Assembly (NCBI GenBank): GCA_937927895.1
Contig: CALGKA010000012.1
Location: 124,001-188,000 of the forward strand
Direction of reading: 5' to 3'
DNA from: an uncultured Granulosicoccaceae bacterium
Lineage (GTDB): Bacteria; Pseudomonadota; Gammaproteobacteria; Granulosicoccales; Granulosicoccaceae
Length of the DNA stretch: 64,000 nucleotides
Position 1 is the first letter of the stretch; each line of letters begins with the position of its first letter. Position numbers and translations under genes: made by a program. Of the stretch, positions 1-64,000 are shown piece by piece. The notes beneath the pieces were generated by a model. It did no database searches. It was not told where the DNA came from and saw nothing but the letters and a program-made list of their open reading frames with translations.

Positions 1-373
1 CATCTGTTGAAAATGCTTCAAACGCTTCAAAGTCGCTTTCAGGTATTCTTTCGAAGCGACCAATACCACTAACAAAATTATAGTTAGAGAGTACTTTGCC
101 CAAGTGAAGGTTGAGTTGCTGATAACCTGTGGCAGAATTGTGAGCAGCTTCAAGCGACGTGGCAACGCCATCCACAACACTCATACCACTGCGCAAGACA
201 GCAACTACATTTTGGGCATCTGCTTCGAACTGGCGCTTAGATACTTGCAGGCTGGCCCATACACCAGACAGCACAACCAATGTAAGCAACGCGCCTGCAG
301 CAACGCAGATTAAGAGCTTTTGAAATTTGTTGAAAGTGGGAAACATTACAACCGGTTCCGATGAACTACCCAT
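1..373 (-). CDS. Partial membrane sensor protein, CHASE-like N-terminus (cut by left edge)
   Basis: An open frame without stops runs from an ATG (codon at 371-373) off the left edge, giving about 124 residues. After a short cytoplasmic N-terminus there is one clear membrane segment (residues about 19-40). It is followed by an extracytoplasmic stretch with the R/Q-F-E-x-D-A...V...L...M style of a CHASE sensor domain. Such domains usually sit in front of histidine kinase, GGDEF or adenylate cyclase outputs, but the output domain lies outside the window. A second in-frame ATG (residue 10) could be the real start. The topology is seen; the CHASE assignment is inference from pattern. Confidence 0.5.
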   Translation of the reverse strand, partial: MGSSSEPVVMFPTFNKFQKLLICVAAGALLTLVVLSGVWASLQVSKRQFEADAQNVVAVLRSGMSVVDGVATSLEAAHNSATGYQQLNLHLGKVLSNYNFVSGIGRFERIPESDFEAFEAFSTD

Positions 374-652
374 CGGCAGTTGCTAATTTAGCGATGCATA
401 AAAGCATTTATTCTTTCGGCGCATCGAACAAAGCCATTCCGTGGCTGTACAGACTAATTTTTCGTCACACTAGCGGATATCTTCAGCAAATATAACCAAA
501 CCCTGCTTGACTCCACATTTATATGCGAAAACGTTATGCTTGTAGCTGTATCAAAGGAACTAGAGCGTCCAATCTTAGGAAGTAGATTCGCTGAGTGCTA
601 TATATAAAATGCCTTTATCAGCGAGGTAATCTACACTCGTCCGAACTAGGAA

Positions 653-1570
653 GTGCCTGGATTACTTATGAATGAAATAGAGCAGCTCAGCCAAAGCCTC
701 GCGGATTGCGGCTATATCGCGGGATCAGATCTAGCGACCACTATCCATCTAGCCGAGGTGTTAGATCGCCCCATACTGCTTGAAGGTGATGCAGGTGTCG
801 GTAAAACCGCAGTAGCACTTGCCCTCGCGAAACTTCGCCAATGTGAACTGATTAGGCTCCAGTGCTATGAGGGGCTCGACAGCAATACCGCACTGTACGA
901 GTGGAACTACCAACGACAACTCATGACAGTACGTCTGCGTGAACAAGCCGACACCGACAGCGCAGCAATAGAAAGTGAAATTTTTAGCGAAGAGTACCTG
1001 CTGCAGCGCCCATTACTTCAGGCGATTCGATCACCGCAAAAATCAGTTTTATTAATAGATGAAATTGACCGTGCTGATGATGAGTTCGAAGCCTTCTTAT
1101 TAGAGGTTCTAGCCGAGTTCCAAATCACTATCCCGGAAATTGGCACTATTAAAGCCGTGCATAAACCAATAGTCGTACTAACGTCAAATGCCACCAGGGA
1201 GCTGTGTGATGCACTAAGAAGAAGATGCCTTTATCATTTTGTTGATTATCCAAGTTTTGATAAAGAACTACAGATCTTAACCACCCATCTCCCCAATATA
1301 AAAAACGACCTTGCACAATCAATAGTCTCATTCATTCAAACTGCAAGAAAACAAAATTTAAAGAAAACCCCAGGCATAGCGGAAACACTCGACTGGGCTA
1401 GCGCCTTGTTGCACTTGAATGCCACCACGCTGTCTACATCACTACCGGAGATTGAAGCAACGCTTGGCTGCTTATTAAAAACCCGCGCTGATAACGAACA
1501 GGCTAACCAACAGTGGATCGCCACTGTACTTAATGAGTCCGCACAAAGATCCAATCTTTCAAATATTTAG
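653..1570 (+). CDS. MoxR-type AAA+ ATPase (CoxD-like)
   Basis: This is an AAA+ ATPase of the MoxR class, 305 aa from the GTG at 653. The ATG at 668 (residue 6) is an equally likely start, because AGGA at 647-650 is too close to the GTG. Walker A is GDAGVGKT (about residues 45-52). Walker B is LLIDEIDRAD (about 132-141), and a sensor-1-like VLTSNATREL follows near 175-184. MoxR proteins act as chaperones with a VWA-domain partner to mature or insert metal cofactors. The next gene, 10-20 bp downstream on the same strand, is such a VWA partner. No CO dehydrogenase or methanol dehydrogenase genes are nearby, so the client is unknown. Confidence 0.85.
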   Translation: MPGLLMNEIEQLSQSLADCGYIAGSDLATTIHLAEVLDRPILLEGDAGVGKTAVALALAKLRQCELIRLQCYEGLDSNTALYEWNYQRQLMTVRLREQADTDSAAIESEIFSEEYLLQRPLLQAIRSPQKSVLLIDEIDRADDEFEAFLLEVLAEFQITIPEIGTIKAVHKPIVVLTSNATRELCDALRRRCLYHFVDYPSFDKELQILTTHLPNIKNDLAQSIVSFIQTARKQNLKKTPGIAETLDWASALLHLNATTLSTSLPEIEATLGCLLKTRADNEQANQQWIATVLNESAQRSNLSNI

Positions 1571-1588
1571 CACTGACCATTGGCTACC

Positions 1589-2767
1589 ATGCAAAATCAA
1601 ACCACTGGTGCAACTGCTGACGCTATGCTCAGCCGACGCTTGTTCGGCTTTATTTATCTATTACGTGACCATGGATTTCAGCTAAGCGCCGATGAAATAA
1701 ACTCAGCACACCTAGTATTGACCAAGCCTTTAATGCAGTCTCAGTCTTTACTACATCACTCACTGCGAAGCATATTCTGCCAATCTAAAACCCAGTGGCA
1801 GGAATTCTCTACTCTCTTTATAGAGTACTGGCAACCTAACAACCTACCTGATGGATCATCGTCAGAACGCGTACGGGACACAAGACGACTAAACGCCCAA
1901 GCCACAGGCCTTGCTTATTTTTCGGAATCGCAATCAGAACTACACACACAAGACAATGAGCCTGCCAGTATTGAAGTGCACTCAGGTGGCGCGAGTGACG
2001 CGCAAACTTTCGCACAACGCGATTTCCGATTTGTATTTAACCCGCGCGATATGCGCCGGATAGAAACACTGGTAGATGATATTTCCCGCCGCATGCAAAA
2101 AAGACTACGTCGTCGTGCAAGGCAACATCGCACCACAGGCCAGCTAGACCTACGCCGCACCACCCGCACTAGCCTACGACATAGTGGCTGGCCCTTTGAA
2201 CTTAGATTTTTGCGCCGCCAAAGAACCCCTGCACGATTTTTACTATTATTAGATGTAAGCCAATCAATGGAAATTTATAGCTATCTATTTCTACGATTCG
2301 CCCGCGGGATACTACAAGCATTTAAAGATACAGACGCCTATGCTTTTCACACAGAACTTGTACCTATCGGCCATGAACTAAAAGATAAAAGCACTCAACG
2401 ACTGGAAGGCAAACTAAAAGATCTGTCTAGTGGCTGGTTGGGTGGCACGCGCATATCAGAATCACTGCAGAACTTTAATTTGCATCATGCCAACAATAAA
2501 GTGCACAAAAATACCGTAGTTATAATTTTCAGCGACGGTTACGACAGCGGTGAGCCTGATCAATTGGCCAAAGAAGTACAAAACCTAAAAAAACAGTGCC
2601 GCAAATTAGTTTGGGTTAACCCACTACTAGGACGAGCAAACCCAAACGATAAACCCTTACCGATTGAAAAATCTTTGTTTGCCGCAATTCCACATGTTGA
2701 CCTTTATACCAGCGCGCACAACCTAAGCTCTCTCAAAAATCTAGAGGCCGCATTTAGGCTTCGTTAG
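1589..2767 (+). CDS. VWA-domain protein, CoxE-like partner of MoxR
   Basis: The protein is 392 aa from the ATG at 1589; a TTG at 1580 would add three residues. The N-terminal third is variable. A strongly basic Arg-rich stretch (about residues 156-200) precedes a C-terminal von Willebrand A domain with the MIDAS motif DVSQS (about 222-226) and a second element near IIFSDGYDSGEP. This is the arrangement of CoxE/YehP-type VWA proteins, which pair with MoxR ATPases for cofactor loading or complex remodelling. It is probably co-transcribed and coupled with the ATPase, since the gap is under 20 bp. A strong bidirectional terminator follows. The substrate is unknown. Confidence 0.8.
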   Translation: MQNQTTGATADAMLSRRLFGFIYLLRDHGFQLSADEINSAHLVLTKPLMQSQSLLHHSLRSIFCQSKTQWQEFSTLFIEYWQPNNLPDGSSSERVRDTRRLNAQATGLAYFSESQSELHTQDNEPASIEVHSGGASDAQTFAQRDFRFVFNPRDMRRIETLVDDISRRMQKRLRRRARQHRTTGQLDLRRTTRTSLRHSGWPFELRFLRRQRTPARFLLLLDVSQSMEIYSYLFLRFARGILQAFKDTDAYAFHTELVPIGHELKDKSTQRLEGKLKDLSSGWLGGTRISESLQNFNLHHANNKVHKNTVVIIFSDGYDSGEPDQLAKEVQNLKKQCRKLVWVNPLLGRANPNDKPLPIEKSLFAAIPHVDLYTSAHNLSSLKNLEAAFRLR

Positions 2768-2814
2768 CTTCAAAGCAAAACCGCACACCTTAACAGCATT
2801 ATCGAAGGCAAAAA

Positions 2815-2836
2815 AAAGCCCGCAGTAGCGGGCTTT
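2815..2836. terminator. Bidirectional rho-independent terminator
   Basis: A perfect 9-bp stem AAAGCCCGC/GCGGGCTTT closes a 4-nt AGTA loop. On the minus strand it runs straight into a T tract (the A-run 2811-2817 on plus), ending rpsI. On the plus strand a weaker TTTCTT tail ends the CoxE-like gene. It lies between convergent genes, as expected for a shared terminator. Confidence 0.9.
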
Positions 2837-2862
2837 CTTAAACTTGTGTGTGTCGGAATCGA

Positions 2863-3255
2863 TTAACGCTTCGAGTACTGAGTAGCTCGACGAGCTTTTC
2901 GTAGGCCAACTTTCTTACGTTCCACCTGACGAGCATCACGCGTTAAGAAGCCAGCTTTGCGAAGCTCTGAACGATTTTCTTCGTCATACTTTAATAGTGC
3001 GCGAGCAATGCCGTGGCGAATCGCACCGGCCTGACCACTGTTACCACCACCGGCAACGGTGATGTTGAAATCAAACTTTTCAGAAACTTCGAGCTTTTCA
3101 AGTGGCTGACGTACGATCATACGAGCAGTCTCACGGCCAAAGTATTCATCTAATGGACGCTTATTGACAGTGATATCGCCCTTGCCAGCTTGCATAAACA
3201 CACGCGCGCTTGAAGATTTGCGGCGACCTGTTCCATAGTAGTGTTGTTGGGCCAT
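2863..3255 (-). CDS. rpsI: 30S ribosomal protein S9
   Basis: The protein is 130 aa, the usual length for bacterial S9. It begins with the [12 protein letters not shown] signature and ends in the highly basic tail [14 protein letters not shown], which contacts the P-site tRNA. It lies 71 bp downstream of rplM on the same strand, the universal L13-S9 order, and is terminated by the hairpin at 2815-2836. A short AGGT lies upstream of the ATG. Identification is by whole-sequence recognition and synteny. Confidence 0.98.
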
Positions 3256-3326
3256 AAAACTTTTTACCTGATTTTCCAGCTATTGTAGCTGGGTGATTAA
3301 TCTCTGCTGACTTTACTAGTCGGTGT

Positions 3327-3782
3327 TTAGCTGAATTCTTTTGGTGGACGCTGCTTGATTTCAAGCGGCTCCGGCATCTGCGCTGTGTGGGTATGCTCAG
3401 CACCTGGGAATATCTTTAACTTTTTGATCATTGCACGACCCAGAGCATTTTTCGGCAACATACCTTTGACGGCCAATTGAATTGGGCGGCCCGGTGAGCG
3501 CTCTTGCATCTTTTCGAAGCTGACCGACTTAAGATTGCCAATATAGCCAGTGTGGTGATGATACATCTTGTCTGTCATCTTTTTGCCGGTAACCGCTACC
3601 TTCTCGGCATTAACGACAACTATGTAGTCACCGGTATCAACGTGAGGTGTGTATTCCGGCTTGTGCTTGCCACGAAGGATTCGCGCGCACTCAGTCGCCA
3701 GACGCCCCAGGGTCTTACCCTCGGCATCAACAATAAACCACTGACGTTTTACCTCGGCCGGCTTGGCACTAAAGGTCTTCAT
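3327..3782 (-). CDS. rplM: 50S ribosomal protein L13
   Basis: The protein is 151 aa from the ATG at 3782, chosen because [15 protein letters not shown] matches the family N-terminus and a GGAG lies 8 nt upstream. An upstream in-frame start at 3833 would add 17 unrelated residues. Core motifs are [21 protein letters not shown] and [15 protein letters not shown]. The C-terminus is about nine residues longer than the E. coli protein (KQRPPKEFS). L13 is an early 50S assembly protein. It is first gene of the rplM-rpsI operon, preceded by a roughly 200-nt untranslated leader. Confidence 0.97.
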
Positions 3783-3928
3783 CGCAACTCCATAACCTGA
3801 TATACGAACATTATGTTCGGAAAAGCCCTCCATTTTAGAAGACTACCGACGATTGCACAAGCCATATATGAGCAAAACACCGCTAATAAGGGTATTTATG
3901 CCACATTGGGGTGCTAAGAATTTAAAGC

Positions 3929-3953
3929 GACGCGGCCTGAAACAGGCCACGTC
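3929..3953 (-). promoter_or_regulatory. Hairpin in the rplM-rpsI leader
   Basis: A stem GACG-x-GGCCTG/CAGGCC-x-CGTC around an AAA loop: 6 bp plus 4 bp separated by one mismatch. It lies about 150 nt upstream of the rplM start, inside the presumed leader. On the minus strand it is followed by CGCTTTAAATTCTT, not a strict T run. Ribosomal protein operons often carry autoregulatory leaders, so this is a candidate for one. That role is inference. The rest of the 369-bp gap (3783-4151) holds no convincing gene. Confidence 0.35.
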
Positions 3954-3993
3954 TAACCACCGTAGGAGGATGGAGGAGGAAATCTATACGCCA

Positions 3994-3999
3994 ATTATA
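3994..3999 (-). promoter_or_regulatory. Candidate -10 box for rplM-rpsI
   Basis: A perfect TATAAT on the minus strand (ATTATA on plus) lies about 210 bp upstream of rplM. No good -35 hexamer is found 16-18 bp further upstream, so this rests on the -10 box and its placement alone. Confidence 0.3.
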
Positions 4000-4151
4000 T
4001 CACTCGTCATCAACAAAGCAACTAATCGAACTCGAATTGCATTGCAAAAACTCTAATAAAATCCGATGTTTACAGTATATTACAAAAAACCATCACGCTG
4101 TCCATCAACAAATTCCAGATTTTGCGCAGTAGTCTGTGTCAGCCGCAGCGA

Positions 4152-4580
4152 CTATTGCGCCAGCGATTCCGGCGATATTTCGACCCGATGAGTAATTTCT
4201 ACCGAATCTTCCAACATTTTGGCGACAGAACAATATTTTTCAACCGACAACGACACCGCTCTGGTGACTTGCTTCTCAGATAGCGCCTTTCCGTCTATTT
4301 GATAGACCATTTCTACCTTGGTAAATACCGCAGGCACTGCGTCTGCTCTTTCGGCTTCAATTAATACTTCGCAATCGTGAATATCTTGGCGCGCTTTTTT
4401 CAACATCAATACCACATCAAATGCGGAACAAGCGCCAAGACCAATCAAAACAGATTCCATCGGACGAATGCCAAGGTTACGACCTCCGTGTTCAGGTGAT
4501 CCATCTAACACAACACTGTGACCGCTGCCGGATTCGGCAACAAAGCTCATGTGATCGAGCCATTTAACTCTCGCTTGCAT
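4152..4580 (-). CDS. OsmC-family protein, YhfA-like
   Basis: The protein is 142 aa, of the OsmC/Ohr fold. It shows the family core P-M-E-S-V-L-I-G-L-G-A-C-S-A-F-D-V near residues 40-56, with the conserved cysteine near 51, and a second CSVAKML cysteine near residue 116. It matches the YhfA subgroup and lies divergent from crp, the same arrangement as yhfA-crp in E. coli, which supports the call. OsmC proteins are thiol-dependent peroxidases, but the role of YhfA itself is not established. The start ATG (codon 4578-4580) matches the family N-terminus. Confidence 0.85.
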   Translation of the reverse strand: MQARVKWLDHMSFVAESGSGHSVVLDGSPEHGGRNLGIRPMESVLIGLGACSAFDVVLMLKKARQDIHDCEVLIEAERADAVPAVFTKVEMVYQIDGKALSEKQVTRAVSLSVEKYCSVAKMLEDSVEITHRVEISPESLAQ

Positions 4581-4619
4581 TGGTTTTCTCAGTCAAAAGT
4601 TAAGTATACGGGCCATTTA

Positions 4620-4635
4620 TGTGAGTTGTATCAAC
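4620..4635. promoter_or_regulatory. Candidate Crp-binding site
   Basis: TGTGA-N6-TCAAC, 9 of 10 positions matching the TGTGA-N6-TCACA consensus except the last two bases being shuffled (TCAAC against TCACA). It lies in the divergent yhfA-like/crp promoter region, where E. coli Crp autoregulates. The site is inferred from consensus only. Confidence 0.4.
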
Positions 4636-4646
4636 TTAAGTTGATA
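4629..4646. promoter_or_regulatory. Perfect 18-bp palindrome between yhfA-like gene and crp
   Basis: TATCAACTTAAGTTGATA is a perfect inverted repeat with no central spacer. It overlaps the second half of the Crp-like site and sits midway between two divergent genes, as an operator for a dimeric regulator would. The regulator is unknown. Confidence 0.45.
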
Positions 4647-4763
4647 AAAATACATCTTTTGCCCCTCCGAAATGGACTATGTGAACGGTTTTTGCTCCGT
4701 ACCCAATTGTAAATGCGAAAAACGCTATTTAAAGCGTGCTTGAATACCCGGAGAACGGACACC

Positions 4764-5402
4764 ATGCTGCCACCACGTAATACCCCTCCTAAAGCGGAGT
4801 GGCTGGAAACTTTACTGCGAAACAGTCACCGCAGACAGTACCCAGCTAAAACAACAATCATTCACCACGGCGATAAGCCTGACACCTTGTACTACATGGT
4901 AGATGGTTCAGTCAGCGTTGTGATTGAAGACGACGAAGGACGAGAAATTGTACTTGCCTACCTAAACAATGGTGACTTTTTTGGCGAGATGGGTCTATTC
5001 GAAGATGAAGCCGAGCGCAGTGCTTGGGTTGTTGCTCGCAACAAATGCGAAGTAGCTGAAATCAACTACGACCAATTCAGAAGACTCGCCGATCAAACTC
5101 CTGAAATTCTTTTTGCACTGTCTACACAGTTGGCAGCTCGACTACGCAAGACCAGCACTAAAGTGCGTGATCTAGCGTTCCTTGATGTAACCGGTCGTGT
5201 GGCGTCAACGCTACTAGACCTTGCAAAACAACCGGATTCAATTACACACCCCGATGGCATGCAAATCCGCATCACGAGACAAGAAATTGCTCGCATCGTT
5301 GGCTGTTCAAGAGAAATGGTTGGTCGTGTACTGAAAGACCTTGAGGATCGAGGCTTAATTCACGCACGCGGCAAAACTATGGTTATCTACGGCACTCGTT
5401 AA
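4764..5402 (+). CDS. crp: cAMP receptor protein (Crp/Vfr family regulator)
   Basis: The protein is 212 aa from the ATG at 4764, chosen because it gives the family length (E. coli Crp is 210 aa) and has GGAG at 4750-4753. The upstream ATG at 4713 has no Shine-Dalgarno. The N-terminal cyclic-nucleotide domain contains [19 protein letters not shown], with Glu and Arg-Ser in the phosphate-binding cassette. The long helix carries the Thr-Ser pair (KTSTKV) that contacts cAMP. The C-terminal winged helix-turn-helix reads [20 protein letters not shown], with recognition residues Arg, Glu and Arg as in Crp. It should therefore bind cAMP and TGTGA-N6-TCACA sites. Confidence 0.95.
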
Positions 5403-5426
5403 ACTGTAGTCACACTAAGCACGCTG

Positions 5427-5459
5427 AAAAATCACTCACTTTGGTGGGTGATTTTTTTT
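5427..5459 (+). terminator. Rho-independent terminator of crp
   Basis: AAAAATCACTCAC / GTGGGTGATTTTT forms a stem of about 13 bp with one T-G wobble around a TTTG loop, ending in eight T residues. The A-run on the left arm means it may also stop trpC-strand transcripts, although none is expected here. Confidence 0.9.
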
Positions 5460-5503
5460 GCCCACAATAAAGTAGTAAACGTTTATATCAACTATAAATA
5501 TTA

Positions 5504-6304
5504 CTAAAAAAACAATTCCCGCATTTTATCACCCGGGTTATCAGCACGCATAAACGCCTCACCAACCAAAAAGGCGTTAACCTGGTTGCTGCGCATAAGG
5601 GCGACATCATCAGATGTCAAAATACCGCTTTCTGTCACCACTAAACAATCGTCTGGAATTTCAGATAACAGGTCTAGTGTAGTATTTAACGACACATCGA
5701 AACTTCGCAGATCGCGATTATTGATACCCACTAATGCAGGTGATAGCGCCAAAGCTCGGGCGAGTTCGTCTGCATCATGCGCCTCAATCAATACATCCAT
5801 ATCAAGATGACTCGCAAGACCCATAAGATCAGCCATCTGCGCATCGCCTAATGCCGCAACAATAAGGAGAATACAATCAGCATCCATCGCTCGCGCTTCA
5901 TAGACTTGGTATTCATCAATAATAAAATCTTTGCGAATAACCGGCAGGTCACAGGCATCGCGCGCGGCCTTTAAGTATTCTGGTGCGCCCTGGAAAAAAT
6001 CGCGATCTGTTAAAACCGATAAACAGGCGGCACCGCCATCGCTATAACTTTTTGCAATTTCAGCCGGATTAAAATTTTCGCGAATCACACCCTTGCTTGG
6101 TGACGCTTTTTTTATCTCTGCAATAATGGCGGGGTCATCTTGCTGAATTCGTTTAAGCATACTGGTGATAAAACCACGCGGCACCGATGCTGAAGCCGCG
6201 CGCTCTGAGAGCTCACGCATACTGATTTTTTCACACGCCTCGGTAATCTCTTGCGCTTTGCGTGCGAGAATTTTTTTTAAAATGTCAGGGGTATCTTGAG
6301 GCAT
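5504..6304 (-). CDS. trpC: Indole-3-glycerol phosphate synthase
   Basis: A 266-aa monofunctional TrpC, a TIM barrel that closes CdRP to indole-3-glycerol phosphate. Key motif [11 protein letters not shown] (residues 62-72) carries the catalytic lysine and phosphate-site serines. [20 protein letters not shown] (general-acid Lys), GINNRDL and ESGI follow in order. There is no fused TrpF domain, unlike the enterobacterial TrpC-F. It is the last gene of the trpE-G-D-C cluster, but separated from trpD by an unusually long 212-bp gap. trpF, trpB and trpA are not in the window. Confidence 0.95.
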
Positions 6305-6516
6305 TAATTTCTAATCGCTTATTAAGTAGCAAGGTATGAATAAAGGCACTAACGAGTGGCCGTCCATAAACAACGCTACTGCGGACCACCCAGGACATGT
6401 GATCTTTTGCCGACCCTATATAGTTATTTAGAATGACTAAACGCCTATTTAGGGCATGCAAAATCTCACGCACCTGAATGATCCTCGCTACGCGCTGTTT
6501 ATGGGCGGACACTAAT

Positions 6517-7545
6517 CTAACAACTATTGCTGCAAGCAACCAAAGCATCTAGTTTCTCAGCAGCACTGCCATCAGCCAAGATCTCAAGCGCTCGTTGCAC
6601 ACCCGCTTCATGGCTATCAGCCAAACCGGCTATATAAATAGCTGCCCCTGAATTCAATGCAACAATATCACGTGCCGGGCCCGCCTCGTTATTGAGCACT
6701 TGCTTAAGCATTGCAAAACTCGCTTCGGCACTATCTACCTTAAGGTCACTTAAATCTGCAGTCGACATTGAAAACATCGAAGGGTCAATCTTGTGACTCT
6801 TTACCAGGCCATCTTTTAATTCCGCCACGAATGTCGCAGCACCTATTGTGATTTCATCCATTCCATCTTCACCATGAACAACCATCGCACGCTGACTACC
6901 TAATTTATTCAGCACCTCTGCCATCGGCACTACAAGATGTTCACTATAAACACCCATCAGTTGCCTTGGGGCAGCAGCTGGATTCGTTAACGGACCTAAC
7001 ACGTTAAATATGGTGCGCATGGCAAGCTCCTTACGCGGACCGATAGCATGACGCATCGCACCATGATGCTTTTGCGCAAACATAAAGCCTATACCTACTG
7101 TATCGACACACTTTGCAACTTGCTCAGCATTAAGATCAATATTAACACCGGCCGCCTCTAAAACATCAGCCGCACCTGAACTGCTGGAGACAGCGCGATT
7201 ACCGTGTTTGGCGACTTTAATTCCAGCAGCCGCTGCCACCAACGCACTACAAGTAGAGATATTAAACGTACTGATACCATCACCACCAGTACCGACAATA
7301 TCCATTAAATCTTTTGACTCGCAGGTGACACCGCTGGCAAGTTCACGCATAACCGTTGCGGCAGCCGCAACTTCGTCAACTGTTTCACCCTTCATGCGCA
7401 GTGCCACTAGCAAAGCACCAATTTGGGCATCGGTGCATGCACCCGACATGATCTGGCGCATCGTCTGGACCATTTCTTCATTAGCCAGTGCTTCGCCCTC
7501 TACGACTTTGGCTATGGCTTGCTGAATAGTGAGTGTGTCAGTCAT
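6517..7545 (-). CDS. trpD: Anthranilate phosphoribosyltransferase
   Basis: The 342-aa enzyme transfers phosphoribose from PRPP to anthranilate. It shows the PRPP and Mg loop DIVGTGGDG (82-90), the KHGNRAVSSSSGAADVLEA stretch (113-131) and the late Mg-site DGMDE. Its length is typical of a stand-alone TrpD. It begins 27 bp after trpG and is probably translated from the same mRNA. The C-terminus ends in SNSC, overlapped in another frame by a long spurious-looking ORF that fills the following gap. Confidence 0.95.
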   Translation of the reverse strand: MTDTLTIQQAIAKVVEGEALANEEMVQTMRQIMSGACTDAQIGALLVALRMKGETVDEVAAAATVMRELASGVTCESKDLMDIVGTGGDGISTFNISTCSALVAAAAGIKVAKHGNRAVSSSSGAADVLEAAGVNIDLNAEQVAKCVDTVGIGFMFAQKHHGAMRHAIGPRKELAMRTIFNVLGPLTNPAAAPRQLMGVYSEHLVVPMAEVLNKLGSQRAMVVHGEDGMDEITIGAATFVAELKDGLVKSHKIDPSMFSMSTADLSDLKVDSAEASFAMLKQVLNNEAGPARDIVALNSGAAIYIAGLADSHEAGVQRALEILADGSAAEKLDALVACSNSC

Positions 7546-7572
7546 TTTCTTCTACCTGTTTTGGGCCACCAA

Positions 7573-8160
7573 TTAATGCTCGCGTGCTTCAAGAAAGCGT
7601 TGCAGCATATCGTGACCGTGGTCAGTCATGATTGATTCAGGGTGAAATTGCACGCCTTCGACGTTAAGCGTACGATGCTTAATTCCCATAATCTCCCCAA
7701 CTTCACCTGATTCGGTTTGAGTCCATGCGGTCACTTCAAAGCAATCAGGCAAGCTTTCTTTTTCTATTACTAATGAATGGTATCGCGTTGTCGTGATTGG
7801 GCTGGGCAACCCTTTAAACACACCGGAATTGTTGTGATAAACCAATGAGGTCTTACCGTGCATTATATTTTCAGCACGAACAATCTTCGCACCAAAAGCG
7901 GCCGCAATACTTTGATGCCCCAAACAAACTCCAAACAAAGGTATATGACCTGCGCATTGTTTTATTAATTCAACTGAAATACCTGCCTCATCTGGGGTAC
8001 AAGGCCCGGGGGAAATCACTATTTGCTGCGGTTTAAGATCAATAACGTCTTGCACTGTTTGTTGATCGTTACGCAACACCTCTACGCTCGCACCGAGCTC
8101 TTCAAAGTATTGCACTAAATTAAAAGTAAATGAATCGTAGTTATCGAGCATTAACAACAT
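7573..8160 (-). CDS. trpG: Anthranilate synthase component II (glutamine amidotransferase)
   Basis: A 195-aa class I glutamine amidotransferase that supplies ammonia to TrpE. The nucleophile elbow is GVCLGHQ with Cys79, and the His-Glu pair is in QFHPES. The N-terminus [19 protein letters not shown] is diagnostic of TrpG/PabA. Its ATG overlaps the trpE TGA by one base (TGATG), indicating translational coupling and equimolar production. It may also serve as PabA, as in some bacteria with a single amphibolic subunit. That is not testable here. Confidence 0.95.
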
Positions 8161-9656
8161 CAGGATTGCCCTCCTTCAGTTGTTTTTTCTTGCGGCAAAT
8201 TATCCAAACCACCGGTCGCCAGTGCCGCAGCACGAAACACTACTCGCGCTTTGTTTAGAGTCTCATCCCACTCACTCTGCGGGTTCGAATCGTAGACCAC
8301 ACCAGCCCCTGCTTGAATTGATAGCTCACCGTCTTTTATAACAGCTGTGCGAATCGCAATGGCGGTATCCATGTTGCCGTTAAAAGACAAATAACCCACC
8401 GCCCCTGAATAAACACCACGCTTTACCGGCTCTAGTTCATTAATAATTTGCATAGCACGTATTTTTGGCGCGCCACTAACGGTGCCTGCCGGAAAGGTTG
8501 CCCTAAGTACATCCATTGCCCCCAGGCCGTTTTTCAAACGTCCCGTCACATTCGACACTATGTGCATAACATGCGAGTAGCGCTCAATATTCATTTTTTC
8601 AGTGAGCTTAACCGTTCCGGTCTCAGCAACCCGACCTGTATCATTGCGCCCAAGGTCTATTAGCATTAAATGCTCTGCCAACTCTTTAGGGTCAGCCAAC
8701 AAGCTTTCCTCATGCGCTATATCTTCAGCGTCAGTAGTACCACGCGGTCTGGTCCCTGCTATGGGTCTTACGGTTACGGTGTCATCTTCAAGACGCACAA
8801 GAATCTCTGGCGATGACCCAACCACATGATGATCACCTAAATCTAAGTAGTACATATAAGGTGAAGGGTTAAGCATGCGTAACGCGCGATACAAATCTAG
8901 CGGGTGAGCATCAAAGTCTGTGGTCATGCGTTGCGATAACACCACTTGCATGCAGTCGCCTGCTGTAATGTATTCGCGTACGTTTTCTACCGCTGCCATA
9001 AAACTGTTCTGACCCATGCCCGATATAAAACTTGCGTCATCGATTTTATTTTTTGATGACCGTGAGTGCGACTGTTGTGGGGTTCGTAACAACACTTCAA
9101 TTTCATTGATACGCTGTGCCCCGCGCTCACACGATTGACTATTGTCAGGATTAACGTGCACTAATATCATCGCCGTGCCGTTAATGTTATCGAAAATAAC
9201 AACCTCTTCCGACACCATTAGTATTATGTCTGGTGTGCCTAATGGATCGGGTAACGAGTCTTTAAATAAGGCTGGCTCGATATAATTAATAGTCTCGTAG
9301 CCAAAGTAGCCCACCAGACCACCCGTGAATCGTGGCTTTGACGGAATAGTTAATTCATCACTTGCAAAAGACGCATGGTAACTTTCAACCCAATCTAGCG
9401 GGTTAGCAATGGTTTCAGTATGAACCACCACGCCTGCACGCTCGATGGTCAGTTCATTACCGTGAAATTTTATAATCTCATTGCAGGGCAACCCGATAAT
9501 CGAGTATCGGCCCCACTTATCACCACCGGTGACTGATTCAAACAAATAGGTGTTGGCTTGATTGGCTACTTTCAAATACGTGGAAAGCGGAGTTTCCATA
9601 TCTGCAAGTATCTCGCGGACGAGAATTTTACGTTGAGTGAAGCTGTGATCGTTCAT
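8160..9656 (-). CDS. trpE: Anthranilate synthase component I
   Basis: The 498-aa chorismate-utilising enzyme makes anthranilate with TrpG. The C-terminal catalytic domain has [10 protein letters not shown], the [18 protein letters not shown] block, and the Mg-site region [16 protein letters not shown]. The N-terminal feedback-inhibition region reads [15 protein letters not shown] near residue 38, a LFES version of the tryptophan-binding LLES motif, so it is probably inhibited by tryptophan. It is first structural gene of the cluster, preceded by a leader containing overlapping Trp-rich short ORFs. Confidence 0.96.
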
Positions 9657-9726
9657 TTTATTTTAGAGGCGATGAGATATTAACAATGCATGACTTTGAG
9701 AAAGGCATGCGCAAGACGGCAAACTG

Positions 9727-9786
9727 TTAGCTTCGCCAACCAAACGCAGCCGCCCAAGCAGCTATTGTTTTATAGGAAATTACCAT
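9727..9786 (-). CDS. Candidate trp leader peptide (19 aa, two Trp)
   Basis: A short ORF reading MVISYKTIAAWAAAFGWRS, ending 70 bp before trpE. Its ATG overlaps the end (TGGTAA) of another short ORF at 9780-9857. That ORF is 25 codons with three Trp (positions 5, 7 and 25, the last just before its stop). Trp codons clustered in the untranslated leader suggest control by tryptophan-dependent translation. No clear Shine-Dalgarno and no T-tract terminator are visible between here and trpE, so either or both ORFs may be chance. Confidence 0.3.
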   Translation of the reverse strand: MVISYKTIAAWAAAFGWRS

Positions 9787-9869
9787 CTCAGCTCATTTTT
9801 AAAGATTGTCGTTTTCGACAGACAGCCATTTTTCGGCCAGCGCCATGCGCCAGCCATACCGTGGTTAAC

Positions 9870-9899
9870 ATTTACCCACAAGCACCCTAGCAGAGTCAA
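9870..9899 (-). promoter_or_regulatory. Candidate trpE promoter
   Basis: TTGACT (9894-9899) and GTAAAT (9870-9875) on the minus strand are 18 bp apart, placing a start about 205 nt upstream of trpE. This is a consensus match by eye only. The rest of the 356-bp gap to the fumarase gene (9657-10012) also contains a plus-strand TTGACA at 9926-9931 with a poor TAGATG 16 bp later, a possible fumarase promoter. Confidence 0.35.
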
Positions 9900-10012
9900 G
9901 CGAACAGGTGCCTTTCGTGAAAGAATTGACAGCAGTTTCTGACCTTATAGATGCGAATGTGCGCGACACCAGCTATATTACGTCCATCTTTTAAGACGAA
10001 TCCCAAATCACC

Positions 10013-11542
10013 ATGTCGAAAATTCATCAAGATCATCTGATCGATAGTGTCGCCGATGCACTGCAATTTATTTCCTACTACCACCCAAAGGATTTTGTAG
10101 ACGCGGTACACCTAGCCTACGAACGCGAAGAATCTAAGCCCGCAAAAGATGCCATGGCGCAAATTCTCATCAACTCGCGGTTGTGCGCAGAAGGCCATCG
10201 ACCCATATGCCAGGACACAGGTATTGTCACCGTGTTTATAAAAATCGGCATGGATGTCCAGTGGGATGGCGCCACCATGAGCCCAACCGACATGATCAAC
10301 GAAGGTGTCCGGCGCGCCTACTTGAATCCAGACAACAAATTGCGCGCCTCCATACTTGCAGACCCAGCTGGCGCGCGCAGCAATACAAAAGACAACACGC
10401 CTGCCGTGATTCATATGGAAGTGGTCGAAGGCGACAAAATAGAGGTAGATGTAGCCGCCAAAGGTGGTGGCTCTGAAAACAAATCAAAGATGGTCATGCT
10501 AAACCCAAGTGATAGCATTGTTGATTGGGTAGTGAAAACTGTCCCCACGATGGGTGCTGGTTGGTGTCCACCCGGTATGCTCGGTATAGGCATTGGTGGT
10601 ACCGCTGAAAAATCTGCCGTGCTTGCCAAACAAGTACTAATGGAACCTGTTGATATTCACGAGCTAAAAGCACGCGGAGCTAAAAGCAGAATTGAGGAAC
10701 TACGGCTTGAGATATTCGATCAGGTCAACGCACTGGGTATTGGCGCGCAAGGCCTGGGGGGATTAACCACCGTGCTAGATGTAAAAATAGCAGACCACCC
10801 AACCCACGCCGCATCACTTCCCGTTACTATGATCCCTAACTGTGCCGCCACTCGTCATGCACATTTTGTCCTTAATGGCTCAGGCGCAACGCTTCAAACT
10901 CCGCCTGCACTCAGTGATTGGCCAGAAATTACATGGGATGTCGGACCAAACGCCCGCTCCATTAACTTAGACACCCTAACCGCTGAAGAAACCCAATCAT
11001 TTAAGCCAGGTGAAACACTTTTGCTTAGCGGCACCTTACTAACAGGCCGTGATGCGGCTCATAAGCGTATAAAAGAAATACTTGATAAAGGCGAGGAGCT
11101 ACCTGTTGATCTTAGTGGAAAATTAATTTACTACGTAGGGCCTGTTGATGCTGTACGTGATGAAGCTGTTGGCCCCGCAGGGCCTACCACCGCAACCCGT
11201 ATGGATAAGTTCACCGATATGATGCTTGAGAAAACCGGCATTCTCGGCATGGTGGGTAAGGCCGAACGTGGCCCAACTGGAATTGACGCGATCAAAAAAC
11301 ATCAATCGGTTTATTTAATGGCAGTCGGCGGTGCAGCCTATTTAGTATCACGTGCAATTACATCGGCACGGATCATCGCATTCGAAGAATTGGGTATGGA
11401 AGCGATCCATGAATTCGTTGTAAAAGATATGCCGGTAACCGTTGCGGTAGATAGCACTGGTGAAGCGGTGCACAAAACCGGACCCGCAATCTGGCGAAAG
11501 AAAATTGAATCGGGCGAAGTACAACCGATCTACTTTAAGTAG
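10013..11542 (+). CDS. Class I fumarate hydratase (4Fe-4S)
   Basis: A 509-aa iron-sulfur fumarase interconverting fumarate and malate in the TCA cycle. Three cysteines, C66 (PICQDTG), C185 (AGWCPPG) and C277 (IPNCAATRH), have the spacing of the cluster ligands in class I enzymes. The substrate-binding stretch GGGSENKSK (151-159) and the C-terminal SGTLLTGRDAAHKR are present. It is the single-chain form with alpha and beta parts fused, as in FumA/FumB. The enzyme is oxygen sensitive in characterised relatives. It stands alone, divergent from trpE. Confidence 0.93.
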   Translation: MSKIHQDHLIDSVADALQFISYYHPKDFVDAVHLAYEREESKPAKDAMAQILINSRLCAEGHRPICQDTGIVTVFIKIGMDVQWDGATMSPTDMINEGVRRAYLNPDNKLRASILADPAGARSNTKDNTPAVIHMEVVEGDKIEVDVAAKGGGSENKSKMVMLNPSDSIVDWVVKTVPTMGAGWCPPGMLGIGIGGTAEKSAVLAKQVLMEPVDIHELKARGAKSRIEELRLEIFDQVNALGIGAQGLGGLTTVLDVKIADHPTHAASLPVTMIPNCAATRHAHFVLNGSGATLQTPPALSDWPEITWDVGPNARSINLDTLTAEETQSFKPGETLLLSGTLLTGRDAAHKRIKEILDKGEELPVDLSGKLIYYVGPVDAVRDEAVGPAGPTTATRMDKFTDMMLEKTGILGMVGKAERGPTGIDAIKKHQSVYLMAVGGAAYLVSRAITSARIIAFEELGMEAIHEFVVKDMPVTVAVDSTGEAVHKTGPAIWRKKIESGEVQPIYFK

Positions 11543-11585
11543 TTAAATATCGAATCAACTCAACACATGCGCCGATGCGATGATA

Positions 11586-11614
11586 TCGCTTGTACAACCA
11601 CGTTATACAAGCGA
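11586..11614. other. Inverted repeat after fumarase gene
   Basis: A perfect 9-bp stem TCGCTTGTA/TACAAGCGA around an 11-nt loop, 44 bp past the fumarase stop. There is no T tract, so it is not a canonical terminator. It could be an RNA 3' stabiliser or an operator for the next gene. The remainder of the 176-bp gap shows nothing recognisable. Confidence 0.4.
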
Positions 11615-11718
11615 ATCGTTCAGCAGCGTCAATGTTTTGAAGGAGTAAAAACTTTTCAATTGATATCATAGTTTAACGCGAACTGCCGATAAATAGCTAA
11701 AGACGTCGGATCGGTATA

Positions 11719-12939
11719 GTGCAGAAACCACAACCACAGAACAATCAAGCGGATCATCGCACCGATGTGCAAATTGATCCCTATATACCTGCTGCCAATG
11801 ATAGCAATGCACTCCATGCCATAACAGCATCACTAGAGTTACTTGTGAGCGGAGAATCAACAGAACTACACCTCGAGCAAGAGCCGGAATTTTGCCGAAT
11901 CCGCAGACGCATAAATGGGTTACTAACAGAAACTAAACACCTGTCAACTAACTTGATCAATGATCTACTACACCAGCTCAACATAGAATTTGATCAAACC
12001 GGCGGCAAACAATATATTGATCTGGCTGTGCTTACTGATGTTCATCAATTTGAGCTCAGTTACTACCAAACTTCACACGGTTTATGCCTGAACATTGTTG
12101 CGCGCTACGCTCCAGTGCCTGGCACGCTGGACCAAACACGTCTACAGCCTGAATCAATTAACACGCTTAGAGCTCAACTCGCAAATGCGTCGAACGGAAT
12201 CACCCTGTACATTTGCAATGAAGCTCGAGCGTTGCGTGATGTTTATTACGCTATGCTGTCTGAAGCCAATGACCTGGAACATAAGGTCGTGTCACTAGAA
12301 TCAAAGATCGATGGGCACATCCCACGAGTTGATCAGATCGAGCTTTCGTCTGATACCGATATTACAAAAATATTCACCTTGTGCTCAGAACATGCAGATC
12401 GTTTATTTCTCAATACTGGGAATATCCAAAATATCGAAAAACAAATTATTCAATGCCTCATCACCGAACCCCATAGCGCAAATTTATTTATCAGTGGCAG
12501 TTGTATACCTCATGTATTAAAGCAATTGGCAAGTATAGGTTTATTTGAAAACAGCACCTGCAGTTACTTAAATAAGATCATAGAAATACAGGCGACACGA
12601 TTGATCTGCCCACATTGTGCAGACTCTATGTACATTAGCGATCGGGATCAACAGTGGTTAGACAAAAATTCTGTTGTAAAAGGTGGTTATTTGCAGAAGG
12701 CCTTCAACACTGCACTCGGCTGCGACCGTTGCAATCAAACTGGTTGCTCAGATAGTGTCACTCTGCTATCTGAATATAACATCGATAGTACGCTTATTAA
12801 GTCAGTAACAACCACAACGACTAAAAACGCCGCCGCTCTACTTCAAGCCCAAAGCCGCAAAACATCAATTCGATACCAGCACGAATTACTGGCAAGATCT
12901 GGCGCTGTTCGCTTTGAAGATTTTCGAAGAAGCTTGTAA
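11719..12939 (+). CDS. Degenerate GspE/PilB-family secretion pseudo-ATPase
   Basis: A 406-aa protein from a GTG; no Shine-Dalgarno is visible, so the start is uncertain. It follows the GspE/PilB/MshE layout: a beta-rich N2-like domain, then the RecA-like domain, then the C-terminal tetracysteine zinc module. The zinc module has C297-x2-C300, and C335-x2-C338 followed by NQTG. The Walker A position, normally GPTGSGKT, reads ICNEARALR (165-173). The Walker B Glu/Asp box and the catalytic His box are unrecognisable. It therefore cannot hydrolyse ATP in the usual way. The frame is intact, which argues against a simple pseudogene. It is the neighbour of the capsule operon (convergent, 60 bp). Confidence 0.7.
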   Translation: MQKPQPQNNQADHRTDVQIDPYIPAANDSNALHAITASLELLVSGESTELHLEQEPEFCRIRRRINGLLTETKHLSTNLINDLLHQLNIEFDQTGGKQYIDLAVLTDVHQFELSYYQTSHGLCLNIVARYAPVPGTLDQTRLQPESINTLRAQLANASNGITLYICNEARALRDVYYAMLSEANDLEHKVVSLESKIDGHIPRVDQIELSSDTDITKIFTLCSEHADRLFLNTGNIQNIEKQIIQCLITEPHSANLFISGSCIPHVLKQLASIGLFENSTCSYLNKIIEIQATRLICPHCADSMYISDRDQQWLDKNSVVKGGYLQKAFNTALGCDRCNQTGCSDSVTLLSEYNIDSTLIKSVTTTTTKNAAALLQAQSRKTSIRYQHELLARSGAVRFEDFRRSL

Positions 12940-12947
12940 GCCTTCAC

Positions 12948-12972
12948 AGGCAGGCAAAAACATGCCAAGCCT
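12948..12972 (+). other. Imperfect hairpin after the pseudo-ATPase gene
   Basis: AGGC-A-GGC / GCC-AA-GCCT arms around AAAAACAT, 9 bp after the stop. It may act as a weak terminator, but no T run follows. Confidence 0.35.
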
Positions 12973-12992
12973 ACGCACCCCAAAATAACGTT

Positions 12993-13011
12993 GTGGCTAC
13001 TATATAGCCAC
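12993..13011 (-). terminator. Hairpin at the end of the kps operon
   Basis: A perfect 7-bp stem GTGGCTA/TAGCCAC around CTATA, overlapping the kpsS stop codon. The minus-strand tail is AACGTTATTTTGG, so it is only a weak intrinsic terminator. Its position at the end of the 16-kb capsule operon supports the reading. Confidence 0.4.
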
Positions 13012-14346
13012 TTTCTTACTAACTGCGGGTTCTAACTCAGGATGCTCGCCACTAACTTCAACAAGTTTCGATTCTTCTTCCAGATCAAAAATACTGACCA
13101 CGTTGCCTTCCACTTCGCGACTATCACCCTGACCATAATGCTCTTCTGCCAGTGCTGCAGGCCATTTCAAACCAGACTCATCAGCGTTGTGTACATTAGT
13201 ATAAAGGCTACCATTGACTTGTGTCTTATCAATCAAGTAACGGCGGAAGCGATTAAAAAGATCGCGATCAATCACACCTGGGTTTTTCCAAAAGGATTCA
13301 AGTGGCGCTTGTGATGCCAGACCTTCGATGTCGTAGATGGCATCACCTAAGGCTTTAACGGGAGTATCGTGATATAACGAAGAAATACCCACGGTACTAT
13401 TAATCAATACAGACCCTTCTGCGTTTTGAAGCAACTTTGGTAAGTCTGTATCGTGCACATAGTGAAGCCTATTTTCCAAACCATAAACCAATGCCAGCTT
13501 GCGTATAATAGCCGCATAGTTTTTATAACCACGATCATAGGGGTGGTGCTTTACCACCAACGAACATTCATCTCTGCCGCAATTTGAAAATGAGCTTATA
13601 ACATACTCAAGGTATTTCTCTATGCTAACAAACTCAGAGTGTTTTCTAACTTGCATGTCGTTGTGAACCTGCAAGGGAAGTAGAAAATATTTCTCATTAT
13701 TTGCCAACAAGTACTCGCCTAACTTACGCTGCGTAAAACGATAGGTTATTTTTCTTAGACCAGACCTTATCCAATACAACCCTTCAGTAAATATATTTAA
13801 ACTACGGTGATGCTCATAGTTTTTAAACATTTGACTTAAAACAGATGCGGCCAAATAATACTGCACACAATGGCGAGCGGCTTGATTAAATACATTGGCC
13901 ACGGGCTCCGAAGGCACGTCGGTATTTTCAGTATCAATATTCTCTAATCGCTCATGAAACCCTTCTTTCTCACAAGCAGTTGTGAAGCCATTGACGCCGC
14001 CTTTTTCAAGGGTTACATAGTTTGGTCGGACATAACCTTCTTCGAAAACATAAACTTCAACACCTAAACGCCGGGCTATATCGATAGCCTGTCGGTGATA
14101 ACGTCGGCAATCGCCAAACAAATATATGCGATCTATCTGACGGCCCACCATCACGCTTTCGATCCACGCCGGCCATACAGATGCTTTAGAATTGAAATTT
14201 AAATACTTACCGCTTCTGAAGTAGTAGAAGTCACCGCCATTAAGATTAACCTTAAGTACATTATGGCCATGGCTTTCCAGCTGATTGGCAAATTTCTTAA
14301 AAAATGGTCCAACCGGGCCCTGAAGCAATAAGATGTTACGCGGCAT
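13000..14346 (-). CDS. kpsS: Capsule lipid-linker beta-Kdo transferase KpsS-like
   Basis: The 448-aa protein opens with NILLLQGPVGPFFKKFANQLESHGH and continues with WPAWIESVMVGRQIDRIYLFGDCRRYHR and VYVFEEGYVRPNYVTLEKGGVNG. This is the KpsS/LipB signature. KpsS adds the first beta-Kdo to phosphatidylglycerol, starting the poly-Kdo linker that anchors group-2-type capsules. Later HHPYDRGYKNY and VLINSTVGISSL match the GT-B-like C-terminal half. The last 30 residues are a variable acidic tail. It overlaps kpsC by 11 bp. It is the final gene of the operon. Confidence 0.92.
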   Translation of the reverse strand: MPRNILLLQGPVGPFFKKFANQLESHGHNVLKVNLNGGDFYYFRSGKYLNFNSKASVWPAWIESVMVGRQIDRIYLFGDCRRYHRQAIDIARRLGVEVYVFEEGYVRPNYVTLEKGGVNGFTTACEKEGFHERLENIDTENTDVPSEPVANVFNQAARHCVQYYLAASVLSQMFKNYEHHRSLNIFTEGLYWIRSGLRKITYRFTQRKLGEYLLANNEKYFLLPLQVHNDMQVRKHSEFVSIEKYLEYVISSFSNCGRDECSLVVKHHPYDRGYKNYAAIIRKLALVYGLENRLHYVHDTDLPKLLQNAEGSVLINSTVGISSLYHDTPVKALGDAIYDIEGLASQAPLESFWKNPGVIDRDLFNRFRRYLIDKTQVNGSLYTNVHNADESGLKWPAALAEEHYGQGDSREVEGNVVSIFDLEEESKLVEVSGEHPELEPAVSKKVAI

Positions 14347-16399
14347 AACTAAGACCTTTTCTTATATTGCGAACAATGTTCACGTATTTTTTTAGTCCAT
14401 TGACAGTGAGGGATTGGCCATTTTTTTTGCGCTCATTAATTAACGCAAATATGGTTTTTTCCACACTGGTCATCTCACCAGATTCAATATCTAGGTATCC
14501 TGGGTATTCGATATAACTAATGAATACCAACTCCGCTAGAGTTCGCACGCGAGTGCGCCGCTCGAAGGTACAACAGTCCTCTGTCAAACCCCATCCAGCA
14601 TAAAACGGCTTACCATATGTAACGACCTTCTTCCCGTAAAGTAGCGCTTCGAAGCCTGCAAGGGAGGTCAATGTGTGTACTTCTTCACACATTTTAAGTG
14701 TGACGTCTATCGAAAGTTCCGTTTCGATTCGATTACAGAACTCACTGATGTGACAATAGTTATCAATACCATCAGAGCGATTGCCACTGACTACGTCCGG
14801 GTGTGGCTTATAAACAATAACTGCAGTGGGGTTATTCTCTCGAACCTTCTGCAGTAGCTTGTAGTTACTATCTATTTCTAGCGTGCCATAACGCAGAGAC
14901 GCATCACCCTGCACCTGACCAACTACCAGCAAAACTGACTTATCAGAATAGAATGATTGATCACCGGCATTTGAACCTGAACTCGTGTATTTACTAATAC
15001 TATTTTCAAGGAGAAGCCTTATAAGAGACTCAGCACGCTCGACCTCTGCATCACTGCAATCCCGGTGCTCAAGTAAATACTCCAGACGTGAGGGTTGCGT
15101 GGCATCAAAGTAGATACCTAAATCATCAACAACCAGGGAACGTGGTGCGGTGTAATTACTACCTAAACCTACAGAACGCACAAAGCCATCCTCCATACGA
15201 GCCACACGGTGGCGCTCGAGGATTTTTTCAGCATCGCTATCAGCGGCCTTTTTTCCCCACACTAAAACCGTTGGTTCATCATTGGCTGCAGATGCAGGCA
15301 TTCGCTCTAAATCGTTTAAGCCAACGTGACAGTGCTTATAAATACTGCCCATAACATAGCGGTTAACATACCCACGCTTCCATGGAGTTATACCTACCAG
15401 ATTATAGCTTCCTTTTACGCGTTCAAGCTGGCGCTGCTGCTCACTGATGTGAGCGATAATTTCTAACAATGAGCAATCGAGACCCGTAACCGGATCAATG
15501 TATTTGGGGTAAAACAAATAGGCCGCAATAAAGACTTCAAGCAGGCTACGTTTTTGTTGGCGTCTTGCTACTGGCTTTTTATCTTCGGTTAAACCCCAGC
15601 TGGAATAAAACGGCTGACCAAAACAAACTACCGGCACATTTCGCATCAGTAGTTCAAAACCGTACAACGATGTACCCACATAAGCCGCTTTGCATCTTGC
15701 AAGGTGTGGCGCTGAAATATCGCCGCTAACCAACTTTACACCGTGTTTTTTTGCAAGCTCAGCCAGGTATCCATTTTTTCGTCCGCTTAACACGTCCGGG
15801 TGCACTTTGACCAATACCTGATCGGCTGAATAATCAGATATTGCCTGCTCTAACATGGAATCAAAATCTAGCTGCTGCATGCCGCCGTAATGCACGGATT
15901 GATCGCCATGCGTTTGATCAACAACCAATACATAAGGCTTGTCATCTGTTGAAGAAAAAACCGAATCGGCAGTAATATTATACTTGCTTATATTTTCATC
16001 AAGCAGCGTCTGCATTGCCTTTTTAGCATCTGCCACAACGCTCGAGTCTGTCAGATGAACCGAATCTTCGTCGACGTTATTTAATATGTTCTCTAAACGT
16101 GAGGGCGCTGTTGCATCGTAATAGATGCCAACTGAATCGCTAACGATAGAATACTTTGTCTTGCGCAGACCACGCCCGTACGAACAAACAAAACCATCTT
16201 CAAGCCTTATATGCTCAACACCTATGTGTTTTGCGATTTGAGCGGCCGTTTTGCTGTAAGGCTTATGACCCCATGAATAAACAGCCTTACAAGATTTTCC
16301 AGTAAGCACTAGCGGGTTACGGCTCAGCCTCTCTACACCGAGAAAACGCTCGATGTTTGGGATTTTCCCTATTCCCGATGACAGTGTGAATCCTCGCAA
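14336..16399 (-). CDS. kpsC: Capsule beta-Kdo transferase KpsC-like, two modules
   Basis: A 687-aa protein with an internal duplication. Both halves contain the W-G-x-K, R-x-E-D-G-F-V, S-x-V-x-D-x-x-G-I-Y-x-D-A-x-x-P-S-R-L-E and G-L-T-E-D blocks (module 1 about 1-350, module 2 about 365-665). This is the dual-module KpsC architecture, where the two halves add alternating beta-Kdo linkages to the capsule lipid linker. The start is a TTG (codon 16397-16399), since an in-frame stop lies just upstream and the sequence SSGIGKIPNIERFLG matches the family N-terminus. It begins 14 bp after the upstream gene's stop. Confidence 0.93.
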   Translation of the reverse strand: MRGFTLSSGIGKIPNIERFLGVERLSRNPLVLTGKSCKAVYSWGHKPYSKTAAQIAKHIGVEHIRLEDGFVCSYGRGLRKTKYSIVSDSVGIYYDATAPSRLENILNNVDEDSVHLTDSSVVADAKKAMQTLLDENISKYNITADSVFSSTDDKPYVLVVDQTHGDQSVHYGGMQQLDFDSMLEQAISDYSADQVLVKVHPDVLSGRKNGYLAELAKKHGVKLVSGDISAPHLARCKAAYVGTSLYGFELLMRNVPVVCFGQPFYSSWGLTEDKKPVARRQQKRSLLEVFIAAYLFYPKYIDPVTGLDCSLLEIIAHISEQQRQLERVKGSYNLVGITPWKRGYVNRYVMGSIYKHCHVGLNDLERMPASAANDEPTVLVWGKKAADSDAEKILERHRVARMEDGFVRSVGLGSNYTAPRSLVVDDLGIYFDATQPSRLEYLLEHRDCSDAEVERAESLIRLLLENSISKYTSSGSNAGDQSFYSDKSVLLVVGQVQGDASLRYGTLEIDSNYKLLQKVRENNPTAVIVYKPHPDVVSGNRSDGIDNYCHISEFCNRIETELSIDVTLKMCEEVHTLTSLAGFEALLYGKKVVTYGKPFYAGWGLTEDCCTFERRTRVRTLAELVFISYIEYPGYLDIESGEMTSVEKTIFALINERKKNGQSLTVNGLKKYVNIVRNIRKGLSYAA

Positions 16400-16413
16400 T
16401 TCTGTATCGTCCG

Positions 16414-17070
16414 TCAGCTGATCAAGCTAATGGCGAGACAAGCGGCAACCGCGGAGGCACTTGCATCAACCAACAAAGATTTCCAATGCTCGCGCACCAT
16501 CTTCGATAGTTTTTGTAGCCCAGTGAGCCGTGCATCTTCTAATAAATCAAAATCATTGGCTGCAACGTCATCGACCGCTATCTCGCTCGCCTGAGACTCA
16601 ATCGTATTGCTGCTATCAGAAACAGGCGCGAGTGCAGATTCAGTCGCTGCTTCAGAATCGGGTGCTACTAAATCACTTAACTGCTTAAGTACCGAAGCAC
16701 CATTGTCTCCCGGGCTTTGATTGGCGGCCTGGCCTATTATCGTCAAAAGGCCGGCGCTAATGCCACTTTCACGAGCGCTTTTTTGCAATACGGTGATTTC
16801 TTCCTGTAGCGAAATTAGTCGTTTCAAAGCCGCCTCACAATGCTCCATGCACTCAAGCTCTGAGTCGCCTGCTACCACTTTATTCAGATCAATTGACCGA
16901 AGCACGGGCTGCGGATCGTTTTCGTTGGTAGAACCGGCTGCGTCGATGATGTATCGGTTCAAAATTACAGGGTCGACACCCCATTGAATCAGTTCCTTCT
17001 TCCCACTCTGCAAAGTGGTGAAGGTCCGGCTGTAGTCATCGATTAGAGACGATTTTTGTGCTGACGCCAT
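16414..17070 (-). CDS. Unknown capsule-locus protein with C-terminal membrane anchor
   Basis: A 218-aa protein from the ATG at 17070; a TTG at 17082 would add four residues. I do not recognise a family. It is mostly soluble and acidic, with helical stretches around residues 70-100, a low-complexity Ala/Ser/Glu/Asp region (about 135-175) and a final 20-residue hydrophobic helix preceded by HWKSLL. It could thus be tail-anchored in the inner membrane. It lies between the GT29-like gene and kpsC, so a role in capsule assembly, for instance scaffolding KpsC/KpsS at the membrane, is possible but unproven. Confidence 0.6.
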   Translation of the reverse strand: MASAQKSSLIDDYSRTFTTLQSGKKELIQWGVDPVILNRYIIDAAGSTNENDPQPVLRSIDLNKVVAGDSELECMEHCEAALKRLISLQEEITVLQKSARESGISAGLLTIIGQAANQSPGDNGASVLKQLSDLVAPDSEAATESALAPVSDSSNTIESQASEIAVDDVAANDFDLLEDARLTGLQKLSKMVREHWKSLLVDASASAVAACLAISLIS

Positions 17071-17209
17071 GAGCGCGCCCAATTGGCAAGTTAATAGTGC
17101 AATATTGCAGAAAACAAGCCAAGGTCACTGCCCGGATTTTGGCAATTTTCAAAGACTAGGATGAGCCGAATTATCGCCAGGTATTTCGCACCAAAGGACT
17201 TCAAATAAC

Positions 17210-18181
17210 CTACGCTTCGCTGAGAAAATGTTCGCAAGCGCTCGCTAATTGGTCCAGATCTCGCTGATACACAATCGCCTCTGCAGGCCAATTGTGTCGC
17301 TCAGACAATGGCACGGAATCGTAGCTGTGATTGAGCGCCGACTGCCCACTGGAAAAGCCAGCCACATACCCAGTGATCGGCGATGGGAATTGGCCTGCAA
17401 CCATACCGCGAGCTACGTAAGATAGTATTAAAAGACCCGCCGAAGGACTGCTAGCGAGCTCGACAGATAACTCAGACCACAACTGCCGTGGCAAGGTATA
17501 CACCGCTTTATAGCGTTGGTTTTTAACAAATTTTCTCCACACATTACTACGGCGACTAAATATATTGTTGCCAGTGATGCAAAGATACTCAGATTGATCT
17601 GAAGGGTCCATGCTCCAAGACGGCGTTACCACATGCACGGTAGCAACGTCTGTGACTCTGCTATTTTTCCTATAATCATTAAAATAAAATTTGCAGCTTG
17701 ATGCAATTGGGCTTGCCGCATTTTCAGCCGGTGCATTGCCTACTATGGAAAAACTGCCAAACAGGTTGATTACATCAATCATTGATTGATTAGCCGGGTT
17801 CATTACTTGTTTTAAGTAATCAATACAATCAAGCTCAGTATTAGTTAACCTTGGCATAGGTAATTGCTTACACTGACTAAAAGCCAGTACATTGAAATAG
17901 CATTTCATCTCAACAGAAGCTTTAGTGAATCGCACCAAGAGCTCATAAGCTTGCACATCTTCACCCAACTGCAAGTACAGAGAGGCCAAATAATAAGCCA
18001 GGGTCTTATTCTCAACCGCACCAGCTACAGACTGCACATTCTTTAACTTGTAAACATCAAAGTTACCCGTACTTGCGTAGCTATCCAACTGCATAAACGC
18101 AACATAGTGACTCGGCCGCAGCGTAAATCGCTTTAATGACTTAGCGTTCAAAGCAACACACCACCAAAAGCCGCTACACAC
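17210..18181 (-). CDS. GT29-like (sialyltransferase-like) protein
   Basis: A 323-aa protein from a GTG, with no good Shine-Dalgarno, 9 bp after the upstream stop. The central FGSFSIVGNAP (141-151) followed by FYFNDY resembles sialyl motif L of GT29 enzymes (VVGNS...hRhN). The C-terminal PSAGLLIL (246-253), YVAGF, NHSYDS (284-289) and HNWPAE (296-301) fall in the order and spacing of motif S, motif III and the motif VS His-x4-Glu. The N-terminal 40-130 region looks helical, TPR-like. If real, it would transfer a nonulosonic acid or Kdo-like sugar to the capsule. A substrate cannot be assigned. The 139 bp before the next gene contain nothing clear. Confidence 0.5.
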   Translation of the reverse strand: MCSGFWWCVALNAKSLKRFTLRPSHYVAFMQLDSYASTGNFDVYKLKNVQSVAGAVENKTLAYYLASLYLQLGEDVQAYELLVRFTKASVEMKCYFNVLAFSQCKQLPMPRLTNTELDCIDYLKQVMNPANQSMIDVINLFGSFSIVGNAPAENAASPIASSCKFYFNDYRKNSRVTDVATVHVVTPSWSMDPSDQSEYLCITGNNIFSRRSNVWRKFVKNQRYKAVYTLPRQLWSELSVELASSPSAGLLILSYVARGMVAGQFPSPITGYVAGFSSGQSALNHSYDSVPLSERHNWPAEAIVYQRDLDQLASACEHFLSEA

Positions 18182-18190
18182 AGAGCCATT

Positions 18191-19225
18191 TTAATTGGCT
18201 TTCTTAGGGATAACATCGGCAAGCCTGCTCAACACTCGTGAGTTAGAATCTGTAAAAAACGCACGTGGATCTTCACGTAGCTTGCGCGATTTTCTATACA
18301 CCCGAGTTTTAAAGTCAAGAATGCTATTAGCAGTATTTGCTACTGAAGAACCGCCTGACAACTTACCACCAAGACTAATCACTGGACAATTTTCTTCTGT
18401 GGCCACATTGGTATTTACAAACCCTTGTAGCCAATCATGGTGCGGTAAATAGCCCTCGGGGTTGTTGGCACTGGCTAATTTTTCACTAACGTCAGACAAC
18501 TGATTTTGCGCAATTAAATAAGGCACTTCATGCGCCTTATCTGAAACACTTATTGCAACACCACTGTGATCAAGGAGATTGCAATTCACTCGCGCCAGGT
18601 GACGAGCCAACAACACAAACGCTGGATCACTACTAAACTCAGTACCCGCCAGCAAAGTGCAATTGCAACCCGTATAAGCGGCATCTAAAACACGCATGGT
18701 ATCTATAAAAACAACGTGTCGAGCCTGGCGATAAATGGCGTGCAGTGCATAAGCGGATTTCCAGTTGGGCTCGAGCTTAGTCACACTTATATTTGAACCT
18801 AAACGTTCATTTAACCAACCTGCAAGCGCCGTTTGAGTTGCCTGACCTAACAAAACTATCTGCTGAATAGAACGGTCGGTTTCAATAATTTTTATTATTG
18901 CATCAATACTCTCGACAGAGGCAAGCATACCGGCATCAATCACCAGGGAATGTTCTAGCTCGCCTCTAACATGAATAAGGCTGCAGTACTCATACGCCAC
19001 ACTGAGTGATTCCGGCGCGAACAATTTTGGCTCACTTGTAAAACCACTCTCGGTGCTGAATAGCATAATCTGATTAAACAACATTGAGCCTGGGAACAAT
19101 GCCCGAGCCTTAATATGGCCAGATAAAACACCCGTAGCCTTGTCTATTTGTAGCTGCTGTTGTGCCCTCCACGAACCTTTAGCTCGCGCTTTTGCACCAG
19201 CCTTAAGCAGATTTAGGCCGGGCAT
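18191..19225 (-). CDS. Unknown capsule-locus protein, possible glycosyltransferase
   Basis: A 344-aa protein that I cannot assign to a family. It has alternating hydrophobic strands and helices in the middle (QQIVLLGQATQTALAGWLNERLG, near 124-146, and ARHVVFIDTMRVLDAAYTGC, near 168-187) that suggest Rossmann-like folding. A basic C-terminal region (TRVYRKSRKLRED) follows. It overlaps the upstream glycosyltransferase by 13 bp and sits in the serotype-specific part of the capsule operon. A polymer-specific transferase or modifying enzyme is the most likely role. That is inference from position only. Confidence 0.6.
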   Translation of the reverse strand: MPGLNLLKAGAKARAKGSWRAQQQLQIDKATGVLSGHIKARALFPGSMLFNQIMLFSTESGFTSEPKLFAPESLSVAYEYCSLIHVRGELEHSLVIDAGMLASVESIDAIIKIIETDRSIQQIVLLGQATQTALAGWLNERLGSNISVTKLEPNWKSAYALHAIYRQARHVVFIDTMRVLDAAYTGCNCTLLAGTEFSSDPAFVLLARHLARVNCNLLDHSGVAISVSDKAHEVPYLIAQNQLSDVSEKLASANNPEGYLPHHDWLQGFVNTNVATEENCPVISLGGKLSGGSSVANTANSILDFKTRVYRKSRKLREDPRAFFTDSNSRVLSRLADVIPKKAN

Positions 19226-20271
19226 TCTAAGTGCTCTAGCAATATGGGCAATCTGCTATTGACTGAAAATCGGCGCGCTAACTCTTGCGCCTTTTCAGAA
19301 AAACCATGTTTTACTGATTCCTGTCGAATAGACTCTATTTTATCCACCAACACTGCTTGCCAATCTCTATGGTCGATCACGAGTGTAGACAGCTCGTTGT
19401 TGTGATCACGCATATCTTGATGTTCAGTCGCTATAATCGGTGTACCCATCGCTACTGACTCAATTAACTTAACAGCAGATTTGGATTGATTAAATATATT
19501 TTCAACAAGTGGTGCTATCGATACATCAACCAAGGATAGTAGTTCTAAGTAATTATTATATCGGGTAAACGGAATATGTATAACGTTGGCTAAACCATGG
19601 TAGTCATCTTTTCGAATCCGCCCGACAACGAGCAGCCTAACATTTTTCCCGATCACCGCTGATAGTGCTGAGTTTATAGACTTTAGATCTTCACCATGAC
19701 CACTACTACCGGGAAAATATCCGATGGTAATCATTTTACTTTTGGCAGCATCAGAAGCAGACGTATGAAACAACCTTGGCAGGGAGTTTGGCAACACAGT
19801 AATATTTGCTTGCGGAAATAGCGCAGCTAATTGCGACTGCAGAAACCTTGTTGAAACCAAGAACCTTGAAAAGCACTTTGCCGCTCGCAAGTTCTGTTCA
19901 AACTGAATTCTTATTTTTGCAATATCGCGATTACCATTTATATATAACGGACTATGGCGCGCATGTTCAGGCTGAAATACCAGATCGTCATAGTCGGCAT
20001 GAATATTAACAGATGTTTGCATGCAGCAATTTAATGCATGGCTAAACCGCCTGTTATAAGAAGGCCGGTGAAACACAACGTGCTCAAAGCCTTTAAGCAT
20101 TTGAGCACTAACGCGCTCCATTGGAACGACTACCGCGTTATTACGATTATTACTGTTTTGGGTGCCAGCTAATAAGCCGTCTGCGTAGTGGTAACACCTA
20201 TGCAGGGCTGAGGGATGCTCCCATGCACGCTGACCATATCGAGTGTCCGTCAAGTAAAGTACTGAAGCCAC
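19213..20271 (-). CDS. GT-B fold glycosyltransferase (GT4-like)
   Basis: A 352-aa protein from a GTG with AGGAG 10 nt upstream. The C-terminal half carries the GT4-type nucleotide-sugar site: IGYFPGSSGHGEDL (about 191-204), LLVVGRI, then VSIAPLVENIFNQSKSAVKLIESVAMGTPIIAT, where the Glu of the E-x7-E region contacts the donor. The N-terminal half (LTDTRYGQRAWEHPSALHRC) is the acceptor domain. It lies within the capsule operon between the sulfotransferase and a hypothetical gene, so it likely builds the repeat unit. The sugar is unknown. Confidence 0.8.
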   Translation of the reverse strand: MASVLYLTDTRYGQRAWEHPSALHRCYHYADGLLAGTQNSNNRNNAVVVPMERVSAQMLKGFEHVVFHRPSYNRRFSHALNCCMQTSVNIHADYDDLVFQPEHARHSPLYINGNRDIAKIRIQFEQNLRAAKCFSRFLVSTRFLQSQLAALFPQANITVLPNSLPRLFHTSASDAAKSKMITIGYFPGSSGHGEDLKSINSALSAVIGKNVRLLVVGRIRKDDYHGLANVIHIPFTRYNNYLELLSLVDVSIAPLVENIFNQSKSAVKLIESVAMGTPIIATEHQDMRDHNNELSTLVIDHRDWQAVLVDKIESIRQESVKHGFSEKAQELARRFSVNSRLPILLEHLECPA

Positions 20272-20286
20272 TTGAATGGGCTCCTA

Positions 20287-21255
20287 TTAGCTGGGAACAA
20301 TAACCGGGCTGTTTGTCAATTCGTAATCACCATCTTTGGTGCGGATAGAGATTCGATCACCCGGCGCAATAACCCCTAGCTTATCAAGAGAAAGATGGAA
20401 GCCGCAGTTACCGTCTAAGTGTAACCCTTTTCGCTGCACATCTTCACGATACAAGTTTGCCACGATCTCGCTACGTTTCTCACCATTAACGGTTACAAGC
20501 AAATCCGCTGGAACGTCTGATTCACGGTCAACCGTCCAACCAATAACTTGACCATTACTTATATTGCCGACACTTCCACAAAAACGTTGCATTGTTTTAA
20601 GCGAGCGGCTTTCAATAGTACTTTGCTTATCGAAGTTTTCGACAGCATATTTATACAGTTCAATATCTTTCTGGTTGAGCTCACGGATTTCAACTAGCTC
20701 ATCTTCACTGGCAATACTTTGTGCAGCACCTTTATATTTACCAGTATTGAGCTTTGCCATGGGAAAATTAGTCCCATACTTTGTATTAAATAGATCAAGA
20801 CTTTTTTTGTAGTCTTCTGTCAGACCGTAGAAGTCCAAATCAGTAGGCAGTGCCCCGGACATAGAGTGCGACTGCCGATTCTGAAACTGCGATTTGGTGT
20901 AAAAGTCACGCAAACTGCCTTCAAAATTATAGTGCGAGGAAAAATGCACGAATTCTGATATCACCCGATCAACCGGCTCTCTAAAAAACGATACCACTGG
21001 TGAATCAGGAAAAATCTCTTTGTACTTAACCATACAAAAATGACCCGTTAAAAACTTATGTTGCAAACCGGTTTTACGTAAGACCGCCACATCATTGGTA
21101 TCATATACTGAGCTTTTTATACCATCAGAGGTATTAGGCGATTCTTTGCCGTAGTCATTCAACACTTGATCAGGGCCAAAGTATTGTTCAGCACTCATTC
21201 TAAAGCTGGTGCCAGCCGTTTTCGGTATGTGCAGGTATATAATTGGAAATTTCAT
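20287..21255 (-). CDS. Carbohydrate sulfotransferase-like protein with C-terminal beta domain
   Basis: A 322-aa protein. The N-terminal HIPKTAGTSF (9-18) is the PAPS 5'-phosphosulfate loop, and SFFREPVDRVISEF (89-102) is the 3'-phosphate-binding Arg/Ser strand-helix of sulfotransferase family 2 enzymes. After about residue 225 there is a separate domain of about 95 residues (GQVIGWTVD...GNCGFHLSL...GDRISIRT). It looks like the small beta domain found attached to bacterial glycosyltransferases. The protein would sulfate the capsule repeat from PAPS. It lies 15 bp from its neighbours on both sides, inside the capsule operon. Confidence 0.8.
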   Translation of the reverse strand: MKFPIIYLHIPKTAGTSFRMSAEQYFGPDQVLNDYGKESPNTSDGIKSSVYDTNDVAVLRKTGLQHKFLTGHFCMVKYKEIFPDSPVVSFFREPVDRVISEFVHFSSHYNFEGSLRDFYTKSQFQNRQSHSMSGALPTDLDFYGLTEDYKKSLDLFNTKYGTNFPMAKLNTGKYKGAAQSIASEDELVEIRELNQKDIELYKYAVENFDKQSTIESRSLKTMQRFCGSVGNISNGQVIGWTVDRESDVPADLLVTVNGEKRSEIVANLYREDVQRKGLHLDGNCGFHLSLDKLGVIAPGDRISIRTKDGDYELTNSPVIVPS

Positions 21256-21270
21256 ACTTTAACCTGACCC

Positions 21271-23577
21271 TTACGCTGCAAGCGAGAAATCTTCTCGCAC
21301 CAAAGTCAAATTACGATTATAAGCAGGATCAGAACCTAACAAATCCCCCCATTGCTGCATCATGTAGTCAGCCTCACCATTAAAACGCGCTTGCTTTTCT
21401 TGTGTGTTTTCATGCCCGCGACTGACCGATTCATGATGATACAAGAGTGCATACGGTGACCAAACGTTGCGCAATCCCAGTGCTCCCGCTCTCAGGCAAA
21501 AATCAACATCATTAAAAGCTACCTTTAAATGACTTTCATTCAACCCGCCTAATTGTTGATAGGTTTTTTTCTTTACTGCCAAACAAGCTGCAGTCACCGC
21601 AGAGAGATTTTGTGTTAAGTGCAGCCTGGAAAAATAACCTGCAGACTCTGAATCAAAGTATTTGTGCGCATGACCTGCGACTCCACCAATGCCCAGAATA
21701 ACACCCGCATGCTGAACCATATTATTTTTATAGAGTAGTTTAGCCCCAACACAACCAACCTCTGGCCGCAGAGCATGGCCCACCATCTCTTGCAACCAAC
21801 CCTCATTGATGACTTCAATATCGTTATTCATCATAACAATAATATCACCGTCCGCTTGGGCAACTGCATAATTGTTAATCGCCGAATAGTTAAACACTCC
21901 ATCGTATTTCAAAATTCTGACTTTCTCTTCTACACTGATTTGCTCAAAATACTCAAGTGTTGCAGGCTCTACGGATTCGTTATCAACTACAATAATTTCA
22001 TAATTCGAATACTGAGTAAACTGAAGCACGCTACCAATACACTGCGACAGAATATCAAGACGGTCTCGAGTCGGAATAATAATACTTACTTTCGGCTCCT
22101 GCGCTGGCAGGCCCCATTTCACCTGATAGGTATTGGGGTATTTACCAGCATCGACAGTGGCCGTCTCACTAACTTGTGACAAGTAATCCTTGATTGCAGC
22201 AATGCCGCTATCAGTTGAATAATTTTTCGCCAGTGAACTAGACGCAGTCGACTCTGGTGTCATGCGCCAGTGATACAAAACTTTCGCTATATGCTTTACT
22301 TCCGCAGCATCTACAACTCTCATTACACGAAGCAATAAATCATGGTCTTGCGCACCTTCAAATCCTGTACGCAATCCACCTAAGTTTTCTATGATCGATC
22401 TTTTTATTGCAACAAGGTGGCATATGTAGTTTTGCGACAGCAGTAAATCTGGATTCCAATCAGGCTTAAAGTGCGGGTCAATGCGTACACCAGTGCTATC
22501 GAGCTTATCTTCATCCGAATAAATTAATTTAAGCGCAGGTGATTCAATAATACTGGCTGCCACTTCGTACAAGGCATTTTTGGCAAGCAGATCATCATGA
22601 TCTAGAAACACGCAGTAGTCACCTGTAGCAAGGGCCAATGCTGCATTAGTGTTAGTGGCTATGCCACCGCCTCCTTCGCCAAATACCGCTATTATTCTTT
22701 GATCTTTTTGTTGCCAGTATTTGATCGTTTCAATAGTTTCAGCCGAGCTTGAGCCATCGTCTGAAATACATAACTGCCAGTTTTCGTAGCTTTGTTCAAT
22801 GACGGATTCAATAGTAGAAGTTAGTAGTTCTGCATCGGTATTGTAGGTGGGCATTATCAGAGATAGCAGCGGACTATTGGAAGCATTAGCAACACCTGCC
22901 ACTTGATCTGCAGACGGCATGCCTGCCTCTTCTACCTTCTCAATCCATTCACTATAGTTTTGATTGTTGCGAGGCGCTGTAAACAACGCTGAATAACGAC
23001 GCTCTAGCAGCACCTGATAATCTTGACCGGAACTCTCTGCCTGCTGCTTAAGCATTTTTCTGGTGGCAGAAATTGTATCTTCATGTTGCGATGGATTCCA
23101 GCGCATTAGCTTTTTGAGCATTCTGGTTTCTGCAAACTTAAATGCTACCGGGCTTATCGTAAATTCTTGTATTTTGAATTCGCCAGCGCTTGATAGCGGA
23201 TCAAAACGAACGCCTATCGCATTGCGATCAAATTTAAAAATTCGCTTACCGTTTTTGCGAGACTGATAAGGGACCTTGATCGCTTCATCTTCGATATATC
23301 CATCACCGAGATTGACATACAGCTTGGCTGCATCGAACACACAACTCGACTCAATATTGAGCGTGATCATGTACCAACCCGTATGCAAATCAAACAGTGG
23401 GAACTCACATTCAAACTGGGGATCATCACCTATAGATGTCCACTGACCGACATTACCCTTATGCCTTTCACGAATATCATTAACAGGTTTAAGGCGAGGC
23501 TTAATCCTCGGTGCTAAGCGAACTACCGGTGCCAGCACGCGCTTTATATTTTTTATTTTTGACGTGTTGTTTTTCAT
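21271..23577 (-). CDS. Two-domain GT2 glycosyltransferase
   Basis: A 768-aa protein. Residues 1-230 hold a unique N-terminal region including a beta-sandwich-like part. GT2 domain 1 starts at SLIMPTYNT (239-247), with SDDGSS and metal-binding FLDHDD (324-329). GT2 domain 2 starts at VSIIIPTRDR (about 505), with VDNES and MMNNDIEV as the second DxD equivalent, followed by the GVILGIGGVAGH and NDVDFCLRA acceptor-side motifs. This is the architecture of large polymerising or bifunctional O-antigen and capsule glycosyltransferases. It is separated from kpsD by 206 bp, the largest gap in the operon. Confidence 0.88.
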   Translation of the reverse strand: MKNNTSKIKNIKRVLAPVVRLAPRIKPRLKPVNDIRERHKGNVGQWTSIGDDPQFECEFPLFDLHTGWYMITLNIESSCVFDAAKLYVNLGDGYIEDEAIKVPYQSRKNGKRIFKFDRNAIGVRFDPLSSAGEFKIQEFTISPVAFKFAETRMLKKLMRWNPSQHEDTISATRKMLKQQAESSGQDYQVLLERRYSALFTAPRNNQNYSEWIEKVEEAGMPSADQVAGVANASNSPLLSLIMPTYNTDAELLTSTIESVIEQSYENWQLCISDDGSSSAETIETIKYWQQKDQRIIAVFGEGGGGIATNTNAALALATGDYCVFLDHDDLLAKNALYEVAASIIESPALKLIYSDEDKLDSTGVRIDPHFKPDWNPDLLLSQNYICHLVAIKRSIIENLGGLRTGFEGAQDHDLLLRVMRVVDAAEVKHIAKVLYHWRMTPESTASSSLAKNYSTDSGIAAIKDYLSQVSETATVDAGKYPNTYQVKWGLPAQEPKVSIIIPTRDRLDILSQCIGSVLQFTQYSNYEIIVVDNESVEPATLEYFEQISVEEKVRILKYDGVFNYSAINNYAVAQADGDIIVMMNNDIEVINEGWLQEMVGHALRPEVGCVGAKLLYKNNMVQHAGVILGIGGVAGHAHKYFDSESAGYFSRLHLTQNLSAVTAACLAVKKKTYQQLGGLNESHLKVAFNDVDFCLRAGALGLRNVWSPYALLYHHESVSRGHENTQEKQARFNGEADYMMQQWGDLLGSDPAYNRNLTLVREDFSLAA

Positions 23578-23783
23578 TGACTCAATCGCAAACCGAATAG
23601 GGTCTGCGTCAATTGTTATTTGTGTTCATTTCAATCGACAAGTCAGATCAATCAATCTAATTGGAACTAACCGTACAATAGGGCTCAGAGCCTGGCGATA
23701 CTCGCAATCTCTGCGCCCATTCTGGAATTCATTATTGAAAAAGATCGATTATGTGAATCCACCACTAAACCGGGAATTTGTTT
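23578..23783 (-). other. 206-bp gap between kpsD and the polymer-specific genes
   Basis: The only large gap inside the capsule operon. It separates conserved transport genes from the polymer-specific block. On the minus strand TTGTCG and AACAAT, 18 bp apart near 23600-23640, could be a weak internal promoter. No hairpin terminator or small ORF stands out. Confidence 0.3.
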
Positions 23784-25433
23784 CTAAATCGACAACGCGA
23801 CCTTGGTAGCCACTGCGATTTTGTACAAAATATCGGTGATACTAGCCGCGAGTTGCACGTTCTTGGTGGGCGCTTTAGGCAATACCAGCAGCTCATCACC
23901 CGCTTCAACCGGCGTATTGCTAGCACTTACGACCCGGCCGTCCTGCTTGACCAGTAGCACATTGCTGCTGTTCGCATTGTTCGAAAAGCCACCAGCGCGC
24001 TCAATGTAGCTTTTAACTGATAATCCCTTTTTCCATAAAAACGCGCGCGGTAGACGTACTTCACCTGTAACAAGAACGCTTGGCGTTCTACGCGGGATAA
24101 AAATAGTGTCGTCATTTTCTAAAACGATATCAGCGAGACCCTCATCAGCGGCTACTACCAGCGTGCCCTGCGGCTCCACCAATGACACTTTTTTGACAAA
24201 CTCTGAAATAAGTTGTGCTTCTTGCACTCTTATTCGCGATTCACTATCAGTACTTGAAGGTGCAGTGAAGTACTCTGATTCAAGCCGCTTTAGGCTCTCT
24301 TCAATAGCGCTCTTTTGTCGGCTAGCAATGCTTTTGCGTTTAACAAAAATTCTTTCATAAGCACTAAGCTCTGGATCGACTTCGATTAAATCCAGTACCT
24401 GTTGCAAGGTAGCGCGTCTATTCACAGTGATTGCAGAAGCACCGTTAAAAGTGCCGGCAATATTAATGCTGATATTTTTTTCGTTAACATCTGATCGAAA
24501 CGAAACCATATCGCCATCGCCAATCACTCTTTGTTTAAATTGCTCTATCGGTAGGTATTCAAAAACACTTTCACCACCACGTACCTGGCTGACAGCTGCA
24601 TGGGTAACCCCTGCAAATGGCGCAGATAAGCTTATTACGTCAGAGCCTGAAATTGTTTCCGTGGTGAATTCAAAGCGATTAGCCTTTGCTGCATCACCAC
24701 CGACATAAACCGTTTGCATGAGTGGTTTAACTACAATTGCATCTCCGTCTTTTAAAACTACATCAGGGATAACACCCTCACGTATAAAGTCATAAAGATC
24801 AACTACTGCCACAGGCTTTGAGTTTCTAAGTATTTCAATTTTGCGAAAACTACCGCTGGCTGCTTCAATACCGCCGGCTTTGTCAATAAAATTCAACACT
24901 GAACTACTCGGCATGCCAGAGTACTTACCCGGCTTATGCACATAACCCGTTACATAAACACTCGCAGACTGTGCAGTAATAAGGTTGGTATATACTTCAA
25001 CATCATTGGTATAGACCCGCGCGATAGCGGCTTTTACAGTGCCGTTAACATGAGAGTTTTTAACTCCACCCAGCCTTACCGGCCCAACATCGGGAATAAA
25101 TATATTGCCCTGAGAATCAACCGATTGCACTTGATCGTATGCAGTAGCACCCCAAATACGAACCGCGACTTTATCACCTACTCCTACAACGTAATCAGAG
25201 TTCAGGCCAAGCGTCTCAGATGCTGAGAACCCGCCGTCGAAAAGAGTATGCCCAAACGGCTTTGCCAGATTGCGCAGCTGATCAACCTGTTTTGGATCTT
25301 GCTCCAACAATACGCTACGGGTATCTACTGCCACCGCCGATGACTCAATTGTGGTTTGAGCACCTGCCGCCACCGCCACTGTCATGAGCAAAGCAGCTAA
25401 TGGCAATCGAAGTGTGTCTATACATTGCTTCAT
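23784..25433 (-). CDS. kpsD: Capsule polysaccharide export protein KpsD-like
   Basis: A 549-aa protein from the ATG at 25433, which gives a standard signal peptide (hydrophobic core PLAALLMTVAVAAGA, cleavage after AGA). A longer ORF start at 25535 would put 34 unrelated residues in front. A polysaccharide export (PES) domain begins near YVVGVGDKVAVRIWGATAYDQ. It is followed by several SLBB-type repeats (VYVTGYVHKPGKYSG, VYVGGDAAKANRFE, VLVTGEVRLPRAF). It forms the outer-membrane side of the group-2 capsule export channel with KpsE. It starts 4 bp after kpsE ends. Confidence 0.92.
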   Translation of the reverse strand: MKQCIDTLRLPLAALLMTVAVAAGAQTTIESSAVAVDTRSVLLEQDPKQVDQLRNLAKPFGHTLFDGGFSASETLGLNSDYVVGVGDKVAVRIWGATAYDQVQSVDSQGNIFIPDVGPVRLGGVKNSHVNGTVKAAIARVYTNDVEVYTNLITAQSASVYVTGYVHKPGKYSGMPSSSVLNFIDKAGGIEAASGSFRKIEILRNSKPVAVVDLYDFIREGVIPDVVLKDGDAIVVKPLMQTVYVGGDAAKANRFEFTTETISGSDVISLSAPFAGVTHAAVSQVRGGESVFEYLPIEQFKQRVIGDGDMVSFRSDVNEKNISINIAGTFNGASAITVNRRATLQQVLDLIEVDPELSAYERIFVKRKSIASRQKSAIEESLKRLESEYFTAPSSTDSESRIRVQEAQLISEFVKKVSLVEPQGTLVVAADEGLADIVLENDDTIFIPRRTPSVLVTGEVRLPRAFLWKKGLSVKSYIERAGGFSNNANSSNVLLVKQDGRVVSASNTPVEAGDELLVLPKAPTKNVQLAASITDILYKIAVATKVALSI

Positions 25434-25437
25434 ATAT

Positions 25438-26520
25438 TTAGATCGCAAAATCAATATGCTCCTTGATTGCTGCTCTGAATAACGCAAAAATTGCGTAAAG
25501 CAGAAACGACAACAAAATTGCACTGACCGCATCAATTAGTCGGTCAGGCTCGGTCGATGATGATGGCAAGTTCGGCTGCACAAACGTTGATAGATAACGC
25601 TTTTTAGTTTGTGACTCAACGCGCGCCGACTCAAGTGATTGCAAGGCAGCCGAATAGCGTTGGCGTCCAAGCTCTTCTTCCACAAGCAGTGGTTTATATT
25701 TTTCGATCGCAGTACCGACACCTTGATCATCTGACAAACGAGATCGCTCACGTCTTAATTCGGTCTCAAGACCATTCATTCTATTGGTTAGGGCGCGCAT
25801 TTCCGCAGAGCTTTCACGCATGTAGGCAGACTTTTCTGTATACAATGCGCGTGTCTCTGCAAGCTTACCTTCAAGCGCCGCAATCAACCCTGCTATGGAA
25901 CTCGCGTCAGTTCCCGGGTTAATTGAATTATTCTCTGACGCAAACCCTGACAACCTCGCTGATATATCACGAGCATTAGCGACAGCACCCGCAACTTCAT
26001 CTTGTGCATACTGCAGGGTATCTTCTACTATGCGATCGGATAATCTATTGATCAGCAGTTCACTGCGAGAGATAACTTCCTGGTTAATATCACGTGCCAG
26101 TTCTTTCGAGAATGCTTTAGTAGTAATAGAAATAATTGAACTGGTTTCTTCAAACTTTACTCTTAAAATAGAGCGCAAGTAATCCAGGTATTCTTCATCG
26201 TTGGCATTACTTTTAAGCCTTGAAACAAAGTCTATATTTTTATCAGAATAATGAGCCCTTAAGTCGAACTTTTGATCAAGGTGTTGCGCCATTTCCATTG
26301 AGCCAATGAAGTCAGTCACAACAAGTACATCTTGTGTATCTGAGTTACCCATAGGCAGCAATCCACCCAGTATCATGCTAGACGGAGATTGACTACCACT
26401 ACGCAGCACCACACTTGACTCCGACACATAACGATCAGAGGCAAATAAGCCAAAATAGCAGACAGCCAGCAGCACTGGGACCAGTGCCGCAACAACAACT
26501 CTTAGCGCAATAGGATTCAA
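25438..26520 (-). CDS. kpsE: Capsule export inner-membrane protein KpsE-like
   Basis: A 360-aa protein of the polysaccharide co-polymerase (Wzz/KpsE) type. It has a membrane segment at about 8-28, a large periplasmic region with long coiled coil (about 150-310) and a second membrane helix at about 332-354. It connects the KpsMT transporter to KpsD across the periplasm. The start is a TTG whose codon overlaps the kpsT stop (TTGA), with AAGAAGAG about 10 nt upstream, so translation is coupled. Identified by topology, length and operon position. Confidence 0.9.
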   Translation of the reverse strand: MNPIALRVVVAALVPVLLAVCYFGLFASDRYVSESSVVLRSGSQSPSSMILGGLLPMGNSDTQDVLVVTDFIGSMEMAQHLDQKFDLRAHYSDKNIDFVSRLKSNANDEEYLDYLRSILRVKFEETSSIISITTKAFSKELARDINQEVISRSELLINRLSDRIVEDTLQYAQDEVAGAVANARDISARLSGFASENNSINPGTDASSIAGLIAALEGKLAETRALYTEKSAYMRESSAEMRALTNRMNGLETELRRERSRLSDDQGVGTAIEKYKPLLVEEELGRQRYSAALQSLESARVESQTKKRYLSTFVQPNLPSSSTEPDRLIDAVSAILLSFLLYAIFALFRAAIKEHIDFAI

Positions 26521-27185
26521 GCCGCACTCTTCTTAAATAATAGTTTTCTATACATCGTAAAGGCATCATCCAGATCATCGAAGTAGTGCAGTTTGCCTTC
26601 GTGCAACACCGTCGCTACATCGCAGTTTTTGCGAATCGTTTGTTCGTTGTGGGAAACAAGTATCACTGATGATGTTTGCCGTCGTTGTTTAAATATTTGC
26701 CGGAATTTTTCTTTTAGTCGGGCATCACCGGTCTCTAGTGCTTCGTCTACAAGATAGTAGTCAAAATCAAGCGCATAGCTTAGTGACATGGCGAATCGGC
26801 TCTTCATACCCGCAGAGTAATTTGACAATGGGCGATCAAAATACTTGCCCAATTCAGCAAACTCATTCGTCTTACGTTCGACCTCTTCATAGGGTGAGCC
26901 GTAAATGCGAGCCACGAACCTTGCATTTTCCCTGCCTGTCATGTTGCCCTGAAAACCGCCGGAGTAGCCCATTGGCCACGAAAGCCTGCTGGTCCGCACT
27001 ACACGCCCGGTGTCAGGCCTGTCAGCACCACCAATTATTCTTATTAAAGTACTTTTACCTGCACCATTAGCACCGAGAATCCCAACGCTCTTTCGATACG
27101 GGAAACTGAACGAAATATTATCCAGCACACGATGGGTTCGATCCCCGATTCCATATGACTTAGTGACATTTTCAAGCGCGATCAC
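26517..27185 (-). CDS. kpsT: Capsule ABC transporter ATPase KpsT-like
   Basis: A 222-aa ABC ATPase. Walker A is GANGAGKS (38-45), the signature YSAGMKSR falls near 118-125, Walker B is YYLVDEALETGD near 142-153, and the H-loop is LVSHNEQT. The short length and the EALETGD replacement for the usual Walker B context are typical of KpsT/Wzt-type polysaccharide exporters. The start is a GTG with GGAAG in the end of kpsM. With KpsM it exports the lipid-linked capsule polymer across the inner membrane. Confidence 0.94.
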   Translation of the reverse strand: MIALENVTKSYGIGDRTHRVLDNISFSFPYRKSVGILGANGAGKSTLIRIIGGADRPDTGRVVRTSRLSWPMGYSGGFQGNMTGRENARFVARIYGSPYEEVERKTNEFAELGKYFDRPLSNYSAGMKSRFAMSLSYALDFDYYLVDEALETGDARLKEKFRQIFKQRRQTSSVILVSHNEQTIRKNCDVATVLHEGKLHYFDDLDDAFTMYRKLLFKKSAA

Positions 27186-27189
27186 GGTA

Positions 27190-28023
27190 TTACTTCCGCT
27201 GCCGTTCGAAAAAACCCAACAACATTAATCCAAAACTTACTAGCACAAGGGCAAAAATACTGACATATTGCAGATCAACGTAGCGGCTATCAAAACCTAC
27301 AAACAACGAAGATCGAATATATTCAATACAATGCAACAGTGGGTTATAAAGACAAATCTCACGTGCTTTAGGCGGTAACATGCTGGCCGAAAAAAACAAG
27401 CCAGAAGTTAAAAACAATGGCCGACCTAAAATTGGATTTGTAATTGACGATATAAATTCATAGCGAATGGCTATCGCTCCAAAGACCAAGCCCATCCCCA
27501 GTCCAATTGAAATCATTAAAGCAAAGCCAATTAAAACACCGATTGGATTATCGATGTTGTAGTGATAACCAATGCAATACAAACCGACCATTAAAACAAG
27601 AAACACCGAGATTGATACCAGTGAATTAACAATGACCTTCGCAATCAATAGGTCAATTCTTGTTACTTGCGGAAACATCAGCAACGTCTGATGCCCTTGA
27701 GCACCACTTTTCACCTGTGAGAAAACATCTCTAAATAAAAAGAAAGGACTAAAGCCTGCAACAAAAAATAGTGGCGCAGGCAAACCGCCCTGACTACCAC
27801 GACCTAACAAGTGAAAACCCGCTACAAATATTGAAATAAATAGCAACGGTTCTATTAGGGCCCACAAAAAACCTAAGCGACGGTTGCCATAGCGTGATTT
27901 AAGCTCTCTTAAAATGAGTGCATGCAGTACTCGACACTGCACAGTGAATGCAGTGTCTGGCGTTACCACCTTTGGAGCAGTAACAGTGGCACCTGTTGAA
28001 GTATTGCTGTGAACGTTAGCCAT
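27190..28023 (-). CDS. kpsM: Capsule ABC transporter permease KpsM-like
   Basis: A 277-aa permease from the ATG at 28023. A longer ORF from 28077 would overlap the upstream lipoprotein gene, so it is rejected. The cytoplasmic N-terminus is followed by the family signature LILRELKSRYGNRRLGFLWALIEPL and about six membrane helices typical of ABC-2 polysaccharide permeases. The late motif YNPLLHCIEYIRSSLF is also diagnostic. It sits 4 bp upstream of kpsT, forming the KpsMT exporter. Confidence 0.94.
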   Translation of the reverse strand: MANVHSNTSTGATVTAPKVVTPDTAFTVQCRVLHALILRELKSRYGNRRLGFLWALIEPLLFISIFVAGFHLLGRGSQGGLPAPLFFVAGFSPFFLFRDVFSQVKSGAQGHQTLLMFPQVTRIDLLIAKVIVNSLVSISVFLVLMVGLYCIGYHYNIDNPIGVLIGFALMISIGLGMGLVFGAIAIRYEFISSITNPILGRPLFLTSGLFFSASMLPPKAREICLYNPLLHCIEYIRSSLFVGFDSRYVDLQYVSIFALVLVSFGLMLLGFFERQRK

Positions 28024-28036
28024 GTCTAATTGATCG

Positions 28037-28405
28037 TTAACGCAACAACGTAGAAAGTGGCACTTCAGTCCAACCATTTTTCGCGCTTTGACAACCTACA
28101 CCGGCTAAGCGCTTGCCATTCACATTTTCCTGGAACCTACGACAAGTACGGCCGGCTGCTGAAAAATACTCTGACTCTACGACCAACTGTGCGGTCAACC
28201 CGGTGGCACGATCTATATACTGCTGCGGCACGCCAATATTAGCGGTCGCGACAGCTTGCATTTTACTGTTGTTAGCAGCTATTGCTGCCCCTGCAGGCTG
28301 TGCAAAAACAGGTGTGTTACTTTTATATTTTTCAGGCGTAGTGGTACATGCACTTAAAAGAAGCGCTAACAACGTGGATGCTACCAAACTCGTAGAGGCT
28401 GTCAT
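28037..28405 (-). CDS. Small lipoprotein in the capsule operon
   Basis: A 122-aa protein from the ATG at 28405, with GGAG 7 nt upstream and one base after the kpsF stop. The signal peptide ends in the lipobox LLSAC, so it is a lipoprotein with TTTPE after the lipidated Cys, with no Asp at +2, suggesting outer-membrane sorting. The C-terminal half YFSAAGRTCRRFQ...AGVGCQSAKNGW, with two cysteines, resembles the C-terminal 17-kDa surface-antigen-like domain. It lies between kpsF and kpsM, so it may assist capsule export or surface retention. The function is unknown. Confidence 0.75.
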   Translation of the reverse strand: MTASTSLVASTLLALLLSACTTTPEKYKSNTPVFAQPAGAAIAANNSKMQAVATANIGVPQQYIDRATGLTAQLVVESEYFSAAGRTCRRFQENVNGKRLAGVGCQSAKNGWTEVPLSTLLR

Positions 28406-28406
28406 T

Positions 28407-29411
28407 TTATTCTCCACTACTAAAGATTTCGAGAATTCCACAGATGGAGTCTCTTTCACCTTCGCGCGCAGAAATCACTACTAAGGCACGCACCTTATGT
28501 TCTCGCATTAAATTTTCAGCATCCTTAATTAGATCATCCGCTGAGACACACACAGGATTTAAAGTCATGTACTCACTAACCGGTTGCTCCATTACCGTAG
28601 CGCCGGATAACAATGCTCGACGCAAATCACCATCAGTGAAAATACCCAATACATTGTGATCAGTGTGGACCACTACCAAGCCGAGTCGCGAGGATGTCAT
28701 GGCCATCACCGCTGATGAGATCGTGTCATCAGGTGAGCATAGCGGTACATCATGTTGGCGCATTACATCACGTACTTTTGAGTGCAAGCTTTTACCAAGC
28801 ATGCCGCCCGGGTGAAAGTGTGCAAAGTCAGCAGGCTCAAAATTCTTAGCCTTCATCAATGCTACGGCGAGCGCATCACCTACCGCCATTGAGACTAGCG
28901 TCGATGTCGTTGGTGCCAGGTTATTAGGGCAAACTTCGCGCTTCACTGGCAACACTATCGTGACATCAGCACAATCACCAATACTGGAGTTTGATCGTCC
29001 GACCATGCTGATGATCTTGTTACCGAAATACTTAATCGACGGCAGTAACTTGACGACCTCTTCGGTACCACCTGAGTTTGAGATCAGTAAGACAACATCA
29101 ACCGGCGTTATCATCCCTAAATCACCGTGAATAGCGTCGGCCGGATGAACATAAAATGACGGCGTGCCGGTAGACGCAAGGGTTGCGGCAATTTTTTGAC
29201 CGACAATGCCCGACTTGCCCATACCAATAACAATAACGCGCCCCGTTGACTGAATAATCAAACTAACGGCCGCATCAAATTCCGGCCCCAAACCTGCGGC
29301 GATGCTCGCAAGCGCCTCTGATTGCGCCAATAAGGACTCACGCCCTATTTGTATCGTGTCGGCTTCAGATTTTTCATTCTTATTACCGGCCACTGGAAAG
29401 ACTTCCGCCAA
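28407..29411 (-). CDS. kpsF: Arabinose-5-phosphate isomerase KpsF/KdsD
   Basis: The 334-aa enzyme converts ribulose-5-phosphate to arabinose-5-phosphate, the Kdo precursor. The SIS domain (about 40-185) shows VIGMGKSGIVGQKIAATLAS, SNSGGTEEV and the TTSTLVSMAVGDALA helix. Two CBS domains follow (about 215-270 and 280-334). The start is a TTG with GGGGG 5 nt upstream. It is first gene of the capsule operon, supplying Kdo for the linker made by KpsC and KpsS. kdsA/kdsB/kpsU are not in the window. Confidence 0.93.
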   Translation of the reverse strand: MAEVFPVAGNKNEKSEADTIQIGRESLLAQSEALASIAAGLGPEFDAAVSLIIQSTGRVIVIGMGKSGIVGQKIAATLASTGTPSFYVHPADAIHGDLGMITPVDVVLLISNSGGTEEVVKLLPSIKYFGNKIISMVGRSNSSIGDCADVTIVLPVKREVCPNNLAPTTSTLVSMAVGDALAVALMKAKNFEPADFAHFHPGGMLGKSLHSKVRDVMRQHDVPLCSPDDTISSAVMAMTSSRLGLVVVHTDHNVLGIFTDGDLRRALLSGATVMEQPVSEYMTLNPVCVSADDLIKDAENLMREHKVRALVVISAREGERDSICGILEIFSSGE

Positions 29412-29545
29412 TTGAACCCCCGCTATTAATTGCGATTGCAGCTTATAAAACCAAGAGAAGGGGATTGCAATATATGCGCCGTTTAATCAAATTTAGGAAG
29501 ACCTTATTTACTAGCCGACGAGCCTGTTAAAACTACCTAAGTGAC

Positions 29546-29560
29546 TGTTATTCAATAACA
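29546..29560. promoter_or_regulatory. 15-bp palindrome upstream of the capsule operon
   Basis: TGTTATT-C-AATAACA is a perfect inverted repeat in the 169-bp gap between the MshN-like stop and kpsF, about 135 bp before kpsF. It could be an operator for the capsule operon or a weak AT-rich terminator for the mshL-mshN-like pair. No RfaH ops element (GGCGGTAGC) is seen. Confidence 0.35.
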
Positions 29561-29580
29561 TTCGTTCAAATAAACCAGAT

Positions 29581-30885
29581 TTACGGAACATTTTCCAGTG
29601 TTTCGAGCCTGGCCATTACCATTGCTCGATCAAAGCTACTCACAGCGGCGATCGCTAAAGCCTGATGATAATACCGGGCAGCATCTGCATACAGGCTCTG
29701 GTTATCAAGACTCACCGCAAGATTATAGTAATGATCCGGGTTCTTTTTAGACGCCAAAGCAACCGATTTTAGGTAAACAACACTCGCCCTCGACCAAAGA
29801 CCCTGCTGGCTATAGTAGCTTCCCAGCACCGCATACAACTCCGAGGGATTACTTGACCGCTGATCAATTAATTCACGCAACTCAACGTCAGTTGAATTCG
29901 CAGGTGTCGAAAAACTCAGCAAAGCAGAAAACGCAGCTAGATCATCAATATTCAGTGACAACAAATGCCTATAGCGATTCTCGGCCAGTCGGTAGTTGCC
30001 TTGTTTACTGGCGACCGCTGCTACACCAAGATTGGCATCACGATTATGCGGGTCAAGATGCAATGCACTGTCATACCATTGCTGCGCACTTGTGTAGTCT
30101 TGTTTGTTATAAGCACTGAAGCCCTTTGAAATCAGGTCGTCTATGTTATCGTTGTTAAGCGTGTTGACCGTCACCTGCTCCGGGAACTCATTAACAACAC
30201 TGAGGTCCCTTGAGGGTTGGATTTGCTCTGGTGCATGCACTGCTCTTGTGATATCTATTGGCTTCACAGTTGAATAGCTCTGCGTATTAAATTCGGCAGC
30301 CAACCGAAGCTCGTGATTTTCAGCCGCCAGCAGCTCTATTTGCTCCTCTTGCTTAGCAAGCATGGCTTTTAACTGATCAACCTCTAGATTTGACACTGGC
30401 TGATCAATAGCACTATCCAGGTTATCGACAGACGCTATTTCTACCGCTTGCTGTTTTATATCTTCAGGCTCAAGCACGACGGGGAACGCAACAGTTTCTT
30501 TGGTAGATGACGAAAGCAAAGTAACACTTGCAGCCATACGTGCCTCAAGGGCTGCACTGTCAACGCTTAGCTGGCTCAAGTGCTGCCGCATAATGCGATC
30601 GTTTTTCAGATAAAGTGTTGCCAACCCAACCAGTAGCACTAATACACAGACCAACGCCACGTTAAAAAAATAGACCGGATCAAGGCCCAAATTAAAAACT
30701 TTTCTGGATTCTTTTACAGCGACACTAGACATTGAACCGGTAGGCTCGCAATCATTAGTAACATCGCTTTCTATATTTACATTATTTGTGCTTGATTGCT
30801 GAAGCACCGGAATTTCCGTCGCCAAAGAGTTATCTTTTAAATCACTTGTTGGTAAAACAAATGTAGATTCAACTGTTTTAGGCAT
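29581..30885 (-). CDS. MshN-like membrane-anchored TPR protein
   Basis: A 434-aa protein with a soluble N-terminus of about 70 residues and one membrane helix (about 73-92, FFNVALVCVLVLLVGLATLY). A long linker with a short coiled coil (about 165-195) follows, and then a C-terminal TPR array (about 250-430, e.g. GFSAYNKQDYTSAQQWYDSALHL). This is the layout of MshN of MSHA-type type IV pili. Its ATG overlaps the secretin stop by one base (TAATG). Other msh genes are absent, so the assignment rests on architecture and the secretin neighbour. Confidence 0.65.
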   Translation of the reverse strand: MPKTVESTFVLPTSDLKDNSLATEIPVLQQSSTNNVNIESDVTNDCEPTGSMSSVAVKESRKVFNLGLDPVYFFNVALVCVLVLLVGLATLYLKNDRIMRQHLSQLSVDSAALEARMAASVTLLSSSTKETVAFPVVLEPEDIKQQAVEIASVDNLDSAIDQPVSNLEVDQLKAMLAKQEEQIELLAAENHELRLAAEFNTQSYSTVKPIDITRAVHAPEQIQPSRDLSVVNEFPEQVTVNTLNNDNIDDLISKGFSAYNKQDYTSAQQWYDSALHLDPHNRDANLGVAAVASKQGNYRLAENRYRHLLSLNIDDLAAFSALLSFSTPANSTDVELRELIDQRSSNPSELYAVLGSYYSQQGLWSRASVVYLKSVALASKKNPDHYYNLAVSLDNQSLYADAARYYHQALAIAAVSSFDRAMVMARLETLENVP

Positions 30886-32630
30886 TATTTATTTCCCATC
30901 ACTGGCAATAGCCGTAACCCTTGAGTTTTCGTGGGCGACTCACGTGCAGGCTTACGTTTCATTACCGAAGGTTTTAAGAACACCAACAATTCCGTTTTAT
31001 TGATTTCTTTTTTCTTGTGTGAGAACAAATTACCCAACAGAGGCAAGCGACTTAACCCTGGGACATCGGTTGTCCTGTTATCTACCTTGTTCTGCATTAA
31101 GCCACCGATAATTGCTATATCACCGCTTTGAACCCGCAGCAAAGATTCCATCTCACGCACCTGAATCTCAGGGATTAAGTTACGCACCTGACTTTGACCC
31201 GCCAACGCAGGGCTTGGGTCTTCAGCAAAATTTAAGATTCTAGAAATAGTCGGCCGTACATTTAATATCACCTCATCAGAGCTGTTAATAAAAGGTGTTA
31301 CGCTCATTACCAAGCCCACTGGCACAGAATGTACTGTGCTATCCACCACCGTTCTCTGGTCACCATTTTCCCGTTCGAATCTGTCTACTTCAAAAGTAAA
31401 GTACACTCTATTATCAACCACCTTAAGTACGGCAGGCTGGTTATTCATAGCAATAATCTTAGGGCTCGATAGCACTTGTACATCACCAAACTGCTGCAAT
31501 AATTTTAATGTTGTTGATAAATTACCAAGCACGGAATTAGCGTTGTTATAACTTAACAGGGCAGTTGTTGGTGCAACAGCATCAGCCGCTTGTGGAAATC
31601 CACCAAACGCTTGTGCATAATCAAATGCACCGCCTTGCTCACTGTTGTTAAGCACTTTCCAATCAACGCCCGATTCAAAGTGGTCACTTAAGGTTACCTC
31701 AACCACTGTCGCTTCAATCAGCACTTGTCGTTGTGCGCTACTTACCAACTCTAACAACAACTCACTAATTGATTGATGCTGATCATCAGTCGCACGCACG
31801 GTCAGTATTCCCGTCTCGGGGTTTACAAAAACATTAGCATGTTTGTTTTCTTTACCACCAGACTCACCAATAATTCCAGCAACACTTTTCACCAGCGAAT
31901 CCCAAAACCTATTGGCAGATTTGTTTTCCACAAACAACCGCGAACCGTTTGAACCTGATTGGCCCGCTTGCGCCCCTTCAATGTCAGTTCGCATTGAACC
32001 GACCTGCGTGGCAAGATCAACTCGACTCTCAGAAATGCGTTGAATATTTAAATAGTCAACACGATAAGTCCGAACATACGGTTTATCAGACATGATTAAG
32101 ATGTGATCACCATTTATTTCATAGCGAACCGGCAGTTGGCGGCTAACCTCTCGCAACAATGTTTCTAGCGATTGATTTATCATGCTGAGGCTAATATTGC
32201 CGTCAATCTCACCCACTACATTAACCTTCGCGGCTGTATCTCGCGCTATGGAAAACAGTATTTCTTTGAGTGGCACATTATCAGCGACAACCGTATACAA
32301 AGCATCGCGCACCACTGGTGCTGGTATTGATTGGTTTTGTGACGGCACAAGATTAAAGTCTGACCCAGCAGGCTTTGGTAGATTTTCAAAATCTGTACGG
32401 GCCACTATTGGGCTGGGTATGGGAGACACACCCGTGGGGGTTTGCCGCGCAACGTCGCTAATCGCAGTTGCAGGTTCACTAACGCTGTTTGGCCGTTCAC
32501 TAGAACCGACTGAAATAGCGCCACCACTACAACCACCTAACATTAAAGCGGCAACCAGAGAAACAACAAACAACACTAAAACTGTTAAAGTAACCCTAGC
32601 GAGTATTAACAACTGTACAAAGAACAACAT
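30885..32630 (-). CDS. MshL-like secretin lipoprotein
   Basis: A 581-aa outer-membrane secretin. It has a hydrophobic signal ending in the lipobox MLGGC (Cys at about residue 34). An STN-type N-terminal domain (NVPLKEILFSIARDTAAKVNVVGEIDGNISLSMINQSLE...) follows, then a secretin N domain and the C-terminal beta barrel. The barrel carries VLIEATVVEVTLSDHFESGVDW, VQVLSSPKIIAMNNQPAVLKV and SGDIAIIGGLMQNKVDNR. Length and sequence fit MshL of MSHA pili and related type II/IV secretins. With the TPR protein it forms a two-gene unit without pilin, prepilin peptidase or platform genes nearby. Confidence 0.88.
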   Translation of the reverse strand: MLFFVQLLILARVTLTVLVLFVVSLVAALMLGGCSGGAISVGSSERPNSVSEPATAISDVARQTPTGVSPIPSPIVARTDFENLPKPAGSDFNLVPSQNQSIPAPVVRDALYTVVADNVPLKEILFSIARDTAAKVNVVGEIDGNISLSMINQSLETLLREVSRQLPVRYEINGDHILIMSDKPYVRTYRVDYLNIQRISESRVDLATQVGSMRTDIEGAQAGQSGSNGSRLFVENKSANRFWDSLVKSVAGIIGESGGKENKHANVFVNPETGILTVRATDDQHQSISELLLELVSSAQRQVLIEATVVEVTLSDHFESGVDWKVLNNSEQGGAFDYAQAFGGFPQAADAVAPTTALLSYNNANSVLGNLSTTLKLLQQFGDVQVLSSPKIIAMNNQPAVLKVVDNRVYFTFEVDRFERENGDQRTVVDSTVHSVPVGLVMSVTPFINSSDEVILNVRPTISRILNFAEDPSPALAGQSQVRNLIPEIQVREMESLLRVQSGDIAIIGGLMQNKVDNRTTDVPGLSRLPLLGNLFSHKKKEINKTELLVFLKPSVMKRKPARESPTKTQGLRLLPVMGNK

Positions 32631-32770
32631 TCTACTACGTCCGGAAAAACGAGCTTAACGCCCTCCACTACTCAGTCACCTTAGCCTGCAGTATTCACCA
32701 GGAGCAAGTTATTTCAGCGTGCAATCAGTACTACATCACTCTTAGTCTCAACGAATAAAATCTACTGCGT

Positions 32771-33229
32771 ATGTTCAATATTGTTCTCGTTCACCCTCAG
32801 ATACCCCCAAACACAGGCAACATTATTAGGCTGTGTGCAAACAACGGATGCAAATTGCATCTTATTGAACCATTGGGATTTGAGTTAACAGAAAAAAGCG
32901 TGCGTCGCGCCGGCATGGACTACAAAGATTTAGCCAATGTGCAACAGTGGCCTGACTATCAGACTTTTGTTGAAACCGTTAAACCTTCCACTATCTGGTC
33001 ATATTCAAGTAAGTCACACAAGCACTACTCAAGTGTTGAGTACAGCGCGGGGGATTGCTTAATGTTTGGATCCGAAACAGCCGGCCTTCCAGATAATATC
33101 AGCCAATCAATACCCAAAGAAAACCGACTGCATATTCCGATGCAATCAAATTCCAGAAGTTTAAATTTATCCAATTCAGTGGCTATCGTGAGTTACGAAG
33201 CGTGGCGCCAAACAGACTTTAAGGTGTAA
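32771..33229 (+). CDS. trmL: tRNA (cytidine(34)-2'-O)-methyltransferase
   Basis: A 152-aa minimal SPOUT methyltransferase that 2'-O-methylates the wobble base of certain leucine tRNAs. It shows the knotted SAM-binding motifs IPPNTGNIIRLCANN (13-27), MFGSETAGLP and HIPMQSNSRSLNLSNSVAI. The length matches E. coli TrmL. It is convergent with gpsA (3-bp gap). In E. coli trmL also lies beside the gpsA-secB block (with cysE between), so the synteny supports the call. Confidence 0.95.
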   Translation: MFNIVLVHPQIPPNTGNIIRLCANNGCKLHLIEPLGFELTEKSVRRAGMDYKDLANVQQWPDYQTFVETVKPSTIWSYSSKSHKHYSSVEYSAGDCLMFGSETAGLPDNISQSIPKENRLHIPMQSNSRSLNLSNSVAIVSYEAWRQTDFKV

Positions 33230-33232
33230 GCA

Positions 33233-34240
33233 CTACTCTGCTTTGGAAGATCTACCTAGTAACATCCCCACCGCTTCAATCGGTGTAGCCTGACCACCAA
33301 TAACGCGATGCACTTGTTCAACTATCGGCATACTAACATTGTGTTTCAATGCAAGCTGCCAGGCGATTTCAGTAGCAATGACACCTTCGACTGATTGACC
33401 AATACTTTCAAGCGCATCAGCAGCAGACAAACCTTCACCTAGCGCTAAACCAAAACGTCTATTGCGTGATTGATCATCGGTACAGGTGAGTATTAAATCT
33501 CCTACCCCCGACAATCCCATTAGCGTCTCTGACTGCACACCTAATTTTTCACCTAAACGCATAAGCTCAGCTAGCCCACGAGTGATTACCGCGACTCGTG
33601 CATTCGCACCAAACGTTAGACCATCTGAAATACCAGCCGCGATGGCATAAATATTTTTGAATGCCCCACCTAACTGCACACCCTGAACATCACTACTTGC
33701 ATAGGCGCGAAACCGATCGTTATGCAGAAGCTCAGTCACGCTATCTGCGTAATCCCGAGTATTAGCGGCCACAACAATCGCAGTAGGTAGATGTGCTGCA
33801 AGCTCCAACGCGAAAGTCGGACCAGAGATAACAGCATAGTGCCGCATCACTCCCAAACGTTCTTCAACAACTTCACTAAGGAAGCGCCCGGTGGTGGGCT
33901 CAAGACCTTTACAAGCCCACAGCACACCACAGGTTGCAGGTGCGCAAGAGGCTACTTGATCTATCATATTGCCGAAGTGTTGACTAGGGATTGCCACCAA
34001 TACATCTGTAGCATTGGCGAGTGTCTCTTCAAGGCTTGTACAGCAGCTGATATTATCGCTCAGGGTAATCCCTGGTAAGTAGCGATCATTGCGCTGTGTC
34101 TCTGAAATATTGTTCAGCGTGGCGGCATCACGCCCCCAAAGGTTCACGTGATGCCCGTTGCCAGCGATGTGATTGGCTAATGCGGTGCCAAAACTTCCAG
34201 CACCTAGTACTGCTACATTCCGCTCAGTGGTTACAGGCAT
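33233..34240 (-). CDS. gpsA: NAD(P)-dependent glycerol-3-phosphate dehydrogenase
   Basis: The 335-aa enzyme reduces DHAP to glycerol-3-phosphate for phospholipid synthesis. The Rossmann motif is VLGAGSFGTALA (11-22). WACKGLEP, GPTFALELA and the catalytic-lysine helix GGAFKNIYAIAAGISDGL follow, with NARVAVITRGLAEL near the substrate site. It lies downstream of secB in the classic secB-gpsA order (69-bp gap). Confidence 0.96.
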   Translation of the reverse strand: MPVTTERNVAVLGAGSFGTALANHIAGNGHHVNLWGRDAATLNNISETQRNDRYLPGITLSDNISCCTSLEETLANATDVLVAIPSQHFGNMIDQVASCAPATCGVLWACKGLEPTTGRFLSEVVEERLGVMRHYAVISGPTFALELAAHLPTAIVVAANTRDYADSVTELLHNDRFRAYASSDVQGVQLGGAFKNIYAIAAGISDGLTFGANARVAVITRGLAELMRLGEKLGVQSETLMGLSGVGDLILTCTDDQSRNRRFGLALGEGLSAADALESIGQSVEGVIATEIAWQLALKHNVSMPIVEQVHRVIGGQATPIEAVGMLLGRSSKAE

Positions 34241-34309
34241 ATCGACGCTTATCTATTTTTATCTATTGCGCGGCACTGCTTTACCTGACCACCCAACAGC
34301 TGTTAAGTC

Positions 34310-34804
34310 TTACTGCTGTGTTTCAGGCGCCGGCGCGTTTTGTTGCTTATTACCTGCTAAATGCTGTGCATATAGCGCATCAAAGTTAATGGGATCCAAT
34401 AGCATTTGTGGAAAGCCACCTTTAACAGCCAGATCAGTAACCACTTCACGTACAAATGGAAACAATACACTGGGTGCATAGCTCCCTAACAAATGCGCTT
34501 TTTCTTCATCGCTGAAGCCTGAAATAGTAAACAAGCCAGACTGCTGAACTTCTGCAAGGTATGCGGGCTTATTTTCAAGCTCTACTGTTACCGTCAGCAT
34601 TAGCGTGCATTCGTAGAGATCGTCTCTGATATTTTTATTTTCAGTATTAAGCTGCACTTTCACTTCAGGTGTCCACTGAGCTTGCTCGGTGAAAATCTCA
34701 GTCGAACGCGGCGTCTCAAAAGAGACATCTTTGATGTAGACCTTTTGTACTCGAAAGGTCTGCTGATTTTCCTGATTAGCAACTGCGCCGGTTTCTTCAG
34801 CCAT
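34310..34804 (-). CDS. secB: Protein-export chaperone SecB
   Basis: The 164-aa tetrameric chaperone keeps preproteins unfolded and delivers them to SecA. Recognised by FRVQKVYIKDVSFETPRS near the start, DDLYECTLMLTVTVE, GLFTISGF and the C-terminal SYAPSVLFPFVREVVTDLAVKGGFPQMLLDPINFDALY. A Gln/Ala/Pro tail replaces the usual zinc-independent end. It is next to grxC and gpsA, as in E. coli. Confidence 0.97.
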   Translation of the reverse strand: MAEETGAVANQENQQTFRVQKVYIKDVSFETPRSTEIFTEQAQWTPEVKVQLNTENKNIRDDLYECTLMLTVTVELENKPAYLAEVQQSGLFTISGFSDEEKAHLLGSYAPSVLFPFVREVVTDLAVKGGFPQMLLDPINFDALYAQHLAGNKQQNAPAPETQQ

Positions 34805-34914
34805 GGTGATTCCTGATTATTAATTTTCTATAGTGTAGTTCAATCTGGTAATTCATTCGTCTTACCAGTGTTTCATATGGTTTTTTGTTTGAATTAGTCG
34901 GCAACGAGCCTACG

Positions 34915-34940
34915 AATAAAAAGCAAGAATAAAAAGCAAG
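34915..34940. repeat. Tandem duplication of a 13-bp unit
   Basis: AATAAAAAGCAAG occurs twice head-to-tail in the 198-bp secB-grxC gap. It probably arose by replication slippage. The remainder of the gap holds no gene. Confidence 0.8.
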
Positions 34941-35002
34941 ATACTCGCTATGGACGCACCAAAAATCACCAGGGACGCCAAAGCCTATGCTGTCAAGTGC
35001 AC

Positions 35003-35260
35003 TCAGGGGTTTAACAATGAACCAAGTTTGCCTTCAGATTCAAGCGCTTGTAGATCGTCAAAGCCGCCGACATGGTGCTCACCAATAAATATCTGGGGTA
35101 CTGTGCGCCGGCCGCTTTTGGTCATCATTTCTTCGCGCGCCTCAGGGTCTCGATCCACCGGAATGGTTCGATACTCAACGCCTTTTTTGTCGAGCAACCG
35201 TTTGGCTGCATGGCAAAAGCCACACAAACCAGTTGCATACATAACCACTTCATTGCTCAT
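35003..35260 (-). CDS. grxC: Glutaredoxin 3-like (GrxC)
   Basis: An 85-aa thioredoxin-fold redox protein. The active site is C13-G-F-C16, a variant of the usual CPYC, followed by the conserved KRLLDKKGVEY. The cis-Pro loop TVPQIFIG and GGFDDLQAL glutathione-binding elements are intact. The length matches GrxC, and it lies between the rhodanese gene and secB, as in E. coli. The Pro-to-Gly change in the active site may alter its redox potential. Confidence 0.93.
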   Translation of the reverse strand: MSNEVVMYATGLCGFCHAAKRLLDKKGVEYRTIPVDRDPEAREEMMTKSGRRTVPQIFIGEHHVGGFDDLQALESEGKLGSLLNP

Positions 35261-35293
35261 AAATTACTCTTTAATTGCTCTTTCGTTTCACCC

Positions 35294-35719
35294 TTAACCA
35301 CTGACTAATGGCAGGCCTGCCTTCTCCCATCCAACCGCCCCGCCTTGCAGTGTATGAACAGAGTTAAATCCATTCTTTCGCAGCTTGCCCGCCGCACTCC
35401 CGGCACGGGCGCCACTGGCGCAATAGACAATGACCGGTGTGTCCTTTAGCTTATCCAGCTCCACCATGCGTTTTGGCAAGTTGCTCATAGGGATATGCAC
35501 AGTATCTTTGATATGACCAATTTTGTACTCAGAGTCTTCACGAACATCAACAAACACTGCCGACTCATCGTTCTGTAATCGGGTAGCCTCCATCGCGCTG
35601 AGTATTTTCACACCCGAGAACGCTCTTTGGTATTCAAAGAAAGCCAACATGCCGATCACCACAGCGATCGCTAAAAATAAGATGGGGTGATTTCCGACAA
35701 ATTCAACTAGACGAGCCAT
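35294..35719 (-). CDS. Membrane-anchored rhodanese-domain protein (YibN-like)
   Basis: A 141-aa protein from the ATG at 35719, chosen because MARLVEFVGNHPILFLAIAVVIG gives an N-terminal membrane helix as in YibN. An upstream frame to 35803 adds 28 unlikely residues. The rhodanese domain (about 40-138) has the DVREDSEYKIGHI motif and the catalytic loop C100-ASGARAG. It is 33 bp upstream of grxC. The conserved yibN-grxC-secB-gpsA order supports the name. It probably handles sulfane sulfur or membrane-protein redox chemistry. The actual substrate is unknown. Confidence 0.88.
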   Translation of the reverse strand: MARLVEFVGNHPILFLAIAVVIGMLAFFEYQRAFSGVKILSAMEATRLQNDESAVFVDVREDSEYKIGHIKDTVHIPMSNLPKRMVELDKLKDTPVIVYCASGARAGSAAGKLRKNGFNSVHTLQGGAVGWEKAGLPLVSG

Positions 35720-36008
35720 AGGATTTGAACTGTAAATTTTAGAGAAGCCCGAAGAGCAGGCTAAGAATCTGAATGCTCGGTTACGAGGCATCCGCGTTGG
35801 CAATATTTTAACCGATATTCAGCCGCATGGGCGACCTTACTGGCGCACCTTTCCCATCTGGCAGCCGACACTTTGCGATATTATCACTACACTTATATGT
35901 CACTGGCGTCATTATCTCCAGGCAGCTGCCAAATAACCGTAGTGAATCCAGCAGCTGAGAGCAACTCAGACGCGATTGACTCAATAAAAATCAAAAAGGC
36001 TTGAAGCC

Positions 36009-37178
36009 GTGAGCGGCGATTCCATACTTTATACAATCTTTCTAATTTTCACCGGCGCCACTGTACTAGCGACTATCGCCCTGTACGCCAGGCAATCGTT
36101 GTTAATTGCTTACATCGCCCTCGGCCTACTGGCCGGCCCCCATGTCACAGGCTTGGTGCCGGATCCAGCATTGGTGGCAGATATCGCCAACGTCGGCATC
36201 ATTTTTTTACTGTTTCTGCTTGGCCTGAACCTGGAACCTGCTGACTTACAAAAACTGCTGCGAGAGGCTACCGTCGTTACCTTACTCAGCTGTTCAACAT
36301 TTGCCATTTTGGGGTTCGCCATCGCCAAGGCATTCGGCTTTTCTACGCTCGACAGCACAGTGATTGGCACCACAATGATGTTCTCGTCGACCATTGTGGG
36401 ACTAAAGCTATTACCCACTAGCGCACTGCATCATCAACGCATGGGTGAGATTATTGTCAGCATACTGTTACTGCAAGATATTATCGCGATAATCGCACTG
36501 CTGCTTCTTGATGGAATGGGTAACGATGGCTCAGCAACGATTGAAGTCCTTGGCATGTTGATCTTGCTACCCACCATTGCAGGAGCCGCATATTTCGTTT
36601 CTAAATACGTGCTGACAAAATTATTTTTACGCTTTGATCAGATAACCGAATATATATTCTTAGCGACAGTCGGCTGGTGCCTAGGAATTGCCGAACTTGC
36701 ACACGCGGTTGGCTTGTCACATGAAATTGGTGCTTTTATCGCAGGCGTTACATTAGCGGCCAACCCAATTGCCCGCTATATCGCTGAAAGCCTGAAACCA
36801 TTGCGTGACTTTTTCCTTATAATGTTTTTCTTCGGCTTAGGAGCAGGCTTTGATCTAAGCGCTGTATCTGCTGTGATCCTACCTGCCACCGCACTGGCTT
36901 TAGTGGCCGTGCTCATTAAGCCACTCATTTTCAAATTATTGTTGCAAAGGGAACAGGAAAAAGCACGGATGTCAGGAGAGATAGGCGTACGACTTGGGCA
37001 GATTAGCGAGTTCTCGCTTATGGTAGCGGTAGTGGCCGTAAGCGCCGGGGTAATTTCCGATCATGCCTCCATGACAATACAAACCGCTACCCTCATCACT
37101 TTTATAATTTCATCCTATTGGATAGTGATGCGTTACCCAACGCCAATCGCTGTCGATGAAAAGCTACGTCGCGACTAA
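36009..37178 (+). CDS. CPA2-family cation:proton antiporter (KefB/GerN type)
   Basis: A 389-aa integral membrane protein with about 12 hydrophobic helices across its length. It starts at a GTG with AAAGG about 12 nt upstream. The family signatures are YIALGLLAGPHVTG, ANVGIIFLLFLLGLNLEP and the ion-site helix LSHEIGAFIAGVTLA. There is no C-terminal TrkA-N/RCK domain, unlike KefB/KefC, so it is the short antiporter form. It likely exchanges Na+ or K+ for protons. The ion is not deducible here. Confidence 0.88.
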   Translation: MSGDSILYTIFLIFTGATVLATIALYARQSLLIAYIALGLLAGPHVTGLVPDPALVADIANVGIIFLLFLLGLNLEPADLQKLLREATVVTLLSCSTFAILGFAIAKAFGFSTLDSTVIGTTMMFSSTIVGLKLLPTSALHHQRMGEIIVSILLLQDIIAIIALLLLDGMGNDGSATIEVLGMLILLPTIAGAAYFVSKYVLTKLFLRFDQITEYIFLATVGWCLGIAELAHAVGLSHEIGAFIAGVTLAANPIARYIAESLKPLRDFFLIMFFFGLGAGFDLSAVSAVILPATALALVAVLIKPLIFKLLLQREQEKARMSGEIGVRLGQISEFSLMVAVVAVSAGVISDHASMTIQTATLITFIISSYWIVMRYPTPIAVDEKLRRD

Positions 37179-37240
37179 CTGATTGCGGTGCCCTACATTG
37201 CTACTCTCTGTTTACAGCATTACCTTCGCTCTGAAACGCA

Positions 37241-37266
37241 AAACGGGTGACTAACGCCACCCGTTT
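37241..37266. terminator. Bidirectional terminator between antiporter and cytochrome genes
   Basis: A perfect 9-bp stem AAACGGGTG/CACCCGTTT with an 8-nt loop, placed between convergent genes. The minus-strand tail is TTTTGCG and the plus-strand tail is TTTACTTTAAT, so it serves both directions with modest U tracts. Confidence 0.75.
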
Positions 37267-37305
37267 ACTTTAATCCGCTTGAAGCAACAACTGCTTCGGT
37301 GCTAT

Positions 37306-38031
37306 CTATTTTGCAGCACCGGCCACCACCTTGCCATCAGTCGCTTTAGCAATCATCAGATGAATAGCTTCAGTGATCTCTTTATCACTAAGGTTAGATT
37401 CTGCCCTTGCTGGCATTTTACCTTTACCGTTAATAACACTCATAGTCAGTGCCTCTATTCCCTTATCAGCCAATGCAGTCCAGGCTTGTGCATCATCAGG
37501 CTTTGCGGCCCCGTTTAAACTAACGTTATGACAACCAGCACAGTTGGTAGCAACAGTCGCTTTTACTTTTAGTGATGCAGTGTTAGCAGAGACAGCCGCC
37601 GCGCTTGTAGCTGTCACAGCCTGAGCCGTTTGTGTTTCAGTTGTCTTTGATTCAACAACTTGTGTCTCTACCACTTTTTCAGTTGCAGGCTTTTCAGTTT
37701 TCTCTGCAACGGGTTCTTCAGTTACAGGCTCTTCAGTTTTTTCAGCTTTAGTCTCTTCAGCACTCACCTCTTCAGCTACCTCAACAGTCGCGGGCGCGAC
37801 CTCTTTAGCAGGTTCAGGTGCACGTGCGGCAGTCAATGCAGCGTCCCCACCCACTACTCTCGAGCGACCTATAGGCTGAATAGACTTTTGCTGCGCTGCT
37901 AGTGCCAACGGATCTTCGGCAGCAGCTGGAGATAGCGTGTTGGCGATATACATTATGAACAGCGTAAACAGCACTAACGCGCCCAATACAAACGCAAATG
38001 ACTTATAAAAATTGGAGTCGCTATGACTCAT
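37306..38031 (-). CDS. Membrane-anchored cytochrome c5-like protein
   Basis: A 241-aa protein with an N-terminal membrane helix (about 11-31), a periplasmic linker of about 110 residues rich in Glu, Lys, Thr and Pro (73-145), and a C-terminal monohaem cytochrome domain. The haem site is C164-AGC-H168 and the probable distal ligand is Met in GKGKMPAR (about 206). It matches the cytochrome c5 (CycB) family of diffusible electron carriers to terminal oxidases. The long acidic linker could let the haem domain reach partners. The preceding small gene is a paralogue of its N-terminus. Confidence 0.88.
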   Translation of the reverse strand: MSHSDSNFYKSFAFVLGALVLFTLFIMYIANTLSPAAAEDPLALAAQQKSIQPIGRSRVVGGDAALTAARAPEPAKEVAPATVEVAEEVSAEETKAEKTEEPVTEEPVAEKTEKPATEKVVETQVVESKTTETQTAQAVTATSAAAVSANTASLKVKATVATNCAGCHNVSLNGAAKPDDAQAWTALADKGIEALTMSVINGKGKMPARAESNLSDKEITEAIHLMIAKATDGKVVAGAAK

Positions 38032-38119
38032 TTAGTCTCTCCAGCTAAAGGTAATAAAAACTGACTCGCGGTGCCAACAAATAGCATTGCCTGAGATGGC
38101 CGATCTGGCTATCTGCTCT

Positions 38120-38314
38120 TTATTCAGCGATTCGCGACTTGCCTATTGGCATCAAGCGGTCTTTCAACTGCGCCTGAACCATTGGATCTTGCTCTGGCTG
38201 AAAGTCTGGTGAAAACTTATTCGCTAACACTGCAATTGAAAATGTGAAAAATATTAATCCGGCTATTACACCGATAAATACTTTATAAAAATCTTTATCT
38301 TGATGAGCGCTCAA
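38120..38314 (-). CDS. Small membrane protein, haemless paralogue of the cytochrome c5 N-terminus
   Basis: A 64-aa protein from a TTG at 38314, chosen because GGGAGG lies about 6 nt upstream. It also lets MSAHQDKDFYK line up with MSHSDSNFYK of the downstream cytochrome. The rest also matches: one membrane helix, then FSPD...DPMVQAQLKDRLMPIGKSR against LSPA...DPLALAAQQKSIQPIGRSR. It has no haem motif and ends where the linker would begin. It sits 88 bp upstream of the cytochrome on the same strand, so it may be an assembly partner rather than a remnant. Confidence 0.7.
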   Translation of the reverse strand: MSAHQDKDFYKVFIGVIAGLIFFTFSIAVLANKFSPDFQPEQDPMVQAQLKDRLMPIGKSRIAE

Positions 38315-38485
38315 TGGAGCCTCCCGTTCTGAATTCAATAATTTTAGGTTTGTACCGCAGCCAAGGCTGCTACCAAGCCCTTCGTTGACTCGCTAGTCTA
38401 GCAAACACGGTCTATTAATACAGCAAGATCTAGACAAACGAGGAGCGGCCCAATTACCGCCTTCTTTGCCGGTCTGTCACAGGGC

Positions 38486-39226
38486 CTAATTCACACTGCC
38501 AAACACACGACGCAGCAAGTCGGTAGTTCTTTTTACCGGGTCTTGTCGTATGGCTTGCTCTTCGAGGGCAATATAATGCCAGACACCTTCCATGCCCTTA
38601 TTCAGTACATGAGTGGTCAAATCCGCTTCTACCGGTGGCGCAAACGGAATCTGACGATAGCTCGCCAATAGCTGCCGGAAACCGCGCACCGCCCCCACCT
38701 GCGATAGGCTGTTATCAATAATAGGCCGCATAGAATCACTCAACTGAGTGCCCATGGTTCTCCTGAAGAACTGAGTGGCGGAATCGTCAGATCCCTGCAA
38801 AATACCGCGAGCGTCGTCGAGTGTCATCTGCTGGATCGCACCCAGAAAAAGTCTGCGTGCATTCGGCACTGCCTGCTCTGCCGCTTCATTTAGGCGATTT
38901 TCCAGTGAATCAAAACTGGATGCCAAGCCTACCTTAGCGGCGACTTTGCGCGCGTTTATAAGAGCTGTAGGCAGTGGAATACGAACCACCGGATCGGCAT
39001 TAAAGCCATCTGTCTGGCCAAGCTGGCTAACGACTTCTTGAGTGCCAATAGAAAGAGCCTGCTTTAAGCCACTTGAAATGTCAGCCAGGCTTAGCGCCGA
39101 AGTTGATTGCCCCATCGCTTGGCCTGCCAGCGCATCTAAGCCTTCAAGCAATTCAGAATTATTGGCACACCCGCCAAGGAATACCACACATACAAGCAAT
39201 GATTGCCTTATTACTCTTAAACACAT
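38486..39226 (-). CDS. DUF4197-family lipoprotein
   Basis: A 246-aa protein from the ATG at 39226, preceded by AGAGGTG. The lipoprotein signal peptide ends in FLGGC. The mature part starts NNSELLEGLDALAGQ and contains the DUF4197 pattern: GLKQALSIGTQEVVSQLGQTDGFNADP, VRIPLPTAL, LFLGAIQQMTLDDARGILQGSDDSATQFF and the C-terminal KGMEGVWHYIALEEQAIRQDP. The family is widespread in marine bacteria but its function is unknown. It stands alone on the minus strand. Confidence 0.88.
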   Translation of the reverse strand: MCLRVIRQSLLVCVVFLGGCANNSELLEGLDALAGQAMGQSTSALSLADISSGLKQALSIGTQEVVSQLGQTDGFNADPVVRIPLPTALINARKVAAKVGLASSFDSLENRLNEAAEQAVPNARRLFLGAIQQMTLDDARGILQGSDDSATQFFRRTMGTQLSDSMRPIIDNSLSQVGAVRGFRQLLASYRQIPFAPPVEADLTTHVLNKGMEGVWHYIALEEQAIRQDPVKRTTDLLRRVFGSVN

Positions 39227-39672
39227 TTGATTCACCTCTGTTGCACTTGGACATTCAATTTGCTGGCCGACATTTAGGCCATTGGACCGCAATGTACGGC
39301 AAATTAACAATACATAGGGTGAAAATCGGTAAATCAAACAAAGTTGGCACACTCTATACCGCGTCATTACCTAGAAAAAAAGTAATAACAAATAACATCC
39401 TAATTACAGGATTACATCTTGCAACGCTGTCTCCCACAGTCACTTGCGCACCGAAGGTCGTCTTAGCTGCCGACTAACCATCTCAACCGCGAAACCGGTC
39501 ACTTAGGTATTGAGAACCAGCACACAATCGACCATATCTATAGGTCATAGTTTGGATCAGATGTTGCTGTTTACCGTAGTTGAGTCGTTCGTATTGTGTA
39601 GCGACTATCTTTTATTGAGGACAGAGTCATCATTATTCAGTCAGAACATTCTTCAGTACTCGGAGTTCGACG
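39227..39672. other. 446-bp divergent intergenic region upstream of the HlyD/M50 operon
   Basis: Separates the DUF4197 gene from the HlyD/M50 genes and should hold promoters for both. A small stem ATCCT/AGGAT lies near 39397-39412. No sound -35/-10 pair, tRNA or small ORF is convincing. GGAG at about 39662-39665 precedes the next start. Confidence 0.4.
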
Positions 39673-41565
39673 ATGAACGCTGCAGCAGAACAAGTCTCGC
39701 CTGAATTAAGTGATGATTTGCAACAATCTACTGTCGGCGAGATCAACGCCGATCACACGCTAGATTCAAGCAATGACGAAAAAGCCGTTCAAAGTGTTAG
39801 AGCAGAAGGCCTAAACAGCGAACTCGCTAACAAGTGGCTAATGTGGCAGTGCAAGATGATCGCAGACGTGATCACCGGCGTTGTTTACGATCCCAACGGC
39901 AACATGCTAGCCATGCGACCTTCCAACGGTGCTGGCTCTGAAAAACTAGCGATCGCCGGCCAACAGGCGTTTGAAAACAACAAACCTGTTATTACCACCG
40001 AAGTCACCTTCGGTAATTCGAACGGACGTCTTGGCGATATTATTGCCACCCCGGTTAAAGATGGTGAAAAAACACTAGGTTACGTTGCGTTACTAATGAC
40101 TCCAAGACCGCAGTCGCGCCAAAACGTTGTATTACAACTGCTTCAGTGGGGCGGTTTTTGGTTGGAATCATTGAGCCAAATTTCCGACGGTGTACAAATC
40201 GAAGCCGGTGCATTTACGCAATCGCTAACCGCTGAAGTTCTTAAGCATTCAAACTCTCACAAAGCTTGCATGGAAGTCGCCGCTCGTCTGAGTGATCGAC
40301 TGAATTGTGATCGAGTCACTATAGGCTTAAAGCATGGCGTCATCGTGCGCGCTGAATGCATCTCACACCTCGCAGACTTTGACCCCCGGACTCAATTGGT
40401 ACGAAGAATTGAAGCTGCTATGGAAGAGTGCCTTGATCAAGATAGCGCGATCTGCCTGCCCAAACTAGCAGGCCACGAGCAATCAATAGATCAAGCACAT
40501 AAAGATCTGCAAACACATCATAGTGAACATTCCAGTATTGCCACGTTCCCTCTGCTAGGGCGCGAAGAGTACGGCGCCATAACACTTGAACGACCCGCTG
40601 CTAGTCCTTTTGACAGTGACACCATTCAATGGTGCGAGTCAGTACTAGCCGCCATCGCACCTATTATTGAGCTAAAACGATTCGATGAACGCTCAATATT
40701 TAGCAAAGCAAAAGACTCATTGCGTGCTTCAGTTGCAAGCTTACTTGGCCCCAAGCATCTTAAATGGAAAATGGCTGGAGTTGCAGCGGCTGCCACTGTA
40801 TTGCTTGCCAGTATCTTCAATGGCAATCACATTGTTTCAGCACCCGCCTACGTTGAAGGTGCAAAGGCGCAAGTTATTGCAGCGCCTATCGCAGGTTTTG
40901 TAAAAACCTCAGAAGTTCGCGCTGGTGATACGATCAAGAAAGATCAAGTATTGGCAACCCTCGATGATCGCCCTCTACAACTCGAACTTCGAAAATGGCA
41001 GGGTGAAGAAAATAAAATCAAAAAAGCCTATCAAGAAGCAATGGCTAAAAAGGCCCGTACAGAGCTTAGTATCTTACGCGCTAAGTCAGAACAGATTGAA
41101 GCAGAACACGCACTGGTTCTTGAGCGCATCGAACGCACAGAGCTAAAAGCACCTTACGATGGTTATGTTACAAGCGGTGACCTGAGCCAATCCCTTGGTG
41201 CACCAGTTGATATTGGCGATGTGCTTTTTGAAGTAGCACCAATTGAAGAATACAAAGTAATCGTTAAGGTCAACGAACGCGATATGGCAGGCGTTGATGA
41301 AAATAAAATCGGCAAGGTAGTAATGGCTGCAATGCCTGGTGATCCGATCCCGTTCACTGTCAATCAAGTCGTACCAATGGCAATCTCAGGTGACGGCAAT
41401 AGTTACTTCCGTGTTGAAGCGCAGTTTGATAACGCCACACCAGACCTACGACCAGGCATGGAAGGCGTTGCCAGAATCGAAATGGGTGAAAGAAAGCTTA
41501 TTTGGATTTGGACTCACAAGCTTGTTGATCGAGTCAGATTATGGCTATGGTCTGTTGGTTGGTAA
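39673..41565 (+). CDS. GAF-domain HlyD-type membrane fusion protein
   Basis: A 630-aa protein, ATG with GGAG about 8 nt upstream. The cytoplasmic N-terminal half includes two GAF-like regions (about 50-145 and 195-335, e.g. LSDRLNCDRVTIGL and TFPLLGREEYGAITL). One membrane helix follows (about 366-384). The periplasmic half has a biotinyl-lipoyl domain (VIAAPIAGFVKTSEVRAGDTIKKDQVLATLDD, about 401-432), a short coiled coil, the second lipoyl half (LKAPYDGYVTSGDL) and a beta-barrel region. A sensor fused to an HlyD adaptor is unusual. It suggests export gated by a cytoplasmic ligand. It is first gene of a three-gene unit. Confidence 0.85.
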   Translation: MNAAAEQVSPELSDDLQQSTVGEINADHTLDSSNDEKAVQSVRAEGLNSELANKWLMWQCKMIADVITGVVYDPNGNMLAMRPSNGAGSEKLAIAGQQAFENNKPVITTEVTFGNSNGRLGDIIATPVKDGEKTLGYVALLMTPRPQSRQNVVLQLLQWGGFWLESLSQISDGVQIEAGAFTQSLTAEVLKHSNSHKACMEVAARLSDRLNCDRVTIGLKHGVIVRAECISHLADFDPRTQLVRRIEAAMEECLDQDSAICLPKLAGHEQSIDQAHKDLQTHHSEHSSIATFPLLGREEYGAITLERPAASPFDSDTIQWCESVLAAIAPIIELKRFDERSIFSKAKDSLRASVASLLGPKHLKWKMAGVAAAATVLLASIFNGNHIVSAPAYVEGAKAQVIAAPIAGFVKTSEVRAGDTIKKDQVLATLDDRPLQLELRKWQGEENKIKKAYQEAMAKKARTELSILRAKSEQIEAEHALVLERIERTELKAPYDGYVTSGDLSQSLGAPVDIGDVLFEVAPIEEYKVIVKVNERDMAGVDENKIGKVVMAAMPGDPIPFTVNQVVPMAISGDGNSYFRVEAQFDNATPDLRPGMEGVARIEMGERKLIWIWTHKLVDRVRLWLWSVGW

Positions 41566-41568
41566 GTT

Positions 41569-43773
41569 GTGAAATCTATTATACCAAATACACAAACAGA
41601 GCAAGCGGAAATAGATTTGCCAGCTGACGCTGAGCAGGATATTCCTGAACAGTGGAGCAGTGTTGCATCGCTTACACCACAGCTACACAAACATGTAACT
41701 GCGCACCCACATGAATTTAGAGGATCCCGCTGGTACATTTTAAGTGATGCCGCCCGTGGAAAGCATTTACGCTTTAACGATATTGCCTATGAGTTTATAG
41801 GCCGCCTCGATGGCGATCTAAGCGTTGAAGAAATCTATGCTCAGATTAGTAATAAGCTCGGAGAAGAAAGCCCCACCCGGCATGATCTTCTACAAATACT
41901 AATGCAAATGTTTAGCATCGGCGCGCTACGAACAGGCCTACCCGCTGATGTAGAACAGCTCTTTAAAAGAAGTCAGGCTGAAAAAAGCGTTGCTCGCACC
42001 AGGCGCTTATTAAACCCGCTAGCGATACGCTTTCCGCTTTACGATCCAGACAATTTTCTTAACAAAACCATCACTGCTGTACGCTCTGTAATATCTACTG
42101 GCGGCACTATAGTGTGGGCTATTGTTATTTGTCTGGCGGCGATGTTGCTTTTGGTCCACTTCCAAGAACTCACTGCAACGCTTAAGTCAGATGTGCTGGC
42201 TCCACGCAATATCATACTAACGATATTGTTATTTCCAGTAATGAAAATATTCCACGAATTTGCACACGCCTATGCAATTAAAACATGGGGCGGTGAAGTT
42301 CATGAAATGGGTATTACATTGCTAGTGTTAATGCCCGTACCTTATGTAGATGCTACTGCTGCCTGGGCATTTCGCGAAAAATACAAGCGCATACTAGTGA
42401 GTGCGGCCGGCATGATTGTGGAACTATTCCTCGCCGCAGTTGCACTCATTGTCTGGACATTAGTAGAGCCCGGAATAATAAAAGATGCGGCTCTTTCAGC
42501 ATTTCTAATTGGAAGTGTCTCGACCGTTCTATTCAATGCAAATCCACTGTTACGATTTGATGGCTACTACATACTGCAAGATCTAATAGAAATTCCAAAT
42601 CTTTACAGTCGTTCAGCAAAATACATTCTCTATCTTCTGAAACGCTACGTGCTTGGTTTAAACGATGCAGCATCACCTGCTACTGAACATTCAGAATGGC
42701 CATGGCTTGCAGGCTATGGAATTTCAGCATGGTTTTATCGTGTATTTATTACTTTTGTAATCGCCATGTTTTTAGCCGATAAGTACCCGGTATTGGGTAT
42801 TGCGTTGGCTTTTTGGTCATTGGCTCTTCTAATTGTGCTGCCACTGTATCGCGCAGTCCGTTATTTACTTATCGATAAATCTTTAAAAGGGAACCGCATG
42901 CAGCCTATCGGCAGAACTGCGGCACTCGCCGCATCCATCGCAGTCGTTGTTTCACTGATCCCTTTTTCTCTCTATACCAATGCTGAAGGCATTGTCTGGG
43001 TACCCGACCAAGCTCAAATATATGCTGAAGTCGATGGTTTTGTCGCTGACGTCAATACCAGCCCAGGTGAATTCGTAAAAGCCGGCAGCACTGTCATGAG
43101 CATGGTCAACCCTGATATAGATGCCCGAGAGGCCGTGCTACGCGCCAAGTATAAAGAACTTACTATTCGTCATAAGTCAGAGGAATTTTCAGAACCGGCG
43201 CAGGCTGTTCAAACTCGCGAAGGAATGAAAACAGTAGAGGCAGACTGGGACGAACTACAAACTGAAAAAAATTCACAAACACTGGCAAGTGGCGTTGACG
43301 GGACCTTTGTTTTACCGGGTGAGCAAAACATGGTTGGCCGCTACTTTACAAAAGGTGAAGCCATCGGCTACGTGGTGAACCCTAAAGATTTAATAGTACG
43401 GGTGGTTGTGCCGCAAACTTCAGTAGGGCTATTTTCGGAAAAAGTTAGAAACGTATCAGTACGTTTGGCGGAACAACCCGGTGTTGCAATCAGTGCAAAT
43501 ATAATCCGGCAAACACCTGCTGGAAGTTTTTCCCTCCCTAGCCGCGCCCTTGGTGCCGCCGGTGGAGGAGACATTGCTGTAGACAGCACAGATCAGAATG
43601 GCACAACGGCTGCGAATAAGGTCTTTCAGTTGGACTTATCTCTTCCTGAAGACAGTATCACCAGCGGCTTAGGAACACGCGCGTATGTACGCGTTAATCA
43701 TGGCCGTGAAGCACTGGCAAAACAGTGGCTACGCAGTGCCCAACAATTATTACTTAACAAACTTCCGTTTTGA
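41569..43773 (+). CDS. PqqD-like / M50 metalloprotease / lipoyl-HlyD fusion membrane protein
   Basis: A 734-aa protein from a GTG, 3 bp after the upstream stop. Residues about 45-125 resemble a PqqD-like winged helix (LRFNDIAYEFIGRLDGDLSVEEIY). Membrane helices carry the site-2-protease zinc motif HEFAH (229-233) and the second ligand motif NANPLLRFDGYY (322-333). After several more helices, the C-terminal periplasmic part (about 465-725) contains two biotinyl-lipoyl half motifs. It thus combines a possible peptide-binding domain, an intramembrane protease core and an export adaptor. The substrate is unknown. Close family members occur with HlyD genes, but I cannot name a characterised one. 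Confidence 0.85.
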   Translation: MKSIIPNTQTEQAEIDLPADAEQDIPEQWSSVASLTPQLHKHVTAHPHEFRGSRWYILSDAARGKHLRFNDIAYEFIGRLDGDLSVEEIYAQISNKLGEESPTRHDLLQILMQMFSIGALRTGLPADVEQLFKRSQAEKSVARTRRLLNPLAIRFPLYDPDNFLNKTITAVRSVISTGGTIVWAIVICLAAMLLLVHFQELTATLKSDVLAPRNIILTILLFPVMKIFHEFAHAYAIKTWGGEVHEMGITLLVLMPVPYVDATAAWAFREKYKRILVSAAGMIVELFLAAVALIVWTLVEPGIIKDAALSAFLIGSVSTVLFNANPLLRFDGYYILQDLIEIPNLYSRSAKYILYLLKRYVLGLNDAASPATEHSEWPWLAGYGISAWFYRVFITFVIAMFLADKYPVLGIALAFWSLALLIVLPLYRAVRYLLIDKSLKGNRMQPIGRTAALAASIAVVVSLIPFSLYTNAEGIVWVPDQAQIYAEVDGFVADVNTSPGEFVKAGSTVMSMVNPDIDAREAVLRAKYKELTIRHKSEEFSEPAQAVQTREGMKTVEADWDELQTEKNSQTLASGVDGTFVLPGEQNMVGRYFTKGEAIGYVVNPKDLIVRVVVPQTSVGLFSEKVRNVSVRLAEQPGVAISANIIRQTPAGSFSLPSRALGAAGGGDIAVDSTDQNGTTAANKVFQLDLSLPEDSITSGLGTRAYVRVNHGREALAKQWLRSAQQLLLNKLPF

Positions 43774-43799
43774 AGTTAACAACGCTTGGTACAACACAA

Positions 43800-44645
43800 A
43801 TGAATCTACTGAAAAATAGTTTGACTATCGCAGCTTGCGCACTGATACCTTTTTCAGCATTTGCTGAAGGAGATACAGCATCATTGTTGGCTGACCCTGA
43901 AACCACCTTGGATTGCCTGATCGAACCCAGTCAGTTGGTAGAGATTGGCAGCAGTGTCCCCGGACTTGTCGAGCAATTGCATTTCGAAAGAAATAATTTT
44001 GTTAACGAAGGCGAGATTGTGGCACAACTTGATTCACGTGTAGAGCTAGCCTCACTTGAGCTAGCCACCGCCCGTGCCGAGATTGACACCAGCTTAAACC
44101 TACGTCGTGAAAATGCAGCGTTCGGCATGCGCACACAAAAGCGCAACCAACAGCTATTCAACGAATCTACTATTTCAGCACAAGATATGGACAAGGTAAA
44201 AACCGAAACCTATATCGCGCAGCTACAGGCACGCCAGGAAGAAGATAACAAAAGAATCGCCGTTCTCGAAGCCGAGCGCGCTCGCCAAGCACTGGAAAGA
44301 AGAACTATTCGCAGCCCAATCAGTGGCGTTATTGTTGAACGCTACAAGGCAGTTGGCGAGTATATCGAAGCAGAGCCTGTATATCGCATCGCGAACCTTG
44401 ACCCTTTACATGTTGAGCTAATTCTGCCCGTTGAGCAGCTTGGCACTATTGATTTAGGCATGAAAGCAGAGATTTCACTCGATATTCCTTCGCAGGAAGG
44501 AGTCAAACATGTTGCCGTGGTAAAGAGTGTTGACCGCGTAGCTGATGCTGCAAGTGGCACTTTTGGTGTTCTTTTATCAATGCCAAACTCTGGCCTGAGA
44601 ATACCAAGCGGCGTACGTTGCAACTTAAGCATGCTAGAAGAATAA
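43800..44645 (+). CDS. Periplasmic adaptor (RND/HlyD-type membrane fusion protein)
   Basis: A 281-aa protein from the ATG at 43800, which gives a clean signal peptide (MNLLKNSLTIAACALIPFSAFA). An alternative TTG at 43770 overlaps the upstream stop codon as TTGA. A lipoyl half VPGLVEQLHFERNNFVNEGEIVAQLDSRVE is followed by a coiled-coil hairpin (about 80-155), then RRTIRSPISGVIVERYKAVGEYIEAEPVY and a beta barrel. It has no membrane helix, so it would be the periplasmic bridge between the PqqD-M50 protein and an outer-membrane channel (a TolC is not in the window). Confidence 0.87.
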   Translation: MNLLKNSLTIAACALIPFSAFAEGDTASLLADPETTLDCLIEPSQLVEIGSSVPGLVEQLHFERNNFVNEGEIVAQLDSRVELASLELATARAEIDTSLNLRRENAAFGMRTQKRNQQLFNESTISAQDMDKVKTETYIAQLQARQEEDNKRIAVLEAERARQALERRTIRSPISGVIVERYKAVGEYIEAEPVYRIANLDPLHVELILPVEQLGTIDLGMKAEISLDIPSQEGVKHVAVVKSVDRVADAASGTFGVLLSMPNSGLRIPSGVRCNLSMLEE

Positions 44646-44654
44646 CTGGTTAGC

Positions 44655-44676
44655 CGGCGGAGCTAGACCCCCGCCG
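44655..44676 (+). other. Hairpin after the adaptor gene
   Basis: A perfect 6-bp stem CGGCGG/CCGCCG around AGCTAGACCC, 10 bp past the adaptor stop. The following TTGCCATCT is not a proper T tract, so it is at best a partial terminator between the export genes and the c-di-GMP gene. Confidence 0.4.
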
Positions 44677-44759
44677 TTGCCATCTAAACCTTAATTGAAA
44701 AATAATGTTTCCAAGCTAAGCATAGAAACCAAATAGAAAACAATTGGGTTTAGATAAAT

Positions 44760-44864
44760 ATGAATGAGCCGACAATGTTGCTGTGCGCTACCAGCGATGG
44801 AAAAAAAATCGAAGGATCTGTCGAAGTGCCAGATAAATTTATGCGCGGTATGGTGGCTGTATAA
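44760..44864 (+). CDS. Small ORF, 34 aa, just before the GGDEF-EAL gene
   Basis: An ATG ORF encoding 34 residues, beginning MNEPTMLLCATSDGKKIEG and ending VAV. Its stop lies 2 bp before the GGDEF-EAL start. There is no good Shine-Dalgarno. It could be a translational-coupling leader, a short peptide substrate of the upstream export genes, or chance. I recognise no homologue. The rest of the 221-bp gap holds the hairpin at 44655-44676 only. Confidence 0.3.
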   Translation: MNEPTMLLCATSDGKKIEGSVEVPDKFMRGMVAV

Positions 44865-44866
44865 CT

Positions 44867-47800
44867 ATGATGAAATTCCTACGCTCTCCTTTATTTAGAA
44901 TAAGCTTCAGTATGGTGATGCTTGTCATCTCGATACTTCTTGCCGCTGAATTCTTAGGCCTATTCCCAAACAACAACAACGCACGCTACGCTGAGCGCAA
45001 GTTTATCGTTGAGACCCTTGCAGTCCATGTTGCCATGGAAATGGATAGTAGTTCGGGTGAAAACAGTGAAGAAATCTCTGAGCTTCTTCGTACCACAGTA
45101 CAACGCAATAGCATTGTACAATCTGTTGCCGTAAGAAAATCCGATGGCTCAATGGTTGACGTCTATGGCAGCCACGATGCCAACTGGACACTAAAACCTG
45201 ATGAACGCTCTACCCCAACCCAAGTACAAGTACCGTTGTTCGAGGGTAAAGATCAGATCGCCAGTGTCGAAATTCGATTCGCAGGTCTCAACGAGGGCTT
45301 AAGCCTTCTTGATAGACGTGCGTCGTTCGCATCCGTTATTCTCTTTGTAACCCTATCAGGATTTTTTGCCTTCTGCTTGTTCCTTAAAAGGACCCTGCGC
45401 GAGCTTGATCCAGATGCTGTAATTCCAGAACGCGTTAAAAAGGCACTCGATACACTAGCCGAAGGCTTGTTGATCGTCGGTAAAGACGGTGAGATAGTAT
45501 TTTCAAACGCAGAATTTGCAGAAACCGCCGGAATCGCGTCTGAAGATCTTGCCGGGCAAAATTGCAACAAGCTTCGCTGGCACCTGGAAAACGACGAAGA
45601 GCTACCATGGAACAATCTTCTGCGCGGCGGAGAGATGCCACCGGAAGCGACCATCAAACTCAACACTGGTTACGAACAGCTATCCACTTTCACTGTTAAT
45701 GCGACAGCAATTATTGCGGGTGCCAATGAAGTGAGAGGTGCGCTTGTTACTTTTAACGATATCACCCAAGTAGAAATTAAGAACGCAGAGCTTCAAAACG
45801 CGCTAACCAAACTTGAAACAAGCCAGCTGGAAATTACCAGACAAAACAAAGAGCTCGAGTACTTAGCAACTCGTGATCCATTGACGGGTTCATTGAACCG
45901 CCGTTCGTTTTTTAGCGGTTTCGATTTGATATTTGAGGAAGCGACGCAAAATGGTGACGAGCTCACCTGCATCATGACCGATATCGATCACTTTAAAGCC
46001 GTGAACGATACGCATGGACACGGTGTTGGTGATGATGTAATTAAATATCTAGCAGATGTGCTTGCCGAACATTCACGACCCAACGATCTAGTCGGGCGTT
46101 TTGGCGGGGAAGAATTTTGTATCGTGCTACCCAACACAACCATCGAAGAAGGTCACGCGATTGCAGAAGAAATTCGCCATGTTATTGAATCGGGTATCGG
46201 GGCCGAATCATTCTTTGAAAAATGCCAGATTACGGCAAGTTTTGGTGTTGCGTCAATTCACTCAAATCCAGCAACCCCAAGTGACATGGTAGAACAGTCT
46301 GATAAGGCGCTCTATGTTTCAAAAGAAAGCGGCAGAAACCGCGTAACTAATTATTTCGCAGCTATGGATGATGAAGATTTCGACATAGCAGAGGCAGCAA
46401 TTAAGGCACATGCTGAACCTTCAAAACCCGCTGTAGCTGCACCCAAGGTTCCAATACTAGCCGTTCGTGCCACCGCTGCCGGAGCACCCAAAGTTGCAAA
46501 AACAGAAAAACCAGTAACTGATACTCCAATAATAAAGCCTGTTAAAACAGAGCAGACCGAAAGCGACGTTGTACCGTTATTTGCAGATAGTAGTCCCACG
46601 CCTGTACTTAAAGTATCGAACAACAAAGCGTCAGTCACAGAGCTCGACACCTCCGGCGGTGACTCACTACGCTTAGACAGAAGCCTACTACTGGATCGAT
46701 TAGAACAATCGCTAGAGACTGCTGAAAAGGGCAACCATCATGTCGGAATTCTACTAATATCTATCGAAGCGTTGCACCGCATCAATGACACACTAGGTTT
46801 TACTGTTAGCGAAAAGCTCTACAGAAATATCGTTCGACGCTTAAAGAAAACCCTTAAAGAAGAAGCAAACACTTCTATTATTGGTTCGGATAAGCAGAGC
46901 ATTTCGATTTCTCGCTACGGTGACACTGAAATTTGTTTAGCACTCCACCATCTTAATGATCTTGAAGATACACAGGTCATTCACAGCAGAATACTTGAAG
47001 CATTTGATCGAACAATTTCTGTCGATGGTCACGAAATATACGTAGCACTTGATACCGGCATTGGCATCTATCCGAACAACGGCAACAATGCTGATAAACT
47101 AATGCGATGCGCCAGCATCGCAATGCGAGAAGCCAGAGAAATTGATGGCCAGAACAACGTCTGCTACTTTCAGGATGATCTCGACACCAGTTCACGCAAG
47201 CTAATACGTCTTGAGACCGCACTGCACCATGCTCTGGCGCGCAACGAATTTTTTGTGGTATACCAACCGAAAGTTGACCTCAAAACAGGCAGCATCGTTA
47301 GCATGGAAGCGTTACTAAGATGGCGTCACCCTGAAATGGGTATTGTGACTCCCGGTGAATTCATTCCTGTCGCTGAAACCACTGGCCTCATTAACGATAT
47401 AAGTGCATGGGTTACCCGTGTTGTATGCGCTCAATTATCAATGTGGACCGATGCAGGTTATGAAAAACTAACCGTGTCTGTCAATGTCTCACCCGCTGAA
47501 ATGAAAAACGAATCACTGGCAGACAACATCCTCGATTCGATTCAAGAATTCGGCATATCCGCCAACCGACTCGAAGTTGAAATCACCGAATCAATGGCTA
47601 TGAAAGATATGAAAAAGGCCGTTACCACTCTAGAGAAGCTCGACCGCGCCGGCGTAGAAATTTCAATCGATGACTTCGGCACCGGTTACGCATCACTAAG
47701 CTATCTGAAGCAGTTCCCGATCAGCAAAGTAAAGATTGACCGCCTATTCGTATCTGACTTTAAAAAGAACCCTGCGGATGCTCGTATTGTCAGTGGTGTT

Positions 47801-48127
47801 ATTGCGATGAGCCATAGCTTGGGCATGACGGTAGTATGCGAAGGCGTAGAAGATATTGAACAGCTGAGATTTATTCAGGATCATCACTGCGATGAAGTGC
47901 AAGGCAACTTATTGAGCCTTCCACTGCAGCGCCAAGAGGCAACGGCTTTATTGGCTAACCCCAGAAGAATACGTCGCTTAGTGACTGAATACACTGTATC
48001 TGATTTGGGCATGTCATCGATTCACACCAGTGGCACATCAGCATCAATTTCGGGTGTTTTGAACGAATTTCCAGATCTAAGCACTGATAGCACTGACCAC
48101 ACTGAAGACAATGTAGCCGTGAGTTAA
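44867..48127 (+). CDS. Membrane PAS-GGDEF-GGDEF*-EAL c-di-GMP enzyme
   Basis: A 1086-aa protein with membrane helices at about 12-30 and 155-173 flanking a periplasmic sensor. It continues with PAS (about 190-300), a coiled coil (300-333) and a full GGDEF domain (333-500, active site GGEEF 413-417). A disordered Pro/Lys/Thr-rich linker (500-600) leads to a second, degenerate GGDEF-like domain (605-770, site RYGDTE). An EAL domain (785-1035) ends the protein. The EAL domain keeps EALLRWRHP, NVSP, EITES, IDDFGTGYASL and the catalytic Lys in KVKIDR, so it could cleave c-di-GMP. The late motif reads VCEGVE/QGNLLS instead of AEGVE/QGYLFS. The start is MM (ATGATG). Confidence 0.92.
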   Translation: MMKFLRSPLFRISFSMVMLVISILLAAEFLGLFPNNNNARYAERKFIVETLAVHVAMEMDSSSGENSEEISELLRTTVQRNSIVQSVAVRKSDGSMVDVYGSHDANWTLKPDERSTPTQVQVPLFEGKDQIASVEIRFAGLNEGLSLLDRRASFASVILFVTLSGFFAFCLFLKRTLRELDPDAVIPERVKKALDTLAEGLLIVGKDGEIVFSNAEFAETAGIASEDLAGQNCNKLRWHLENDEELPWNNLLRGGEMPPEATIKLNTGYEQLSTFTVNATAIIAGANEVRGALVTFNDITQVEIKNAELQNALTKLETSQLEITRQNKELEYLATRDPLTGSLNRRSFFSGFDLIFEEATQNGDELTCIMTDIDHFKAVNDTHGHGVGDDVIKYLADVLAEHSRPNDLVGRFGGEEFCIVLPNTTIEEGHAIAEEIRHVIESGIGAESFFEKCQITASFGVASIHSNPATPSDMVEQSDKALYVSKESGRNRVTNYFAAMDDEDFDIAEAAIKAHAEPSKPAVAAPKVPILAVRATAAGAPKVAKTEKPVTDTPIIKPVKTEQTESDVVPLFADSSPTPVLKVSNNKASVTELDTSGGDSLRLDRSLLLDRLEQSLETAEKGNHHVGILLISIEALHRINDTLGFTVSEKLYRNIVRRLKKTLKEEANTSIIGSDKQSISISRYGDTEICLALHHLNDLEDTQVIHSRILEAFDRTISVDGHEIYVALDTGIGIYPNNGNNADKLMRCASIAMREAREIDGQNNVCYFQDDLDTSSRKLIRLETALHHALARNEFFVVYQPKVDLKTGSIVSMEALLRWRHPEMGIVTPGEFIPVAETTGLINDISAWVTRVVCAQLSMWTDAGYEKLTVSVNVSPAEMKNESLADNILDSIQEFGISANRLEVEITESMAMKDMKKAVTTLEKLDRAGVEISIDDFGTGYASLSYLKQFPISKVKIDRLFVSDFKKNPADARIVSGVIAMSHSLGMTVVCEGVEDIEQLRFIQDHHCDEVQGNLLSLPLQRQEATALLANPRRIRRLVTEYTVSDLGMSSIHTSGTSASISGVLNEFPDLSTDSTDHTEDNVAVS

Positions 48128-48179
48128 CTATTACAGGTGTTCACTGGCTACAGTCATAGGAGTTGGTGATCACACGGTA

Positions 48180-48185
48180 TATAAT
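48180..48185 (+). promoter_or_regulatory. Candidate -10 box for the SGNH gene
   Basis: A perfect TATAAT 26 bp before the ATG of the SGNH hydrolase, with no recognisable -35. Weak evidence. Confidence 0.3.
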
Positions 48186-48211
48186 CGGTATTTTTTAGCC
48201 CGCTGAAATTT

Positions 48212-48982
48212 ATGCCCCGTATTATTAGTCACCTACAAAAGCTGTTGCTACTGTCAATTGTAGCCAATGTCTGCTTGCTTTTTCTTGGCTTTAAGCTGTT
48301 ATCAGCCCTGCAAGAAACCTATACTGACTATCGTCATTTTCGGGCACTACCGATAGGCACAAGTAGCGCCACCTCGATCACCGCTGATCAAATAGATCAG
48401 AGTAAAAAAACGATTGTATTATTTGGCGATTCGCGTATAGAAACCTGGTACCCGTTACCCCAAGCTGAAAACACTGCGTTTATAAATGCAGGTGTCACAG
48501 GCGAGACCACTTCCGAGATGCTACGTCGATACGAAAGAGACGTGGTAAGGCTGCGACCACGTTACGTGCTGATACAAGCGGGGGTTAATGATCTAACTGC
48601 GGCGGTAACTAAAGGTGTTAAAAACTCTCAAGAACTTGTTGATACCATGCAGGTGAATATGCAGTATTTTATATCTGACTTGGAATCACAGGGTATTGAT
48701 GTCATTGTCACATCGATCCTTCCCAACAAACATTTAAATTTCACTCGTAAGCTTTTTTGGCACAACACGTTGTCTGAAAAAGTCGCACAAGCTAATGCCA
48801 AACTAAAGCAAACCACAGAATCATTAAATGCAGACTGGTTTGACCTTGATCCCTTTTATTTAGATCAGAATGGCGACCCCGTAAACGAACTATTCTTTGA
48901 TACTTTGCATATCAATAATGGTGGCTATGAAGTACTCAATAGCGAACTACATAAGTACCTGAACACGCTATCAACACAATAA
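48212..48982 (+). CDS. Membrane-anchored SGNH/GDSL hydrolase
   Basis: A 256-aa protein. An N-terminal membrane helix or uncleaved signal (about 10-31) is followed by an SGNH domain. Block I is VLFGDSRIETW with the nucleophile Ser (about residue 74), block II is INAGVTGETT, block III is IQAGVNDLT and block V is DTLHINNGGYEVL with the catalytic Asp/His. It is probably a periplasmic esterase or deacetylase acting on polysaccharide or peptidoglycan. It follows the GGDEF-EAL gene by 84 bp but has its own candidate -10 box. Confidence 0.85.
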   Translation: MPRIISHLQKLLLLSIVANVCLLFLGFKLLSALQETYTDYRHFRALPIGTSSATSITADQIDQSKKTIVLFGDSRIETWYPLPQAENTAFINAGVTGETTSEMLRRYERDVVRLRPRYVLIQAGVNDLTAAVTKGVKNSQELVDTMQVNMQYFISDLESQGIDVIVTSILPNKHLNFTRKLFWHNTLSEKVAQANAKLKQTTESLNADWFDLDPFYLDQNGDPVNELFFDTLHINNGGYEVLNSELHKYLNTLSTQ

Positions 48983-48987
48983 ATGTA

Positions 48988-49003
48988 CGTTGCTGCAGCA
49001 ACG
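48988..49003. other. 16-bp palindrome between convergent genes
   Basis: CGTTGCTGCAGCAACG is self-complementary, 5 bp after the SGNH stop and 31 bp before the acuI stop. It can form a 6-bp hairpin with a TGCA loop. Without a T tract, a terminator role is uncertain. Confidence 0.4.
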
Positions 49004-49034
49004 GAGTATTATGTACTACTACAATAGGCACTGC

Positions 49035-50033
49035 TTAGGCATTTAGATCTACCACCACCCGACCTTTTACCTGACCTTTTAGAATAGATTTTCCTAGTGC
49101 TGGTAGATCTTCAAGGGTAGCTGGTTGGATCATAGTCTCGAGTTTATCCATCGGTAAATCAGATGCTATACGTTGCCAAGCTAATAAGCGATTCTCATAC
49201 GGCTGCATCACGGAATCTATTCCAAGTAAATTTACCCCACGCAAAATAAATGGGATAACAGAGGCTGGTAAATCGGCACCTCCTGCCAAACCGATCGCAG
49301 CCACAGACGAGCCATACTTAAGCTGACCAAGCACACGCGCTAACATCGCACCACCTACTGCATCAACGCAGCCAGCCCAAGCTTCAGTCTCAAGTGGCCG
49401 CTTTGTGGTCTCGTTGATATCTTCACGGGCAACAATTTCGCCTGCCCCAAGTGAGGTTAAATAGTCAGCTGTTTCAGGGCGACCGGTAACCGCTGCAACC
49501 TTATAACCTAAGTTACTCAAGATACACGTGGCAACAGAACCCACACCACCCGCAGCCCCCGTAACAAGCACCGGCGCATCACTACCTTTTGAATCTTTTA
49601 GGCCGTGATCTTCAAGTGCCATTACCGCCAACATCGCCGTTAATCCAGCAGTACCTACCGCCATAGCCTGGTGTGTCGTCAAACTGTCTGGAAGCGGCAC
49701 CAACCAATCTGCATTGACTCGCGCTTTCTGAGCGTAGCCGCCCCAATGTGATTCACCCACACGCCAACCGGTTAAGACAACCTTGTCTCCGACTTTGTAG
49801 CGATTATCTTCTGAGGCCTCTACCGTGCCTGCGAAGTCGATCCCCGGGACATGCGGGTACTCTCGCACTAAGCCGCCACCCGGGCCGATGCAAAGCCCGT
49901 CCTTGTAGTTGACAGTGGAGTATTCAACAGCAACAGTCACATTGCCCTCAGGTAGTTGATCTAATTCTATTGACTCAACTGACGCTGCCGTTTTTTTATC
50001 GGCGTCGCGAGTAACTACTAGTGCTTTAAACAT
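49035..50033 (-). CDS. acuI: Acryloyl-CoA reductase-like MDR oxidoreductase (AcuI/YhdH)
   Basis: A 332-aa zinc-independent medium-chain dehydrogenase/reductase. The N-terminus MFKALVVTRD, YSTVNYKDGLCIGPGGGLVREYPHVPGIDFAGTV and the NADPH motif VLVTGAAGGVGSVA (near 155-168) are the AcuI/YhdH signature. AcuI reduces acryloyl-CoA to propionyl-CoA, used in detoxifying acrylate from dimethylsulfoniopropionate and in other C3 metabolism. No dmd or ddd genes are adjacent, so the marine DMSP role is only suggested. Confidence 0.9.
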   Translation of the reverse strand: MFKALVVTRDADKKTAASVESIELDQLPEGNVTVAVEYSTVNYKDGLCIGPGGGLVREYPHVPGIDFAGTVEASEDNRYKVGDKVVLTGWRVGESHWGGYAQKARVNADWLVPLPDSLTTHQAMAVGTAGLTAMLAVMALEDHGLKDSKGSDAPVLVTGAAGGVGSVATCILSNLGYKVAAVTGRPETADYLTSLGAGEIVAREDINETTKRPLETEAWAGCVDAVGGAMLARVLGQLKYGSSVAAIGLAGGADLPASVIPFILRGVNLLGIDSVMQPYENRLLAWQRIASDLPMDKLETMIQPATLEDLPALGKSILKGQVKGRVVVDLNA

Positions 50034-50146
50034 AGAGCCTCCAATGATTTTATTGCCTAATTAGAACAGTCGTGACCGCGCTTTACAATGGCTTCGCTCA
50101 ACAACATCAAATACACTGGTCGTATTAACAACATTAGAGCACGAAC

Positions 50147-50599
50147 ATGCCAGATATTACGGTCAGAACCACTAACACTACAGATGCCGCAATTATCAGT
50201 GAGTTTAATCAGCTCATGGCCATGGAGACTGAAAACAAAACCTTAGACCCCACCACTATAGACAGCGGCGTAAGACGCTTAATGGATAAACCCGAGTACG
50301 GTTACTATTTAATCGCAGAACTAGACAATCAAACCGTTGGCACGTGCATGGTCACTACAGAATGGAGCGACTGGCGCGATGGTTTATTTTGGTGGGTGCA
50401 AAGTGTTTATGTAAAGTCAGAATACCGAAAGCGCGGTGTGTACAGAGCCATGTACAACAAAATACAAACACTGGCGGCAAAAGAACCCGATGTTTACGGC
50501 TTCAGACTCTATGTAGAAAAAGATAATCTTATCGCCCAGAAAACATACGAATCCCTTGGCATGGTTGCCACTGATTATCTTTTATACGAATCTACTTAA
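50147..50599 (+). CDS. GNAT-family N-acetyltransferase
   Basis: A 150-aa GNAT. The acetyl-CoA-binding motif A reads VQSVYVKSEYRKRGVYRAMYNKI (about 85-107), with R-K-R-G-V at the pyrophosphate loop. Motif B is LYVEKDNLIAQKTYESLGM. The acceptor is unknown. It is divergent from acuI (113 bp) and convergent with the aminotransferase. Confidence 0.88.
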   Translation: MPDITVRTTNTTDAAIISEFNQLMAMETENKTLDPTTIDSGVRRLMDKPEYGYYLIAELDNQTVGTCMVTTEWSDWRDGLFWWVQSVYVKSEYRKRGVYRAMYNKIQTLAAKEPDVYGFRLYVEKDNLIAQKTYESLGMVATDYLLYEST

Positions 50600-50658
50600 T
50601 TGATTAGTGCTTATCCAGAAACAGGGGTGTCGCTAAAAATCGCATACATTCAGTGGTT

Positions 50659-50677
50659 CGCAGTAGCGCTTTTTTTT
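50659..50677 (+). terminator. Weak terminator after the GNAT gene
   Basis: A short CGC/GCG stem around AGTA runs into eight T residues (50670-50677). The T tract is convincing, but the stem is only 3-4 bp. Confidence 0.4.
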
Positions 50678-50692
50678 GAATGGGCACTATAA

Positions 50693-51547
50693 CTAGGCCC
50701 TTGCCAAAGAGTTCTTTATGTAGAACTCCCGCAACTTAGGCGCTAGTGGCCCTGGCACTCCAGCGCCGATTTTTACATTGTCGATTTGAACCACTGGCCA
50801 AACAAATGTAGAAGCACTGGTTATAAACGCTTCACTGGCGTTTTTAGCTTCATCCAGAGTGAATGCTCGCTCTTCAAATTCTATTTGCTCTTTCTCTACC
50901 AGCTCAAGAACGGACGCACGGGTAATCCCATGCAATATTTCGTTGCCTAAGTGCCGGGTAATTAACTTCCCATTGGCATCAACAATAAAAGCGTTGTTTG
51001 AGCTTCCTTCGGTGACTAAACCGTCTTCCACCATCCATGCATCCGCCACGCCAGCATCTACAGCCGCTTGTTTAGCTAACACTTGCGCAAGCAGCCCTAC
51101 TGTTTTTATATCACGACGCTTCCAACGAATATCAGGCACAGATATAACGCTAATACCCCGCTTTGCTTGTGGCGCATTGATAATATTTTTTTCTTGTGAG
51201 AACAATACCAATCCAGCTGAGGCATTGGCAGGAAAAGCAAAATCGCGATCAGCAGCACCACGTGTTACTTGCAGGTAGATCATGCCTTCTTGCAAGTTGT
51301 TACGCTTTATGAGTTCGCGCTGTATGTTTATGATCTCGCCATCTGTGGCAGGTGATGGCAATTGCAATTCACTTATCGAGCGACGTAAGCGCTTTAGGTG
51401 AGCTGCATTGTCAATGAGCTTACCTTCCAGTACCGAAGATACCTCATACACACCATCGGCAAACAAAAACCCTCGATCAAAAACGGAAATAACAGCATTT
51501 TCCTCTGCTACGAATTCGCCATTGACGTATACAATTCTGCTCATCAT
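50693..51547 (-). CDS. dat: D-amino-acid aminotransferase-like (class IV PLP enzyme)
   Basis: A 284-aa fold-type IV PLP aminotransferase. It shows VYVNGEFVAEENAVISVFDRGFLFADGVYEV, the catalytic Lys148 in WKRRDIKTVGLL, EGSSNNAFIV and TASTFVWPVVQIDN. These fit D-alanine transaminase (Dat), which makes D-Glu/D-Ala for peptidoglycan, better than IlvE or PabC. The start is ATGATG, and either Met may be used. A branched-chain or 4-amino-4-deoxychorismate specificity cannot be excluded by sequence alone. Confidence 0.85.
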   Translation of the reverse strand: MMSRIVYVNGEFVAEENAVISVFDRGFLFADGVYEVSSVLEGKLIDNAAHLKRLRRSISELQLPSPATDGEIINIQRELIKRNNLQEGMIYLQVTRGAADRDFAFPANASAGLVLFSQEKNIINAPQAKRGISVISVPDIRWKRRDIKTVGLLAQVLAKQAAVDAGVADAWMVEDGLVTEGSSNNAFIVDANGKLITRHLGNEILHGITRASVLELVEKEQIEFEERAFTLDEAKNASEAFITSASTFVWPVVQIDNVKIGAGVPGPLAPKLREFYIKNSLARA

Positions 51548-51778
51548 ATTTTCCAGGATCGCCCCTACTTGAGCGCCATTTCGAGGTTAGTTAAACCTTA
51601 TAAAGTGAATTTAATCGCATGAATGTCTCACTCAATAAAGACTCCCATATAAGGTATGGTATGGTGCCTGCACTATTTAGTTAGTCAGCTTGAACAAAGT
51701 TTATCTTATCGAGCAAACCCGGTCGACAGATCAACCGTTGCAGCATGTGCACTAACACCAAAACTGCCAGACGCTCTT

Positions 51779-52009
51779 ATGACAGAATCACCACGCCGGC
51801 GACGACGGCCAAGACCGTTACCCGCTGATGCGCCAGAGGTTGCATCACCGTGTATCAGCATCTGTGAAATAGACCAGGCGTCTGGCCTGTGCAGCGGTTG
51901 CTATAGAACCCTGGAAGAGATCGCCACCTGGTCGAGAATCCCTAATCAAAAACGTTGGGATATCGTGCAATCTCTGCGCGAGCGACGGGCAACGTTTAAA
52001 CTTGAATAA
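51779..52009 (+). CDS. DUF1289-family small Cys-rich protein
   Basis: A 76-aa protein from the ATG at 51779. The upstream frame to 51656 lacks family similarity and is dropped. An Arg/Pro-rich N-terminus is followed by the DUF1289 pattern C-I-S-I-C-E-I-D...C-S-G-C-Y-R-T-L-E-E-I-A-x-W, with four cysteines that could bind a metal or Fe-S cluster. The function is unknown. No Shine-Dalgarno is clear. The 231-bp gap before it shows nothing recognisable. Confidence 0.85.
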   Translation: MTESPRRRRRPRPLPADAPEVASPCISICEIDQASGLCSGCYRTLEEIATWSRIPNQKRWDIVQSLRERRATFKLE

Positions 52010-52041
52010 CCTCACCGTATAATATTTACAACGCCCAGCCT

Positions 52042-52899
52042 CTAGGAAGGCGAGTTTTGCGTCCGAAACGGATTTGCAGGGTATGTGCCCAACACTTTTA
52101 ACTTAGTCGAATAGAATTGCAGTTCTTCAAAGGCGGTAGCCACTAACTTATCAGACGGGTGACCTTCAATTTCTGCATAAAACTGCGCCACTTGAAAACG
52201 CTCATCAATAATGTAACTCTCGAGCTTGGTTAGGTTAACGCCGCAAGTCGCAAACCCACCAAGCGATTTATACAAAGCCGCCGGCACGCTGCGAACCTCG
52301 AAAACAAAACTGGTCATGCATGGTCCATCTTGCGGATCAGGCTCAACGCGACTTCGCGAAAGCACAACAAAACGCGTAGTATTGCCGAGCCGATCCTCTA
52401 CCCGCTCCCGCAATATATCTAAACCATAAATTTCAGCAGCCAACGCCGATGCAATAGCGCCCTGGGTTGGATCTTTAAGATCTCTGATTTCTCTTGCTGA
52501 ACCGGCTGTATCACTTGCAGAAACAGGCTTCACTTTTAGCTCATCAAACAAAGACAAGCATTGCGCAAGCCCTTGCGGGTGGGAGCGAATATGAGTCAGC
52601 TGATCAAGCGATGAACCAGGCACGCCCAACAAGCAATGTTTCACCGGCTGATAGTGTTCATTGATAATATACAGCGTTGATTCCGGGATCAGATGGTGAA
52701 TATCTGCCACTCGACCACCGAGTGAGTTTTCAATAGGGATCATGGCCAGGGCGGTTTCACGTTTCTCAACTGCCGCGAAAGCTGCAGAAAACGATTCATA
52801 GGCCACCGGCTCTAAGTCGGGGTAAGCGGTCTTGCAGGAAAGATGCGAATACGCACCGGGCTCCCCTTGATAAGCGATTTTGTTCTTATAATCAGTCAT
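52042..52899 (-). CDS. pheA: Prephenate dehydratase
   Basis: A 285-aa monofunctional enzyme converting prephenate to phenylpyruvate. It shows AYQGEPGAYSH, MIPIENSLGGRVAD, and the catalytic TRF motif at NTTRFVV (173-179, Thr175). An ACT regulatory domain occupies about 195-275, where the usual ESRP site reads LESYIIDERFQVAQFYAEIEGH, as in the alphaproteobacterial-type enzymes. There is no fused chorismate mutase. Phe feedback is expected through the ACT domain. Confidence 0.94.
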   Translation of the reverse strand: MTDYKNKIAYQGEPGAYSHLSCKTAYPDLEPVAYESFSAAFAAVEKRETALAMIPIENSLGGRVADIHHLIPESTLYIINEHYQPVKHCLLGVPGSSLDQLTHIRSHPQGLAQCLSLFDELKVKPVSASDTAGSAREIRDLKDPTQGAIASALAAEIYGLDILRERVEDRLGNTTRFVVLSRSRVEPDPQDGPCMTSFVFEVRSVPAALYKSLGGFATCGVNLTKLESYIIDERFQVAQFYAEIEGHPSDKLVATAFEELQFYSTKLKVLGTYPANPFRTQNSPS

Positions 52900-52944
52900 T
52901 TCGCAGCGTCGTTAGTGATCGTTCAAAGTTATGAGTAATAGGCT

Positions 52945-53304
52945 TTAAGCGCGATTGTGCTCTACAGCCTGCAACAGCCACGTACTATACAATTTTTTTT
53001 GAATGTCTGATTTTTTTCGTATTTTAGTGTGACGCATTTTCTGCCCAGACCCTTGCAACAAACCTTGCGGATCTAATAGGTAAATTCCAGCGGTGAAAAA
53101 CTGCAGCGCAATATAGCCTCTGGCATGCCTAATGGAACACACCATGCCGTCTAACTCATAGACTGGATAGCCCCACTTTATACTCTCATTGGCTGTGGGC
53201 AATGTTTTTAGTATTAATGCCCTGAGTTCCGTTGCCAACTCTGCCAGTTCGGCTGGCAGGCTCGCAATATGTTCAGCTACGGGATCTTTTGAATTGTTGG
53301 TCAC
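52945..53304 (-). CDS. DUF1801-family protein
   Basis: A 119-aa protein with the DUF1801 core: ESIKWGYPVYELDGMVCSIRHARGYIALQFFTAGIYL and the late GSGQKMRHTKIRK. Length and pattern match YdhG-like iron-frataxin-fold proteins of unknown function. It lies between pheA and the DUF2461 gene, all on minus, with gaps of about 30-45 bp. Confidence 0.85.
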   Translation of the reverse strand: MTNNSKDPVAEHIASLPAELAELATELRALILKTLPTANESIKWGYPVYELDGMVCSIRHARGYIALQFFTAGIYLLDPQGLLQGSGQKMRHTKIRKKSDIQKKLYSTWLLQAVEHNRA

Positions 53305-53336
53305 AATAAATTCACAGCGGCATTCAAGCTACGTAT

Positions 53337-54008
53337 TTAGAAATCCAAGTCATTCGCTTCACAGATAAATTGCACAAGCGGCTTCGTAGAGGCAAAAAGT
53401 GCTGCAGATTTTTTCACAAAGTCTTTGTCTGTGACTAACGTTCGCTTAAGGTTTTGAATAACGATAAAATCCTTGCGGCGAAGATCTTCGATTAATGGAT
53501 GTTCCGGGTCATATCCTCTTGGCGCTTTTTTTAGCGAGTCCCCATGCAAAGCAAAACCTTCTTTAAGAACTTTGTTTTTTATTTTTTTCCACGCAGCCGG
53601 GCTTTCATCCATTGCCATACGCATATTTTTTATTGTTGTTGAATCCGGTCGCCAGATACCTGCACCAACAAATATTTCGCTGCGTTCAATATGCATATAA
53701 AAACCAGGCGCATGGACATCTTTACCCGCTACGTGGCGAAACTGAATCCCTATATTGGTTTTATACGGGGTTTTATCTTTACCAAAGCGAACATCCCGGT
53801 AAACCCTCATTAATGAGCCACCCACTTTCTTAGGGCTGGCTATAAAACTCCCCGAGATTCTGGCCAGATGAGGTGCCATTGCCTCTATATATTCAAGCGC
53901 CGGTTCCCGTACTGTTTCTTCGTACTTGTGTTTATTCGCCTCAAACCAGTCACGGCTATTGTTTTTTTCCAGATCCGTTAAAAACTTGAAGGTATTTTTT
54001 GTAAACAT
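53337..54008 (-). CDS. DUF2461-family protein
   Basis: A 223-aa protein that opens FLTDLEKNNSRDWFEANKHKYEE and continues with RVYRDVRFGKDKTPYKTNIGIQFRH and GFYMHIERSEIFVGAGIWRPDS. This is the TIGR02453/DUF2461 signature. The function is unknown. It lies 33 bp upstream of the DUF1801 gene and is likely co-transcribed. Confidence 0.92.
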   Translation of the reverse strand: MFTKNTFKFLTDLEKNNSRDWFEANKHKYEETVREPALEYIEAMAPHLARISGSFIASPKKVGGSLMRVYRDVRFGKDKTPYKTNIGIQFRHVAGKDVHAPGFYMHIERSEIFVGAGIWRPDSTTIKNMRMAMDESPAAWKKIKNKVLKEGFALHGDSLKKAPRGYDPEHPLIEDLRRKDFIVIQNLKRTLVTDKDFVKKSAALFASTKPLVQFICEANDLDF

Positions 54009-54095
54009 AATAGCGGTAACGTTTTAGATTAACTCAGCAAAATGTATTCTACCTCAAGGCCCGGTGACAGCAACACCTGCGACCGGACAGCATAT

Positions 54096-54608
54096 TCATG
54101 TTCGTGTGTGCCAAATACCCCGTTTAATTTCACGAGCATACCGCTCTGCTGAACGGTACAACGATTCATTCGCTATTGACGCTTTTGATTTATCAAAGAC
54201 TGAGAACCCATAAAAAAGACTCAAGAGATTTATATCTCGATTATCGGGGAAAACAACACAATAGCGCTCGCCCTCTACACGCTCACAGTCTGCCGACACC
54301 AACTCACCCTGTATTTGCTCAGTGAGCCATTTTTTAGATTGCAGACCGATCGCACTGTCTTTGTCTGGCGCTTTAATACCTGCCAGCACTAGCGGCGCTT
54401 GCGAACCATCCGGCAGCAACAATTGCAATCGATTGCCACTGCTGACCTCTGCCACAAGACCAATAATGGTGTGGATTCTCGCAGCTTGTTCAGCATGAGT
54501 GTTCTTAGCTGCCTGGTCATTTGCCGATAAAATTGGAAACGATACTGCGTATACGCAGCATACGATCATAATTTTGCTAGGTATTTTTTTCATCAGTTGA
54601 TCAGCCAT
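54096..54608 (-). CDS. Exported SNase-like protein lacking catalytic residues
   Basis: A 170-aa protein; the ATG at 54593 (residue 6) would give a more typical signal peptide (MKKIPSKIMIVCCVYAVSFP). The remaining domain follows the staphylococcal-nuclease fold (GLVAEVSSGNRLQLLLPDG...LVLAGIKAPD...GLQSKKWLTEQIQGE...YRSAERYAREIKRGIWH). The catalytic V-x-D-G-D-T reads VSSGNR, the V-R-L arginine is lost, G-I-D-x-P-E reads GIKAPD, and the Y-G-R arginine is replaced (ERYCV). It is probably a binding protein, not a nuclease. Confidence 0.75.
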   Translation of the reverse strand: MADQLMKKIPSKIMIVCCVYAVSFPILSANDQAAKNTHAEQAARIHTIIGLVAEVSSGNRLQLLLPDGSQAPLVLAGIKAPDKDSAIGLQSKKWLTEQIQGELVSADCERVEGERYCVVFPDNRDINLLSLFYGFSVFDKSKASIANESLYRSAERYAREIKRGIWHTRT

Positions 54609-54720
54609 TCCATGGTTTAGAAAAAGTGATTAAATTCTACGCACCGGCTCGTAAATCAATACACTACAACAGGCTACAACGGCTTGTCTTCAATTAATTC
54701 GACCCGGAAAAACTCAGCAA

Positions 54721-55251
54721 ATGCATCAATTATTGCTCAACAGGGATATCTATACTGAGTTTGTACAGAATAAAATCCCCTTGGCACAGAAGTTTTTATG
54801 GGTAATTACCGCCGACATCAAAGACCTTCATGTCGAAACTGATCGCGGATTTGAACCATTCCTGGCGGTGCTTGCTCACTTAGTAGAATCCGGTGTCGCG
54901 GTGCGGCTAATGCACGCAAAAGAACCAGGCCCACGGTTCCGCGAAGATTTCGACGAATACGATAGCCTAATCAATAACGAACTCTTCGAACGTGTGTTAT
55001 GCCCAAGAATCCACACCAAAGCAATTGTTATCGATGGCAAGCTGGCGTTTGTAGGTTCAGCTAATCTTACCGGGGCCGGACTCGGCGCTAAGAGTGAACA
55101 CCGCAGAAACTTTGAAGCGGGTTTTGCATTTGATGATCGTGAGCATATCAATCAATTGATGGAATGGATCGACAATCTCTATCTAGGAGAACACTGCCAC
55201 GACTGCCAACGGCGCGAGTATTGCCCAGACCCTATTATTGATCGTAACTGA
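54721..55251 (+). CDS. Half-size PLD-like protein with Cys-rich tail
   Basis: A 176-aa protein with one HKD motif (H98-T-K100-x4-D105, followed by FVGSANLT), the phospholipase D half-site. Full PLD enzymes use two HKD sites, so this should act as a dimer, like Nuc-type nucleases. No signal peptide is seen. The C-terminus carries C159-H-D-C162-x5-C168, with another Cys at 94, a possible metal or Fe-S site not usual in Nuc. Its substrate (DNA, lipid or other phosphodiester) is unknown. Confidence 0.8.
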   Translation: MHQLLLNRDIYTEFVQNKIPLAQKFLWVITADIKDLHVETDRGFEPFLAVLAHLVESGVAVRLMHAKEPGPRFREDFDEYDSLINNELFERVLCPRIHTKAIVIDGKLAFVGSANLTGAGLGAKSEHRRNFEAGFAFDDREHINQLMEWIDNLYLGEHCHDCQRREYCPDPIIDRN

Positions 55252-55282
55252 TTAAGGCTTAGTCTATAACGGTTTATAACGT

Positions 55283-55738
55283 CTACTTACCTTGCGACTC
55301 AAGCACTTGTTGTAAGAGTTCATTTTGTGTTTTCAAACGCAAGTCTATGCGCTCCATTGTGCGCTGTAAACGCACGAAGTCATCTGAGTAACGAGTCTCT
55401 TGTACTACTTCGTCAACTTTCACTCTAACCTGACTAGCGTATTGACCAATCAATGGAATATCGATAAAGAATTTCAGTATCCAAATCGCTAACGCCACAA
55501 TAACGGTTGCACCAAATACCGCTCCCAGACCACGAGCCAAACCAACAATAAGATTGCGCCACACAATACGCCACGGTGAGTTCAGGTAGCGCATAAAATC
55601 TTCTAGCTCGGCACTTACGATTCTATGCTTGGCCATTTTACGCACACGCTCATCAGCCGGACCGCGTGGCTCATAACGATCCGCAGGCGGTTTAAGGTGT
55701 TCCCGGCGCGGGTTGATTTTTTTGGGTAGTCTAGCCAT
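55283..55738 (-). CDS. DUF5665-like membrane protein
   Basis: A 151-aa protein with a basic cytoplasmic N-terminus, a central W-R-x-V-W-R-N-L-I-V-G-L-A-R-G-L-G region and one long hydrophobic helix (about 73-95). A C-terminal coiled coil (about 105-148) follows. The WRNLIVGLARGLGAVFGATV stretch is the DUF5665 signature. The function is unknown. It lies 35 bp downstream of the DUF6122 gene. Confidence 0.75.
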   Translation of the reverse strand: MARLPKKINPRREHLKPPADRYEPRGPADERVRKMAKHRIVSAELEDFMRYLNSPWRIVWRNLIVGLARGLGAVFGATVIVALAIWILKFFIDIPLIGQYASQVRVKVDEVVQETRYSDDFVRLQRTMERIDLRLKTQNELLQQVLESQGK

Positions 55739-55773
55739 ACCTCTTGGCTATTGCACACATCACACCATAACCG

Positions 55774-56136
55774 TCAAAAAACGCAGTCTGTGGCGTCAAG
55801 AATAAGGTGCACTAGTATCCCTAGTAGAACAATTTGCCCACGATTACACCAAAGCCGCTGCAGCACTGACATGTGCAGCCAGATTTTTGGCCCGAGCACC
55901 GTGAAGAACAGCATAAACAGGTAGCCACCTATTGCCAACTCGCTATGCAATGGGTGAAAACCGATACTGCATCGCTCTGGATCGTAGATTGGATCGGCCA
56001 ACAAGTGATCAAGATCAATCACAAATGCGCATAAGAGCAATACCCATGTGTTAAACCATTGGGCACGCCAAAAGATCAATACAAGGATCAATGGCACTAG
56101 AAAATGTAGTAGTAAATGCAACAAGTGCTTTTCCAA
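55774..56136 (-). CDS. DUF6122-family membrane protein
   Basis: A 120-aa protein with at least three membrane helices and the family block FVIDLDHLLADPIYDPERCSIGFHPLHS, with several His/Asp residues that could bind metal. The frame stays open to 56394, but that part would overlap the divergent nitronate monooxygenase gene and has no family character. The TTG at 56136 is my best start (a second TTG at 56124 has GGAAAAG upstream). Start uncertain, identity of the domain fairly secure. Confidence 0.7.
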   Translation of the reverse strand: MEKHLLHLLLHFLVPLILVLIFWRAQWFNTWVLLLCAFVIDLDHLLADPIYDPERCSIGFHPLHSELAIGGYLFMLFFTVLGPKIWLHMSVLQRLWCNRGQIVLLGILVHLILDATDCVF

Positions 56137-56260
56137 AAGTAAACTCGGCCAATTTTGAGCCCGGCTAAAACCGCTAATAAATAATGACCGGTTAAAGACA
56201 ATACAGATCAGCTGTACGGTATCCTTTATACTGACAACATTCAAAAATAAGAGGTGTCCC

Positions 56261-57190
56261 ATGGCATTGCCAAAACAACTTAAAGACAAGTTGCGCTTTC
56301 CGGTGATCGCTGCACCGATGTTTCTGGTATCAGGCCCCGAACTCGTCACGGCATGCTGCCTAAATGGCATTGGTGGAACCTTTCCAGCGCTCAATCAACG
56401 CACATCGGAAGGCTATGCCGAATGGCTGCTGCAAATAAGTGCCTCACTTGAAGGCAAAGAGCACTCGCCTTTTGGTATTAATCTTATCGTACACAAAACC
56501 AACCCTAGACTCGAAGCCGATCTAAAAATCACCGTTGAACACAAAGTACCGTTTGTTATTACATCATTAGGTGCGGTTTCAGAGGTAGTCGATGCAGTAC
56601 ACAGCTACGGTGGCCTGGTTTTTCACGATGTAACCAATATGCGCCACTCTGAAAAAGCCATACAAGCAGGGGTTGACGGGCTAATTCTAGTCTCTGCAGG
56701 TGCCGGTGGGCATGCCGGTACTTTGCATCCATTCGCGTTCATAAAAGAAATTAAAAATGCGTTTGATACCTGCGTGATTCAATCGGGTGCAATATCAACC
56801 GGTGAGCAAGTTTTAGCAGCACGCGCCGCTGGCGCCGACCTCGCCTATATAGGCACAAGATTTATCGCTACTAAAGAAAGCATGGCAGACCCTGAATACA
56901 AAAACATGCTGGTGTCTGCACGGGCCGAAGATATTGTCTACACCCCAAAAGTCTCAGGGATACCGGCTAACTTTTTAAGACAAAGCCTTGAGAGCAACGG
57001 CATATCTCTTGATGAAATCGACAATCCCGATATTGACCTCGGCAAAGAACTTATAGATGACGCCAAAGCATGGAAAACAATCTGGTCTGCAGGTCACGGA
57101 GCTGGAAACATCAATGACATACCCACTGTTGCTGCACTGTGCGATAGCATGAAAAAAGAATACAACGACCAACTCCAGGCACTTAAGTAA
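56261..57190 (+). CDS. Nitronate monooxygenase-family FMN enzyme
   Basis: A 309-aa TIM barrel of the 2-nitropropane dioxygenase/NMO family. It shows RFPVIAAPMFLVSGPELV at the start, the FMN-binding LVSAGAGGHAG loop (near 147-157) and QSGAISTGEQVLAARAAGADLAYIGTRF. An AAGAGGTG lies 5 nt before the ATG. Members oxidise nitronates, and some are enoyl reductases. It is first of four genes (with enoyl-CoA hydratase, acyl-CoA dehydrogenase and APH kinase) that probably form one operon, with gaps of 52, 25 and 9 bp. Confidence 0.9.
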   Translation: MALPKQLKDKLRFPVIAAPMFLVSGPELVTACCLNGIGGTFPALNQRTSEGYAEWLLQISASLEGKEHSPFGINLIVHKTNPRLEADLKITVEHKVPFVITSLGAVSEVVDAVHSYGGLVFHDVTNMRHSEKAIQAGVDGLILVSAGAGGHAGTLHPFAFIKEIKNAFDTCVIQSGAISTGEQVLAARAAGADLAYIGTRFIATKESMADPEYKNMLVSARAEDIVYTPKVSGIPANFLRQSLESNGISLDEIDNPDIDLGKELIDDAKAWKTIWSAGHGAGNINDIPTVAALCDSMKKEYNDQLQALK

Positions 57191-57242
57191 AGCGGCTCTT
57201 TGTGGCGCCACTACAAACTACACAATTAATGGAGAACACAGC

Positions 57243-57986
57243 ATGTCTTTAGTAAGCAATACAATAGAAGGTGCAAACTGCACACTGCAACTCAACCGAC
57301 CCGATAAACTTAACGCGCTCAACCGCGAGATGTATGCTTTATTGACCACTGGCCTGGAACAGGCGAATGAAGACCCCGCGGTCAAAAGCATTGTTATAAA
57401 AGGCCAGCCCGGTATTTATACAGCAGGCAATGATCTAGCAGATTTCGCAAGCGCTGTTCGCGAAGGCGGCAGCTTTGATGCACCGTTTTCATTGATGAGT
57501 GCAATTCTTAATTGCACCAAGCCACTAATTGCATCGGTAGATGGACCTGCTATCGGCATTGGCACCACTTTGTTATTTCATTGCGACTTAATTTACGCAA
57601 GCCACAATGCGAAATTCCAAACCCCCTTTACCGACCTTGGAGTCTGCCCTGAGTTCGCATCATCTGAGACTTTCCCGCAAGTGCTAGGCAGCCATAAAGC
57701 TGCACAGATGTTACTACTGGGGGATCCACTAACCGCCATTGAGGCAGAGCGTTTCGGCTTAGTGAACAAACTGGTCGAAAGCGAAGATCTAGATGAAATA
57801 GTCAACATTGCAACCACCAGACTCGCCGCTAAACCGGCTGACTCACTTAAAACGTCCAGAGCTCTAATGAAACTCCGCAATGATCAGTACCAGAAAATTA
57901 TTGACCGCGAAGCCAAAGAGTTTGGGCGCTTAATGGGCTCAGATGAGTTTATGCAAAAACTAGAAAACTTCCTGAATATAAAGTAA
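57243..57986 (+). CDS. Enoyl-CoA hydratase/isomerase family protein
   Basis: A 247-aa crotonase-fold protein. The oxyanion hole elements are YTAGNDLADF and DGPAIGIGTTLLFHCDLIYAS. The catalytic region FTDLGVCPEFASSETFPQVLG has a single Glu, as in delta3,delta2-enoyl-CoA isomerases and PaaG-like enzymes, so an isomerase is as likely as a hydratase. GGAG at 57231-57234 precedes the ATG. It works in acyl-CoA degradation with the next gene. Confidence 0.9.
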   Translation: MSLVSNTIEGANCTLQLNRPDKLNALNREMYALLTTGLEQANEDPAVKSIVIKGQPGIYTAGNDLADFASAVREGGSFDAPFSLMSAILNCTKPLIASVDGPAIGIGTTLLFHCDLIYASHNAKFQTPFTDLGVCPEFASSETFPQVLGSHKAAQMLLLGDPLTAIEAERFGLVNKLVESEDLDEIVNIATTRLAAKPADSLKTSRALMKLRNDQYQKIIDREAKEFGRLMGSDEFMQKLENFLNIK

Positions 57987-58011
57987 ACCTTAGAACTAAC
58001 AGGGAACACCG

Positions 58012-59247
58012 ATGCAATTTGAACATTCCGTCAAAACCACTGGATTAATTGAAAGAGTTGATCAGTTCCTTAAAGAACATCTGTATCCGGTTGAGCAGAA
58101 GCTACAGTCAAGCATTGATACCGCTGAAAACCGATGGGCAATCCCGCCGCTGCTGGAAGAACTAAAAGACAAAGCCAAATCTGAAGGGCTATGGAATTTT
58201 TTTCTACCAGACAATGATGAATCAAACTCTAGTTTTAAAGGCTTTGGCTTAAGCAATCTTGAATACGCACCGCTGTGCGAATTAATGGGCAGATCAAGAT
58301 TCGCCGGTGAAATATTTAACTGTAGCGCACCGGACACCGGCAACATGGAAGTGTTAGCACGCTACGGCACAGCGGAACACAAAGAAATGTGGTTAACGCC
58401 GTTACTTGAAGGCAAAATTAGATCAGCCTTTGCAATGACCGAACCCGCTGTCGCCTCAAGTGATGCCACCAACATACAAACAAGCATTGTCCGCGATGGC
58501 AACGAATACGTAGTTAACGGTCACAAATGGTACATCTCCGGCGCTTGTGATCCACGCTGTAAAATAATGATAGTCATGGGCAAGACTGACCCCGACAACG
58601 ACGATCGCCACAAACAACAATCAATGATCCTTGTACCGATGGATACACCGGGGGTTAACGTTGTCCGCCCGATGCAAGTGTTCGGTAACGATGACGCGCC
58701 AGAGGGCCATGCTGAAGTTGTTTTTGACAACGTACGAGTACCACCTTCTAACTTATTGCTCGGTGAAGGCCGCGGCTTTGAAATTGCCCAGGGGCGTTTA
58801 GGACCCGGTCGAATTCATCACTGTATGCGCTTGATTGGTCGCTCACAGCGCGTACTGGAAATGATGTGTGAACGGGCAGAATCACGTGTAGCTTTCGGTC
58901 GAAAACTAAGCGAACAAGGTAAAATACGTGAAGATATTGCCCTCTCTGCATGCGAAATAGAACAAGCCAGACTACTCACATTAATGGCTGCAGACAAAAT
59001 GGATAAGCTCGGCAACAAAGGTGCAAAAGAACTTATTGCCATGATTAAAATAGTCGCGCCCAATATGGCCTGCAGCGTCACCGACCGTGCTATTCAAATG
59101 CACGGCGCCGCAGGAGTAAGCCAAGACACCATCCTTGCTGACAGCTACCTCTACGCACGCATAGTAAGAATAGTAGACGGCCCCGATCAGGTACACATTA
59201 ACCAGCTAGGGCGTAACTTAATTAAACGCTTAAGCAGTACTGGCTAG
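58012..59247 (+). CDS. Acyl-CoA dehydrogenase (ACAD10/11-like)
   Basis: A 411-aa flavin enzyme. It shows [20 protein letters not shown] and [10 protein letters not shown] (FAD/substrate core), [22 protein letters not shown], and [37 protein letters not shown]. The sequence and its length resemble the ACAD10/11 subgroup rather than short-chain enzymes. It is followed at 9 bp by an APH-type kinase, the pair that is fused in vertebrate ACAD10/11 and separate as LvaC/LvaA in Pseudomonas levulinate catabolism. Confidence 0.9.
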
Positions 59248-59256
59248 AACACACCA

Positions 59257-60285
59257 ATGACTGACGGCATCCAAACACTCGACACTGCGACACTAAACGA
59301 TTACCTGGAATCGCAGTTGCCTTGGTTTAAAGGGCCATTGAAAGCTGAAAAATTCAGTGGCGGTCAATCTAACCCCACGTTTAAAATCACAGCAAGCTCA
59401 GGCGTATATGTACTTCGCAAACAACCACCGGGCGAACTACTGAAATCAGCTCACGCGGTTGATCGTGAATTTAAAGTTATGAAAGCGTTAGCCAATACTG
59501 AAGTTCCAGTGCCTGCTATGTATCACTTATGTGAAAATACCACTGTACTAGGCTCACTATTTTTTCTAATGGAATATATGCCTGGGCGAACGCTTTGGGA
59601 TTGCAGCCTACCAGAGTGTAGTCAATCACAGCGCACAGACACCTATAATCAAATCAATAAAACACTCGCGGCACTGCATAAAGTAGATATAAATGCTGCG
59701 GGTTTATCAGACTATGGTCGCCCCGGGGACTACTACGCCCGGCAACTCAAACGCTGGACTCAGCAGTACCGTGCATCAGAGTTTCAAACTATTGATAACA
59801 TGGAATGGATAATCGACTGGTTAGAAGAACACCTACCAGCGGACGATGGAAAAACCTCATTGGTACACGGTGACTTCAGACTAGACAACCTGCGCTACCA
59901 TCCAACGGAGAGTCGCGTGGTTGCGGTACTCGACTGGGAGCTCTCAACACTCGGCCACCCATTCACCGATTTGGCTAACCATTGCATGCAACAACGGCTG
60001 CCTGCAGGTAATGGCCACCTTTCAGGTTTAGCAGGCGTTAACTTACAAGAACTCGGTATACCTTCAGAGCAAGAGTTCATTGAGCTTTACTGTCAACGCA
60101 TGGGCATTAATCAAATAGAACACTGGAACTTCTATTTGGCTTTTAGCTTTTTCAGGCTGGCGGCTATTCTTCAAGGCGTCGCCAAGCGCGGGCGCGAAGG
60201 CAATGCTTCAAGTGATCTAGCGTTAAAATTACATGAAAAAGTTGAACCGCTTGCAGCAATGGCAAAACAAGTGGCTAACAGTTGA
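59257..60285 (+). CDS. APH-family phosphotransferase, hydroxyacyl-CoA kinase candidate
   Basis: A 342-aa protein with the aminoglycoside-phosphotransferase fold. It shows [12 protein letters not shown] and YVLRKQP (ATP-site Lys), the catalytic loop [13 protein letters not shown] (near 203-215) and the metal site [20 protein letters not shown]. Because it is coupled to the ACAD10/11-like gene, it is better read as a kinase of 4-hydroxyacyl-CoA (LvaA-like) than as antibiotic resistance. That substrate is inference from gene order and subgroup, not shown by sequence alone. Confidence 0.85.
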
Positions 60286-60323
60286 ACCAATATTTCTGCG
60301 GCTTTAAATTGTTTCAAGCAGAG

Positions 60324-60347
60324 GCCCGGGGCAATAGTACCCCAGGC
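60324..60347. other. GC-rich hairpin between APH kinase and 5'-nucleotidase genes
   Basis: GCC-C-GGGG / CCCC-A-GGC arms around CAATAGTA, between convergent genes. No T tract on either strand, so a terminator role is plausible but not canonical. Confidence 0.45.
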
Positions 60348-60368
60348 TGAAAACAGCTTAACTACTTA

Positions 60369-62000
60369 TTAACCACCACCGAGAATACGACCGTCTTTTA
60401 CAACCACTACCGGATGAGTCTTTACCATGTAGTCGATCAACGCTTCTTCCAGTGGACGGCCATAATCATATGGTTCAACGGCATCATCGTTAAACAATAC
60501 ATAGCCATCACCGCCTGTTCGCATAAAATTATTGGTAGCGATTGAGTACATTTTGTTTTCATCAATCGGTTCAAACATACCGTTATTGCTGATCTCAACT
60601 TTCTTGATGCGAGAGCCTTCATCAAGCGATGGATCAAACTCATAGCGCATGCCAGACACTTGCGGGAAACGCCCAGTACCAGACTTACCACCCACGCGCC
60701 CCACACCATGTTCAAGGGATGCGACTACTTGCGCACCTGTTAATTTGAGCGTGGCAATGGTATTACCAAAAGGTAGAACGGTAAGCACTTCACCGACCGT
60801 GACTTCACCTTCATCGATATCAGCACGTATACCGCCACCATTGGTTATAGCGATATCACTACCCGTTTCATCCCGTATCGCGTCAGTCAATAAATTACCG
60901 ATTAAACACTCACCCGCACGGCAGGTTTTATTAGTCATTAATTGCTTGCTTACCACTGGCGTACCATCGGCAAGTGATACAGCGGTATTTTTTAACTCAT
61001 TGATGGGCTCAGCTAAAGTCTCAACCATTGCATTTACTTCTGGATCAGGGGTGATATGTTTGCTGAGCAAAATAAGATCACCACGTGCACGGGTTACCAG
61101 GCCTTCTTCATCAAAACGCATATCGAGCCTGCCAAGGTAGCGGTCACGGTCTCCCGCTTGCACAATGTATATAGGCTTGCCATCTGCATCTTCTACTTGC
61201 AGCGGGTATTTGGTATCACCACCTTCTTTGTACACTCCACTGACTACCGTATGACTATGACCACCAACAATAAGATCAACATCACGTATTTTTCCGGCAA
61301 CTTCAATATCGACACCCAAACCAATGTGAGTGATTAATATAATTTTATTTACGCCATCAAGCTTAAGCTTATCAACTTCACGATTAACCGCAGCGGCATA
61401 ATCATCAGACCAGGTAATAGCGTCTTTACCAGTAAAATTAATAGTAATCTCTGGAGTCTCTGCGGTCACCAGGCCTATTACCCCAACCTTTTCACCGCCA
61501 ACCTCTAAAATGGTTGAAGGCGGAATAGCACTGGCTAATTTTTCAAGTGTGCCGAAGTCAGTATTGGCGGACAAAACAGGGAAATTCACACCAGTTGCAA
61601 AACGTTCAAGCACTCCCAGCCCGTTATCAAATTCATGATTGCCAAGCGCCATTGCATCGTAGCCCAGGGCGTTCATTACCTTGATGTTGTCTTCACCAGA
61701 GTAATACTTGTGGAACAATGTACCGGTAAAGCGATCACCGGCATCTAGTAGTAGTGAATTTTTAGCATCAGCGCGGATATCGTTAACCACTGTAGCCTGG
61801 CGTGCTGCACCGCCATCGCCACTTCTACCCTGCGCCTCATGATGAGAGTGGGTATCGTTGGTATGCATGATTGTGAGTCGAAACTCTTCCGCAAGTGCTG
61901 CACTTGAAGCAGCACTTGCTGCTAACACCACACTTGCCGCCAAGATCGAGCGGGTGCCAGGGAATTTATTGAGAGAGTTGGCAAACGTATAACAGGTCAT
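60369..62000 (-). CDS. Secreted 5'-nucleotidase / UshA-type phosphoesterase
   Basis: A 543-aa protein with a signal peptide (hydrophobic ILAASVVLAASAASSAALA, cleavage near residue 38). The N-terminal metallophosphatase domain has HTNDTHSH (46-53), DAGDRFTGT (86-94), GNHEFDNG (about 120-127), ITHIG and GGHSHT, all metal ligands intact. The C-terminal substrate domain has NGGGIRADI and TNNFMRTGGDGY. It should dephosphorylate extracellular nucleotides in the periplasm, for phosphate or nucleoside scavenging. It stands alone. Confidence 0.93.
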   Translation of the reverse strand: MTCYTFANSLNKFPGTRSILAASVVLAASAASSAALAEEFRLTIMHTNDTHSHHEAQGRSGDGGAARQATVVNDIRADAKNSLLLDAGDRFTGTLFHKYYSGEDNIKVMNALGYDAMALGNHEFDNGLGVLERFATGVNFPVLSANTDFGTLEKLASAIPPSTILEVGGEKVGVIGLVTAETPEITINFTGKDAITWSDDYAAAVNREVDKLKLDGVNKIILITHIGLGVDIEVAGKIRDVDLIVGGHSHTVVSGVYKEGGDTKYPLQVEDADGKPIYIVQAGDRDRYLGRLDMRFDEEGLVTRARGDLILLSKHITPDPEVNAMVETLAEPINELKNTAVSLADGTPVVSKQLMTNKTCRAGECLIGNLLTDAIRDETGSDIAITNGGGIRADIDEGEVTVGEVLTVLPFGNTIATLKLTGAQVVASLEHGVGRVGGKSGTGRFPQVSGMRYEFDPSLDEGSRIKKVEISNNGMFEPIDENKMYSIATNNFMRTGGDGYVLFNDDAVEPYDYGRPLEEALIDYMVKTHPVVVVKDGRILGGG

Positions 62001-62051
62001 TATTTTCGCTCCGGGTTGATTCCCCCCGAAGGCGATTTGCCTGCACGTAAT

Positions 62052-63095
62052 TTACTCGGGAGGTGTATTAATTTGCATGATCAGTTTGCCATTATTTTCG
62101 CCACTGAACAGCTTATTTATCGTCACCGGTAGTTCTTTAAAACCTGTTTCAATATCCATACGGTATTTCAACCGGCCGTCCATCATCCACTTGCCCAGGT
62201 CACTCAATGCATCACGGCTTTTACTGACGTAGTCGAGCACCAGAAAACCCTGAATAGAGGCGCGCTTTGAAATTAACATGGGTAAGTTATGAGAACCCGG
62301 GTTTTGCTCTTTTGCATAGCCCGATATATAGCCACACAGGGCTATACGTGCTCCCACATTGATCAACCCAAGCGCCATGTCTAGCATTTTGCCGCCAACG
62401 TTTTCAAACACAACATCTACACCGTCAGGACAAGCCTCTTGCAGTTGCTGCCAGGCATTCGGATCACGGTAATTTACGGCCGCATCTATACCGAGTTCTT
62501 TTGTCAGCCATTCGCACTTGGCATCGCTACCTGCAAGCCCGACTACACGCAGCCCTTTGATCTTGCCAATCTGGCAGGCGATAGAACCAACTGCACCGGC
62601 AGCGGCTGACACTATTAGTGTTTCGCCTTTGTTGGGTTTGCCTATATCCAGTAAACCAAAATAGGCTGTGATGCCTGTCATGCCTAGCGGCCCCATATAA
62701 GTCGCCAATGGCAGACCACTGTTATCGGGGACTTGTGAAAAACCGCGCCCATCAGTAATAATATGACTCTGCCACCCGGTCATACCTTGCACGATAGCAC
62801 CTTCACGAAAAGCCGGGTTACGGCTTTTAACGACCACCCCCATGCCTAAACTTCGCATGACATCGCCAATTTTTACCGCTGGCAAATAGGTATCGGTTTG
62901 TGCCCACATGCGTTGTGTAGGATCAAGTGATAAATAGAACACTTCAACCAAAAACTGCTCATCTTGCAGGGGCCTGATAATAGCCTCCTGATAGGTGAAA
63001 TTTTTCTCACTGAATAAGCCTTCAGGGCGTTCAGCCAAAATCCATTGACGGTTCAGTTCACTTTTCACACTATGACTCATTTGTAGATGACCCAT
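62052..63095 (-). CDS. NADP-dependent MDR reductase (CurA/leukotriene-B4-dehydrogenase type)
   Basis: A 347-aa MDR protein without zinc ligands. It shows NRQWILAERPEG at the N-terminus, FYLSLDPTQRMW, GMTGITAYFGLLDIGKP, the NADPH site VSAAAGAVGSIACQIGKIKG and CGYISGYAKEQNPG, matching CurA-like reductases of alpha,beta-unsaturated ketones. Met6 (codon ending at 63080) is an alternative start. The physiological substrate is unknown. Confidence 0.9.
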   Translation of the reverse strand: MGHLQMSHSVKSELNRQWILAERPEGLFSEKNFTYQEAIIRPLQDEQFLVEVFYLSLDPTQRMWAQTDTYLPAVKIGDVMRSLGMGVVVKSRNPAFREGAIVQGMTGWQSHIITDGRGFSQVPDNSGLPLATYMGPLGMTGITAYFGLLDIGKPNKGETLIVSAAAGAVGSIACQIGKIKGLRVVGLAGSDAKCEWLTKELGIDAAVNYRDPNAWQQLQEACPDGVDVVFENVGGKMLDMALGLINVGARIALCGYISGYAKEQNPGSHNLPMLISKRASIQGFLVLDYVSKSRDALSDLGKWMMDGRLKYRMDIETGFKELPVTINKLFSGENNGKLIMQINTPPE

Positions 63096-63230
63096 TCGTT
63101 CGCAGCGGCTAGGGCCAACAATGGTAACCTATCCCAAGACTGACTGGTTAGTTCCAATTCGGTTACCATTGCAGCCTTTTCTATCAAACAACAACACCTT
63201 CAACAGCATTCAAAAAGTGACATTACTCGC

Positions 63231-64000
63231 ATGGGCATATACCTCGGACTCGGCTCCAATTTAGGAGACCGAAAACAAAACCTAAACAGCGCCATAAAGC
63301 TGCTTTCGCGAAAAGGTGTTCGCACTGTACGATGCTCTCCTGTGATCGAAACCCCTGCACTGTTGCCAAGCGATGCACCTTGGGAATGGAATAAGCCGTA
63401 CTTAAATTTAAGCATTGAAGTCGAAACAACACTTAACTGTAGCGAGCTACTCAGTGAGATAATAAACATACAAACTGAATTAGAGCGCGACAACACAGCA
63501 CGCTGGTCACCACGCCCCATCGATATAGATATCCTGCTTTGGCACGATCAAATCATTAACACGGAAACACTCACTATTCCCCACAAAGACATGCACCTGC
63601 GGCACTTTGTATTAACACCACTGATTGCCCTTGAACCAAACTTAACAATACCGGGGCGCGGCAGTAAAACGCTTCTGCAATGGTCCAATGAACTGCCGCA
63701 CCATATTCCACTATGGATGGGTATCTTAAATGCCACACCAGATTCATTCTCAGACGGTGGGGTAAATTACGATCCACAAAATCTATTACAAAGCGCCACA
63801 GCCATGCACGATCAAGGCGCTAACATTCTAGACATTGGCGGTGAATCTACCCGCCCCGGTGCAGACCCGGTTGACCCGGAGTCCGAATGGCGGCGCATTG
63901 GCCCATTCATTGAAAAGACCACCGATCAATACCGCGATCAGTTTATTCGCCCATGGATAAGCGTCGATACCCGGCACCCACAAACTGCAGCCAAAGCAAT
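63231..64000 (+). CDS. FolK-FolP fusion: HPPK / dihydropteroate synthase (cut by right edge)
   Basis: A single uninterrupted frame from the ATG at 63231 to the window end, about 256 residues. Residues 1-160 are 6-hydroxymethyl-7,8-dihydropterin pyrophosphokinase (YLGLGSNLGDR, then the ATP/Mg block ARWSPRPIDIDILLW and IPHKDMHLRHFVLTPL). From residue 163 it is dihydropteroate synthase (MGILNATPDSFSDGG, DIGGESTRPGA, SVDTRHP). I checked the reading frame codon by codon and found no stop between the two domains. The fusion catalyses two consecutive folate steps. The remaining DHPS sequence lies outside the window. Confidence 0.93.
   Translation, partial: MGIYLGLGSNLGDRKQNLNSAIKLLSRKGVRTVRCSPVIETPALLPSDAPWEWNKPYLNLSIEVETTLNCSELLSEIINIQTELERDNTARWSPRPIDIDILLWHDQIINTETLTIPHKDMHLRHFVLTPLIALEPNLTIPGRGSKTLLQWSNELPHHIPLWMGILNATPDSFSDGGVNYDPQNLLQSATAMHDQGANILDIGGESTRPGADPVDPESEWRRIGPFIEKTTDQYRDQFIRPWISVDTRHPQTAAKA

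What the first reader, a model, noticed from the sequence alone, without database searches (positions are those of the whole stretch)
39673..48127. Uncharacterised three-part export/processing unit beside a c-di-GMP enzyme
Three tightly packed genes (gap of 3 bp, then overlap or 26 bp) encode a GAF-sensor fused to an HlyD adaptor, a PqqD-like domain fused to an M50 intramembrane protease core and a lipoyl adaptor, and a free periplasmic adaptor. The zinc motif HEFAH and the second NANPLLRFDG motif are intact, so the protease may be active. PqqD domains bind peptide leaders in known RiPP systems and M50 enzymes cut in the membrane. A reasonable model is a ligand-gated machine that binds, cuts and exports a peptide or lipidated substrate, possibly controlled by c-di-GMP through the following PAS-GGDEF-GGDEF-EAL protein. 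I cannot match it to a named system.
Basis: partly seen in the sequence, partly recalled or inferred. Interest (0 to 1): 0.75.

Follow-up and report, generated by a model that had tools for sequence, protein, structure and literature searches.

The report
Protease-adaptor exporter for giant surface proteins
Three neighbouring genes encode an uncharacterised machine that, judged by its relatives, recognises a short front-end tag on giant surface proteins, probably trims it with a membrane protease and helps send the proteins out of the cell, a job not assigned to any named secretion system that I could find.

Summary
In detail: a GAF-HlyD adaptor, a PqqD-like/M50/HlyD fusion with intact zinc motifs and a free periplasmic adaptor, followed by a PAS-GGDEF-GGDEF-EAL protein. 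The four-gene order is kept in 9 of 9 related loci that reach that far. A small-peptide substrate is not supported. Relatives of the M50 protein lie beside, and co-occur with, genes for giant surface proteins starting with an LEPR-type leader: of 299 genomes, 85 have the M50 protein, 96 have LEPR-XLL or DUF4347 proteins, 81 both. The M50 tree splits in two (support 100): class A (GAF-HlyD, sometimes with a SecA-like ATPase) goes with LLSAD-type leaders, 24 of 24 read; class B (mostly TolC operons) with MFDGA-type leaders, 31 of 31. The window is class A with no giant gene beside it; its genome has five LEPR-XLL hits elsewhere in long frames. No ABC transporter gene is part of the window's unit. 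Best reading: a leader-reading protease-adaptor that processes and exports giant proteins. Association is shown; binding, cutting and export are inferred. My searches of an open-access library found no description.

The parts
39673..41565 (+). Adaptor 1 (P0001): sensor-like and GAF region, one membrane span by eye, HlyD part
   Evidence: GAF 2.2e-8 at 196-329, HlyD_D23 4.9e-17 at 397-596; GAFH profile 440 bits
40258..40659 (+). GAF domain of P0001 (residues 196-329)
40861..41460 (+). HlyD part of P0001 (residues 397-596)
41569..43773 (+). PqqD-like/M50/HlyD fusion (P0002), class A, no adjacent giant gene
41737..41916 (+). PqqD-like domain (residues 57-116), proposed leader reader
   Evidence: 18.5 bits, below cut-off; profile to PqqD 3g2b E 1.1e-4 and to TfuB1 6jx3 0.043
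42253..42267 (+). HEFAH zinc motif (residues 229-233)
   Evidence: H, E, H invariant in P0002 and 11 relatives; HExxH in 117 of 117 frames
42535..42564 (+). NANPLLRFDG second M50 motif (residues 323-332)
   Evidence: N, P, F, D invariant in P0002 and 11 relatives; pattern in 113 of 117, N, P and D kept in the other four
43009..43506 (+). HlyD part of P0002 (residues 481-646)
43800..44645 (+). Free periplasmic adaptor (P0003, from the likely ATG start)
   Evidence: TIGR01730 112.5 bits, cut-off 94.9
44867..48127 (+). PAS-GGDEF-GGDEF-EAL protein (P0004), conserved neighbour
   Evidence: EAL domain 47219-47923

Best explanation
The three genes are the inner-membrane and periplasmic core of a dedicated processing and export system for giant repeat-built surface proteins that carry an N-terminal LEPR-type leader. 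Proposed working: (1) the PqqD-like domain of P0002 binds the leader (class A: E..LEPRxLLSAD); (2) the M50 core in the same chain cuts the leader at the membrane, probably near the S-A-D or D-G-A positions; (3) the HlyD parts of P0001 and P0002 and the free adaptor P0003 build a periplasmic conduit to an outer-membrane channel (TolC in many relatives, a ShlB/FhaC-type protein in one clade), through which the unfolded protein passes; (4) push comes from a SecA-like ATPase where one is encoded, elsewhere from an unknown source. The window's copy has no giant gene beside it and would serve several giant proteins encoded elsewhere in the genome; the GAF domain and the EAL protein would tune it. 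Shown: the unit, motif conservation, genomic association, and leader class following protease clade. Inferred: binding, cutting, conduit, energy, regulation.
For: Co-occurrence in 299 genomes of the phylum: LEPR-XLL in 50, M50 profile in 85, both 48 (Fisher 1.5e-29); LEPR-XLL or DUF4347 in 96, both 81 (odds ratio 269, 5e-52). In 56 near genomes (own included) the 30 with LEPR-XLL are all among the 35 with M50. Co-location: 27 of 81 LEPR-XLL hits have a listed M50 gene within 10 kb and 34 of 81 have one on the same contig; these are lower bounds, since one search scored at most three candidates per genome and capped its list. Leader class follows protease class, 24 of 24 and 31 of 31 read, on a tree whose A/B split has support 100. 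Named examples: Thalassospira LEPR-XLL gene, DUF3467, HlyD, M50, adaptor, TolC; Methylosinus with a 26.5 kb giant gene, SecA-like protein and TolC; Azospirillum DUF4347 gene, TolC, adaptors, M50. The window's protein lies in a supported clade (98) whose members L062, L064 and L065 have an LLSAD giant directly downstream. Own genome: five LEPR-XLL hits, and a class B locus with its own giant. Leader motif against controls: 31 and 30 hits in 2790 frames, reversed 1 and 0, shuffled 0.05 and 0 per pass.
Against: No experiment. The control is not clean: the LapA retention module, another giant-adhesin mark, over its cut-off is in 30 genomes, 13 with M50 (odds ratio 2.1, p 0.085), but at E 1e-5 it is in 101, 56 with M50 (odds ratio 7.3, p 6e-13); so part of the co-occurrence may reflect lineages rich in giant adhesins. 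Genomes are related, so p-values overstate independence. The window's unit has no giant, TolC or SecA-like gene beside it; its genome shows one SecA hit, in a 913-codon frame as expected of the general SecA. SecA-like genes are in 27 of 64 class A and 0 of 51 class B loci, so the energy source is open. 13 genomes have DUF4347 and 2 have LEPR-XLL without a detected M50; 4 have M50 without either. No giant lies beside the unit in the nine nearest loci that can be judged. One giant of ten whose C-terminus was read (Thalassospira) has RTX repeats, and three have matches, below cut-off, to the BapA/Bap/LapF large-adhesin model; a Vibrio LEPR-XLL giant with RTX is in print (PMC10868602, passage). 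Type I export of some giants is therefore possible. The PqqD match is weak in the single protein.
Confidence: 0.66

Rival explanations
1. The unit only matures the giant proteins: it removes the leader or anchors them, while the bulk of export is by the general Sec route or a separate type I system.
For: SecA-like ATPase and TolC are missing from many class A loci including the window; one of ten giant C-termini has RTX repeats and three match the BapA/Bap/LapF adhesin model below its cut-off; a Vibrio LEPR-XLL giant with RTX is in print (PMC10868602, passage).
Against: Several adaptors per unit and a TolC gene in 39 of 51 class B loci make little sense for a protease alone; no ABC-like frame was seen next to and in line with a unit gene, with the limits told in the full report; no match to a type I C-terminal target model in the 10 C-termini scanned.
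Confidence: 0.21
2. A peptide or RiPP maturation and export system, related to daptide or epipeptide proteases.
For: Nearest named protease model is the daptide protease NF041824 (157.6 bits, aligned over 2-365 of 379), then YydH/LiaK.
Against: Below the model's cut-off of 300 bits; the one short frame tested is not conserved beyond fragments; giant genes are the recurring partners.
Confidence: 0.06
3. The copies without an adjacent giant, like the window's, have left the giant-protein job and now work as a c-di-GMP-linked sensor or another exporter.
For: No giant beside the unit in the window clade; instead an EAL gene in 24 of 37 such class A loci.
Against: In 56 near genomes LEPR-XLL occurs only where an M50 unit occurs; motifs and all three parts are kept; the window genome has five LEPR-XLL hits with class A type leaders, four SAD and one SVD.
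Confidence: 0.1
4. An ordinary small-molecule efflux assembly.
For: Both separate adaptors match TIGR01730 (RND adaptor subunit) over its cut-off.
Against: No RND or MFS pump is annotated beside the unit in the nine plasmid regions read (not scanned for elsewhere), nor among the five window neighbours examined; an M50 protease sits where a pump would be.
Confidence: 0.03

Closest known systems
Type I secretion (HlyB-HlyD-TolC)
   Same: HlyD-type adaptors, TolC in many relatives, very large adhesin-like substrates
   Different: No ABC transporter in the unit; proposed signal is N-terminal; an M50 protease sits in the inner membrane
Peptidase-containing ABC exporters for bacteriocins (recalled)
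   Same: Leader-cutting protease built into an exporter
   Different: Zinc intramembrane protease instead of a cysteine protease, fused to an adaptor instead of a transporter; substrates of thousands of residues
Daptide and YydH/LiaK M50 leader proteases (NF041824, NF058609)
   Same: M50 core, and for the daptide model also the N-terminal region, align
   Different: Scores far below the cut-offs; here fused to HlyD and linked to giant proteins, not small peptides
Accessory Sec (SecA2) export of large adhesins
   Same: A second SecA-like ATPase beside a giant surface protein in part of class A
   Different: With adaptors and, in some, TolC; the one SecA-like protein read against Pfam (L084) has no scaffold/wing match; none in the window's genome
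Two-partner secretion (ShlB/FhaC)
   Same: Six class A loci have a ShlB-type outer-membrane protein near the unit
   Different: Five leaders read there are of the LLSGE or MLSGE kind; absent from the window; TpsA domains were not searched for
LapA/LapD/LapG c-di-GMP adhesin control
   Same: c-di-GMP enzyme beside a giant-adhesin system; LapA-like modules do co-occur with M50 at a loose threshold
   Different: No LapA retention match in the window's genome; weaker co-occurrence than the LEPR and DUF4347 proteins

Membership tests
Type I secretion system | ABC transporter with the adaptor | tested here: not met
   Not in the window's unit. ABC-like frames within 8 kb in 16 of 118 loci, none adjoining and in line with a unit gene; L195 has two next to M50 on the other strand, L184 two some 5 kb downstream on the same strand; three query proteins only
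Type I secretion system | C-terminal secretion signal on the substrate | tested here: inconclusive
   10 giant C-termini scanned: no match to a C-terminal target model; one with RTX repeats, one with a sub-cut-off T1SS-143 repeat, three with sub-cut-off BapA/Bap/LapF matches
Type I secretion system | HlyD adaptor and outer-membrane channel | tested here: inconclusive
   Adaptors met; TolC not beside the window's unit, but in 39 of 51 class B and 3 of 64 class A loci, one of the three weak
M50 site-2 protease | HExxH and NxxPxxxxD | tested here: met
   Window; HExxH in 117 of 117, second pattern in 113 and N, P, D kept in the other four; Pfam M50 alone 22.4 bits, below 27.2
PqqD/RRE leader-binding domain | PqqD-type winged-helix sequence | tested here: inconclusive
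PqqD/RRE leader-binding domain | binds a leader peptide | not testable with these tools
   only the leader-class correlation
Daptide protease NF041824 | score over the curated cut-off of 300 bits | tested here: not met
   157.6 bits
RiPP gene cluster | conserved short precursor gene | tested here: inconclusive
   one 34-codon frame tested against 10 loci, only fragments match; other short frames not tested
LEPR-XLL proteins as substrates | encoded in the same genome and linked to such units elsewhere | tested here: met
   five hits in the own genome; 27 of 81 within 10 kb of a listed M50 gene in the phylum sample
LapD/LapG adhesin control | LapA-type retention module in the genome | tested here: not met
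   none in G000 at E 1e-5; LapD and LapG themselves were not searched for

The most novel reading that the evidence does not exclude
A separate class of Gram-negative secretion system: an N-terminal LEPR leader is read by a PqqD-like domain and cut by an M50 intramembrane protease fused to a HlyD adaptor, which takes the place of the ABC transporter. It has at least two receptor-leader classes (LLSAD and MFDGA), an optional SecA-like motor, and a choice of TolC or ShlB-type exit. It carries proteins with open frames of up to some 19,000 codons.
Probability: 0.5. Interest if true: 0.93.

Novelty: categorically new. Interest (0 to 1): 0.82.

Why it matters
Bacteria of this phylum, many marine or soil-living among the named examples, encode surface proteins of thousands of residues (LEPR-XLL hits lie in open frames up to 19,427 codons) that begin with LEPR-type leaders. 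How these proteins leave the cell has no proposed answer in the papers my searches reached. The finding ties leader, protease and adaptors into one testable system, predicts which leader goes with which protease, and gives annotators a reason to rename 'PqqD family' and 'HlyD family' genes beside giant genes. If the M50 core replaces a transporter, it is a new way to couple leader cutting to export.

Tried and rejected
Small-peptide substrate: the 34-codon frame at 44760-44864 gives only fragments in ten related loci, the best DNA match in the nearest relative L036. SecA-like gene in trans in the window's genome: one SecA hit, in a 913-codon frame, so no extra one. IncHI Ig-like proteins RSP and RSP2 as studied members: the papers assign their export to the plasmid's type IV system (PMC6764697 and PMC8730810, passages), so not the same. 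LapA retention proteins as a negative control: unclear over the curated cut-off (13 of 30, p 0.085), clearly positive at E 1e-5 (56 of 101, odds ratio 7.3); many of the weaker matches cover only about positions 3-68 of 145. Hydrophobicity as proof that leaders are not Sec signals: 60 of 61 windows have no 19-residue stretch over 1.6, but the adaptor P0003's own signal scores only 1.48, so this does not decide. One of the 31 class A motif matches looks like chance.

Leader counts: the raw script gave class A 17 SAD and 0 DGA, class B 28 DGA and 2 SAD, and one DGA in a locus of unclear class. On reading, L096 is IMLDGAG (the pattern had caught a later stretch) and L178 is a frame without giant context and was dropped; L127 was added; L130, L135, L136, L138, L149, L116, L119 and L124 were read by hand (five are LLSGE or MLSGE and one LLNAD, counted with SAD). 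For 61 of the 117 M50 rows (39 A, 20 B, 2 unclear) no leader was read: no giant is adjacent, its start lies outside the fetched DNA, or the pattern missed it.
Full report
What is there. Window 39673-48127 holds four genes on the + strand: P0001, sensor-like and GAF region plus HlyD; P0002, PqqD-like domain, M50 core and HlyD; P0003, a free adaptor, likely from ATG 43800; P0004, PAS-GGDEF-GGDEF-EAL. The window belongs to a 4.55 Mb genome in 168 contigs. Its nearest named relatives are mostly Granulosicoccaceae MAGs. Five neighbours outside the block that I examined are ordinary: DUF4197, cytochrome c, Na/H exchanger, GDSL lipase, alcohol dehydrogenase.

Conservation. GAF-HlyD, M50, adaptor and the EAL protein stand in this order in 9 of 9 loci L036-L044 that reach that far; L045 ends inside the M50 gene. 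The M50 protein was found in 35 of 57 near genomes, own included, at E 1e-20 or better. In P0002 and eleven relatives (21-41% identical to it) the HExxH and N..P...FD residues are invariant. Of 117 M50 frames used in the tree, 117 hold HExxH and 113 match the second pattern; the other four keep N, P and D but vary the F or G.

The lead. LEPR-XLL (NF012209) is an N-terminal domain of giant proteins. I recalled an association with M50 genes and tested it. In 56 near genomes, 30 have LEPR-XLL and all 30 are among the 35 with M50 (Fisher 4.9e-11). The five with M50 only are G008, G015, G016, G019 and G043; in G015 and G016 the big gene beside the unit does start with an LLSAD or LFSAD leader that the model missed. 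In a sample of 299 genomes of the phylum, LEPR-XLL is in 50, M50 (E 1e-30) in 85, both in 48; the two exceptions are G265 and G332, the latter a 64-codon frame. DUF4347, a domain that follows the leader in three of the four giants scanned, is in 84 genomes, 71 of them with M50, 13 without; LEPR-XLL or DUF4347 is in 96, 81 with M50 (odds ratio 269); four M50 genomes have neither. Control: the LapA retention module over its cut-off is in 30 genomes, 13 with M50 (odds ratio 2.1, p 0.085), but at E 1e-5 it is in 101, 56 with M50 (odds ratio 7.3, p 6e-13). So some of the co-occurrence may come from lineages rich in giant adhesins, though the LEPR/DUF4347 link is far stronger. Genomes are related; p-values are guides only. 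Of 81 LEPR-XLL hits, 34 have a listed M50 gene on the same contig and 27 have one within 10 kb, gene to gene, frame ends estimated from the listed open-frame lengths. These are lower bounds, because one search scored at most three candidates per genome and capped its list.

Neighbourhoods. Annotated plasmids show the layout plainly. Methylosinus pMSC49a: LamG giant (26.5 kb gene), DUF3467, adaptor, PqqD-family protein, a gene labelled prepilin peptidase whose product is 38% identical to the SecA-like protein of L084, adaptor, TolC. Thalassospira: LEPR-XLL gene of 12.1 kb, DUF3467, HlyD, M50, adaptor, TolC. Azospirillum: DUF4347 gene, TolC, two adaptors, M50. An E. coli IncHI1B plasmid: Ig-like gene of 11 kb, TolC, two adaptors, M50; this M50 gene is in 24 of 5426 complete E. 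coli genomes by megablast. Over 118 fetched loci with an M50 match, 64 were class A (GAF-HlyD adaptor profile), 51 class B (the other HlyD profile), 3 unclear. A SecA-like gene is in 27 of 64 class A (two of them weak, 28 and 65 bits) and 0 of 51 class B; TolC in 3 (one weak, 35 bits) and 39; the free adaptor in 47 and 49. These numbers depend on profiles I built from six or fewer seeds each, and many loci are cut by contig ends. Six class A loci have a protein similar to a ShlB/FhaC-type outer-membrane protein.

Leader and protease go together. The M50 tree (117 rows, quick method) has the A/B split at support 100. The unclear rows were kept in it: two fell on the B side, one on the A side. 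Leaders could be read for 24 class A and 31 class B loci: 24 of 24 class A are of the LLSAD kind (LFSAD, LYSAD, LLSGE, LLNAD and LFSAT included), 31 of 31 class B of the MFDGA kind (MLDAA, LFDAT and the like included) (Fisher 4e-16). The raw script result and my corrections by reading are in Tried and rejected. A second level: the six loci with ShlB-type genes form one clade (support 100), and the five whose leader was read have LLSGE or MLSGE. Motif matches in the first 270 residues of 2790 frames: 31 class A, 30 class B; reversed frames 1 and 0; shuffled 0.05 and 0 per pass. Class A leaders also share an E five residues before the R (30 of 31).

The window's unit. It is class A, in a clade (support 98) whose members L062, L064 and L065 have an LLSAD giant directly downstream. 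The window has none. Its genome has five LEPR-XLL hits on four contigs, in frames of 1,998 to 3,942 codons, four with SAD and one with SVD, three of them also with DUF4347, plus one class B locus with TolC, adaptors, M50 and its own IMLDGA giant. The simplest reading is an exporter that serves giant proteins encoded elsewhere. In place of the giant gene stands the EAL gene: within 8 kb in 24 of 37 class A loci without a giant, 1 of 27 with one, 1 of 51 class B, 0 of 3 unclear. The 27 were named by hand from the maps; for a few of them (such as L081 and L134) a big neighbour was seen but no leader read. The genome has 18 EAL hits in 4.55 Mb. The 24 come from near genomes, so this is one long-kept linkage, not many independent ones.

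How it may work. The N-terminal part of P0002 resembles PqqD (profile to 3g2b 1.1e-4; 5 of the 12 rows of A1, P0002 included, match Pfam PqqD at 0.05). PqqD and RRE domains bind leaders in RiPP systems (established, recalled). The nearest named protease model, the daptide one, is aligned over nearly its full length, PqqD-like region included, at 157.6 bits against a cut-off of 300; the daptide protease is predicted to remove the leader (PMC12338566, passages). I therefore propose leader binding by the PqqD-like part, cutting by the M50 part, and passage through adaptors to TolC or a ShlB-type pore. No ABC transporter is part of the window's unit. ABC-like frames lie within 8 kb in 16 of 118 loci; none adjoins a unit gene in line with it, but L195 has two next to M50 on the other strand, and L184 has two some 5 kb downstream on the same strand (maps). 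The energy source is suggested only where a SecA-like ATPase is present; the one read against Pfam (L084) matched the motor and preprotein cross-linking domains but no scaffold/wing domain.

Against. Nothing is shown by experiment. The window's unit lacks giant, TolC and SecA-like neighbours. Of ten giant C-termini scanned, one (Thalassospira) has RTX repeats, three match the BapA/Bap/LapF adhesin model below its cut-off and one a T1SS-143 repeat below its cut-off; a Vibrio LEPR-XLL protein with RTX is in print (PMC10868602, passage). A type I route is thus possible for part of them. Hydrophobicity did not settle whether leaders could act as Sec signals.

Print. Searches for M50/PqqD/HlyD, LEPR-XLL (20: two papers), DUF4347 (33: four papers), site-2 protease with HlyD, SecA or giant protein (34), type I secretion with M50 (73), PqqD/M50/giant/SecA (90) and LEPRxLL or DUF3467 (99) listed no paper that, by title and abstract start, joins these parts; some searches looked at IncHI and daptide work. 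The library is open-access only. Passages seen: PMC10868602, PMC6764697, PMC8730810, PMC12338566, PMC8277102 (first 300,000 characters held), PMC3482391; other papers only as search listings.

Verdict. The finding is real and, I think, more interesting than stated. It looks ordinary neither as efflux nor as RiPP machinery. It fails the defining test of type I secretion (no ABC transporter) and the score test of the daptide family, so I do not file it under either, although it may work like a mixture of both.

Noticed in passing
L130, L134-L136, L138, L149: Six class A loci carry a protein like ShlB/FhaC near the unit, and the five leaders read there end in LLSGE or MLSGE rather than LLSAD.
   Followed up: partly
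L123, L125 (E. coli IncHI1B plasmid): A class B locus with an 11 kb Ig-like gene whose product starts with a QLFDGAA leader; the M50 gene is in 24 of 5426 complete E. coli genomes.
   Followed up: partly
L056 (own genome, contig C61): Second, class B unit of the same genome: TolC, adaptor, HlyD, M50 and a giant gene with an IMLDGA leader and DUF4347.
   Followed up: yes
window 40000-48000: GC skew is near 0 here against about -0.1 in much of the window; the block is one of four co-directed + strand genes.
   Followed up: no
window 44760-44864: A 34-codon frame between the adaptor and the EAL gene; only fragments match in relatives.
   Followed up: yes
L116 18195-20111: A SecA-like protein annotated as prepilin peptidase; its counterparts are called translocase, hypothetical protein or SecA in related plasmids.
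   Followed up: yes
own contig C4 near 43345: An LEPR-XLL giant gene of the own genome (from 28910, 3495-codon frame) is followed within some 4 kb by another EAL match.
   Followed up: no
G115 contig C115: An LEPR-XLL hit lies in an open frame of 19,427 codons.
   Followed up: no
L116, L119, L120, L121: A small DUF3467 gene stands before the adaptor in several class A loci, after the giant gene where that is annotated; role unknown.
   Followed up: no
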